A stretch of DNA of 37,345 nt from Rhodanobacteraceae bacterium (GTDB lineage: Bacteria > Pseudomonadota > Gammaproteobacteria > Xanthomonadales > Rhodanobacteraceae), in NCBI GenBank assembly GCA_016790075.1, contig JAEUPP010000042.1, forward strand, positions 1 through 37,345. Direction: 5' to 3'. The notes beneath the pieces were generated by a model. The model was not told where the DNA came from, searched no databases, and saw only the letters and a program-made list of their open reading frames with translations. A program made the translations under genes and the position numbers. Of the stretch, positions 1 through 37,345 are shown in pieces. The first letter of the stretch is position 1. Each line of letters begins with the position of its first letter.

Positions 1-821
1 GGATTGCCCTTCTCGGCGAGTGCTTTGCGGTAGCGATCCATGCCTACGCGGTGATGAGCAATCATGTACACCTGGTGCTGGAGATCGATCCACGGGCGCC
101 ACAGCACTGGTGTGACGACGACGTCGCCCGGCGCTGGGTGCAGCTATTCCCGCCGCGCGAAGCCACAGAGTCTGCGATTCAAGCGAAATGCCAGTCAGTG
201 CTGAATGATCCGGTTCGTCTTGCCGTGATCCGTCAGCGCCTTGGCGATTTGTCCTGGTTGATGAAGTGCTTGGCAGAACCCATTGCCCGCCGCGCAAATG
301 CAGAAGACTTCTGCAAGGGGCGCTTCTGGGAAGGTCGTTTCAAGTCGCAGGTTCTGAAGGATGAAAAGGCGCTGCTTGCCGCCATGACCTATGTGGACTT
401 GAACCCGGTTCGCGCGGGCATGACAGACCCGATGGAAGATCAGCAGCACACCAGTGTGCACGAGCGAATCCGCGAAACCCGTGATCGCCCCCAGTTACTG
501 GCCTGTGCGATGCAGCCTTGGGTTACGACGATCACGCCGACTTTGCCGGGCATCCGATTGCGCGACTATCTCGAACTTGTGGAATGGACCGGTAGGCAGT
601 TGCGGGATGACAAGCACGGGATCATTTCGACGGAGGCGCCGCCAATCGTTCAGCGAATCGAGAAGAACAACCGTCGTTGGCCGGTGCGCGTCAAGGCCAT
701 AGGCTCGCGTTACTGGCGCGTCGTGGGCGATACACAAGATCTGATTGATACGGCCAAAGAACTGGGTCAACGATGGCTGCGTGGTATTGGCTTCACAAGG
801 TCATTTGAGAAAATCCGGTGA
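1..821 (+). CDS. RAYT (REP-associated IS200-like transposase), 5'-truncated by window edge
   Basis: Single-stranded DNA transposase-like protein of the Y1/HUH superfamily, in the RAYT group that is domesticated with REP repeats. The reading frame is already open at base 3, where it encodes IALLGECFAVAIHAY, so the true start lies outside the window; the ATG codons near 51 are internal. The HUH metal-binding motif HVH is seen in MSNHVHLVLE, followed by the family blocks ARRWVQLFPP, CKGRFWEGRFKSQ and YVDLNPVRAG. It aligns without gaps to the complete RAYT at 8455-9423, roughly three quarters identical by eye, so the two are old paralogues and not a recent duplication. I cannot place the usual nucleophilic tyrosine on the helix after the HUH motif; the nearest conserved tyrosine is in YVDLNP. 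REP-like motifs lie downstream at 1110, 1853 and 1881. Confidence 0.88.
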   Translation, partial: IALLGECFAVAIHAYAVMSNHVHLVLEIDPRAPQHWCDDDVARRWVQLFPPREATESAIQAKCQSVLNDPVRLAVIRQRLGDLSWLMKCLAEPIARRANAEDFCKGRFWEGRFKSQVLKDEKALLAAMTYVDLNPVRAGMTDPMEDQQHTSVHERIRETRDRPQLLACAMQPWVTTITPTLPGIRLRDYLELVEWTGRQLRDDKHGIISTEAPPIVQRIEKNNRRWPVRVKAIGSRYWRVVGDTQDLIDTAKELGQRWLRGIGFTRSFEKIR

Positions 822-1172
822 TCCGACGTGACGGGATTCTTGAAGCGCGTGAGCGAGGGTCGACCGTGGGCGAAGCCAACTCGCTGCTCCTCAAACTCGA
901 CAGGCTGACCCCGATGCTGCCCACTCCAGGCGACTCGATTGTGCCGGGTTGAGCTCTGTGCGTGTCTTCGCTTGTCTTCTCGCTTGTCCAATGGTCGCAA
1001 AGTTCAAGGATAGCTCCGAGGCGAATTCAAAGCAGTCTCAGCCATGGCCAATCGCTCGAGCGGAGAAGCGAGACTAGCAGGCGAGACTGGTGAGGCTACG
1101 AGACTCAGACTAGGACACCTACAATTCGGATTCTAACGAGGCCAGGTCCACTCGCTGATGTTGCCGCCTCGC
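822..1172. other. Gene-free region with short GAGACT repeats and a REP-like motif
   Basis: No convincing gene. The stretch holds GAGACT three times (starting at 1070, 1083 and 1100) plus a fourth AGACT, leading into CTAGGACACCTACAATT at 1110-1126. That end closely resembles CTAGGACACCCACAAATT at 8295-8312 in the array beside the second RAYT. The layout (short GA-rich repeats running into a GGACACC motif) mirrors the 8103-8312 array. I read it as a decayed REP-like element downstream of the first RAYT. Confidence 0.5.
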
Positions 1173-1733
1173 TTACTTTTCCAGATCTTTGCTGCGCACC
1201 AACGACAACCGCTCTCCGGTCAGGCGTTCCAGTGGCAATGGCCAGGAACCGGCCGCCGCCATGATTTGCACGGCTTCGTCCGGTGTCTTGCCCAGGTACT
1301 TCATGGCATAAGCCGCGTACAAAGTGGCTGCTCGTCCGCCGCTGGCGCAATGCAACAGCACTTTGCCTTCGTTGGTCTGTACTGCCTTGGCAAACGCCGA
1401 GAGCAGCTGGGGGGTCCATGCCGCATTGCCGTTGACGGGATATTGTTCATAGCCAATGCCCTGCTGCGCAATGAGTGCCGGCTCATCGAAGGACAGCGCG
1501 CTCATCTCATCCGGCGTCCGCAAGTTGAAGACGTAGCGAATGTCCCGCGACTTCAGTCCCTGCAGGTCTTCGAGCGTCGGCTGACCGGCAAGCAGGATCT
1601 CGCCCTGCTGGATTGCTTTGGCAAGCGCAGATGGTTGCGGTACAGGGGCGACGACCGCGGACTTCTGCGGCGCAGTGGCGCAGGCTGTCAGCCCCAATAC
1701 GGCGAACATCGTCAAGGCAGGAGGCAAACGCAT
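1173..1733 (-). CDS. DUF442-type phosphatase-like lipoprotein
   Basis: Predicted envelope lipoprotein of 186 residues with a tyrosine-phosphatase-like fold of the DUF442 / beta-lactamase-hydrolase-like family. The N-terminus is a short hydrophobic signal ending in the lipobox LTAC (Cys18 from this start). The mature part has the family block LAGQPTLEDLQGLKSRDIRYVFNLRTPDE and the phosphate-binding loop HCASGGRA, a C-x4-R spacing as in DUF442 proteins rather than the classical C-x5-R. ATG at 1733 is preferred because CGGAG lies 10 bases upstream; a TTG at 1742 is possible but overlaps that site. Substrate unknown: members of this family have been tied to sulfide metabolism and to protein phosphatase activity, and nothing here decides it. 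A run of nine C lies 50 bases upstream. Confidence 0.8.
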   Translation of the reverse strand: MRLPPALTMFAVLGLTACATAPQKSAVVAPVPQPSALAKAIQQGEILLAGQPTLEDLQGLKSRDIRYVFNLRTPDEMSALSFDEPALIAQQGIGYEQYPVNGNAAWTPQLLSAFAKAVQTNEGKVLLHCASGGRAATLYAAYAMKYLGKTPDEAVQIMAAAGSWPLPLERLTGERLSLVRSKDLEK

Positions 1734-1852
1734 CAAAGGCAAACTCCGATCGAGGCCAGACCAGCGAGCTTACATGAAGCTGCCCCCCCCCTCCGGAGAT
1801 CATGAGGGATGAATACGATGGTCTGTTTGCTTCGCGCGCCGATCAGAGGTTG

Positions 1853-1889
1853 GGACACCCACAATGCCGATTCATCTAACTGGGTGTCC
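1853..1889. repeat. REP-like inverted repeat
   Basis: GGACACCCA at 1853-1861 and its exact reverse complement TGGGTGTCC at 1881-1889, separated by 19 bases. The same 8-9 base core recurs throughout the arrays at 5609-6069 and 8103-8312. This is the only place where two cores face each other as a simple hairpin, like a BIME-type pair of REP elements. Confidence 0.7.
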
Positions 1890-1940
1890 TTGTCTGTTCC
1901 CTTGTCTGTTTTCTTGTCTGTTTTCTGTTTTTGTCTGTTT
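1889..1940. repeat. 12-base tandem repeat CTTGTCTGTTTT
   Basis: Three units in register, at 1889-1900 (ending CC), 1901-1912 and 1913-1924, followed by a degenerate fourth and fifth unit to about 1940. It abuts the REP-like inverted repeat on its right side. A related, weaker CTTGTC periodicity appears at about 964-990, downstream of the first RAYT. Confidence 0.75.
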
Positions 1941-2536
1941 GCCAAGCCGCCTGAGGCAGTGCACATCGGAAACCTGTGTAGCGACGATGCGATGTTGGTG
2001 GGGCTGACGAGTTATTGAAGCGTTACCGGCGCGTAACCGGTTCTTACTCCTCAGGCTTCGCGGAACTGGCTACACTTCACCGGTGCCGCGAACTCCATCG
2101 TGGCCTGAGCGAACGCTAGGCCTCACGCGATTCCGGAAGAAGACTGGACCGGGGGTTCGACGTTAATGAACCCGTTTGTATCCCTGCCGACGTCTGTCTG
2201 CGTGATCTCGTATGCTACCGAATTTGGCCTTGTGGCTGCTGTTCCAGCGAATGCAGCCGCGGTTGTTTCCCCGGCGGGCCATGATGGGTCTACCGGTTTT
2301 TCGTCTGGACGCGACGCTGCGCGGCCCGGAGGCGCCGGAATCCTTTCGTGGATTTCCGCCCCGAGCCTTAGCCAGCGACTCTGAGACTGCCGCCTGCCCG
2401 CCAGACTGTCCGAAAAGGGCGTTTGCGTTTCCGGTAGTCAAACCCCAATGCCAGGTAACACCCAGCCACTGATGCCCCGCTATCAATCCAACCGAATCGG
2501 TTATTCCACGGGAGCCCGCCCTGCGGGTATCCTCGC

Positions 2537-3997
2537 ATGAGCAAGTTGTCCGTAGACGGCGTGTACTCCGACGCCGATGCATTGATCACCGAGCGGACCC
2601 GGTCAACACCGTCCATCCTGTGGATCGAGCTCACCTCGCGCTGCCCGTTCGACTGCGTTTTTTGTTCGCGCGCACTGTTGCGCGGCAAGGGTCAGCATCT
2701 CGATTTCGATTTGTATCGCCGCCTCATTGCCGAACTGGATCAGCCCCAGGTCATACGGCTGAATTATTCGGGTGAGTCGTCGCACTATCCGCATCTGGTC
2801 GAAGCGTGTGCGCTGGCTTCCCAGCGCGGCGCCGAGGTGGAGTTGGTCACTGCGTTGGCGGCGTTGCCGGAACACAAGCTGGAGCCGCTGGTGGCCAGCG
2901 GACTTACCCGGCTGACAATTTCGCTGCATACGCTGGATGCCGAACAATTCCAGCAGATCTACCGTTTCTCGTCGCTGGATGCGATGCGGCAACGGATCGA
3001 ACGCGTCGTCGAATTGGCGCCGCAGCGCTGCCCACGGCCGTTGATCGTCGATTTCGCCTTCGTCGCGATGGCGCGCAATCTGTCGCAGTTGCCGGCAGTT
3101 GCGGCGTATGCACGCGACCTAGGCCTGACCCATGTGGCCGTGCATCCGGTGATCCGGCGCGACCCGATCCCCGAACGCTTCGAGGACGAGCTCGACCAAC
3201 AGGGCCGTCTGCGCGACGACTTTGTCGCGGCGTTGCGAACGCGCGTCGACGACTGTCGCCATGACGTCCCCGAAATCACCATTTCCGTATCGACGCCGGA
3301 GCTTGGACCGCGCTTGCCGCTGACCGCGGTGCCGCGGCATCACCCTTGGCCGCTGCTGGGCGCGGCACGATTGCATGATTGCGACCAGGACCCCTGGGAA
3401 ACCGTGCACATTCTGGCCGATGGGCGTGTAGTCACTTGCGAGGTGCGTGACCAGATCGAACTCGGCCGCCTGGACGCCAACACGACGTTGCGCGACATCT
3501 GGAGCGGACCTGCGTATCGGGCATTCCGGCAGCAGTTCGTCATCGCAGCCGACAGCCACTGCCGAGCCTGCCCTTACAAACGCGCGCAGTTGCCACAGCC
3601 ATTGCCATCGCAGATCCGCGCGACCGATGGGGGAGCAGCGGGCCTGTTGTCTGGTTGGCACGCCTGCGATGAAGGCGCCGCCTGGAGCCGCCCGCAAGCT
3701 GTGCTGGCACTGGCGCCCGCGCGTTGGCCGCGCCGCCCGCGTCTACGCGGAAAATTGCCTCCCGCCGCCGATGGCAGCGGCAACCGCCTTACCGTATCGA
3801 TCCAGGGCGCCGAACCGCTCTACGTTCATCAGCAGGGCCGTCAGGCACTTGAGTTCGACATCGTGTTGCCACAGCCAACCGGCCATCGCGGCCCCCTGGT
3901 TTATCGGCTGGAGGTATCGCACCCGTTCCGGCCCAGCGATTCCGATGGTAGCGATGACCGCTTGCTTGGCATCGCCCTGTACACCGCCGGCGCGTGA
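2537..3997 (+). CDS. Radical SAM/SPASM protein with C-terminal beta-rich accessory domain
   Basis: Predicted iron-sulfur radical SAM enzyme, 486 residues. The [4Fe-4S] motif is C-x3-C-x2-C at Cys36, Cys40 and Cys43 (SRCPFDCVFC). SAM-site blocks follow, including a GE-like RLNYSGESSHYP. A SPASM-type auxiliary cluster region spans roughly residues 279-347: HDC, then GRVVTCEVRDQIELGRL, then a terminal CRACPYK. The last 130 residues form a separate domain (GWHACDEGAAWS near its start, SDDRLLGIAL at its end). It resembles the beta-sandwich accessory domain attached to glycosyltransferases in polysaccharide loci. The stop overlaps the GTG start of the next gene, so the two are translationally coupled. 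Substrate unknown; context suggests modification of a glycan, or of a protein that is glycosylated. No strong ribosome-binding site precedes the ATG. Confidence 0.82.
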   Translation: MSKLSVDGVYSDADALITERTRSTPSILWIELTSRCPFDCVFCSRALLRGKGQHLDFDLYRRLIAELDQPQVIRLNYSGESSHYPHLVEACALASQRGAEVELVTALAALPEHKLEPLVASGLTRLTISLHTLDAEQFQQIYRFSSLDAMRQRIERVVELAPQRCPRPLIVDFAFVAMARNLSQLPAVAAYARDLGLTHVAVHPVIRRDPIPERFEDELDQQGRLRDDFVAALRTRVDDCRHDVPEITISVSTPELGPRLPLTAVPRHHPWPLLGAARLHDCDQDPWETVHILADGRVVTCEVRDQIELGRLDANTTLRDIWSGPAYRAFRQQFVIAADSHCRACPYKRAQLPQPLPSQIRATDGGAAGLLSGWHACDEGAAWSRPQAVLALAPARWPRRPRLRGKLPPAADGSGNRLTVSIQGAEPLYVHQQGRQALEFDIVLPQPTGHRGPLVYRLEVSHPFRPSDSDGSDDRLLGIALYTAGA

Positions 3998-5607
3998 GCA
4001 TGGCGACGAGGCGCTGGCGCCAGGCACTGCGCCTGTTGCCGTTGTGGCTTACCCTGCACGCGGCTGATCTGCTGGCGGCCTGCTTGCCACCGTCGCCAGT
4101 CCGCAGCCGGCGAATGGCACGCTGGAAGCCGGGTCTGGCGATACTGATTCCCGAATCGGGCACCCCCGGCATTCTCGCGGACACCCTGGCAGCGTTGCGG
4201 GTGGCGGCGAACGCAGTAAGCGAGCCGGTGCGCATCCACGTACTCGTGAATGGCGCGCCACGCCGTGACTACCACGAGCTGATGCAAACCCATTCCGATG
4301 TGAACTGGCGCTTCGTCGGGCGAGCGCTCGGCTTTCACGGTGCGGTAGAGGCCGGAATGCGCGAGCTGGACGAAGACTGGGTCTACTTGCTCAATAGCGA
4401 CATGCGTCTGCAGCCCGATGCGCTCGCCCAGGTGCTGCCGTTGCGAGACGACGGCATATTTGCGATCGCCAGCCGGATCAAGTTTCAAGACCGCCAGCGT
4501 CGTGCGGAGGAAACCGGACTTACCGGATGGTCGATACACGAGCAGATGCCGCGGCCCTACGACTGCGAACCCGATCCGCTCGATGGCGTCGTCGAACATC
4601 TTTATGCCGGCGGTGGCGCGAGCCTGTTTCGCACTACGGCCTTGCGCCGAGCGTTGCGCAACAGCCGCTGCTACCAGCCGTTTTATCTGGAAGACGTCGA
4701 CTGGGGCGTCAGTGCGTGGCGACAAGGTTTGCGCGTTGTGTTCTGCCCCTCGTCCCTGGCCACCCATCTGCACCGCGCAACGATAAGCCGATTCGCCCCC
4801 GACGAGGTTGAACGGGTCGTGCGCCGCAATCAGTGCTGGCTGGAATCGCGGCAGGCTCTGGCTGGTGCCACACCGAATGCAATCGTTGCCCACGTATGCC
4901 GGCAACCCGCCAGCAGCCAGCGCGAGATGGCTGCATTGCGCCCCCTACCCTCGCTGTTTGCATCGCGTGTGCGCGCAGCTCGCACGCCGCATCTGCCCGC
5001 ACTCGCCGAGGGTTATGTCACGATCCCGGCGCATCTGCCTGGGGCACGACGCGGCCAACGCCCCCGTCTGCTCTGGATCACCCCGTTCGCATTGCTGCCC
5101 ACTATCCACCGCGACGCGCATCGCCGCATGGCGCTGATGACATCCATTTCCGCGCATTTCGAAGTCATCCTGCTGAGCGATGAGGGCGAACACTATCCCG
5201 CCGATAGCTGGCGCGAGCTTTCCTGCTGTCACGCGATACGGCTGATCGGCGGTCGGCCCAAGGAGGATCCGTCCATAGCCGACCCCGTGCTTGCACGGTT
5301 TGCGAGCCACGCGCATACAGGTCTACGCGTGGCGGTCGCTGGTGCACTGGCACACTTCCGCCCCGACATTGTGCATGTCGAGCACCTGGCGGCGGCGGAG
5401 CTGGTTGAGCTGCGAGGCGAACAACCGTGGACGATCGCCGTGCAATTGGCCGCGATGGCGGCGAGTGGGAACGATGCCGCGGATCACCACCAGCGCGCGC
5501 TGCTGTCGCGCTATGACAGCGTGATTGTCGACAGTGGCGACGACCACGACCTGCTCGGCAGTTTGCGCACTCAGACCATTGCCAATGCCGGCAGCGCCGA
5601 CAGGTAA
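3994..5607 (+). CDS. Two-domain glycosyltransferase (GT2 plus truncated GT4-like)
   Basis: Residues about 47-260 form a GT2 fold: LAILIPESG start, LLNSDM as the DxD-like metal/nucleotide site (residues 133-137), and FYLEDVDWGVSAWRQG (from residue 230) as the ED catalytic block, close to rhamnosyltransferase-type GT2 enzymes. From about residue 355 a second domain begins (RLLWITPF), with FEVILLS, PDIVHVEH and YDSVIVDS. These match the N-terminal Rossmann half of GT4 enzymes. The protein ends at TIANAGSADR, just where GT4 proteins normally reach a PNG-type hinge and the donor-binding half, which is missing. The stop is two bases before the left REP-like array (copy starts 5609). GTG at 3994 overlaps the upstream stop (GTGA); ATG at 4000 is an alternative. 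The GT2 domain may still work; the GT4 part is probably inactive. Confidence 0.8.
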   Translation: MSMATRRWRQALRLLPLWLTLHAADLLAACLPPSPVRSRRMARWKPGLAILIPESGTPGILADTLAALRVAANAVSEPVRIHVLVNGAPRRDYHELMQTHSDVNWRFVGRALGFHGAVEAGMRELDEDWVYLLNSDMRLQPDALAQVLPLRDDGIFAIASRIKFQDRQRRAEETGLTGWSIHEQMPRPYDCEPDPLDGVVEHLYAGGGASLFRTTALRRALRNSRCYQPFYLEDVDWGVSAWRQGLRVVFCPSSLATHLHRATISRFAPDEVERVVRRNQCWLESRQALAGATPNAIVAHVCRQPASSQREMAALRPLPSLFASRVRAARTPHLPALAEGYVTIPAHLPGARRGQRPRLLWITPFALLPTIHRDAHRRMALMTSISAHFEVILLSDEGEHYPADSWRELSCCHAIRLIGGRPKEDPSIADPVLARFASHAHTGLRVAVAGALAHFRPDIVHVEHLAAAELVELRGEQPWTIAVQLAAMAASGNDAADHHQRALLSRYDSVIVDSGDDHDLLGSLRTQTIANAGSADR

Positions 5608-5608
5608 C

Positions 5609-5747
5609 GCCCGGCCTCTTCGCAGGCGGTGCAGCCTGATCGCAATCGCTGAAGTCCCCGGGCCCATAGTCCCTTGAGTGCCAACTAGGCGATTTTCGGG
5701 ATACGCGCGGCTCCATGCCGGCTTTCCCATATATTCATGGGTGTCCC
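5609..5747. repeat. 139-base direct repeat, copy 1
   Basis: Starts GCCCGGCCTCTTCGCAGG and ends with the REP-like core CATGGGTGTCCC. It matches copy 2 at 5807-5945 without gaps, with about six mismatches, so period 198. It abuts the stop codon of the truncated glycosyltransferase. Confidence 0.9.
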
Positions 5748-5806
5748 GGGTTCCCCGGGTTCCCGATGTTGTCATGGGTGTCCCAAATTTTGCCCTCCCA
5801 AGTTTT

Positions 5807-5945
5807 GCCCGGCCTCTTCGCAGGCGGAGCAGCCTGATCGCGATCCCTGAAGTCCCCGGGCCCATAGTCCCTTGAGTGCCAATTAGGCGATTTTCGGAAT
5901 ACGCGCGGCTCCATGCCGGCTTTCCCATGTATTCATGGGTGTCCC
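5807..5945. repeat. 139-base direct repeat, copy 2
   Basis: Second copy of the element at 5609-5747, about 96% identical by eye. Between the copies (5748-5806) lie two partial REP-like units: GTTCCCGATGTTGTCATGGGTGTCCC and CAAATTTTGCCCTCCCAAGTTTT. Confidence 0.9.
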
Positions 5946-6069
5946 AGGTTCCCGCTCCATGCCGGCTTTCCCATATATTCATGGGTGTCCCAGGTTCCCG
6001 ATGCCGGCTTTCCCATATATTCATGAGCGTCCCAGGTTCCCGATATGTTCATGGGTGTCCCAGGTTTTG
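5913..6069. repeat. REP-like 42-base tandem array (left)
   Basis: Units of 42 bases beginning ATGCCGGCTTTCCCAT and containing TTCATGGGTGTCCCAGG. Complete copies lie at 5913-5954, 5959-6000 and 6001-6042; a partial one is at 6043-6069, and an earlier copy at 5715-5757 sits inside the first 139-base repeat. Each complete unit carries the small hairpin CCCAT-N6-ATGGG directly next to GTGTCCC. Period, hairpin and a nearby RAYT gene together fit a REP family. The array lies downstream of both the glycosyltransferase (+) and the MFS exporter (-), so it may also act as a transcription terminator. Confidence 0.88.
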
Positions 6070-6112
6070 TTCCAGGTTTTCTGGTTCGATGCGCCCAGAA
6101 TCCCGCAGAAAA

Positions 6113-7483
6113 TTATCCAGCGGGCCGAGAAAATGCGCGCGGCACGCATATATGAGCCAGTGACGCCAGCAGAAACGCCAGGACAAATACGCTGATATAA
6201 GCCAAAAGCGGCGACTGCCCCTGAAGCGACGAAAACAAGACGCCGCCGCCGGCAAGGGCAGCGCTGGTGCACATCGCGGCGGATAGCTGCAGTGCCGAGG
6301 AATACGTGCCCTGTTGTTCTCGAGGCGACAGCGTCAACGTCAGCACACCCAGCATGGGCAAGGACAAACCCGCACCAAGCCCTGAGATCGACCAGCCGAT
6401 CAGGAGCACCCAGTCCGGAAAGAGTTTCATCACGGTCAACCCGGAAACGATGATGCCTGCGCACAGCAATAAACCGCCGTAGCTGAGCCATGCGCGGCGT
6501 CTTGCTTCATCGGTGATGCGCGACTGCAGATGACTGCCGGCGCTCCAGCTCAGCGCTCCGCCAGTCAACGCGAAGCCTGCTGTGCCGATCGACCAGCCAC
6601 GTTCGAGATGCAACCAGAGTGGAACGAATGCTTCGCAAAGGAAAAATGCGGATGCGTAAAGCCCCCGTAGCGCAATCACAGTGGGCAATCCTGGTGCCAG
6701 ACGCAGTGTACCGATCGGCAGCAGCCGGTCTGCTGAGGTCAGCAGGACAGCCAGCGTAATGACTACCGTCAAGTGTGCCCAGCTCCCGGCAATACCGCTC
6801 ACTGAAAGCACCACACAACTGCTTGCAGCAAGCAAAGCCCAGATCAGGATCGATTCCGGCTTCCGCGCTTTGCGCTCTGCTGGATCCTCGCTGGCGCGAT
6901 GCAGCGACGGCAGAATCAGTGCCGCCGCTGGCAGCAACAGCAAGAATGTCCCGAGGAACAACCAGCGCCAGCCAAGCACCTCTACAACATAGCCGGATAT
7001 CGCGGGGCCTATCAGTGCCGGTACGACCCAGGCCGAGGAAAACATGGCGAACAGGCGCGGCAGCAAGGCCGATTGCAGGGCTCGCGCAGCAGCAACGTAG
7101 AGCGCAACGCCGAGTGCGCCGATGCCAAGGCCCTGGACAATGCGCCCGAAGATAAGTACGTGCATCGACTTGGCCAATCCGGCCAACAACAAACCTGCTG
7201 CAAACAACAGCAAGCCGCCCGCCATCGAAGGGAACGGGCCGTTGCGATCACAGTCGAGGCCAGACCACACCATTGCCAGCAACGAACCGGCCATCGTACT
7301 GGCGAATGCAAGCGCATACAGGTTCATGCCATCCAAGGATTTGGCAACCGCCGGCATGCCGGCGGCAACGCCCATCGCCTCGAACGCCATCATGAAGCAC
7401 AGTCCGATCGAGCCGATCGTAAGGTTTCTCCATCTGGGCGAAAAAAGTGATGTGGCGGATGGTGAGTCGACTGCGGTGCTCAT
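6113..7483 (-). CDS. MFS exporter, DHA2-like, divergent from soxR
   Basis: Integral membrane proton-coupled exporter of the major facilitator superfamily, 456 residues with about 14 hydrophobic segments by eye, as in the DHA2 (EmrB/QacA) group. GRIVQGLGIGAL in segment 4 matches family motif B, and GPAISGYVVEVLGWRWLF in segment 5 matches the drug:H+ antiporter motif C. ATG at 7483 is chosen: AGGA lies 6 bases upstream, while the longer reading from 7519 would start inside the SoxR operator. It is transcribed away from soxR and the operator sits in its promoter, so induction by SoxR in response to redox-cycling compounds is the natural reading. Efflux substrate unknown. The gene ends just before the left REP-like array. 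Confidence 0.88.
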   Translation of the reverse strand: MSTAVDSPSATSLFSPRWRNLTIGSIGLCFMMAFEAMGVAAGMPAVAKSLDGMNLYALAFASTMAGSLLAMVWSGLDCDRNGPFPSMAGGLLLFAAGLLLAGLAKSMHVLIFGRIVQGLGIGALGVALYVAAARALQSALLPRLFAMFSSAWVVPALIGPAISGYVVEVLGWRWLFLGTFLLLLPAAALILPSLHRASEDPAERKARKPESILIWALLAASSCVVLSVSGIAGSWAHLTVVITLAVLLTSADRLLPIGTLRLAPGLPTVIALRGLYASAFFLCEAFVPLWLHLERGWSIGTAGFALTGGALSWSAGSHLQSRITDEARRRAWLSYGGLLLCAGIIVSGLTVMKLFPDWVLLIGWSISGLGAGLSLPMLGVLTLTLSPREQQGTYSSALQLSAAMCTSAALAGGGVLFSSLQGQSPLLAYISVFVLAFLLASLAHICVPRAFSRPAG

Positions 7484-7499
7484 GGCTTGTCCTGGGGGT

Positions 7500-7523
7500 G
7501 AGGTTGCACTAGCGTGCAACCTC
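7500..7523. repeat. Perfect 10-base inverted repeat beside the SoxR operator
   Basis: GAGGTTGCAC (7500-7509) and GTGCAACCTC (7514-7523) with the 4-base loop TAGC. Its right arm overlaps the SoxR operator by five bases. It could be a second operator, or form a stem-loop in the soxR leader upstream of its ribosome-binding site. Confidence 0.75.
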
Positions 7524-7538
7524 AGGTGAACTTGAGGT
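7519..7538. promoter_or_regulatory. SoxR operator in the MFS promoter
   Basis: A 20-base imperfect palindrome ACCTCAGGTGAACTTGAGGT that differs at two positions from the E. coli soxS operator core CCTCAAGTTAACTTGAGG. On the minus strand TTGACC (7541-7536) is placed as a -35 box, and a 19-base spacer, the overlong spacing typical of MerR-family promoters, leads to a weak -10 candidate at 7516-7511. The right half-site TTGAGGT also supplies the GAGGT ribosome-binding site of soxR, six bases before its ATG. Confidence 0.88.
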
Positions 7539-7544
7539 CAAGCG

Positions 7545-8018
7545 ATGTTGAAAGTCAGTTGGCTGAGTGTTGGTGAGACGGCTCGCCGCAGTGGCATCGC
7601 CGTTTCTACTCTGCATTTTTATGAGGCGCAGGGTTTGATATCGTCTGATCGCAGCATCGGCAACCACAGGCGCTATCGTCGCGATGCGCTCCGGCGCATT
7701 GCCTTCATACGTGCTGCACAGGCCATTGGCATCGGTCTTGCCGAGATTGCTAAAGTACTGCAGCAACTGCCCGACCAGCGCACGCCAACCAAAGCTGACT
7801 GGGCCAGACTCTCCTCGCACTGGCGCGCGTCGCTCGATCAACGCATTGCCGATTTGCAAGCGCTGCGTGATGACTTGCAGGGGTGTATCGGCTGCGGCTG
7901 CCTCTCACTGCGTTCGTGCCATCTTTACAATCCAAAGGATTCGCTTGGGCAGCGCGGGCCAGGCCCGCAACGCTTGGGCAAGAGGATGGCTTCAGAACGA
8001 AACTCGCCTTCCCGATAG
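7545..8018 (+). CDS. soxR: Redox-sensing MerR-family regulator SoxR
   Basis: Cytoplasmic [2Fe-2S] transcription activator of 157 residues. The N-terminal MerR winged helix is seen in LSVGETARRSGIAVSTLHFYE and the wing NHRRYRRD. A dimerisation helix follows (residues about 75-112), then the cluster motif C-x2-C-x-C-x5-C at Cys114, Cys117, Cys119 and Cys125 (CIGCGCLSLRSC), which is diagnostic for SoxR. The flanking LYNPKDSLG also matches the family. No soxS-like gene is present; the divergent neighbour is an MFS exporter. That fits the non-enteric arrangement, where SoxR directly controls efflux and redox enzymes and responds to redox-active small molecules. The ATG is set by GAGGT six bases upstream, inside the SoxR operator, so soxR expression may be autoregulated. 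Confidence 0.95.
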   Translation: MLKVSWLSVGETARRSGIAVSTLHFYEAQGLISSDRSIGNHRRYRRDALRRIAFIRAAQAIGIGLAEIAKVLQQLPDQRTPTKADWARLSSHWRASLDQRIADLQALRDDLQGCIGCGCLSLRSCHLYNPKDSLGQRGPGPQRLGKRMASERNSPSR

Positions 8019-8454
8019 AGATGCACGTGGGGCTGCTGCGACAAGAAACCGTACTTGTCCTCGATGGCAGTTGCCGGCGTCGGATGTTGTTTTCCGTGTC
8101 AAGAACCTGGCATGAGAACCGAGAACCTGGGAGCAAGAACCTAGAACCTGGTAGCGGAGAACCTGGAGAACCTAGAACCTGTAGAACCTGGGATAGAACC
8201 TGGGACACCCATCGAGAACCTGGCAGAGAACCTGGGACACCCATGAATATAGGTGGGGAGAACCTGGAACACCCATGAATATGGTAGTAATAACCTAGGA
8301 CACCCACAAATTTCACCCCACTACCCCGCCATTGTTCTACTACGCGGCAATGGGCTTATCCTCGGGTTTATCCTCGCGCGCCAACGAGTGGAAAATTTCA
8401 CTTCGCCCACAGTAGATTCTCGCTTGCGCGCTTCACGTGGCGCTGCCACCGGGC
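8019..8454. other. Gene-free region carrying the right REP-like array
   Basis: No gene is supported between soxR and the second RAYT. The middle is the array at 8103-8312. The remainder (8313-8454) holds only a short repeat, TTATCCTCG at about 8358 and 8371. Confidence 0.6.
8103..8312. repeat. REP-like degenerate array (right), inverted relative to the left array
   Basis: About twelve copies of GAACCTGG or GAACCTAG at irregular spacing (for example starts at 8103, 8123, 8137, 8144, 8159, 8168, 8175, 8184, 8196, 8216, 8228 and 8260). From 8196 on, several are extended to GGGACACCCATGAATAT (8234-8250, 8265-8281). The last form is CTAGGACACCCACAAATT at 8295-8312. This is the reverse complement of the ATATTCATGGGTGTCCCAGGTTC core of the left array, so the two arrays flank the soxR/MFS pair in inverted orientation. 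Confidence 0.87.
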
Positions 8455-9423
8455 TCACCGAACTTTCCCTAGCGACCTCGCAAACCCAATACCACACAGC
8501 CAGCGCTGACCAAGCGCTCTGGCGGTATCGACCAAGTCTTGCGCCTCGCCGACAACACGCCAATAACGCGAACCGATGGCCTTGACCCGCACCGGCCAGC
8601 GAGTCGCGTTCTTCTCTATCTGTTCGACGATCGCCGGCGTTGCTTCTGGAATCACTCCACAGTGGCCATCTCGCAGATGCCTGCCGGTCCATTCCAACAG
8701 CGCCAGATAGTCCTGCAATCGGATTTCCGGGAAAACTGGAGTGATCGTCGTGACTCGGGGTTGCATCACACAGGCCAGCAGCTGCGGGCGATACTTCGCT
8801 TCCTTAACCCGTCCGCAGACGCTGGTGTGTTGTTGATCCTCGATCTGGTGCTCAACGCCCGCCCGAATCGGGTTCAGGTCTACATAGGCCATCGCCGCCA
8901 GCAGTGCCTTTTCATCCTTCAATACCTGCGATTTGAAGCGTCCTTCCCAGAACCGTCCCTTGCAAAGGTCTTCCGCGTTTGCACGGCGGGCAATTGGTTC
9001 GACCAGACACTTCATCAGCCAGGACAGGCTACCCAGACGTTGGCGGATTATGCCGAGGCGAATCGAATCATTGATCAGCGACTGGCATTTCACCTCGAAA
9101 GCCGACGCGGTGCCGTCGCGCGGTGGAAACAGCTGTACCCAGCGTCGTGCAACGTCTTCGTCGCACCAGTGCACGGGAGCTAGCGGATCAACCTCCAGTA
9201 CCAGATGCAAGTGATTGCTCATCACCGCGTAGGCATGGATCGCGACGGCAAAGCACTGGCCTACGAGGGCGATCCTGTCCGTGACCCATTGCTTGCGATG
9301 CTCAAACGACATGCCGGTGTACTTGTCCTCACCACACAGCCACGCGCGGCGCACGCAGCGTTGTACGCAGTGGAATAGGCTACGTTCATTCGAAGAGACC
9401 AAGTGGGAGCGGGGCCGAGCCAT
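8455..9423 (-). CDS. RAYT (REP-associated IS200-like transposase), complete
   Basis: Y1/HUH superfamily transposase-like protein of 322 residues that is probably responsible for the REP-like repeats around it. The N-terminus has the typical FHCVQRCVRRAWLCG block; the HUH motif is HLH in MSNHLHLVLE; CKGRFWEGRFKSQ and YVDLNPIRAG follow. An extra C-terminal region of about 130 residues is shared with the first RAYT and is longer than in the E. coli protein. As in the other copy, no tyrosine is obvious on the helix LSWLMKCLVEPIARRAN, where the nucleophile is expected, so either the nucleophile lies elsewhere or strand cleavage is lost. The ATG has GGA about ten bases upstream. It is convergent with soxR across the right array. 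Confidence 0.9.
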   Translation of the reverse strand: MARPRSHLVSSNERSLFHCVQRCVRRAWLCGEDKYTGMSFEHRKQWVTDRIALVGQCFAVAIHAYAVMSNHLHLVLEVDPLAPVHWCDEDVARRWVQLFPPRDGTASAFEVKCQSLINDSIRLGIIRQRLGSLSWLMKCLVEPIARRANAEDLCKGRFWEGRFKSQVLKDEKALLAAMAYVDLNPIRAGVEHQIEDQQHTSVCGRVKEAKYRPQLLACVMQPRVTTITPVFPEIRLQDYLALLEWTGRHLRDGHCGVIPEATPAIVEQIEKNATRWPVRVKAIGSRYWRVVGEAQDLVDTARALGQRWLCGIGFARSLGKVR

Positions 9424-10069
9424 AGTTGCATTGTCCAGCGACTGCTTTGCAAGCGCATGCGAAAGTGTCCCGGCGGCGCATCGGACTATTCTGATTTATG
9501 CGTGGCCGCGTTTGTGTCAAGCATGGGGAATAGTACGCATGCTCACCTCACCTTTGTTGGCCGCGGCGCCGTGCGTGGCCCATTGCTCGCGCGGCCCATT
9601 GCTCGCCCATTGCCCATCGTCCAACCTGAACTTTGCAGGCAGGGATATGGACAGCTCGGCAGTCGCCGAGTTGTAGGAATTCGTCGTTCTGCCCGGCGAG
9701 TTCGGCCCCGGGCCACGCTTACGGAGCATCCGAGTCTTCTTCCACTGCTGCGGCGATCGACAATTTATATTACATATATGACTGCGAGAGCTGCTGAAAT
9801 TGTCAATACACCCGCCTATGGACGGAGCACGCTATTACTCCGCAGGTGTGCTCCTGCAGAAGGCGGGCGGCATGAAGAGCAGTGGCGATTCCAGGTATTC
9901 GGGATCGGGGCTTGTGCCGAAAACCTACTGTAAGGATCAGGTGCGACAACGATTTCGTTAGCACTCTGCGTTCAGGTTGGTCGGCACGCCGTGGTTAGTT
10001 CCCGGTATTGCCGATCCTATGCATTCATTTCGGGCCGCAACTCTTCGGCGGCTCCCGCAGGGGGAACTC
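9424..10069. other. Gene-free region with AT-rich island and nested stem-loop
   Basis: About 650 bases without a supported gene. It has a 16-base-period direct repeat of GGCCCATTGCTCGC (9577-9590, 9593-9606), an AT-rich stretch around 9755-9780 that may carry the promoter for the downstream lipoprotein gene, and a nested stem-loop at 9811-9867. Confidence 0.5.
9811..9867. other. Nested stem-loop with symmetric internal loop
   Basis: Outer stem CCCGCCT (9811-9817) with AGGCGGG (9861-9867), inner stem GGAGCAC (9824-9830) with GTGCTCC (9848-9854), both perfect 7-base pairs, separated by a 6x6 internal loop. The apical loop is 17 bases. It lies about 200 bases before the lipoprotein start. It could be part of a structured leader RNA or a palindromic repeat. 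Confidence 0.6.
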
Positions 10070-12634
10070 ATGCCGTTAACCTACAAATCTATTGCGTGGC
10101 CGTTGCTGGCCTGCGCCGTTGTTGCCGCCTGCAGCACGACGCCGACACTGCGGCAAAGGCAGGCGGGACCTGCCGGGCGGGAGGCACCAGCCTCTCCCGC
10201 GATAGCAATGCCGGTCCCAGCGGGGCCGTTCGTAGTCGATATGTCCCAGTTGGCTCAAACTGAGGCACTGAAGCCACGCACCGTGTCCAGCAAGGTGCCG
10301 ATGCAGAAGGACCAACCTTCTGACGACGAATCGATCTACACCAAGAAGCAGATCAGCGCTTTTCTGGAGCGCGCCCGCAACATGCCTGTCCAGGCCGGAA
10401 TCGACTACAAACAGGCTATTCCGCAAGAGCCCGCGGGCGCTGGGCAGACCTTTAACGTGCTCAAGTCCTTTGAGTCCGTCGACGCTACGCGCTGCTGCAC
10501 GGACTACGGCGATATTCTGGTGCCGACGGATTCACACATGATCGTCGGCCAGAGTCACATCGTGGTGGCGGTAAATTCGTCGGTAACGATTTACAGCAAG
10601 ACCGGGCAGATCGTCATTCCGACCGTCAGCGCAGAAGCGTTCTACCGTGTGACCGATTACTGTGAGGGGCCATTCGATCCCAGTGGTGACTACGACGAGG
10701 ATGCGGACCGTTATGTGCTGACCTACGTCGGCAAGGACTATGGTCGCTACTGCATAGCAGTCAGCCAGACCGGCGACCCGACGGGCCGCTGGAATCTGTA
10801 CGCCATCGATCCGCGTGTCCCCGGTACGCCGATGGAGAATTTTGACTACCAGCACACTGCAATCACCTCAACGCATCTGGTCGTCGGTGCCAACATCTTC
10901 AATCGCGGGGCCGGTTTCAAGACAGCGCGGGTATACGCTCTGAACAAGCAGCGCGCCTATGACGGACTGTTGCTGACGCCGCCGGCGACCAGGGATCTGC
11001 CAGGGGCGACGCCCTGGCCAGCATCTAACCACGTGCCGCTGCCCGCCGCAGGCGCCTATTTTGTCGCGGAGAAACCCGGAGGAGAGGGCAACGTCTATAC
11101 GCTCTGGCGCTGGAGCAACCCTTCCGATGCAAACACCATGCAGGCGCTGGGTGACATCAACCTGCGTGGTGCGGGAGCGGCAGCGGAGTTTCCGCTGCGC
11201 CCTTCCCAGTTAGGCACGGACTACCAGCTTGATAGTGGCGATTTCCGGCCACTGGATGTGGAATGGCGCAACGGCCGAGTCTGGATGTTGCACTCGCTCT
11301 CTTGCAATCCGCCGGGCGGAGAACCACAAACGTGCTTGCGCTGGGCCGAGGTCAATCCCGCAGGTCCCGCAGTGGTGCAGTCCGGCACACTGGCGATAGC
11401 CGGACGCTCAATTCTGTACGGCAATCTGGCGGTGAACACGCATAACGACATGGCCGTTGGCTTTGGTGTGAGTGGCCCTGGCTACTGGCCCAGCCAGATG
11501 GTCGCAGGACGTCTTGCCGGCGATGCCCCTGGAACCTTGCGCAGCCCGGTCGTGATTCGCGCGGGCGACCTTCCCTACCGCAGTTTCGAGAATTCGCCGG
11601 TGGTGCGCTGGGGTGACTACTCGGCAGCTGTCCCGGATCCGGACGGCAATACGATCTGGTACGTCGGCCAGTACTCAAAGGGCGGGATGCCGGCGCCCTA
11701 TGACTACGCCAGCAAGAAAGGCAACTGGGGAACACATGTGGTTCAGGTGGGCTTTGGCGCTCCTGACAAATTGTTCAGTGACAATTTTGGCCGTGATCCG
11801 GCCTCGATGGCCGTACATACCCTGATCAATCAGGAGGAAGCAGATACAGGGCCAGGCGCTACCGTACTGCAGTTTGACGAATTCCGTGTGCGCTATGTCG
11901 TGCGCAATACCGGCAGGCAGTCGCTGAGCGGCATCAATGTCGTCGACACGACACTCGGCGCCGCGGTTTGTCAGGGCACGGGAGCGCTGGCACCGGGCGA
12001 GTCGCGCGTCTGCTCGTCCGCGATACAGACCTCAGGCTCTGCCGGCGCCACCTATACCGCAAACTACACCGCAGTCGCCGACGATGGCACCGTGCTGCAG
12101 GCAAGCAACTCAGCAATCCTGCAGCCAGGGTTCAACCCGGTGCCGGGTATCCGCTGCACGCAGGTTGGTGGTATCGGATGCCCGCAGCCCCTGGCCGATG
12201 CCCAAGGTGAGTGCGCGGTGGGCGGGTCGGGTGAGCGTTCGGTCACCTCGACGATGAGTGTCAGCAGTTGCGCCAACATCACCAAGGCGCGGGTCGGTCT
12301 CAATATCAACCACACCTACGTCGGGGACATGGTTATCACATTGCGTGGCCCTACCGGTGTTGAGCGGCGTCTGTTTTTTGCACCGCGAGACGGCAACAAC
12401 AACTGCGAGCAGGACAACGTCCGCATGGTGCTCGACGATGCAGCGGCGACTCTGGTCGATTCGGGTTGTGCCGAAGCCTCACCATCGTTCCTGGGCAACT
12501 ACCGGCCGAGCCAGCCACTCTCCGCATTCAACGGCCTCAGTGGCAACGGTACCTGGACCTTGACCATTACCGACGTATGCCCGAACGACACAGGGTCACT
12601 CAACAACTGGTCGTTGGACCTTACCTGCAACTGA
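10070..12634 (+). CDS. Large predicted lipoprotein with C-terminal P domain
   Basis: Predicted lipoprotein of 854 residues. The signal peptide ends in lipobox VAAC (Cys21). ATG at 10070 is chosen because AGGGGGAA lies just upstream and the lipobox then falls at the usual distance; an upstream ATG at 9977 would add 31 non-signal-like residues. Residues about 120-560 form an unrecognised region with cysteine pairs and an acidic, possibly calcium-binding patch (DPSGDYDEDADRY). Residues about 600-690 look like an Ig-like/DUF11-type repeat (RYVVRNTGRQSLSGINVVD). The last 130 residues are a proprotein-convertase P/Homo B domain (HTYVGDMVITLRGPTG, LSGNGTWTLTITD, LNNWSLDL). P domains usually follow subtilisin-type protease domains, but I see no catalytic Asp-His-Ser motifs here. 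Function unknown; probably cell surface or periplasmic. Confidence 0.8.
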   Translation: MPLTYKSIAWPLLACAVVAACSTTPTLRQRQAGPAGREAPASPAIAMPVPAGPFVVDMSQLAQTEALKPRTVSSKVPMQKDQPSDDESIYTKKQISAFLERARNMPVQAGIDYKQAIPQEPAGAGQTFNVLKSFESVDATRCCTDYGDILVPTDSHMIVGQSHIVVAVNSSVTIYSKTGQIVIPTVSAEAFYRVTDYCEGPFDPSGDYDEDADRYVLTYVGKDYGRYCIAVSQTGDPTGRWNLYAIDPRVPGTPMENFDYQHTAITSTHLVVGANIFNRGAGFKTARVYALNKQRAYDGLLLTPPATRDLPGATPWPASNHVPLPAAGAYFVAEKPGGEGNVYTLWRWSNPSDANTMQALGDINLRGAGAAAEFPLRPSQLGTDYQLDSGDFRPLDVEWRNGRVWMLHSLSCNPPGGEPQTCLRWAEVNPAGPAVVQSGTLAIAGRSILYGNLAVNTHNDMAVGFGVSGPGYWPSQMVAGRLAGDAPGTLRSPVVIRAGDLPYRSFENSPVVRWGDYSAAVPDPDGNTIWYVGQYSKGGMPAPYDYASKKGNWGTHVVQVGFGAPDKLFSDNFGRDPASMAVHTLINQEEADTGPGATVLQFDEFRVRYVVRNTGRQSLSGINVVDTTLGAAVCQGTGALAPGESRVCSSAIQTSGSAGATYTANYTAVADDGTVLQASNSAILQPGFNPVPGIRCTQVGGIGCPQPLADAQGECAVGGSGERSVTSTMSVSSCANITKARVGLNINHTYVGDMVITLRGPTGVERRLFFAPRDGNNNCEQDNVRMVLDDAAATLVDSGCAEASPSFLGNYRPSQPLSAFNGLSGNGTWTLTITDVCPNDTGSLNNWSLDLTCN

Positions 12635-12640
12635 GCAGTG

Positions 12641-12669
12641 ACGGCCTGCCAACATCCCCGGCAGGCCGT
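12641..12669 (+). terminator. Hairpin 7 bases after the P-domain lipoprotein gene
   Basis: Perfect 10-base stem ACGGCCTGCC / GGCAGGCCGT with a 9-base loop, starting seven bases past the stop codon. There is no T-run after it, so termination efficiency is uncertain. Confidence 0.65.
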
Positions 12670-12693
12670 ATACGGCTTGAGAACCGAGTAAAC

Positions 12694-12745
12694 GGCCGGA
12701 AAGCGTGGCCCTCCCTCCGGGCTCCCCCCGCTGCGCTTTCCGGCC
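12694..12745. repeat. 12-base perfect inverted repeat between convergent genes
   Basis: GGCCGGAAAGCG (12694-12705) and CGCTTTCCGGCC (12734-12745) around a 28-base loop. It lies between the convergent P-domain gene and moeB. A third stem, CGGAGCGA/TCGCTCCG at 12816-12823 and 12850-12857, follows. It may act as a bidirectional terminator or be a copy of a dispersed palindrome. Confidence 0.65.
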
Positions 12746-12878
12746 TTCTACCGAACCACTTTGCCGTGGCTTCGATCGCTACGCCGAACGCTAGGTCTGA
12801 ACCATTTCATGTGCCCGGAGCGACTGCCCCGCAAAAGGTGGCTTGCGTATCGCTCCGAGCCAGCAAAGGCCGTTTCCT

Positions 12879-14042
12879 TCATCCCGCGCAAATCTGCGCA
12901 ATATCCTCATAGCCGTGAAACACCGCATCCCGACCGCAGCCTGGACAGGCGGGATCGCGCCCCAGACGCAGTTCGCGGAAACTGGCGGCGAGGGCGTCGT
13001 AGCACAGCAGGCGCCCGATCAGCGGGCTACCGCGGCCCAGCAGCAGCTTGATCGCCTCGGCTGCCTGCAGCAGGCCGATCACACCCGGCAGCACGCCGAG
13101 CACGCCGGCTTCGGCGCAGTTGGGTGCATCGGCTGCATTGGGTGGTTCGGGAAACAGGCAGCGGTAACACGGCGATTCGGCCCTGCGCGCGTCGAATACG
13201 CTGACCTGTCCGGTGAAGCGGTGCACGGCGCCGTAGACCAGCGGCAGCGCCAGGCGGCGGCAGGCGGCGTCGAGCAGATAACGCGTCGGAAAATTGTCGG
13301 CACCGTCGATCACCACATCCGCAGTGGCAATACAGCGCTCGACGTTGGCGGCCAGCACACGTTCACTGATGAGTTCGATCTGAATCCGCGGGTTCAGCGC
13401 CAGCAGCGCCATGCGCGCGGACTCGGTCTTGTACATACCGACTCGGGCGTCGGCGTGGACGACCTGCCGCTGCAGGTTGGACCGTTCGACGCGATCGTCA
13501 TCAACCAGGCGCAGGTGGCCGACGCCGGCAGCCGCCAGATACAACGCGGCTGGTGAGCCCAGACCACCGGCACCGATCAGCACCACACGTGATGCGCCCA
13601 GCCGCGCCTGGCCGTCGACGCCGACTTCGGGCAGCAGCAGATGGCGTGAGTAACGCTCGCTGCTGTCAGCATCCAGCGCGCCGCGCTGTACCGGCAATCC
13701 AGCCGCTAGCCAGGCCGCGTAACCGCCGCTGACCGAGGCCACGTTGCAATAGCCAAGCTGGCGCAAGGTATCCGCTGCGAACAGCGACCGCTGCCCACTG
13801 CCGCAAAGCGCCAATACACGTGCATGGCGATCCGGCACCTGTTCGCCGATGCGCAGCTCGAGAAAACCGCGGGATAGCCCCAGTGCGCCCTGCGGTGTGC
13901 CCGGCGCACGCTCCGCATCCTCACGCACGTCGACCAGCACCGCACCAGCAGAACACTCGCGCGCGGCTGCCTCGGCACTGACTTCCTCGATGCGCTCACG
14001 CAATTCCGCCAGCAGTTGATCGCGAAGAATCGGCGCAGTCAT
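12879..14042 (-). CDS. moeB: Molybdopterin-synthase adenylyltransferase with N-terminal rhodanese domain
   Basis: E1-like enzyme that adenylates the C-terminus of MoaD for molybdopterin dithiolene formation. 387 residues. An N-terminal rhodanese domain (residues about 1-125) carries the persulfide loop ALCGSGQRS. The ThiF/MoeB domain follows: ERYSRHLLLPEVG entry motif, ATP loop GAGGLGSPAALYLAAAGVG, DNFPTRYLLD, and two zinc C-x2-C pairs (CYRC, CPGC). In MOCS3 and MoeZ the rhodanese domain is C-terminal, so this order is reversed. The fusion suggests that the protein also supplies sulfur. ATG at 14042 lies eight bases after the moeA stop and uses a TGAGGA ribosome-binding site formed by that stop. 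Last gene of the der-mobA-moeA-moeB run. Confidence 0.9.
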   Translation of the reverse strand: MTAPILRDQLLAELRERIEEVSAEAAARECSAGAVLVDVREDAERAPGTPQGALGLSRGFLELRIGEQVPDRHARVLALCGSGQRSLFAADTLRQLGYCNVASVSGGYAAWLAAGLPVQRGALDADSSERYSRHLLLPEVGVDGQARLGASRVVLIGAGGLGSPAALYLAAAGVGHLRLVDDDRVERSNLQRQVVHADARVGMYKTESARMALLALNPRIQIELISERVLAANVERCIATADVVIDGADNFPTRYLLDAACRRLALPLVYGAVHRFTGQVSVFDARRAESPCYRCLFPEPPNAADAPNCAEAGVLGVLPGVIGLLQAAEAIKLLLGRGSPLIGRLLCYDALAASFRELRLGRDPACPGCGRDAVFHGYEDIAQICAG

Positions 14043-14050
14043 GGCAATCC

Positions 14051-15295
14051 TCAGGATAACGGCACAATTTCGACGCAGTCGCCGGCCGCCAGCGTCTGCA
14101 CGTCCTCGCTGAGCACGACCAGGCAGTCCGCCTCCGCGACACTGCGCAGCACCCCGGAACCCTGGCGCGGAAACGGCGTGACCCAGAGCGTGCCGTCGGC
14201 CCGGCATTCACGAGCAGCGCGCAGAAACTCCGCGCGCTGATGAGTCTTGCGCCAAGGCTGGGCCAGGCGCGCAAACCAGCGCGGCGTCTGCGCTGGATCG
14301 CGCCCCGCCCAGACTTCCAGCGCCGGCTTCACGACCAGTTGGAACGTCGCAATGCAGGACACTGGATTGCCCGGCAGCGAAAACACCAGTGCCGAGCCGA
14401 TGGCGCCAAACAGCAGCGGCATGCCCGGCCTCATGCGCACCTTCCAGAAATCCACAATACCAATCTGCGCCAGCAGCCGCGGCAGAAAATCCGCCTCGCC
14501 CGCTGACACCCCGCCACAACTGACTACCAGATCAGCCTCCGCTGCGGCGCGCTGCAATGCGCTGCTCAACGCGACCGGGTCGTCGCGCACATGCTCGTGC
14601 CGCAGCAGTACGACGCCCGCTTCACGCAGCATCGCGCTCAGGCTGTAATGGTTGGAGTTATAGACCTGGCCGAATTCAAGCGCTTCACCCGGTGCGATGA
14701 TCTCGTCGCCGGTAGTCAGCAGCACAGCGCGCGGCGCGCGGAATACTTCGACCTCGGCGTACCCGAACGAGGCCAGCACGCCCAGCCGCGCCGGCGTAAG
14801 CCGCTGCCCGGCGCTGAACGCCACTTCGCCGCAGCGGAAATCTTCACCCGCCGCGCGGGTGTTGGCCCCGGCGTTCTCGCCAGCAGCAATGGCCACCTCT
14901 GCACCGACCACGCGGGCGTTTTCCTTGATGACGACAGTGTCGGTGCCGCGCGGCAATGCAGCCCCGGTCGTGATGCGCACGCATTCGCCGCTGGCGACAG
15001 CGATATCGCGGCTGTCACCAGCGAGGCGGGTCGCAACCAGACGCAACCATCGCTCGCCTTCGCTTGGCAGATCGACGCCACGCAGGGCAAACCCGTCCAT
15101 GGCCGAATTTACAAACGCCGGCACGTCGATGGGGGCTGATACCGTTATCGCCAGTGCCCGGCCCAAGGCAGCATCCAGCGCAATCGTTTCGCGGTCTAGC
15201 TCGCGATTCCGCGCCCGCACGATCACCCGCTCCCGCGCCTGGGCCACGCTGAGCAAATCGGCCACGGGCGCCGATGCCGGATCAACCACCTGCAT
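14051..15295 (-). CDS. moeA: Molybdopterin molybdenumtransferase MoeA
   Basis: Inserts molybdate into adenylated molybdopterin, cytoplasmic. 414 residues, normal for the family. The N-terminal MoeA block is seen in VPAFVNSAMDGFALR; the MoCF-binding domain in AVLLTTGDEIIAPGEALEFGQVYNSN and VVSCGGVSAGEADF; then GKPLLFG-like MRPGMPLLFG and LPGNPVSC; and a C-terminal beta-barrel domain ends the protein. A strong GGAGGA ribosome-binding site lies eight bases before the ATG, inside the end of mobA; the two genes overlap by 14 bases. Confidence 0.95.
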   Translation of the reverse strand: MQVVDPASAPVADLLSVAQARERVIVRARNRELDRETIALDAALGRALAITVSAPIDVPAFVNSAMDGFALRGVDLPSEGERWLRLVATRLAGDSRDIAVASGECVRITTGAALPRGTDTVVIKENARVVGAEVAIAAGENAGANTRAAGEDFRCGEVAFSAGQRLTPARLGVLASFGYAEVEVFRAPRAVLLTTGDEIIAPGEALEFGQVYNSNHYSLSAMLREAGVVLLRHEHVRDDPVALSSALQRAAAEADLVVSCGGVSAGEADFLPRLLAQIGIVDFWKVRMRPGMPLLFGAIGSALVFSLPGNPVSCIATFQLVVKPALEVWAGRDPAQTPRWFARLAQPWRKTHQRAEFLRAARECRADGTLWVTPFPRQGSGVLRSVAEADCLVVLSEDVQTLAAGDCVEIVPLS

Positions 15296-15857
15296 TACTG
15301 AAATCCTCCGCCGTATTCAGATTCATGAAACGCCCGGGGCTGTCGCTGAAATCGAGCTCGCGCAAATGGTGCCTGTCCTGCCAGCGCCAGACCGGCCCAT
15401 CGCCGATTTCATCCGGCCATTCGACGCGGTCGCGCCGGTACAGCGCAAACAGTGGCTGCCGCCGCAGGCCGTCGTGAGCCACGACGACATCGGCATCGCC
15501 ACGGCCTTGCCATAGCCGCTCGAACAGATCCGTGCCGAGTTGGGGGCTGTCGACCGGCACCACAAGCAGCCAGTCAGCGACGCTGGCACGCAGCGCAGCA
15601 GCTATGCCTTCCAGCGGTCCGCGATAGCCGCCGCGGGCGTCGCTGCAGACACGGCCATACCGGCGGTAAGTGTCGAGATGGCGATTGGCGACGATAAGTA
15701 CGTCGCGGAACGAAGGGCGCAGCGCATCGACTACAGCCGCGATCAGCGGCCGTCCACGCCACAGCACCAGTCCTTTGTCGACGCCGCCGAGACGCTGCGC
15801 TTGTCCCCCGGCCAGAACAGCCGCCGCAACGGTTTCGCTGCGCGCCGGTATCGTCAC
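15282..15857 (-). CDS. mobA: Molybdenum cofactor guanylyltransferase MobA
   Basis: Transfers GMP from GTP to molybdenum cofactor to make the guanine dinucleotide form used by DMSO-reductase-family enzymes. 191 residues. The nucleotide-binding loop LAGGQAQRLGGVDKGL is near the N-terminus; PLEGIAAAL and the metal-binding VVPVDSPQL follow. It starts with GTG seven bases after the der stop; an ATG nearby is out of frame. Overlap with moeA indicates coupled translation. Together the three genes cover adenylation, metal insertion and nucleotide attachment, while moaA-E and mogA are not in the window. Confidence 0.93.
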   Translation of the reverse strand: MTIPARSETVAAAVLAGGQAQRLGGVDKGLVLWRGRPLIAAVVDALRPSFRDVLIVANRHLDTYRRYGRVCSDARGGYRGPLEGIAAALRASVADWLLVVPVDSPQLGTDLFERLWQGRGDADVVVAHDGLRRQPLFALYRRDRVEWPDEIGDGPVWRWQDRHHLRELDFSDSPGRFMNLNTAEDFSNAGG

Positions 15858-15864
15858 GGCATCG

Positions 15865-17262
15865 TCAACGCTTCTTGGCGTTGCGGATCATGCGCTGGCG
15901 CTTGCGCTGCTGGCCTTCGCTGAGCTCATTCTTGCGCCCGGCGAACGGGTTCTCGCCGTCGCGGAACTCCAGTCGCAAGGGGGTACCGACCAGCTTGAAG
16001 CGCTTGCGGAAAAAATTCTCGAGATAACGCCGGTAGCTGTCGGCCAGATGTTTGGTGCGCGAACCGTGGATCACGATCGTCGGCGGGTTGCTGCCGCCGG
16101 GATGGGCGTAACGCAGCTTGGGTGCATGACCACGCACCAGGGGTGGCTGGTACGAGGCGTACGCCGTTTCGATCGCCTTGTTGAGTTCGGAGGAGGTGAA
16201 CTGCTTGGTCGCCGAAGCGTGGGCACGGTCGATTGCTTTCATCAGTTCACGCAGGCCGGAACCGTGTTTGGCCGAAATGAACACGCGCTCGGCCCAGGCG
16301 ACGAAATCCAGGCGGCGTTCCAGCGACTTTTCGCACTGCTCGCGCTGGTAGGTCGTCAGGTTGTCCCATTTGTTGGCAACAACGACCAGCGCCCGCGCCT
16401 CGTTGAGCACATGGCCGATCAGGGTTGCATCCTGCTCTGACACGCCTTCACTTGCATCCAGCAGCAGCACGACGACCTGAGCCGCCGCAATCGACTGCAG
16501 CGTCTTGATGACGCTGAATTTTTCTATCGCTTCTTCAACTCGCGCACGGCGCCGCACACCGGCCGTGTCGATCAGGGTGTAGTGCTTGCCGTCCCGGACT
16601 ATGGGGACACGTATCGAATCGCGCGTGGTGCCGGCGATATCCGAAACCACGACCCGGTCTTCACCCAGCAGCCGGTTGACCAGGGTCGACTTGCCGACGT
16701 TGGGCCGCCCGACGATGGCGACACGGATACCCTGTTCCTTGTCCGTGGACGGCTCGGTGCTGTCCTCGTCTCCGGGCAGATGCGGTTCCACGACCTGCAG
16801 CAGCCCATCCACGCCACGGCCATGCGATGCGGCCAGCGGCACCAGCGTGCCCAGGCCTAGCGCACTGAATTCCGCCAGGCTGCTGAACTCATCCAGGCCA
16901 TCGGTCTTGTTGACGCCGACGACAATGGGTTTGCCGCGCTTGCGCAGATCACCCAGGATGTCGCGATCCAGCGCAGTCAGGCCGGCACGTGCATCAGTCA
17001 CGAACACGACGACAGCGGCCTCGTCGACGGCAAGCTGTACCTGTTTGGCGGTCAGCGCATCGATGCCCTGCTCTTCCCCGGACAGGCCGCCCGTGTCGAC
17101 GACAACGAACGGACGTGAGCCCAGATGGCAGATGCCGTAGTGGCGGTCCCGCGTAAGGCCGGGCTGATCGGCAACCAGTGCATCACGCGTGCGCGTGAGC
17201 ACATTGAACAGGGTCGACTTGCCGACATTGGGACGACCGACCAGAGCAACGACGGGCAACAT
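15865..17262 (-). CDS. der: Ribosome biogenesis GTPase Der (EngA)
   Basis: Tandem-GTPase assembly factor of the 50S subunit. 465 residues. Two G domains each have GRPNVGKST (G1, residues 9-17 and about 180-190), DTGG or DTAG (G3) and NKTD or NKWD (G4). A KH-like C-terminal domain follows, with the basic tail RKRQRMIRNAKKR. ATG at 17262 puts the G1 loop at the usual place. It is separated from bamB by a gap with two hairpins and is followed after seven bases by mobA. Confidence 0.97.
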   Translation of the reverse strand: MLPVVALVGRPNVGKSTLFNVLTRTRDALVADQPGLTRDRHYGICHLGSRPFVVVDTGGLSGEEQGIDALTAKQVQLAVDEAAVVVFVTDARAGLTALDRDILGDLRKRGKPIVVGVNKTDGLDEFSSLAEFSALGLGTLVPLAASHGRGVDGLLQVVEPHLPGDEDSTEPSTDKEQGIRVAIVGRPNVGKSTLVNRLLGEDRVVVSDIAGTTRDSIRVPIVRDGKHYTLIDTAGVRRRARVEEAIEKFSVIKTLQSIAAAQVVVLLLDASEGVSEQDATLIGHVLNEARALVVVANKWDNLTTYQREQCEKSLERRLDFVAWAERVFISAKHGSGLRELMKAIDRAHASATKQFTSSELNKAIETAYASYQPPLVRGHAPKLRYAHPGGSNPPTIVIHGSRTKHLADSYRRYLENFFRKRFKLVGTPLRLEFRDGENPFAGRKNELSEGQQRKRQRMIRNAKKR

Positions 17263-17280
17263 GCGCGGAACCTGCTGAAG

Positions 17281-17299
17281 CGGGCGCCAGCGGCGCCCG
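17281..17299 (-). other. Hairpin in the der leader
   Basis: Perfect 8-base stem CGGGCGCC/GGCGCCCG with a 3-base loop, 19 bases upstream of the der start. On the der transcript it could affect translation initiation. Confidence 0.5.
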
Positions 17300-17351
17300 G
17301 GAAACCAAAACCAATCGATGCCTGCCCAAACCGGGAATTTGTAGCGTACAC

Positions 17352-17377
17352 ACCGGCGCCGCGCAGGCGGCGCCGGT
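17352..17377 (-). terminator. Strong hairpin between bamB and der
   Basis: Perfect 11-base GC-rich stem (ACCGGCGCCGC at 17352-17362, GCGGCGCCGGT at 17367-17377) with a GCAG tetraloop, six bases past the bamB stop. No T-run follows, so it could be a terminator, a processing site or a palindromic repeat that lowers der relative to bamB. Confidence 0.65.
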
Positions 17378-17383
17378 CAGCCT

Positions 17384-18553
17384 TCACAGTTGCGCGCGGT
17401 AGGCGCCAAGTTCGCCATCCACGTCGACGACGTAGACCGTATCACCGAGCACGATAGGAGTCGCGCGGATCGCCTGCTTGGACAGACGCTCGCGCGCCAC
17501 TTCCTTGCCATCGGCGATGGCAAGCCAATGCACATAACCTTCCAGATCGCCGACAACCAGGTAATCGCCCTGTACGGCGGGACCGCTGAGCCAACGATGC
17601 TGCAACGCATCCTGCTTCCACATCGAGGCACCGCTGGTCCGGTCCAGCGCCCAGACCTGCGACTGATCGTCCACGGCATAGACCTGGCTTGCCGATACCT
17701 CGACATTGGTATAGCTAGACAGCGCCCGGTTCCATAACAGACGGCCACTGGCGAGGCTGAGGGCGACGACCTGGCCATGGTAGGCCGCGGCATAGATCAC
17801 ATCGTCGTCAATTTTCAGATCGCCATCGATATCGCTGAGTCGCTCGACTTCGGTACGGCCTTCGGCACTGACTATCGCCTGTTCCCAGGCCGGTGCGCCG
17901 TCACTGACGCGCAGGGCCACGACCTTGCCGGCGTCGGTCGCATTGACGAGAAGATCCCCCGCAACCCGCGGACTGGCATTGCCCCGCAGCGACAACAGCG
18001 GCACGGTACCGCGATCGTTGACCCAGCGCTGCTTGCCGTCATTCGCGTCAAGGGCGTAAACACGGCCGTCGTTGGTGCGTACATAGACCACGTTGCGGTC
18101 GACCGCCGGGGCACTGACCACCTCGGCCAAGACTCGGGTGCGCCAACGCTCGGTACCGTTGGCCGCGTCAAGCGCAAGCAGCTCGCCGTCCATGCTGCCG
18201 ACGACCAGCAAGCCGTCACCGACCCCGGGACCGCCGGCCAGCTTGAGTTTTACGTCGCGGTTCCAGAGAACCTTGCCGCTGGCTGCGTCGATAGCGCTGA
18301 CTTCACCATCGACACCAGCGCTGTAGAGCTTGCCGTCATGTAACGCTGGCGCGACACGGATGCCAGAACGCGCGGCGCCCTTGCCAAGGCTGCGGCTCCA
18401 GGCTTCCTTCACCACCAGTGTCGGTGCCAGTTCGACCAGAACCTTGGGCTGAGCAATGTTCTCGCGCTTGGAAGAATTGCCCTTGAACCAGCCGCAGCCG
18501 CCAAGCAGCGCGAACGCGGCGAGGCCGCTCAGCAGATAGACCGACTTCTTCAT
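17384..18553 (-). CDS. bamB: Outer membrane assembly lipoprotein BamB
   Basis: Eight-bladed propeller subunit of the BAM complex at the inner face of the outer membrane. 389 residues. The signal peptide ends in lipobox LGGC (Cys20). Repeated PQQ-like blades follow (GEVSAIDAASGKVLWNRD, GRVYALDANDGKQRW, GQVVALSLASGRLLWNR). The ATG overlaps the stop of yfgM by four bases (ATGA), so translation is coupled. Confidence 0.96.
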   Translation of the reverse strand: MKKSVYLLSGLAAFALLGGCGWFKGNSSKRENIAQPKVLVELAPTLVVKEAWSRSLGKGAARSGIRVAPALHDGKLYSAGVDGEVSAIDAASGKVLWNRDVKLKLAGGPGVGDGLLVVGSMDGELLALDAANGTERWRTRVLAEVVSAPAVDRNVVYVRTNDGRVYALDANDGKQRWVNDRGTVPLLSLRGNASPRVAGDLLVNATDAGKVVALRVSDGAPAWEQAIVSAEGRTEVERLSDIDGDLKIDDDVIYAAAYHGQVVALSLASGRLLWNRALSSYTNVEVSASQVYAVDDQSQVWALDRTSGASMWKQDALQHRWLSGPAVQGDYLVVGDLEGYVHWLAIADGKEVARERLSKQAIRATPIVLGDTVYVVDVDGELGAYRAQL

Positions 18554-19233
18554 GAGCTCTGCTTCTCTGCGGCGGGCGGAGTTGCCGGCACCGTTGCGGC
18601 CGCAGTACCGAGATCGTCGCGCTTCATTTCCAGCGACTGACGATTCGGCGCCGCAGGATCAAGACCATCGATCGCTGCCTGATAAGCCAGACGTGCTTCG
18701 TCGCGCTTGCCCTGCGCCAGCAGAATGTCGCCACGCAATTCGGCTACCACCGCTTCGTAACCCGCGGCGGGCAGACTGTCGAGTAATTTCAGGGCATCGG
18801 CTGTCTTGTCAGCCCCCAGTTGGGTGCGGGCCAGACTCAAGCCTGCCAAGCCTTTGACCGCGTCATTGCGCGCGTGGTCGTAGGCCCACTGCAGCGACTG
18901 TTCTGCGGCGGCCAGATCCTTGCGCGTGATCGCCGCTTCAGCCCAACGCATGGCAGCGAGCACGGCGTAGGTGCTTTCCGCATGTTCTTTCTGGATGCGC
19001 TCAAGCGCCGCTTTGGCGGCATCGTCGTTCTTTGCGCCTATGGCCGCACCAAAGCTCTGGAACTCGCCGGCGGCAAGGGCATTCTGCCGCGCCTTGTGCG
19101 TCTGCCATTGGAAGTATCCAAAGATCACCAGCAGGCCAAGGCCGATGCCTACAAAGATGGAGGTGACGTTGTCGCGCAACCATTTGCGCACGAGTTCGCT
19201 TTGTTCGTGTTCGTCTAGCTGATCGAAAGCCAT
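18550..19233 (-). CDS. yfgM: YfgM family SecYEG-associated TPR protein
   Basis: Ancillary SecYEG translocon subunit that links translocation to periplasmic chaperones. 227 residues. A cytoplasmic N-terminus (DQLDEHEQSELVRKWLRDN) precedes one membrane segment (residues about 25-45, IFVGIGLGLLVIFGYFQW) and a periplasmic TPR-like domain. ATG at 19233 is chosen because the MAFDQLDEHEQ start is typical and GGAT lies upstream; the longer frame adds a proline/arginine-rich stretch across the intergenic hairpin. Directly upstream of and coupled to bamB. Confidence 0.94.
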   Translation of the reverse strand: MAFDQLDEHEQSELVRKWLRDNVTSIFVGIGLGLLVIFGYFQWQTHKARQNALAAGEFQSFGAAIGAKNDDAAKAALERIQKEHAESTYAVLAAMRWAEAAITRKDLAAAEQSLQWAYDHARNDAVKGLAGLSLARTQLGADKTADALKLLDSLPAAGYEAVVAELRGDILLAQGKRDEARLAYQAAIDGLDPAAPNRQSLEMKRDDLGTAAATVPATPPAAEKQSS

Positions 19234-19252
19234 GTCGTAATCCAGGTAGCGT

Positions 19253-19306
19253 GCTGCCGCAGTGGGCAGGTTTTTCGAGAGTGGCCGCATTGCCCACCGC
19301 GGCAGC
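19253..19306 (-). other. Extended hairpin at the rodZ/yfgM junction
   Basis: Stem of 16 positions with one A/C mismatch: GCTGCCGC-A-GTGGGCA (19253-19268) pairs with TGCCCAC-C-GCGGCAGC (19291-19306) around a 22-base loop. It lies 20 bases upstream of yfgM and 97 bases past the rodZ stop. It could terminate or process the rodZ transcript. Confidence 0.65.
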
Positions 19307-19402
19307 GGCACATCGGCAGCGACAGTGCCAGCCGGCGGGCGCCGTAGAGTAACAGGAAGCGCCCATCGCGCAGCGTCGCCACTGCGCGTGGTGCACGGCG
19401 AT

Positions 19403-20566
19403 TCAGTTAGCGCCGCCGGACCCGCCCGGCGCGGTCGCCGCGCCGTCGACGAGCTTCAGATGGGCGACGGCAGAGCGGCGGAATGGCGCGAGATCGACCG
19501 GCTGGCCATCCACCAGCAGCTCCGCGTTCGCGGAATTGCCGAGGCGCACATTGACCGGCTGGTCGACTGTATAGGTCTTGCTGCTGCCCGCTGCCAGCAA
19601 GCCGAATTCGACACGGCGACCGTCGGCAGCGATCAGTTCGACCCAACTCGCCTCCTTGAGCCGCAGCGTGATCTCGTGGCCACCCGCTACCGGCCTTGCC
19701 GTGCTGTGGGTCACAGCAGCAGTTTCAGGCTTGAGTGCCGGCACCAGGGAGGCCATCAGGGGTAGCCCTGCTGCGCCTGCCGTTTCCGCAGCCACTGTCG
19801 ACACCGGGACCGGTGCCGCCGCATCTGGCGAGTTCGCTGCTGCCGATACCGTTGCCGACGGCGCGGCCGGCGTCACCTCCAGAGGCAGGGACTGCTCCAG
19901 CGACGAGACTCGGGCGAGGTTCTGGTCAAGCCCGCCATGCGTCGCCAACCATACGGCCGGCGCAACGATAAGGCCGGTCAGGATCACGTAAACCGTTGGC
20001 ACCGAATAGCGCTGAAACAAGTAACGCGAATGCGAGATACGCCCGGTTGCGACCAGTGCCGGCGGGGCGGCATTGCGTGCGCGAACCTTGGTGTCAACCG
20101 CCTGGGAGGGAATACCCAACAGACGCGCATAACTCGCCAGGTAGCCGCGCAGATAGACATCATGCTCAACCAGCGCGAAATCATCATTTTCCAACGTTGC
20201 GACGACGCGTTGCGGCAGGCGCAGCCGGGTGGCTACTTCGTCCAGCGTCCAGCCACGACGTTCACGCTCGCTGCGCAAGCGCTGGCCAAGACTACTCTCA
20301 GTCTGCGCTTCGGCAGGTAGGGCGAACAGCTCGCGGCCGTCATCGGAAATGGCATAGGCGGCGTTCTGACGGACGTCCCCGCAAGGGGCGTCGTTGCGGT
20401 CAGAAAGCGTTGCGGTGTAGTTGTCGTCGTGTGGGCTGGTCATCGTCTGCGCTGGATCGGCGAGTTCGCAGGAGAGAGGGGCGCTGTGCTGGGATGGAGC
20501 TGGGTGGATCAATGGCGCCGCCGCAACGTCAGCGCCAGAATGTGAAGGTTTACGCCTACGTTTCAT
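19403..20566 (-). CDS. rodZ: Cytoskeleton protein RodZ
   Basis: Links MreB to the envelope and sets rod shape. A Cro/CI-type HTH (residues about 92-160: LGQRLRSERERRGWTLDEVATRLRL) contacts MreB in the cytoplasm. A single membrane segment spans residues about 190-209, followed by a Pro/Ala/Thr-rich linker and a C-terminal periplasmic DUF4115 domain (ITLRLKEASWVELIAADG, VNVRLGNSANAELLVDG). Residues 1-90 before the HTH are unusually long. ATG at 20566 overlaps the pilF stop (ATGA), but neither it nor the internal ATG at 20443 has a clear ribosome-binding site, so the true start is uncertain. Confidence 0.92.
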   Translation of the reverse strand: MKRRRKPSHSGADVAAAPLIHPAPSQHSAPLSCELADPAQTMTSPHDDNYTATLSDRNDAPCGDVRQNAAYAISDDGRELFALPAEAQTESSLGQRLRSERERRGWTLDEVATRLRLPQRVVATLENDDFALVEHDVYLRGYLASYARLLGIPSQAVDTKVRARNAAPPALVATGRISHSRYLFQRYSVPTVYVILTGLIVAPAVWLATHGGLDQNLARVSSLEQSLPLEVTPAAPSATVSAAANSPDAAAPVPVSTVAAETAGAAGLPLMASLVPALKPETAAVTHSTARPVAGGHEITLRLKEASWVELIAADGRRVEFGLLAAGSSKTYTVDQPVNVRLGNSANAELLVDGQPVDLAPFRRSAVAHLKLVDGAATAPGGSGGAN

Positions 20567-21321
20567 GACGGAGTGCTCGGTTCGAGCTTTTGCCGCTGCG
20601 GTGATTCAGGGAATTCACTACGCAGGCGCCGTGCATATTCATTGGCTTCACGTGCATTACCGAGGCTGGTTTCGATATTGAAACCCAGCAGCAACGAGTC
20701 GGCGCTCGGCGTGCCCAGCGCTTCAAATCGCTGCAGAAACGCCCGTGCACGCAGGAAATCATTCTTGCGGAACAACACACCGGCCAGGTGGAACAGGGCT
20801 TCGCTGTTGTTCGGGTTGAGCTCTACGGCCTTGCGGAAATCCTGCTCGGCTCGTTCGAGCTTTTCAGCCTGCTGGAAGCAGGTGCCAGAGTTCGTATAGG
20901 CCATATCCGGTGTCTGGTAGAACGGATCAGCGACTGCAGCGGCAAAACGCTGCGAAGCCTCGTCCAGCTTTCCGGCACGGCACAGAAACGCGCCGTAGTT
21001 GTTGTTGACCGCGCCATTGCGCGGTGCGAGTTCGACCGCCCGACGATAATGCTCGGCCGCTTGTTTCTGGTCGTTGATGCGCTCATAGAGCACTGCTATG
21101 ACAGTATGGGCATCGACATAAGAGGAATCGAACTTCAGCGCCTTCTGCAGTTTTTCCAGCGCAAGCTCAAGCCGGCCCTGCTGCATGTAGCGCTGACCCA
21201 GCGCCACATGGACTTCGGCGGCATTGCGTGCCTTCTCGCTCGATTTGGAGCGAGGCGCAGCATAGGCACCGGCGCTGAACGCGAGGATCAGCAACAGCGC
21301 TAGTGCGTGCTTAAGCCGCAT
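20563..21321 (-). CDS. pilF: Type IV pilus biogenesis TPR protein PilF/PilW
   Basis: Pilotin-like TPR protein for PilQ secretin assembly. 252 residues. The signal peptide [21 protein letters not shown] is followed by about six TPR motifs, for example [22 protein letters not shown] and [25 protein letters not shown]. Homologues in Pseudomonas are lipoproteins, but no lipobox cysteine is present here; the end AYA-AP looks like a type I cleavage site. ATG at 21321 is chosen because it begins the signal peptide and overlaps the rlmN end by 11 bases. Confidence 0.92.
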
Positions 21322-22420
21322 CGACCTGTCCTTCGAGCTTGCGGCGGAACTCCGCCTGACGGCGGGTGCGATCAAGCACCTGACCCTTGAGCTGACCACA
21401 GGCGGCATCAATGTCATCGCCGCGTGTGCGTCTTACCGTGGTCAGCACGTGAGCATCCAGCAAGATCTTCTGGAACTGGCGAATGACCTCCTCTTCAGAC
21501 CGTTCAAACCGCGTGCCTGTGAACGGATTGAAGGGAATCAGATTGACCTTGGACGGCACCTTGCGCATGAGCTTCACCAGCTGGCGCGCGTGCTCCGGCT
21601 TGTCGTTGACCCCCTTCATCATGGTGTATTCAAACGTGATCGACGCACGCGGCCGCTTGGCCACATAGCGCTGGCACGCGCCCATAAGCTCGGCAATCGG
21701 GTATTTCTTGTTAAGCGGCACCAGTTCGGTGCGCAGTTCGTCGTTGGGCGCATGCAGAGAGACGGCGAGCGAGACGTCACTCTCTTCACTCAGCCGGTCA
21801 ATCATCGGCACCAACCCAGCCGTAGAAAGGGTCACGCGCTTGTTGGCAAGCCCGAAACCCAGGTCGTCGCGCATCACACTCATCGCCCGGACGACATGTT
21901 CAAAATTGAGCAGCGGCTCACCCATTCCCATCATCACGACGTTGGTGAGCTTGCGCTGGTGGTGCGGTACGTTGCCCAGATGCCGTGCTGCGACCCAGAC
22001 CTGGCCAATAATCTCGGCCGTGGAAAGGTTGCGGTTGAACCCCTGGGTTGCCGTAGAACAGAACTGGCAGTTCAGACCACAGCCAACCTGCGACGACACA
22101 CACAACGTGCCGCGTGAGGTTTCTGGAATAAAGACGGTCTCAATGGCATTGCTACCGTCCATGCCGAGCAGCCACTTGTGCGTGCCGTCGGCGGATTGCT
22201 TCTCGAAAATCGTCTTCGGCGGCGTGATGTCGACGGCGGCGCTGAGCTTGTCGCGCAGCGCCTTGCCGACATCCGTCATTTGCCCGAAGTCGGTGACGTG
22301 GCGGTGATACATCCACTTCATGACCTGATCGGCCCGATAGGGCTTTTCGCCGATCGATGCAAACAGATCGCGCAGTCCCTGGCGGTCGTAGTCGAACAGG
22401 TTGGGTTTCACCACAGTCAC
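21311..22420 (-). CDS. rlmN: Dual-specificity RNA methyltransferase RlmN
   Basis: Radical SAM enzyme that methylates C2 of adenosine 2503 in 23S rRNA and A37 in certain tRNAs. About 370 residues. The radical SAM motif C-x3-C-x2-C lies in [12 protein letters not shown], with [10 protein letters not shown] (GGE-like) and VNLIPFNPF downstream; a conserved catalytic cysteine lies in [11 protein letters not shown] near the C-terminus. There is no ATG start; GTG at 22420 is eight bases after GAGGA, with TTG at 22423 as alternative. The ndk stop forms part of that ribosome-binding site. Confidence 0.95.
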
Positions 22421-22431
22421 CAAATCAGTCC

Positions 22432-22857
22432 TCAGCGCGGGCAGAGCTCAGTGGATGCGAAAAAGTACGCAATTTCCACAGCGGCATTTTCGAGCGAATC
22501 GGAACCGTGTACGGCGTTCGCGTCGATCGAGTCGGCGAAATCGGCGCGGATCGTGCCTTTCTCAGCCTTCTTGGGATCAGTCGCGCCCATGAGATCACGG
22601 TGCTTGAGTACAGCGTTGTCGCCTTCCAGAGCCTGGATCATGACCGGGCCCGAGATCATGAATTCGACCAGCGCGTTGAAGAACGGACGTTCCTTGTGCA
22701 CTGCATAAAAGCCTTCGGCTTCCTTGCGCGACAAGTGCTTCATCTTCGACGCGACGACCGTCAGGCCGGCCTTTTCAAAACGGGTGTAGATCTCGCCGAT
22801 CACGTTCTTGGCGACGGCATCGGGCTTGATGATGGACAGGGTGCGCTCCAGCGCCAT
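22432..22857 (-). CDS. ndk: Nucleoside diphosphate kinase
   Basis: Transfers the gamma phosphate among NTPs/NDPs via a phospho-histidine. 141 residues, normal. Motifs [10 protein letters not shown] (start) and NAVHGSDS with the catalytic histidine (about residue 117) are both present. GGAG lies eight bases before the ATG. First gene of the ndk-rlmN-pilF-rodZ run; gap to rlmN is about ten bases. Confidence 0.97.
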
Positions 22858-23234
22858 GTCGAATACTCCAGATTGTAGGAAAAAAGAAACCCGTCGCCGC
22901 GCGCGATGGTAACACCAAACACACGCAGAAATGCGGGGTTAGCAGGCAAAATCGTTCTGAATTCTAGCTGATTCACGCCGCTTATGCAGCCCGGCAATGG
23001 TGTCCTGCGACGGCCGTGGTCGCCACGTCGGCACATCCGGCGCCAAGGCGCCCCGGCCACTCGCCGAAGGCGACGCCGCACCGGCTTGTCCGCACCGCAG
23101 CGCGTTGCGCGCGCGGCGGTTTGACCCGGGGCCAACCGCTCTCGTAGCATTCAAACGCGCGTTTTACCTACGATCCGGTTCTGGCTACCTCTAGAGCCGC
23201 CCGTCGCCCCGCGTAACCGGACAGTAAGGATTTC
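22858..23234. other. Divergent intergenic region between ndk and the TetR gene
   Basis: No gene is supported. It must hold the ndk promoter (minus) and the promoter and operator of the TetR regulator (plus); the latter is annotated at 23143-23172. Confidence 0.6.
23143..23172. promoter_or_regulatory. Probable PsrA-type operator upstream of the fatty-acid regulon
   Basis: Perfect 12-base palindrome AAACGCGCGTTT (23153-23164) inside CAAACGCGCGTTTT, which fits the Pseudomonas PsrA consensus of two GAAAC/GTTTC-like arms around four bases. A nearly concentric CGTAG (23143-23147) / CTACG (23168-23172) extends the symmetry. It lies about 60 bases before the regulator start, where a repressor could block transcription of the regulator and of the fad genes behind it. 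No second site is seen directly upstream of fadN. Confidence 0.65.
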
Positions 23235-23855
23235 ATGAACTCGCAGCATTTTTCGACCAAGGAACGCATTCTCGGCGCTGCCGAGCAGCTATTCGCCCGG
23301 CTCGGCTTTGCTGGCGCCTCTCTGCGTCAGGTTACTGCCGCGGCGAACGTCAATCTCGCCGCGGTCAACTATCACTTCGGTTCCAAAGAAAACCTCATCA
23401 ACGAAGTGTTCCGACGGCGCCTGGACGAGCTCAACACACACCGCCTGCAGGCACTCGAAGAAGCGCTGAGCCACCCGGAATCGGATCTCGAAGAGCTGCT
23501 GGGAGCCTTCATCAACCCGGCACTCGACCTCTCGCTGGATCGCGACGGTGGTGGCGCCTTTGTCCGCGTACTCGCCCGCGCCTACGCCGAGCACAATGAT
23601 GCGCTGCGCAAATTCCTGTCCGACAACTACGGCCATGTCATGAAGCGTTTTCACGCCGCCTTCGCCCAGCGCCTGCCGGATCTGGACAAGGAAGAGCTCT
23701 ACTGGCGCCTCGATATCGTTGCCGGCGCCCTGACCTATGCCATGGCCGACTTCGGCGTGATCAAGCGCAAGTCCGGCGTTACTGAACAGCAGCATCGCGA
23801 ACGCTCGGCCGAACACTTGATCCGCTTCGCCGCCGCCGGCCTGCGCGCCCCGTGA
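23235..23855 (+). CDS. TetR-family regulator, PsrA-like
   Basis: DNA-binding repressor of 206 residues. The N-terminal HTH shows the signature ERILGAAEQLFARLGF, NVNLAAVNYHFGSKENLINEVF, very close to the Pseudomonas PsrA motif region. The C-terminal ligand domain is helical and ends RSAEHLIRFAAAGLRAP. PsrA binds long-chain fatty acids or their CoA esters and controls fad genes and rpoS. The ribosome-binding site AAGGA lies five bases upstream. It precedes a fadN-fadA pair on the same strand, so co-transcription is plausible despite a GGGCTGC/GCAGCCC hairpin just after the stop. Confidence 0.85.
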   Translation: MNSQHFSTKERILGAAEQLFARLGFAGASLRQVTAAANVNLAAVNYHFGSKENLINEVFRRRLDELNTHRLQALEEALSHPESDLEELLGAFINPALDLSLDRDGGGAFVRVLARAYAEHNDALRKFLSDNYGHVMKRFHAAFAQRLPDLDKEELYWRLDIVAGALTYAMADFGVIKRKSGVTEQQHRERSAEHLIRFAAAGLRAP

Positions 23856-23874
23856 TATCCGGCGCGAAGCTGCA

Positions 23875-23892
23875 GGGCTGCGGTCGCAGCCC
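23875..23892 (+). terminator. Hairpin after the TetR gene
   Basis: Perfect 7-base stem GGGCTGC/GCAGCCC with a GGTC tetraloop, 20 bases past the stop codon. There is no T-run; it could reduce read-through into fadN or be an RNA processing site. Confidence 0.45.
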
Positions 23893-24005
23893 GGGCACCG
23901 GTTCGCATCAATGGTTTGTTGCACTGCAACGCGAGCAACAGCTCCAAAGCGTGCAGGCAGAGTCGGCGAGTCAGTCCCTATCGTTCCCTCCCTAACGAGG
24001 TTCCC

Positions 24006-26375
24006 ATGAGCTTCAAACCGCTACGTATCCGCAAGGCTGCGGTGCTCGGCGCCGGTGTGATGGGCGCGCAGATCGCCGCTCATCTGACCAATGCCGATGT
24101 CGAAACCGTGCTGTTCGACCTGCCCGCCAAGGAGGGCGACAAGAGCGGCATCGCGATCAAGGCGATCCAGAACCTGGCCAAGCTCTCCCCGGCCCCACTC
24201 GCCGACAAATCGCGCCAGGCGGCCATCGTGCCGGCGAACTATGACGAGCATCTCGAACTGCTGCGCGGTTGTGATCTCGTTATTGAAGCGATTGCCGAAC
24301 GTACCGACTGGAAGCTCGACCTTTACAAGAAGATTGCTCCACACCTGCCCGAATCCGCCGTCGTTGCGAGCAATACCTCCGGCCTGTCGATCAACACGCT
24401 GGCCGAAGCCCTGCCGGAGAGCCTGCGGCACCGCTTCTGCGGTGTGCACTTTTTCAACCCGCCGCGCTACATGCATCTGGTCGAGCTGATCCCGAACCGC
24501 TTCACGGATGCTGAAATCCTCGCTGGCCTCGAAGCCTTCCTGACGACAACCGTCGGTAAGGGTGTGGTCTATGCCAAGGACACGCCGAACTTCATCGGCA
24601 ATCGCATCGGCGTGTTCTCAATGCTCGCGACCATGCATCACACCCAGCAGTTCGGTCTGGGCTTCGATGTCGTAGACGCGCTGACCGGCCCGGCCATAGG
24701 CCGCCCCAAGAGCGCGACCTACCGCACGGCCGACGTGGTTGGCCTCGACACCATGGCCCATGTGATCAAGACCATGGCCGACACATTGCCGGATGACCCC
24801 TGGCACTCCTACTTCCAGGCACCAGTCTGGCTCAAGGCGCTGATCGACAAGGGCGCACTGGGCCAGAAAAGCGGCGCCGGTGTATTCCGCAAGGCAGGCA
24901 AGGACATCGTTGTCCTCGATCTCGCCCGGCAGGACTACCGCCTGGCCGAGCAGAAGCCCACGGACGAAACCGCAGCAATTCTCGCGATCAAGGATCCCAG
25001 CGAAAAATTCGCCAAGCTGCGCGCCTGCAGCGAGCCCCAGGCCCAGTTCCTCTGGGCCGTATTCCGCGATCTGTTCCATTACACGGCCTATCACCTCGCC
25101 GACATTGCCGATACCGCGCGTGATGTCGACTTCGCCATACGCTGGGGCTACGGCTGGCAGCTCGGTCCGTTCGAGACCTGGCAGGCGGCCGGCTGGCAGC
25201 AGGTTGCGGGCTGGATAGCTGAAGACATTGCAGCGGGCAAGGCCATGAGCAACGCCCCGCTACCCGCCTGGGTCAGCGACGGCCGGGCCGGTGTACACGG
25301 CAAGGACGGCTCCTACTCTGCCAGCCAAAACAAAGCACTACCGCGTTCTTCTCATCCGATTTATCAGCGGCAGCATTTCCCCGATGCGCTGCTCGGCGAG
25401 CGTTTCGACCAGGGTACGACCGTATTCGAGAACGAGGGTCTGCGCCTGTGGCATCTGGGCGACGAGGTCGGCATCGTCTCGTTCAAGACCAAGATGAATA
25501 CGGTCAACGACTTCGTGCTCGACGGGCTGCAGCGTGCGGTGGATGAAGCCGAACAGCGCTTCAAGGGCCTGGTGATCTGGCAGCACAAGGAACCGTTCTC
25601 CGCCGGTGCTGACCTCAAGGGCGCCATGGGCCTGCTCCAAGCCGGCAATATCACCGCCTTCGAGGCCATGATCGCGAACTTCCAGGCCACCAGCATGCGC
25701 CTGAAGACCTCGCTGGTGCCGACCGTGGCCGCGATTCGCGGCATGGCCTTCGGCGGCGGCTGTGAATTCCAGATGCACTGCACGAAGACGGTTGCCGCAC
25801 TCGAAAGCTATATTGGCCTGGTCGAGGCCGGGGTCGGCCTGTTGCCGGCGGGCGGCGGGCTCAAGGAAATCGCCCTGCGCTGCGCCAAGGCCAACCCGGC
25901 TGATCCGTTCAATGCGGTCAAGACCTTCTTCGAGACCGTCGCCATGGCAAAGGTCTCGGCCAGTGCGCTCGAAGCCAAGGAAATGGGCCTGCTGCGCGCT
26001 GGCGACACCGTCGTATTCAATGCCCATGAAGTGCTCTGGGTGGCCAAGCGCGAAGCGGCGGCACTCGCCGACGCGGGCTACCGCCCGGCCCTGCCGGCGC
26101 GGCAGATCCCGGTCTGCGGCGATGTCGGCACGGCCAGCCTCAAGATGATGCTGGTCAACATGCTCGAAGGCCGCTTCATTTCCGCGCACGACTACGAAAT
26201 CGGCGCACGCATCGCCGACACCCTCTGCGGCGGCGTGATCGAGCGCGGTTCGCTCGTCGACGAGCAATGGCTGCTCGACCTGGAACGCAGGCACTTCGTC
26301 GAACTGGCGCAGATGCCCAAGACCCAGGAACGCATAGCCCATACCCTGAGCACCGGCAAGCCGCTGCGCAACTGA
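24006..26375 (+). CDS. fadN: Fused 3-hydroxyacyl-CoA dehydrogenase/enoyl-CoA hydratase (FadN type)
   Basis: Catalyses hydration and NAD-dependent oxidation in fatty-acid beta-oxidation, cytoplasmic. 789 residues. The dehydrogenase is N-terminal: NAD loop GAGVMG (residues 15-20), SNTSGLSINTLA, and the catalytic-site region HFFNPPRYMHLVEL. The hydratase is C-terminal: HKEPFSAGADLKGAM, RGMAFGGGCEF and EAGVGLLPAGGGLKE, the last two holding the glutamate area. This is the FadN order and the reverse of E. coli FadB/FadJ, where the hydratase comes first. ATG at 24006 follows GAGG by six bases; the longer frame begins in the intergenic region. Confidence 0.93.
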   Translation: MSFKPLRIRKAAVLGAGVMGAQIAAHLTNADVETVLFDLPAKEGDKSGIAIKAIQNLAKLSPAPLADKSRQAAIVPANYDEHLELLRGCDLVIEAIAERTDWKLDLYKKIAPHLPESAVVASNTSGLSINTLAEALPESLRHRFCGVHFFNPPRYMHLVELIPNRFTDAEILAGLEAFLTTTVGKGVVYAKDTPNFIGNRIGVFSMLATMHHTQQFGLGFDVVDALTGPAIGRPKSATYRTADVVGLDTMAHVIKTMADTLPDDPWHSYFQAPVWLKALIDKGALGQKSGAGVFRKAGKDIVVLDLARQDYRLAEQKPTDETAAILAIKDPSEKFAKLRACSEPQAQFLWAVFRDLFHYTAYHLADIADTARDVDFAIRWGYGWQLGPFETWQAAGWQQVAGWIAEDIAAGKAMSNAPLPAWVSDGRAGVHGKDGSYSASQNKALPRSSHPIYQRQHFPDALLGERFDQGTTVFENEGLRLWHLGDEVGIVSFKTKMNTVNDFVLDGLQRAVDEAEQRFKGLVIWQHKEPFSAGADLKGAMGLLQAGNITAFEAMIANFQATSMRLKTSLVPTVAAIRGMAFGGGCEFQMHCTKTVAALESYIGLVEAGVGLLPAGGGLKEIALRCAKANPADPFNAVKTFFETVAMAKVSASALEAKEMGLLRAGDTVVFNAHEVLWVAKREAAALADAGYRPALPARQIPVCGDVGTASLKMMLVNMLEGRFISAHDYEIGARIADTLCGGVIERGSLVDEQWLLDLERRHFVELAQMPKTQERIAHTLSTGKPLRN

Positions 26376-26392
26376 GCGACGAGGACACCGCA

Positions 26393-27589
26393 ATGACCAA
26401 GCAAATCCAAGATGTCTATATCGTCGCCGCCACGCGCACGGCTGTGGGCAAGGCACCACGCGGCGTATTCCGCAATACGCGTCCGGACGATCTGCTCGCG
26501 CATGTGGTTCGCCAGGTAATCGCGCAAGCCCCCGGCATCGATGTGAGCCGCATCGACGATGCAGTGATCGGCTGCGCCATGCCCGAAGCCGAGCAAGGCA
26601 TGAACGTGGCGCGCATAGGCACCCTGCTCGCCGGGCTGCCGCATACGGTAGCCGCGGTCACGATCAACCGGTTCTGCTCTTCGGGGGTACAGGCGATTGC
26701 CATGGCCGCCGATCGCATCCGCTGCGGCGAAGCCGATCTCATGCTGGCCGGCGGTACCGAATCGATGTCGATGGTGCCCATGATGGGCCATAAGATCGCA
26801 ATGAATCCGGCGGTATTCGCCGACGAGAACGTCGCCATCGCCTACGGCATGGGCATTACCGCGGAAAAGGTGGCGGAGCAGTGGAAAGTCAGTCGCGAGG
26901 ATCAGGATGCCTTCGCCCTCGCCTCGCACCAGAAGGCGCTGGCCGCCATCGCCGCTGGTGAATTCGCGAGCGAAATTTCAGCCTACCAGCTCGCGGACAA
27001 CTATCCGGACCTGACCACACGCGGCATCGTCTCGGATACACGCCGCGTCGATACCGACGAAGGTCCGCGCAAGGATACGAGTGCAGACGGACTGGCCAAG
27101 CTCAAGCCGGTATTCCGCATGGGTGGTTCGGTCACGGCAGGCAATTCCTCGCAGATGTCCGACGGCGCCGGTGCCGTGCTGCTGGCGAGTGAACAGGCGA
27201 TCAAGGATTACGGCCTGACCCCGCTGGCTCGTTTCGTCTCGTTCGCGGTTGCCGGTGTGCCGCCGGAAATCATGGGCATAGGTCCGATTGCAGCCATTCC
27301 CAAGGCGCTTAGGCAGGCCGGCATCAGCAAGGATCAGCTCGACTGGATCGAACTGAACGAAGCCTTCGCGGCGCAGGCGCTGGCCGTGATCCGTGACATC
27401 GGCCTGGATGCCAGCAAGGTCAATCCGCTGGGCGGAGCGATCGCACTCGGCCATCCCCTGGGCGCAACCGGAGCAATCCGTGCCGCGACGCTGGTGCACG
27501 GCCTGCGCCGCCGCCAGCAGAAATACGGCATGGTGACCATGTGCATAGGCACCGGCATGGGCGCGGCCGGGATCTTTGAAGCGGTCTGA
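26393..27589 (+). CDS. fadA: Acetyl-CoA C-acyltransferase (thiolase)
   Basis: Last step of beta-oxidation, thiolytic release of acetyl-CoA. 398 residues. The nucleophilic Cys95 is in [10 protein letters not shown]; the other active-site blocks are [28 protein letters not shown] (His) and [13 protein letters not shown] (second Cys). It begins 17 bases after fadN with a GAGGA ribosome-binding site, so the two form one operon. The terminator at 27631-27651 closes it. Confidence 0.95.
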
Positions 27590-27630
27590 TTAAGACCGCA
27601 CCTAAGCTCAGATCAAGCTGGAGATTGGGT

Positions 27631-27651
27631 GCCCCCGCAAACCGCGGGGGC
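27631..27651. terminator. Terminator hairpin between fadA and the convergent csaA-like gene
   Basis: Perfect 8-base stem GCCCCCGC/GCGGGGGC with a 5-base loop AAACC, between two converging genes. No T-run, so likely weak but bidirectional. Confidence 0.7.
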
Positions 27652-27700
27652 GCCCGTACAGCTCGCCGTGTTCACGCAGGGTCGCAATCCCTCGCGCGGA

Positions 27701-28036
27701 TTAGGCCAGCCGCGTACCGTTGGGTACTGGCCGCTCCACGGCCGTCAGCACGACGCCGGCATCAGTCGGAAAACCAGTCAGCAGGAATTCGGACAAGAAC
27801 GGGCCGATCTGCTTGGGCGGAAAGTTGATCACGCCGACAATCTGACGCCCGACCAGCTCCTCGGGCGCATACAAGTCAGCAATCTGCGCACTGCTCTTCT
27901 TTTCACCGTACACGCCGAAATCGGCCCAGACTTTCAGCGCCGGCTTGCGTGCGGTTTCGTTGTGCTCGGCGCGCACGATGGTGCCGACAGCAATCACGAC
28001 CTTCTCGAAATCGGCCCAGCTGATGGTGTCGCTCAT
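27701..28036 (-). CDS. csaA: CsaA-like tRNA-binding-domain protein
   Basis: Small cytoplasmic OB-fold protein of 111 residues, the usual size for CsaA, a proposed export chaperone in Bacillus. The block MSDTISWADFEKVVIAVGTIVRAE and the later NFPPKQIGPFLSEFLLTGFP are typical. ATG at 28036 is preferred over the in-frame ATG at 28048 because GAGGCAGGG lies directly upstream and the family normally starts MSDTISW. Function beyond tRNA or peptide binding is not established. Confidence 0.9.
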   Translation of the reverse strand: MSDTISWADFEKVVIAVGTIVRAEHNETARKPALKVWADFGVYGEKKSSAQIADLYAPEELVGRQIVGVINFPPKQIGPFLSEFLLTGFPTDAGVVLTAVERPVPNGTRLA

Positions 28037-28216
28037 ACCCTGCCTCATTGCGCGAAAAGCTCAGTCTAGGCCCGACTGGCACAGCACTGATTGCACCAGA
28101 TTGCTGAACCGGGTCACTGGCGGTTGAACTAGAATGGCCCGAAGGTCGCCAGCGGCCACTAGAACACAGGTGTCGCTGGACCTGGGATTTGTTACGGCTG
28201 GCGGCAAAGAGCACCT

Positions 28217-28714
28217 ATGCTACGCATTCGCGCATCGACTCCGGCAGACGAAGCGGCCATTGCCGCCGTCATACTGCCCATCCAGCAAGCTGAGTTCAGC
28301 GTACCAATCACTCTCGCCGATCAGCCAGACCTGCAGGACATCGCCAATTTCTACCAGCACGGCCGGGGCAATTTCTGGGTTGCCGAGATCAGCGGCAAGA
28401 TCATCGGCACAATCGCCCTGCTCGACATCGGCAACCAGGAGGCCGCACTTCGCAAGATGTTCGTGGTCTCCCAGTACCGTGGCAGGGAACACGGCATCGC
28501 CCAGTACCTGCTCACAGAGTTGCTTACCTGGGCGGCGAAAAAAGGCATCGCAACGATCTATCTTGGTACTACGGCCCAGTTCCTGGCTGCGCAGCGATTC
28601 TACGAAAAGAGCGGTTTCAGCGAGATTGCCAAATCTGGCCTGCCTTCATCCTTCCCGGTCATGGCGGTGGACTCAAAGTTCTACAAATTGACCGTTCAGC
28701 CTGATACCACCTGA
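28217..28714 (+). CDS. GNAT-family N-acetyltransferase
   Basis: Acetyl-CoA-dependent acetyltransferase of 165 residues; substrate unknown. The fold is seen in MLRIRASTPADEAAIAAVI, then FWVAEISGKIIGTIALLDI, the CoA-binding loop region LRKMFVVSQYRGREHGIAQYLL (R-G-R-E-H-G in place of the usual R/Q-x-x-G-x-G/A) and AAQRFYEKSGF near the end. It is divergent from csaA across about 180 bases and convergent with the propeller gene. Confidence 0.85.
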   Translation: MLRIRASTPADEAAIAAVILPIQQAEFSVPITLADQPDLQDIANFYQHGRGNFWVAEISGKIIGTIALLDIGNQEAALRKMFVVSQYRGREHGIAQYLLTELLTWAAKKGIATIYLGTTAQFLAAQRFYEKSGFSEIAKSGLPSSFPVMAVDSKFYKLTVQPDTT

Positions 28715-28736
28715 CCCGACGCTCAACCTGAAGTGC

Positions 28737-28763
28737 CGCGGCATGCCGGACTGGCATGCCGCG
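28737..28763. terminator. Bidirectional terminator-like hairpin
   Basis: Perfect 11-base stem CGCGGCATGCC/GGCATGCCGCG with a 5-base loop GGACT, between the convergent GNAT and propeller genes. Confidence 0.75.
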
Positions 28764-28785
28764 TTGCGCAGCTCAGCCTCCTGAC

Positions 28786-30090
28786 CTATTCCAGCGCATA
28801 CATCGCCCCATCCGTACTACCGATGAACAATGCGCTGCCGCCCGGCGTCGGCGAGGCGAGAAAACTGCCTACACTGTACTGGCGATACAACGCGGCAACG
28901 CTCTGGTCGCTCCACGCGCTGCGAAACAGCAACGGATTGTTCATCGCGCCAGCGGCATCGAGCACCCAACCGACGTTGGCCTTGGCCGCTTCCGTGCGGA
29001 AAGTCCACAGTACCTTCCCGTCGGCAACCGCTCGTCCTTCCAGGCTGCCGTTGAACTGGCCGACATAGAACACGTCGCCGGCGAGACTGAGCGAGGACCA
29101 GATCGCCGACGCGGCCGGCTGCTGATACAGCTCCTTGCCGTCAGCAGCGTTGAGCACATGAATCAGGTGACTGTCGGACGTAGCGACATAGACCTTGCCA
29201 TCACGCACTGCTGGCGTCGTGTTCACCCAGCTCAAGCCAGTGGAGAAGTCCCACAGCTTCTCGCCGGTCGCGGCCTTGAATGCGTATACATGTGAATCAC
29301 GACAGCCGACATAGACCACCCCGCCGACGATCGCGGCAGAACTCTGGAAACCTTGCTGGTTGTGCACAGCCTCGTCGACACCTGCCTGGTAGTGCCAGCG
29401 CTCATGACCATCACGTGCATCGAGTGCATAGAATTTTCCGTCCCAGCTGCCGACGTAGATCACGCCATCCGCATAGGCGGGTGAAGCGTGCACGACGTCA
29501 CCGGTCTTGAATTTCCAGCGCAGCGCGCCGGTATTTGCATCCAGTGCATAGACATGGTTGTCGCCGCTGCCAAAGTACACCGTGCCATCCACCACGGTGG
29601 GGCTCGACAGGTAGGTGTCGAATATGTCGGCGATAGTCTGCGTGCGCGGCTGCAGGCCATGGACACCGCGGGCTTCGTAGCGACGCTCGCCTCCGGTAGC
29701 GAACTTCCAGCGTTGATTGCCATTGGCGGCGTCGAGCGCGTAGAACTTGCCGTCGTAGCTGGGCACATACAGCGTGCCCTTGGCGATTGCAGGCGTGGCC
29801 GGAACCGGCCCACCGGTGACGAGGTTCCAGCGGCGCCGGCCTGTGGCCGCGTCCAGTGCATAGATCTGGCCATCATTACTGCCAAAGTATACGGTTCCGG
29901 AGTCGACCACGGCCGAACCGATCACGGCGTCGCCGGTCTGGTAGCGCCATTTCACCGCCGGCTTCTGATGCAGCACGGGGCCGGCGTAGACACCGCTATG
30001 TGCCGCATCGCCGCGGAACTGCGTATCGGCGGCGGCCTGGCCAGCGGCAGCGGCGGCGCACAGCAGCGCGAGGAAAAGTGGGGATTTCAT
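28786..30090 (-). CDS. Secreted PQQ-like beta-propeller protein
   Basis: Exported protein of 434 residues with a type I signal peptide (MKSPLFLALLCAAAAAGQAAA before DTQ). The rest is a WD/PQQ-like propeller with at least seven near-identical blade signatures, for example GQIYALDAATGRRRW, GKFYALDAANGNQRW, NHVYALDANTGALRW, GKFYALDARDGHERW and SHVYAFKAATGEKLW. It resembles BamB and PQQ-dependent dehydrogenases, but it has no lipobox and I see no clear catalytic Asp/Glu pair or cytochrome site, so an enzymatic role is unproven. ATG at 30090 overlaps the stop of the upstream gene (ATGA), so the two are coupled. Confidence 0.85.
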   Translation of the reverse strand: MKSPLFLALLCAAAAAGQAAADTQFRGDAAHSGVYAGPVLHQKPAVKWRYQTGDAVIGSAVVDSGTVYFGSNDGQIYALDAATGRRRWNLVTGGPVPATPAIAKGTLYVPSYDGKFYALDAANGNQRWKFATGGERRYEARGVHGLQPRTQTIADIFDTYLSSPTVVDGTVYFGSGDNHVYALDANTGALRWKFKTGDVVHASPAYADGVIYVGSWDGKFYALDARDGHERWHYQAGVDEAVHNQQGFQSSAAIVGGVVYVGCRDSHVYAFKAATGEKLWDFSTGLSWVNTTPAVRDGKVYVATSDSHLIHVLNAADGKELYQQPAASAIWSSLSLAGDVFYVGQFNGSLEGRAVADGKVLWTFRTEAAKANVGWVLDAAGAMNNPLLFRSAWSDQSVAALYRQYSVGSFLASPTPGGSALFIGSTDGAMYALE

Positions 30091-30803
30091 GGTTTGCGCT
30101 CCAGAGTCAGCGGGAATTCCAGGCCGCCGTAACCCAAGCTGCCAACGAGGCGGTGGGTGGCGTTGTCCATGCGGGCTTCGATGCCTATTCCCTCGTCCGA
30201 GCCGATCTCGAGGAAGTCCTGCACCGCGCTGACGAAGTTGACGTGCAGTGTGGTCGTGATCTTGCCTACGACCATACATTCGGCCCGCGCCGGTCCACCC
30301 GTGACGTTGCTGAGCTTCAGCGTGACTTGGCGCGCGTAACCGCCAGTGCCTATGTATTCGCCCTTCCATTCGCCCGCCCAAGCTGCGGGCACCGCCGTGC
30401 TGGCGCGCGGCAGCTGCACGTCGGCAGCTGCGATGCGCTGCAATTCAACCGGTGCAGTCCATCCGGCCTGAAGAAAGCTGCCGCGCAGGCGCCCATCACG
30501 CTCCAGATTCAGGTCAAATTTGGCCTGTTTACCATCACTCGAGGCCAGATCATGGACCGCCGCAGCGATATGCTTGTCCGCGACCTTGAGTTCGAGCAGC
30601 GGTGCGCCGCGCAGTTTGAATTCCGGCGCAGTAAGGGAACCTACCCAGACACCTTCCGCAGCACGATCCAGATCGATTTCGGTGACAACAGGTGCGCCGG
30701 GAATGGCAATGGTGCCGCGCCAGCGCCCGGTGGGATCGGCGGGATCGGCGGCGTGAACAACGGGAACGGCAAAGAACAGCGCAAGACAGAGTGCGCGTCG
30801 CAT
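30087..30803 (-). CDS. Secreted protein of unknown function
   Basis: 238 residues with a signal peptide (MRRALCLALFFAVPVVHA before ADPA). The mature part has two similar lipocalin/beta-barrel-like halves, beginning GRWRGTIAIPGAP (about residue 27) and GEWKGEYIGTGGY (about residue 146). No family is recognised with certainty. It is translationally coupled to the propeller gene downstream, which suggests a shared periplasmic role. A GCAAC pentamer repeated five times lies about 105 bases upstream of the start. Confidence 0.7.
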   Translation of the reverse strand: MRRALCLALFFAVPVVHAADPADPTGRWRGTIAIPGAPVVTEIDLDRAAEGVWVGSLTAPEFKLRGAPLLELKVADKHIAAAVHDLASSDGKQAKFDLNLERDGRLRGSFLQAGWTAPVELQRIAAADVQLPRASTAVPAAWAGEWKGEYIGTGGYARQVTLKLSNVTGGPARAECMVVGKITTTLHVNFVSAVQDFLEIGSDEGIGIEARMDNATHRLVGSLGYGGLEFPLTLERKP

Positions 30804-30907
30804 GGCAGGTCTCTCAGACGGCGCAGCGCGCCAGGCGCGAGCGAGGCTACTCGCGCACTGCGCGCCCTACCCCCTGCCGGAAGTCGCAGTCATGGCGCAG
30901 CGCGCAA

Positions 30908-30932
30908 GCAACGCAACGCAACGCAACGCAAC
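30908..30932. repeat. Pentanucleotide repeat GCAAC x5
   Basis: Five exact GCAAC units in a row, upstream of the secreted-protein gene and past the end of the HTH-VOC gene. An AGTTGC/GCAACT hairpin follows at 30972-30989. The repeat could vary in length by slippage. Confidence 0.85.
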
Positions 30933-31013
30933 GGTCCGGGGCTCAGGTTGTCGCGGCAACTGGCGAAAGCAAGTTGCGCAATGGCAACTCCTGGCGATGG
31001 CCGGGAGTATCTG

Positions 31014-31634
31014 TCAGGCCGGCGCCACGACACTCATCAGCGCAAGCGGCCGTCCTTCGGGATCCTTGAAAAAAGTCATCCACTCCTCGCTGCCGTCGGC
31101 ATGCTGGTGGATACGATGCGGCGCATCGAGGAACTCAACCCCACGCTCGGCCAGCCGCGACTGCGCCACGTGGATATCCTCGACCCGGAAATACAGGATG
31201 GTCTCGGTCGGTGTGCTCTCGTTCTCGGACAGGAACAGGCGAGTGCCGCCGCAATCAAAAAAACACAACTTGCCGAACGTATACAAATGCCGGAGACCCA
31301 GCGTATCGCGATACCACGCCTCGGCCCGCGCGACATTCGTGACGCTGCGGGAAATCTGGCCGATTGCATTCAGGGCGACAAACTCGGGCATGACGGCGTT
31401 CCTCCTATGCAGCGCGCTCGCGCGGCGTATGCCAGGCCAGCGACGCAGTTGCGCGCGGCTGCTGAAACCGAGCTTCTGCAGCGCGTTGGCGACGTGGTAC
31501 TTGACCGCATCCGTGCTGACCGACAGGCGTCGCGCGATCTGCGGATTCGACAAGCCATGGCGCACGCCTTCCACAACGGTCCATTCGGCCGGTGTCAGCA
31601 GGTCGTCGGCGGGAGGGCGTCCACGCTTGCTCAT
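31014..31634 (-). CDS. LuxR-type HTH fused to a VOC (glyoxalase-fold) domain
   Basis: 206 residues. The N-terminal 70 residues form a LuxR/GerE helix-turn-helix (LTPAEWTVVEGVRHGLSNPQIARRLSVSTDAVKYHVANALQKLG). From about residue 85 a VOC domain begins (LNAIGQISRSVTNVARAEAWYRDTLGLRHLY), with LCFFDCGGTRLFLSE, RVEDIHVAQSRLAERGVEFL and FFKDPEGRPLALM. The first metal-ligand position reads Gln in GQISRSV instead of His, so enzyme activity is doubtful and a ligand-sensing role is more likely. An internal ATG (MPEFVALN, residue 82) is placed like a normal VOC protein start, so the gene may also make the VOC domain alone. It sits downstream of zipA, where ligA is usual in related bacteria. Confidence 0.85.
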   Translation of the reverse strand: MSKRGRPPADDLLTPAEWTVVEGVRHGLSNPQIARRLSVSTDAVKYHVANALQKLGFSSRAQLRRWPGIRRASALHRRNAVMPEFVALNAIGQISRSVTNVARAEAWYRDTLGLRHLYTFGKLCFFDCGGTRLFLSENESTPTETILYFRVEDIHVAQSRLAERGVEFLDAPHRIHQHADGSEEWMTFFKDPEGRPLALMSVVAPA

Positions 31635-31703
31635 GGGCGGCGACTCTACCCGCGGCGACGGCGAATTTCCCTACCCGATACCCGCAAAGGCCAGTCGCCG
31701 GGG

Positions 31704-32501
31704 TTACCAGTCAGCCCGTATGCGGCTGCCGTCCTGCTTGCGGTCCCAGGCGCGCAGATCGTCACGGATATGCGAGATACGCTGACGGCCCAGGGCATTG
31801 CGCTCCTCGTCGAGCACGACGGCATCGAGCAGCTCGGCCAGGCGCTGCGCCGTCGGCAGCATGGTGTCCCAGGCATCGAGCGCGGGCAGCGGTCCGGGCA
31901 AGGCCATGAAGAAGCTCAGACCCGGCGTATTCAGTTCATCGATTCGACTCATGTCGAAATGGCCAGGTTTGACCATGTTGGCCGCACTGAAGATAGGTCC
32001 CAGCTCGCGCTTGCCGTCGACCAGCCGGTGGAAAATGCCGAGATCGCCGAATTCGAGGCCGCATTTTTCCGCGGCGACGACAAGATCACTGCCCTGCAAG
32101 GTCTGGCCGGCACGCGCAGCAACAAACAAGGTAACGATGCGCTCAACCGGCAGCTCCGGGCGCTGGCCGAGGCTGGAGCGTGGTGGAGCCGAGAACAGAT
32201 CCTCACTCTGCGGCGTACGTGGCCGTGCCTGCGCTGTCCGCGAACCCGCGTCGTCGCGCGCGGGGAAATCCCCGCCCGCTGCATCGTCGGTCGCACGCAT
32301 GGATGGCAGACCGTCGTCCACTTCATCGCCCCCCAGGGTGGGCTCGCGACGGTCGCCCGTGCTCTTGCCGCCAGCGTTCACGCGGCGCCCCTGCTCGGGC
32401 TTGCGCGGCGAGCCGAGGACATAGATCAGCGCAAGCACGATGGCGCCGATAACGGCAAGGATCAGCCGCAGTTCGTTCTCGCTCAGACCTTGCTGTTCCA
32501 T
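31704..32501 (-). CDS. zipA: Cell division protein ZipA
   Basis: Inner-membrane anchor for FtsZ. 266 residues. A short N-terminus (MEQQGLSENELR) and one membrane segment (LILAVIGAIVLALIYVLG) precede a charged, Pro-rich linker and a C-terminal FtsZ-binding domain (residues about 125-266, beginning ERIVTLFVAARAGQTLQGSDLVVAAEKCGL). ATG at 32501 is chosen: GGAG lies seven bases upstream and the hydrophobic segment then starts at residue 12. It begins 14 bases after smc, so the genes are an operon. Confidence 0.93.
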   Translation of the reverse strand: MEQQGLSENELRLILAVIGAIVLALIYVLGSPRKPEQGRRVNAGGKSTGDRREPTLGGDEVDDGLPSMRATDDAAGGDFPARDDAGSRTAQARPRTPQSEDLFSAPPRSSLGQRPELPVERIVTLFVAARAGQTLQGSDLVVAAEKCGLEFGDLGIFHRLVDGKRELGPIFSAANMVKPGHFDMSRIDELNTPGLSFFMALPGPLPALDAWDTMLPTAQRLAELLDAVVLDEERNALGRQRISHIRDDLRAWDRKQDGSRIRADW

Positions 32502-32515
32502 GCATAAACTCCGTT

Positions 32516-35500
32516 TCAGGCCGCGCCGACGAGTTTGGACGCTTCGGCCAGATCCACCTGCACCAGACGCGACACGCCCGGCTCGCGCATGGTCACGCCG
32601 CAAAGCTGGTGCGCTGCTTCCATCGTCGTCTTGTTGTGCGATACGAACAGAAACTGCACGTGTTCGGACATTTCGTTGACCATGCTGGAAAAGCGGCCGA
32701 CGTTGGCTTCGTCCAGGGGGGCATCGACTTCGTCCAGCAGGCAGAACGGCGCCGGATTCAGGCGGAAGATGGAGAACACGAGCGCGACCGCGGTCAATGC
32801 CTTTTCCCCGCCAGAAAGCAGTGAAATCGAGGTCACGCGCTTGCCCGGCGGACGCGCCATGATGGACACGCCCGTATCGAGCAGATCGTCGCCGGTCAGT
32901 TCGAGATAGGCATGCCCACCACCGAACAGACGCGGGAACAGCTCCTGCAACCCGGAGTTGACCTTGTCGAAGGTTTCCTTGAATCGCTGCCGCGTCTCGC
33001 GGTCGATCTTCTTGATCGCCCCTTCCAGGGTTTCCATTGCGGTACTGAGGTCAGTGAGCTGCGCATCGAGATAGGTCTTGCGCTGCGACTGTTCCTCGTA
33101 TTCCTGGATCGCGGCGAGATTGACCGGCTCCAGCCGGCGGATCTTGCCTTCGAGTTCATTCAGGGTCTGCGCCCAGTCATTGATATCTGCATGCGCCGGC
33201 AGGCTTTCGAGTACCGCATCGAGTTCAAGGCCGGCATCGAGTATCGCCTGGGCCAGGTTCTCGGCGCGCAGCTTGAGGCTGTGTTCGGACAAGCGCTTCT
33301 CGCTCAGGGCTTCGCGCCGCTGGGTCAGCACATGCTCAACGCGCTGGCGCTCCTGGTCCAGGCGGCGGAATTCCGCATCACAGTCCTCCAGCGCGCGGCG
33401 CGCATCGACCAACTGGCGATCAACCAGCAGCCGCTGATTCAGATAAGTCTGGCGCTCGGCGTCGAGCTCGGTCAGCGGATCTTCGTCGGCCAGGAGCTGC
33501 TGCGCGATTTCCTCGCGGCGCGAATCGAGTTGGGCGATCTGCGCCTGCATGCGGCCCAGTGCCTGCTCCAGCGACTGGATGGCACTGCGCTTGGACTCAG
33601 TAGCAAGCGCCAGCTGATGCGCCTGATCACGCGCCTCGCGCGCATTCATGCGCGCCTCTTCGCGTTGCTCCAACGTGCGCCGGCGCTGGCCGTCCAGTTC
33701 CTGGCGACGCTGTTCGAGATCGCCCATGCGAATGACCGCCGTGTCGAGCCGGCCGCGTGCTTCCCTGACCTGGGCCTGATCTTCTTCCAGCTTGGCCGCC
33801 AGCTGCTGCAGCTCCGAATCGACCTTGTCCAGACGTGCCTGCGCAGTTTCCACCTTGCCGCGATGGCTTTGCAGCTGACCGCCGATTTCAGCCAGGCGGC
33901 GGTGCGCCATGTACAGCTCGCGCTGGGCATCATCGCGCAAACGCTCGCTTTCCACCTTGCGCGACTTCAATTCATCGAGCTGTTCAGCAAGATCCTGCGC
34001 GCGCTCGTCCAGCGCGTCACTCTGCGCCTGCAGGGCATGGATCTCGCGTTCACGCGCGAGCACGCCTGCCTGCGCACCGCCACGGCGCAGCACGCGCAGA
34101 TAGCCAGCACCAAACCATTCACCACCGGGCGCAATGACCGATTCGCCAGCCCCCAGCGCCTCCGCGATACGGCGCGCCTCGACTATTGACGGCGCCGTAT
34201 GCACCGATGCCAGCAATGCCACCACCGCTGCCGGGCCGCGCACATGCGCCGACAAGGTACCGTCGATCGCCTTGCCGCCCTGGGCGGCGGCAATCAGCAC
34301 CATATCCGCTTCGCGCAATTGCGCGATCTCGTCGGCATAGGCCTGCGGCGCATCGACCAGCACCCCTTCGAGCAGCCCTGACAGCACGGTCTCGACCGCG
34401 GTTTCCCAGCCCGCATCGACGTCCAGTGCCTCGCCGAGACGGCGCGCATCCTGCAGCCCCGCCTGTTCCAGCCACTGGCTGGCTGCACCTTTTTCCTGCC
34501 CCAGCGCCGCATGTTGCAATGCTTCGAGGGAAGCGAGCCGGCCGCGCAGGGTCTGCAGTTGCTGCCGGGCGTCACTGAGCCCGGACTGCGTGCTGCGCTC
34601 GGTCTCCAGCAGGCGCTCATATGCAGTCTTGCGTTCATCAAGAAGGCTGGTCAGCGTTTCTACCTTCTCGCGCTGCGTGTCCTGGTCTTCAGCCAGCGTG
34701 TCAGTCGCTGCGCTCAGCGCGCCGAGATCGGCAGCACGTTTTTCGCTTTCCAGGGCCTCAAGCCGCCGCGCCGTATCCAGGCACTGGCGGTCGAGATAGT
34801 CCAGGCGTGTGCGCTCCACGTCAGCTGCGCGCGAGGCTTCAGCACTCGCGCCGGAGTACTCGTCCCAGGCCTGCTGCCATTCCGACAGCTTGGCTTCTGC
34901 TTCGCGCAGCAGCTCGCCGGTCTGCTCGTCGACCTCGCGCAGCGCCTCAAGGCGCGGCTCGGCATCAGCGACCGCGGCGCGCAAGGTCTCGATCTGCGTT
35001 CTGTCGGCCTGCAGATGTTCACTGAGCTCGCGGTGCGCACGCTCAGTTTCTTCGCGACTCTTGTCCAGGCGCCCGCGCAGCTCGCGATTGTGTGCGATCT
35101 GCTGCTCGATGCGCGCAATATCAGCGCCGACCTTGTACACCTCTCCCTGAACCAGGTTCAGGTGCTCGCTCGCGGTCTGATGCCGCTCGCGGCTGGCTTC
35201 GAGCTGAGCCTCGATCTGGCGCTGATCGGCCACGAATTTCTCGATCTCAACTTCGGCCTGGCGCAACGCATTGCCCTGCCCTTCGACCTCGTCGCGGATG
35301 GCGCGGTAATTCAGCGCACGCAACTCGGCTTCCTTCTGTTTCTGCTCGGCCTTGAGCTCCTGCCAGCGTGCCGCCGCCTTGGCCTGACGATTCAGGTGCT
35401 CGAGCTGCTTGTCGACCTCGTCGCGCACGTCGCGCACGCGATCAAGATTCTCCCGCGTGGACTTGATCCGGTTTTCCGTTTCCTTTCGGCGCTCCTTGTA

Positions 35501-36016
35501 CTTGGAGATGCCGGCAGCTTCCTCCAGGTGATGGCGCAGGGCTTCAGGGTCGGATTCGACCACCTGCGAGATCATGCCCTGTTCGATGATGGAATAGCTG
35601 CGTGCACCGAGGCCGGTGCCAAGGAACAGGTCGGTAATGTCACGGCGGCGGCAGCGCGCGCCATTGAGCAGGTACTGCGACTGGCCGTCGCGGCTGACCA
35701 CGCGCTTGACCGAAATCTCGTTGAACTTGGCGTACTCGCCGACGATGGTGCCGTCGGAATTGTCGAACACCAGCTCGACCGAGGCCTGCCCCACCGGTTT
35801 ACGCGCGCTGGAGCCGGAAAAGATCACGTCCGTCAGCGAATCGCCACGCAGGCGGCTGGCCGCGCTCTCGCCCATGACCCAGCGTATGGCATCGATGATG
35901 TTGGACTTGCCGCAGCCGTTGGGACCGACGATGCCGGTCATATTGGTAGGCAGGTGCAACGTGGTCGGATCGACGAATGACTTGAATCCGGCCAGTTTTA
36001 TCGTGGTCAGGCGCAT
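32516..36016 (-). CDS. smc: Chromosome segregation ATPase SMC
   Basis: Condensin-type ATPase that compacts and segregates the chromosome. 1166 residues, the usual length. Walker A GPNGCGKSN is near the N-terminus. Two long coiled coils flank a hinge (region around residues 500-660, with the glycine-rich hinge features in GGEWFGAGYLRVLRRGGAQAGV). The ABC signature LLSGGEKALTAVAL and Walker B LLDEVDAPLDE are at the C-terminus. ATG at 36016 begins MRLTTIKLAGFKSF, the normal SMC start; the longer frame adds 14 atypical residues. Candidate -10 TATACT lies about 26 bases upstream. Confidence 0.97.
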   Translation of the reverse strand: MRLTTIKLAGFKSFVDPTTLHLPTNMTGIVGPNGCGKSNIIDAIRWVMGESAASRLRGDSLTDVIFSGSSARKPVGQASVELVFDNSDGTIVGEYAKFNEISVKRVVSRDGQSQYLLNGARCRRRDITDLFLGTGLGARSYSIIEQGMISQVVESDPEALRHHLEEAAGISKYKERRKETENRIKSTRENLDRVRDVRDEVDKQLEHLNRQAKAAARWQELKAEQKQKEAELRALNYRAIRDEVEGQGNALRQAEVEIEKFVADQRQIEAQLEASRERHQTASEHLNLVQGEVYKVGADIARIEQQIAHNRELRGRLDKSREETERAHRELSEHLQADRTQIETLRAAVADAEPRLEALREVDEQTGELLREAEAKLSEWQQAWDEYSGASAEASRAADVERTRLDYLDRQCLDTARRLEALESEKRAADLGALSAATDTLAEDQDTQREKVETLTSLLDERKTAYERLLETERSTQSGLSDARQQLQTLRGRLASLEALQHAALGQEKGAASQWLEQAGLQDARRLGEALDVDAGWETAVETVLSGLLEGVLVDAPQAYADEIAQLREADMVLIAAAQGGKAIDGTLSAHVRGPAAVVALLASVHTAPSIVEARRIAEALGAGESVIAPGGEWFGAGYLRVLRRGGAQAGVLAREREIHALQAQSDALDERAQDLAEQLDELKSRKVESERLRDDAQRELYMAHRRLAEIGGQLQSHRGKVETAQARLDKVDSELQQLAAKLEEDQAQVREARGRLDTAVIRMGDLEQRRQELDGQRRRTLEQREEARMNAREARDQAHQLALATESKRSAIQSLEQALGRMQAQIAQLDSRREEIAQQLLADEDPLTELDAERQTYLNQRLLVDRQLVDARRALEDCDAEFRRLDQERQRVEHVLTQRREALSEKRLSEHSLKLRAENLAQAILDAGLELDAVLESLPAHADINDWAQTLNELEGKIRRLEPVNLAAIQEYEEQSQRKTYLDAQLTDLSTAMETLEGAIKKIDRETRQRFKETFDKVNSGLQELFPRLFGGGHAYLELTGDDLLDTGVSIMARPPGKRVTSISLLSGGEKALTAVALVFSIFRLNPAPFCLLDEVDAPLDEANVGRFSSMVNEMSEHVQFLFVSHNKTTMEAAHQLCGVTMREPGVSRLVQVDLAEASKLVGAA

Positions 36017-36041
36017 GGACTTACCGCTACGACGGGCGCGC

Positions 36042-36047
36042 AGTATA
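36042..36047 (-). promoter_or_regulatory. Candidate -10 box of the smc promoter
   Basis: TATACT on the minus strand, five of six matches to consensus, with a start site expected about 18 bases before the ATG. The -35 region (GTCACG) is weak, so this is a tentative call. Confidence 0.4.
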
Positions 36048-36264
36048 GCCGGCCCCATCGGCGGCGTGACCCCGAATGCTGAACGCCTTCCTGACTAAGG
36101 TAGGGCTCGCTTTGGCCTGATAACTGCGGCTCGGCAAGCCAGTGCGCGCGCATCAAGGCATCGGCACACGACGGTGTTGACGAATTTCTGCTCAGACGCA
36201 TAGATCGACCTGGCACAATGGCTGCGGCCATCCCGTTTGAATGCGCCTCTATGGGTAGACCCAG

Positions 36265-36284
36265 GCTGCGACAGGCGTCGCAGC
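36265..36284 (-). terminator. Terminator-like hairpin after the lipoprotein gene
   Basis: Perfect 8-base stem GCTGCGAC/GTCGCAGC with an AGGC tetraloop, about 100 bases past the lipoprotein stop. No T-run. Confidence 0.5.
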
Positions 36285-36385
36285 ATGTTAGGCCGACTGC
36301 ACCCGGCTCGCTGAACTGTTCAGTCGCTGTCCATAGCTGTCCTGGCGCAACTGCGCTCGGTCTGGGGCATCACTGTCGCAACCGA

Positions 36386-37045
36386 TCAAAGGACCAGCAT
36401 TTCACGCTTGAGCGTCGCCACACACTCGCGAGTCGCGGCCTCAAGCTCGCCCTTCAGCAACGCTGCCTGATTGGCCAGTAGCTCATCATAAGTGGGGGCA
36501 CCGGCATCACTTTCCGGAACGCGCTTGCAAAACCCCTCGGCGACAACGGCCCTGGTCTGCACGTCGATCAGGCGCACCTTGGCCGTGTAAAGCACGCGGT
36601 AGTGGGTAAAGTTCAGCGGGAAGTAGGTCAAGGCCCAGTTGACGGTCTGTGCGTCAACAACATACCGCGCGACCTCACCGACCCGGGCGACCGTCTGCTT
36701 CACGTCATCGGAGCGCATAACGGTTACCGGCGGGGTGACAGGCCTTGCTTCGTGGGCATGCTGTAGCTCTGCAAGCAGAGCCGCCGCAATGGCATCCGCA
36801 GGATCAGGAATCTCGTTGCCAGCAATAATCTTGTTGCCCACACCGACCATCGCAGCCGCTCCCAATAGCCCGAACATCGCCTTGCCTGGGGTCATCGCCG
36901 CAAAGTCTGGCATCTTTCGCGTCGTGTAAGTCACCGTCTGATTCCTGATACTGGCCATGGACTTGCTGTCCAGGGCCTTCTTGTTCACCGATACACAACC
37001 GGCGATGGAAAGAACGATGATCGAAGCTACAACTAGAAGGCGCAT
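36386..37045 (-). CDS. Predicted lipoprotein behind an RHS gene
   Basis: 219 residues with a lipoprotein signal [17 protein letters not shown] (lipobox IAGC, Cys17). The mature part has a short hydrophobic Gly/Ala segment (residues about 55-70, [20 protein letters not shown]), then a conserved-looking domain with [50 protein letters not shown] and a charged C-terminal helix. No family recognised. Its start overlaps the end of the RHS frame by 13 bases. That would be typical for an immunity gene beside an RHS toxin tip, but a good promoter for this gene lies inside the RHS tail, so the linkage is weak. An earlier ATG at 37180 would bury the signal peptide. Confidence 0.75.
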
Positions 37046-37345
37046 TTCGTTACTCGCAGATTGAATCGACAGTAAAATTGTAATTTTATAAAAAACTTTA
37101 AACAACACCACTCCGCACAACCCCACCACCGGCGCAAATTCCGCGGCAGCAAGCCAGAAAATCCAGGGTACCCCAAACACCGGAAACGTTGCTGCTGCTT
37201 GCCCCCGAAATAACCACTCGGGTCGGTATACGCCAGCGGGTTGTTGAACACATAGCTGTAGCGGTTGAAGCTCTGGCTGTCCCGTGGCGCCTGCACGAAC
37301 GGATCGGCCTGCAGGAAACGGCCCAGCCGCGGATCGTAGATGCGG
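37033..37345 (-). CDS. RHS-repeat core protein, C-terminal fragment (cut by window edge)
   Basis: C-terminal end of a RHS/YD-repeat protein; the frame is open to the last base of the window. The RHS core end is diagnostic: [16 protein letters not shown], then [20 protein letters not shown]. In full-length polymorphic toxins the sequence after this point is the variable toxin tip. Here it is only about 57 residues, Cys-, Trp- and Arg-rich ([20 protein letters not shown] and on), it runs through an AT-rich promoter-like stretch, and matches no toxin family I know. I think the tip is truncated or frameshifted. Toxin activity should not be assumed. Confidence 0.8.
37077..37105 (-). promoter_or_regulatory. 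Promoter of the RHS-adjacent lipoprotein gene
   Basis: On the minus strand -10 TACAAT (37082-37077, five of six) and -35 TTGTTT (37105-37100) with a 17-base spacer, in a marked AT-rich island of an otherwise GC-rich window. The start of transcription would fall about 25 bases before the lipoprotein ATG. Confidence 0.6.

Follow-up and report, generated by a model that had tools for sequence, protein, structure and literature searches.

Ends of the IS608 type are cut on one strand, adjacent to subterminal hairpins (see in part PMC8266576). Classical RAYT/REP systems (groups 2 and 3; REPtrons, BIMEs and REPINs) combine an HUH-Y1 enzyme with inverted end repeats that flank its gene, gene-less doublets and a motif on one strand. 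Another class of RAYT, TnpA_Y1 subclass 2.3, was set apart in 2018 as multi-copy and without a known DNA partner, PMC6006769 having found for it neither a REP-like sequence nor secondary structure in the flanks (subclass 2.1 is likewise without known REPs there); the proteins of subclass 2.3 are described in that work as having about 325 amino acids, the motifs NHYH, WE, YVDLNP and TS, an HUH-Y distance near 110, several diverged copies per genome and a distribution mostly in Gammaproteobacteria. Here, we compare with these systems a stretch of 37,345 nt from a Rhodanobacteraceae bacterium (contig JAEUPP010000042.1, hereafter the window), in which two genes appear to belong to this subclass. 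The relevant features are as follows:

1-821, plus strand: RAYT-A, TnpA_Y1 subclass 2.3 gene, 5' part absent (contig end)
957-989, minus strand: right end of RAYT-A, core TGCGTGTC (959-966) and two-copy anchored mini-array (tag ACAAGCGA); end type as in the paralog L011
1069-1132, plus strand: solitary end with core GACACCTA at 1114-1121, preceded (by eye) by GAGACT(A/G)G repeats
1845-1941, no strand given: gene-less mini-element with two ends (1845-1897), then an array of CTTGTCTGTT
5609-6078, minus strand: array without a RAYT of its own; 42- and 46-nt units, plus two copies of a 147-nt block at a spacing of 198 nt; common edge at GGTTCCC
8103-8311, plus strand: right-end array of RAYT-B, innermost core at 8299-8306
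8455-9423, minus strand: RAYT-B, 322 amino acids, with HUH and Tyr residues (see below) according to alignment and predicted fold
9499-9516, minus strand: left end of RAYT-B, core TGCGTGGC (other strand GCCACGCA) and tag
9571-9622, minus strand: second left-type end, short array of GAGCAATGGGCC units

Since the window begins at base 1 of its contig (C61), the 5' part of RAYT-A is missing. The two genes converge and are 75% identical over residues 51-322, in agreement with an earlier note on this DNA which had described two related, converging RAYT genes of about three quarters identity. The profile NF047646 (REP_Tyr_transpos) matched RAYT-A with an E-value of 1.4e-10 and 41.3 bits, i.e. below its cut-off of 80; Pfam Y1_Tnp was sub-cut-off for RAYT-A and absent for RAYT-B, and zero matches were obtained in a sequence search of the PDB and in a PHROGs search with RAYT-B. 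When the AlphaFold2 model of RAYT-B (pLDDT 88.6) was searched with Foldseek, TnpAREP 4er8 was the sole PDB match at E <= 0.001 (E 6.9e-4; TM 0.58 by target and 0.32 by query), and the model thus suggests a RAYT/TnpAREP HUH-Y1 fold like that of 4er8. The residues H71/H73 (HUH), Y180 and N184 of RAYT-B are invariant across 37 aligned proteins, and Y180 is, judging from the family motif, the probable catalytic tyrosine. The protein contains NHxH, WE (W159 E160), YVDLNP (Y180 onward) and TS (T200 S201), with 107 residues from H73 to Y180. By length, motifs and spacing, the window proteins fit subclass 2.3 as described in the table and text of PMC6006769; the copies in the own genome carry NH(L or V)H, in which the letter between the histidines is not Y, unlike in the table given there. 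A search of this genome returned 29 RAYT matches at E <= 0.001, 13 of which were long including RAYT-B, and the 12 other long paralogs showed 68-85% identity. The gene is multi-copy in this genome, and the likeness to the subclass of PMC6006769 extends to the several diverged copies and the mostly gammaproteobacterial occurrence; what differs here are the anchored arrays and the linear ends in inverted orientation. The window's genes for glycosylation and SoxR/MFS look like ordinary neighbours. Nothing was found by Rfam (window 1-12000) and tRNA searches.

GACACC/GTGTC cores are located at 959-966, 1114-1121, 1854-1861 and 1881-1888, with five more in 5738-6059 and three in 8204-8306. The inverted GGACACCC/GGGTGTCC arrays of the earlier note were all recovered, including the inversion of 5609-6069 relative to 8103-8312 (for instance, all 24 nt of 5974-5997 are complementary to 8228-8251), and its 42-base tandem exists (5913-6044, 3.0 copies). 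The duplication that it gave as 139 bases is real, but measures 147 nt (5609-5755 and 5807-5953, 95% identity). Not listed in it were the right end of RAYT-A, the left ends of RAYT-B and the two-ended nature of 1845-1897. The mini-element at 1845-1897 consists of a tag plus GACACCCA, 19 nt, and TGGGTGTC plus a tag; with two further genome copies (C3 and C14), it is present at three places with differing flanks. RAYT-A has a GACACGCACAGAGCT end with the tag ACAAGCGAA, nearly identical in the paralog L011, and RAYT-B a GACACCCACAAATTTCAC end with the tag ATAACCTAG (AGAACCTGG in the outer units), by eye like L008, L010 and L027. The suggestion that each RAYT copy may serve its own repeat class is thus partly right, as end and tag types differ between the two copies, but the core is common. 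Units of the right-end array of RAYT-B start with (A)GAACCTG and end variably, being 9-32 nt long when split at GAACCTG. In a search of the genome, the exact 15-mer GAACCTGGGACACCC had 4 copies, all inside the window, because the part outside the core varies from element to element; a purely local repeat, as suggested by this 15-mer, was rejected once the core was separated from the element-specific tag. At no more than one mismatch, TGGGACACCCA occurred 138 times in the own genome versus 58 times for the reversed control. No high-copy dispersed family was seen there, the longer motif having only 7 copies.

The earlier note had taken these repeats for REP hairpins. RNAalifold, run with RNA energies on the ends of the own genome, predicted 8 pairs for the 11 left and 6 pairs for the 7 right ends, without compensatory change in either set. 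Likewise, sequence logos from -25 to +34 of 77 left and 61 right ends (out of 88 and 73 core-bearing flanks, respectively) contained no conserved tetranucleotide corresponding to a GTAG/GTGG foot. As no covarying hairpin was found at the own-genome ends, the reading of the associated repeats as REPs is not supported. In some copies TGGG-ACA-CCCA is pairable, with a variable outer stem half. The elements share with classical RAYT/REP systems the traits listed at the outset, but differ from them in that no GTAG foot, conserved palindrome or high-copy dispersed family was found, in the multi-copy gene and in the array units, which vary in length but keep one edge fixed. They resemble IS200/IS605 (IS608, ISDra2) in a related predicted fold (weaker Foldseek matches) and, by family, in HUH chemistry, whereas, unlike in the IS608 type, the ends are inverted and a conserved hairpin was not found.

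Whether the linear motif GACACCCA goes with the gene was assessed at 79 loci in named relatives. Within 400 nt, it was oriented towards the gene in 63 of the 75 flanks upstream and in 49 of the 73 downstream, as opposed to 2 and 5 flanks, respectively, in which it pointed away; at the control distances of 1-1.4 and 2-2.4 kb, only 2 to 6 out of 60-72 flanks contained it. Two inverted cognate repeats around the gene, the arrangement of a REPtron, were present in 43 of the 69 loci at which the two flanks were long enough, while 18 had the motif on one side and 8 on none. At one locus, the left interval was 385 nt in one and 212 nt in the other of two Pseudoalteromonas shioyasakiensis strains. We then turned to 147 genomes of the family, in which up to 15 candidates per genome were scored for RAYT and RAYT copies are thus at least those counted: the motif GGACACCCAYNAWT was detected in 13 of 14 genomes with this RAYT and in 12 of 133 without. 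In the RAYT genomes, 34 of 83 motif copies lay no more than 5 kb from a listed RAYT match, compared to about 1 expected. The RAYT-negative genomes contained 14 motif copies versus 2 control matches, and the motif is therefore not wholly confined to RAYT carriers. By these counts, the repeats accompany RAYT genes and cluster near them, in line with the earlier note, and are neither restricted to this locus nor widespread in genomes without RAYT.

The array units are fixed at one edge and free at the other. In the outward direction, exact matches between pairs of GACAC mostly extended 0-4 nt; of the 171 pairs reaching 5 nt, 136 stopped at 8-11 nt (135 of 168 without the gene-less array of the window, which had been added as one flank), a count in which L007_R and L031_R represent one array seen twice. 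The remaining 35 stopped at 5-7 nt (17 pairs), 12-13 nt (13) or 15-35 nt (5). Inward matches stopped anywhere between 0 and 71 nt. At two Pseudoalteromonas loci, the edge was placed by eye at 14-15. In a scan of all 1024 5-mers as seeds, GACAC ranked top with 43 flanks containing such pairs, and overlapping 5-mers peaked one base on, as expected. A first boundary test seeded with the commonest 8-mer was dropped in favour of the GACAC-based one, because this choice of seed favours a sharp outer edge.

This edge was compared to the limit of homology between elements, using 38 pairs of related ends from different loci (30 within the own genome and thus not independent). Identity was 0.18-0.39 at positions -25 to -9, 0.61-0.89 at -8 to -4 and 0.50-0.76 at -3 to -1. 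Homology between related elements thus ends at the array edge or within 1-2 nt of it. Position -9, although constant within arrays, is not inherited from locus to locus, so that the nick may be offset by 1-2 nt from the element boundary. The idea that the tags are simply captured target DNA is weakened, as related elements partly keep -8 to -1.

Unit junctions were listed for 26 and tested for 24 arrays, which were chosen by hand with anchors set by eye. Among 101 distinct units of up to 60 nt from the 24 arrays, 28 were an exact prefix of the innermost copy, 44 had 1-7 unmatched terminal nucleotides and 29 had more, in a count that halts at the first mismatch and so mixes filler with later mutation. 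The last base of the unit was A in 40, G in 35, C in 35 and T in 20 of 130 junctions, which are not independent. The longest listed 'unit' (412 nt, L129) contains unrelated sequence. Some arrays without a gene (L170-L174) consist of near-uniform 14-19 nt units far from any detected RAYT.

Taken together, we consider it reasonably probable that the window contains two copies of a multi-copy RAYT element of TnpA_Y1 subclass 2.3, whose HUH enzyme makes a nick some 9 nt 5' to GACACCCA, with variable extension of the 3'-OH and rejoining. The ends are inverted copies of a linear [8-9 nt tag]-GACACCCA-YAA, the motif strand reading geneward on both sides. The enzyme would recognise this strand and nick it about 9 nt 5' of GACAC, and HUH chemistry would leave the outer flank with a 3'-OH and the tag with a 5'-phosphotyrosine. 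Such a nick may be closed again or may serve in movement; in some cases, the 3'-OH would first be extended across the tag and a variable length of the end before being joined back to the tag. Every extension of this sort would create one new unit with its start at the nick and an arbitrary stop, giving lopsided arrays on both sides, and the window's units of 42 and 147 nt would be longer products of the same process. The 'unusual long-unit form' of the earlier note need not be a separate class, as units with lengths between 7 and over 100 nt have one common fixed edge and differ in their stop. HUH nicking plus extension predicts the polarity seen, in which the 5' edge on the GACAC strand is fixed and the 3' edge free. 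Protein class, end motif, orientation, fixed edge with its asymmetry, near-coincidence with the homology boundary and association with the gene are read from the sequence, and the predicted fold supports the class; from these we infer the cutting at this position by this enzyme, the strand, the extension and the resealing. The extra bases at many junctions complicate the model of nicking and extension.

These extra bases, in 44 of the 101 units, would be expected if the enzyme made the fixed cut only and host repair, by fork run-off, template switching or microhomology joining, duplicated nearby DNA and added filler. A slight excess of 2-nt microhomology (the unit end equals the last two bases of the outer flank in 20 of 130 junctions versus 8.5% expected) and the occurrence of units of 100 nt or more point in the same direction. 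We nevertheless regard this explanation as unlikely, since a one-sided fixed edge is not favoured by repair of a two-ended break and 28 units are without any extra base. It is less plausible still that each unit is a separate insertion, in which RAYT excises single-stranded end fragments of varied length and reinserts them at one site, akin to REP-like transposition homing on its own end. The gene-less mini-element with two inverted ends at three places with different flanks and the arrays at sites without RAYT are compatible with such events, but at the free edge, where the enzyme would have to cut a second time, some sequence preference is to be expected and no clear one is seen.

Ordinary minisatellite growth by slippage or unequal recombination near the ends, to which RAYT merely carried the sequence, seems very unlikely to us. 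Tandem repeats are common everywhere, and slippage could also make the near-uniform arrays distant from detected RAYT genes; however, it gives no reason for one fixed edge with the other edge many-valued, and the ordinary 8-nt tandem in L120 shows no peak with the seeds covering it. Moreover, same-anchor pairs were found in 29 of 138 proximal flanks, compared to 4 of 132 flanks at 1-2 kb and 1 of 123 flanks at 2-3 kb (opposite-strand pairs in 5 of 138 proximal flanks), and the array edge coincides with the homology boundary of the element or lies 1-2 nt from it.

In the literature matches listed, no title or abstract opening described the motif or the anchored arrays for these RAYTs, although a prior description is possible. 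If nicking with extension is right, subclass 2.3 gains a DNA partner for which a motif, a strand and a site of cutting are predicted. As a tentative generalisation, which we hold for possible, RAYTs of this subclass may be nick-primed local duplicators that cut about 9 nt upstream of a linear hairpin-free motif and, by cycles of nicking, polymerase extension and rejoining, write edge-anchored arrays at their own ends, a self-generated lineage-specific tag. HUH enzymes whose cut lies at a constant distance from a linear motif could be useful tools. The finding bears on the way in which RAYTs multiply short repeats. Lopsided arrays of this kind may be read as a record of many separate cutting events at a single site, and would point to nick extension rather than cut-and-paste.

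The converging arrangement of two RAYT genes at 75% identity and the inverted arrays around them, both proposed in the earlier note, are present in the sequence of the window (C61, bases 1-37345; draft genome of 5.62 Mb in 83 contigs). The features concerned, in the window and elsewhere in the same genome, are as follows.

1..821, + strand: RAYT-A, RAYT gene, 5' part missing at the contig end
1845-1941: mini-element, 53 nt, gene-less, REPIN-like, composed of two inverted ends and accompanied by a CTTGTCTGTT array of its own
5609-6078: array in which 42- and 46-nt units share an edge with a 147-nt block
8455..9423, - strand: RAYT-B, RAYT gene
Units of the RAYT-B array: begin with (A)GAACCTG and end after 9 to 32 nt (by eye)
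Window position 1 and contigs C63, C23, C8, C9, C12, C13, C1, C81, C40, C3, C6 and C51: RAYT copies at contig ends
Contigs C15, C27, C66, C42 and C25 (loci L170-L174): arrays with roughly 6-18 units each, nearly uniform at 14-19 nt

The genome holds 29 RAYT matches at E <= 0.001, of which 13 are long; since several contigs, C61 among them, begin or finish within RAYT copies, the copy number is uncertain and arrays are possibly collapsed in the draft. Between RAYT-type repeats at 2537-5607 lie a radical SAM/SPASM gene and a glycosyltransferase gene (4-nt overlap, start at 3994), perhaps a pair that modifies a peptide or a sugar.

RAYT-B, of 322 aa, had no match in Pfam, where RAYT-A reached Y1_Tnp only below threshold, and both proteins matched NCBIfam REP_Tyr_transpos under its cut-off. 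In an alignment of 37 proteins (RAYT-B numbering), H71, H73, W159, Y180, N184 and P185 were invariant and E160, T200 and S201 nearly so. The AlphaFold2 model of RAYT-B (pLDDT 88.6, pTM 0.90) had 4er8, the E. coli TnpAREP-REP complex, as its sole PDB match at E <= 0.001.

The end motif was assessed at 79 RAYT loci from named genomes (best 80 of 569 confirmed stretches) and 27 of the window's own genome. Among the former, GACA[CT][CTG]CA pointed toward the gene in 63/75 upstream and 49/73 downstream 400-nt flanks and in the opposite direction in 2/75 and 5/73, respectively; at 1-1.4 and 2-2.4 kb the number of flanks with it was between 2 and 6 out of 60-72. Where both flanks were available (69 loci from the same best 80 of 569), the motif stood on both sides in 43, on one side in 18 and on neither in 8. 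The left core, the GACAC-type motif, started a median of 84 nt ahead of the RAYT protein match, and the right core lay 158-254 nt past it (middle half of flanks). Outside the core, whose letters were set by the search itself, the end logos showed G at position -1, A at positions -7/-6 and either C or A at position -4. In the own genome, left ends carried GCCAC in 12/13 and right ends GACAC in 12/13, with the choice of ends favouring GACA wherever both forms occurred.

In order to describe the arrays, exact matches outward and inward were measured for every pair of GACAC cores per flank (489 pairs in the 99 of 213 flanks with at least two cores). Outward matches of at least 5 nt were obtained for 171/489 pairs, 136 of which ended at 8-11 nt, and inward matches were scattered over 0-71 nt. 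Pairs sharing one fixed outer edge were found in 44 of the 213 flanks. When all 5-mers were tried as seeds, GACAC ranked first by flanks (43), with 80% of long outward extents inside one 4-nt window and 48% in the best inward window; for 5-mers overlapping GACAC the outward peak moved by one base, as expected. Pairs with a shared outer edge occurred in 29/138 flanks within 1 kb, 4/132 at 1-2 kb and 1/123 at 2-3 kb, compared to 5/138, 1/132 and 0/123 on the other strand. The fixed edge is visible by eye in a listing of 26 chosen arrays; unit length in 24 chosen arrays was 7 to 412 (median 18), the 412 including unrelated sequence. Behind a degraded RAYT fragment interrupted by two stops (C57:72155-72421), which adjoins an intact copy, an anchored array of AACACTCAAG units is still present.

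The boundary was examined with 38 end pairs taken from different loci whose inner parts were at least 70% identical, 30 of the pairs being internal to the own genome: outside identity was at background as far as -9 and increased at -8. The two further copies of the mini-element, on C3 and C14 with different flanks, are alike for 9 nt past GTGTC and divergent beyond. Judged from these end comparisons, the fixed array edge lies near the edge of the element.

With regard to distribution, 14 of 147 genomes of the family had this RAYT at E <= 1e-20. GGACACCCAYNAWT was present in 13 of these 14, with 83 copies, and in 12 of the 133 others, with 14 copies (Fisher p = 4.8e-11, which is optimistic since the genomes are related). 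The reversed-pattern control occurred three times in the 147 genomes, two of them in the 133. For 34/83 copies a listed RAYT match was no more than 5 kb away, against an expectation of about one; the remaining 49 mean that such motifs and arrays also exist far from the gene. The L170-L174 arrays, with units containing GACACCCA or GACACGCA, are far from any detected RAYT and resemble satellites that expanded out of a single end; on C27 the array extends into the contig end.

Array change between strains was seen in one case: at one locus shared by two Pseudoalteromonas shioyasakiensis strains, the left interval differs by 173 nt and the longer allele has a motif-bearing block duplicated, with a fixed edge that appears closer to 14 nt. 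The RAYT genes of the Pseudoalteromonas sp. NC201 megaplasmid and P. piscicida are 94% identical and have different left flanks; by eye, the NC201 left end is without the tag (the 8-9 nt just 5' of the core) and the first core bases, and its right side carries a duplication of about 200 nt.

HUH enzymes, according to PMC8266576, leave a 3'-OH 5' of the cut and stay bound to the 3' side. A cut on the GACACCCA strand about 9 nt upstream would allow extension from the 3'-OH to copy the tag, the motif and a stretch of variable length beyond it; once the strand was rejoined to the tag, the new unit would have its 5' edge fixed and its 3' edge free. Cutting the opposite strand would yield the reverse asymmetry. 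Because the ends are inverted, this single rule would account for both sides. Among 101 distinct units, 44 finish with 1-7 unmatched nt and 29 with a longer unmatched stretch, which counts against a clean mechanism, and host repair may therefore take part in array growth. Among the papers listed by the literature searches, we found no earlier description of apparently hairpin-free inverted ends with edge-anchored arrays. On the sequence evidence, this combination is genuine and recurs within a known RAYT subclass.
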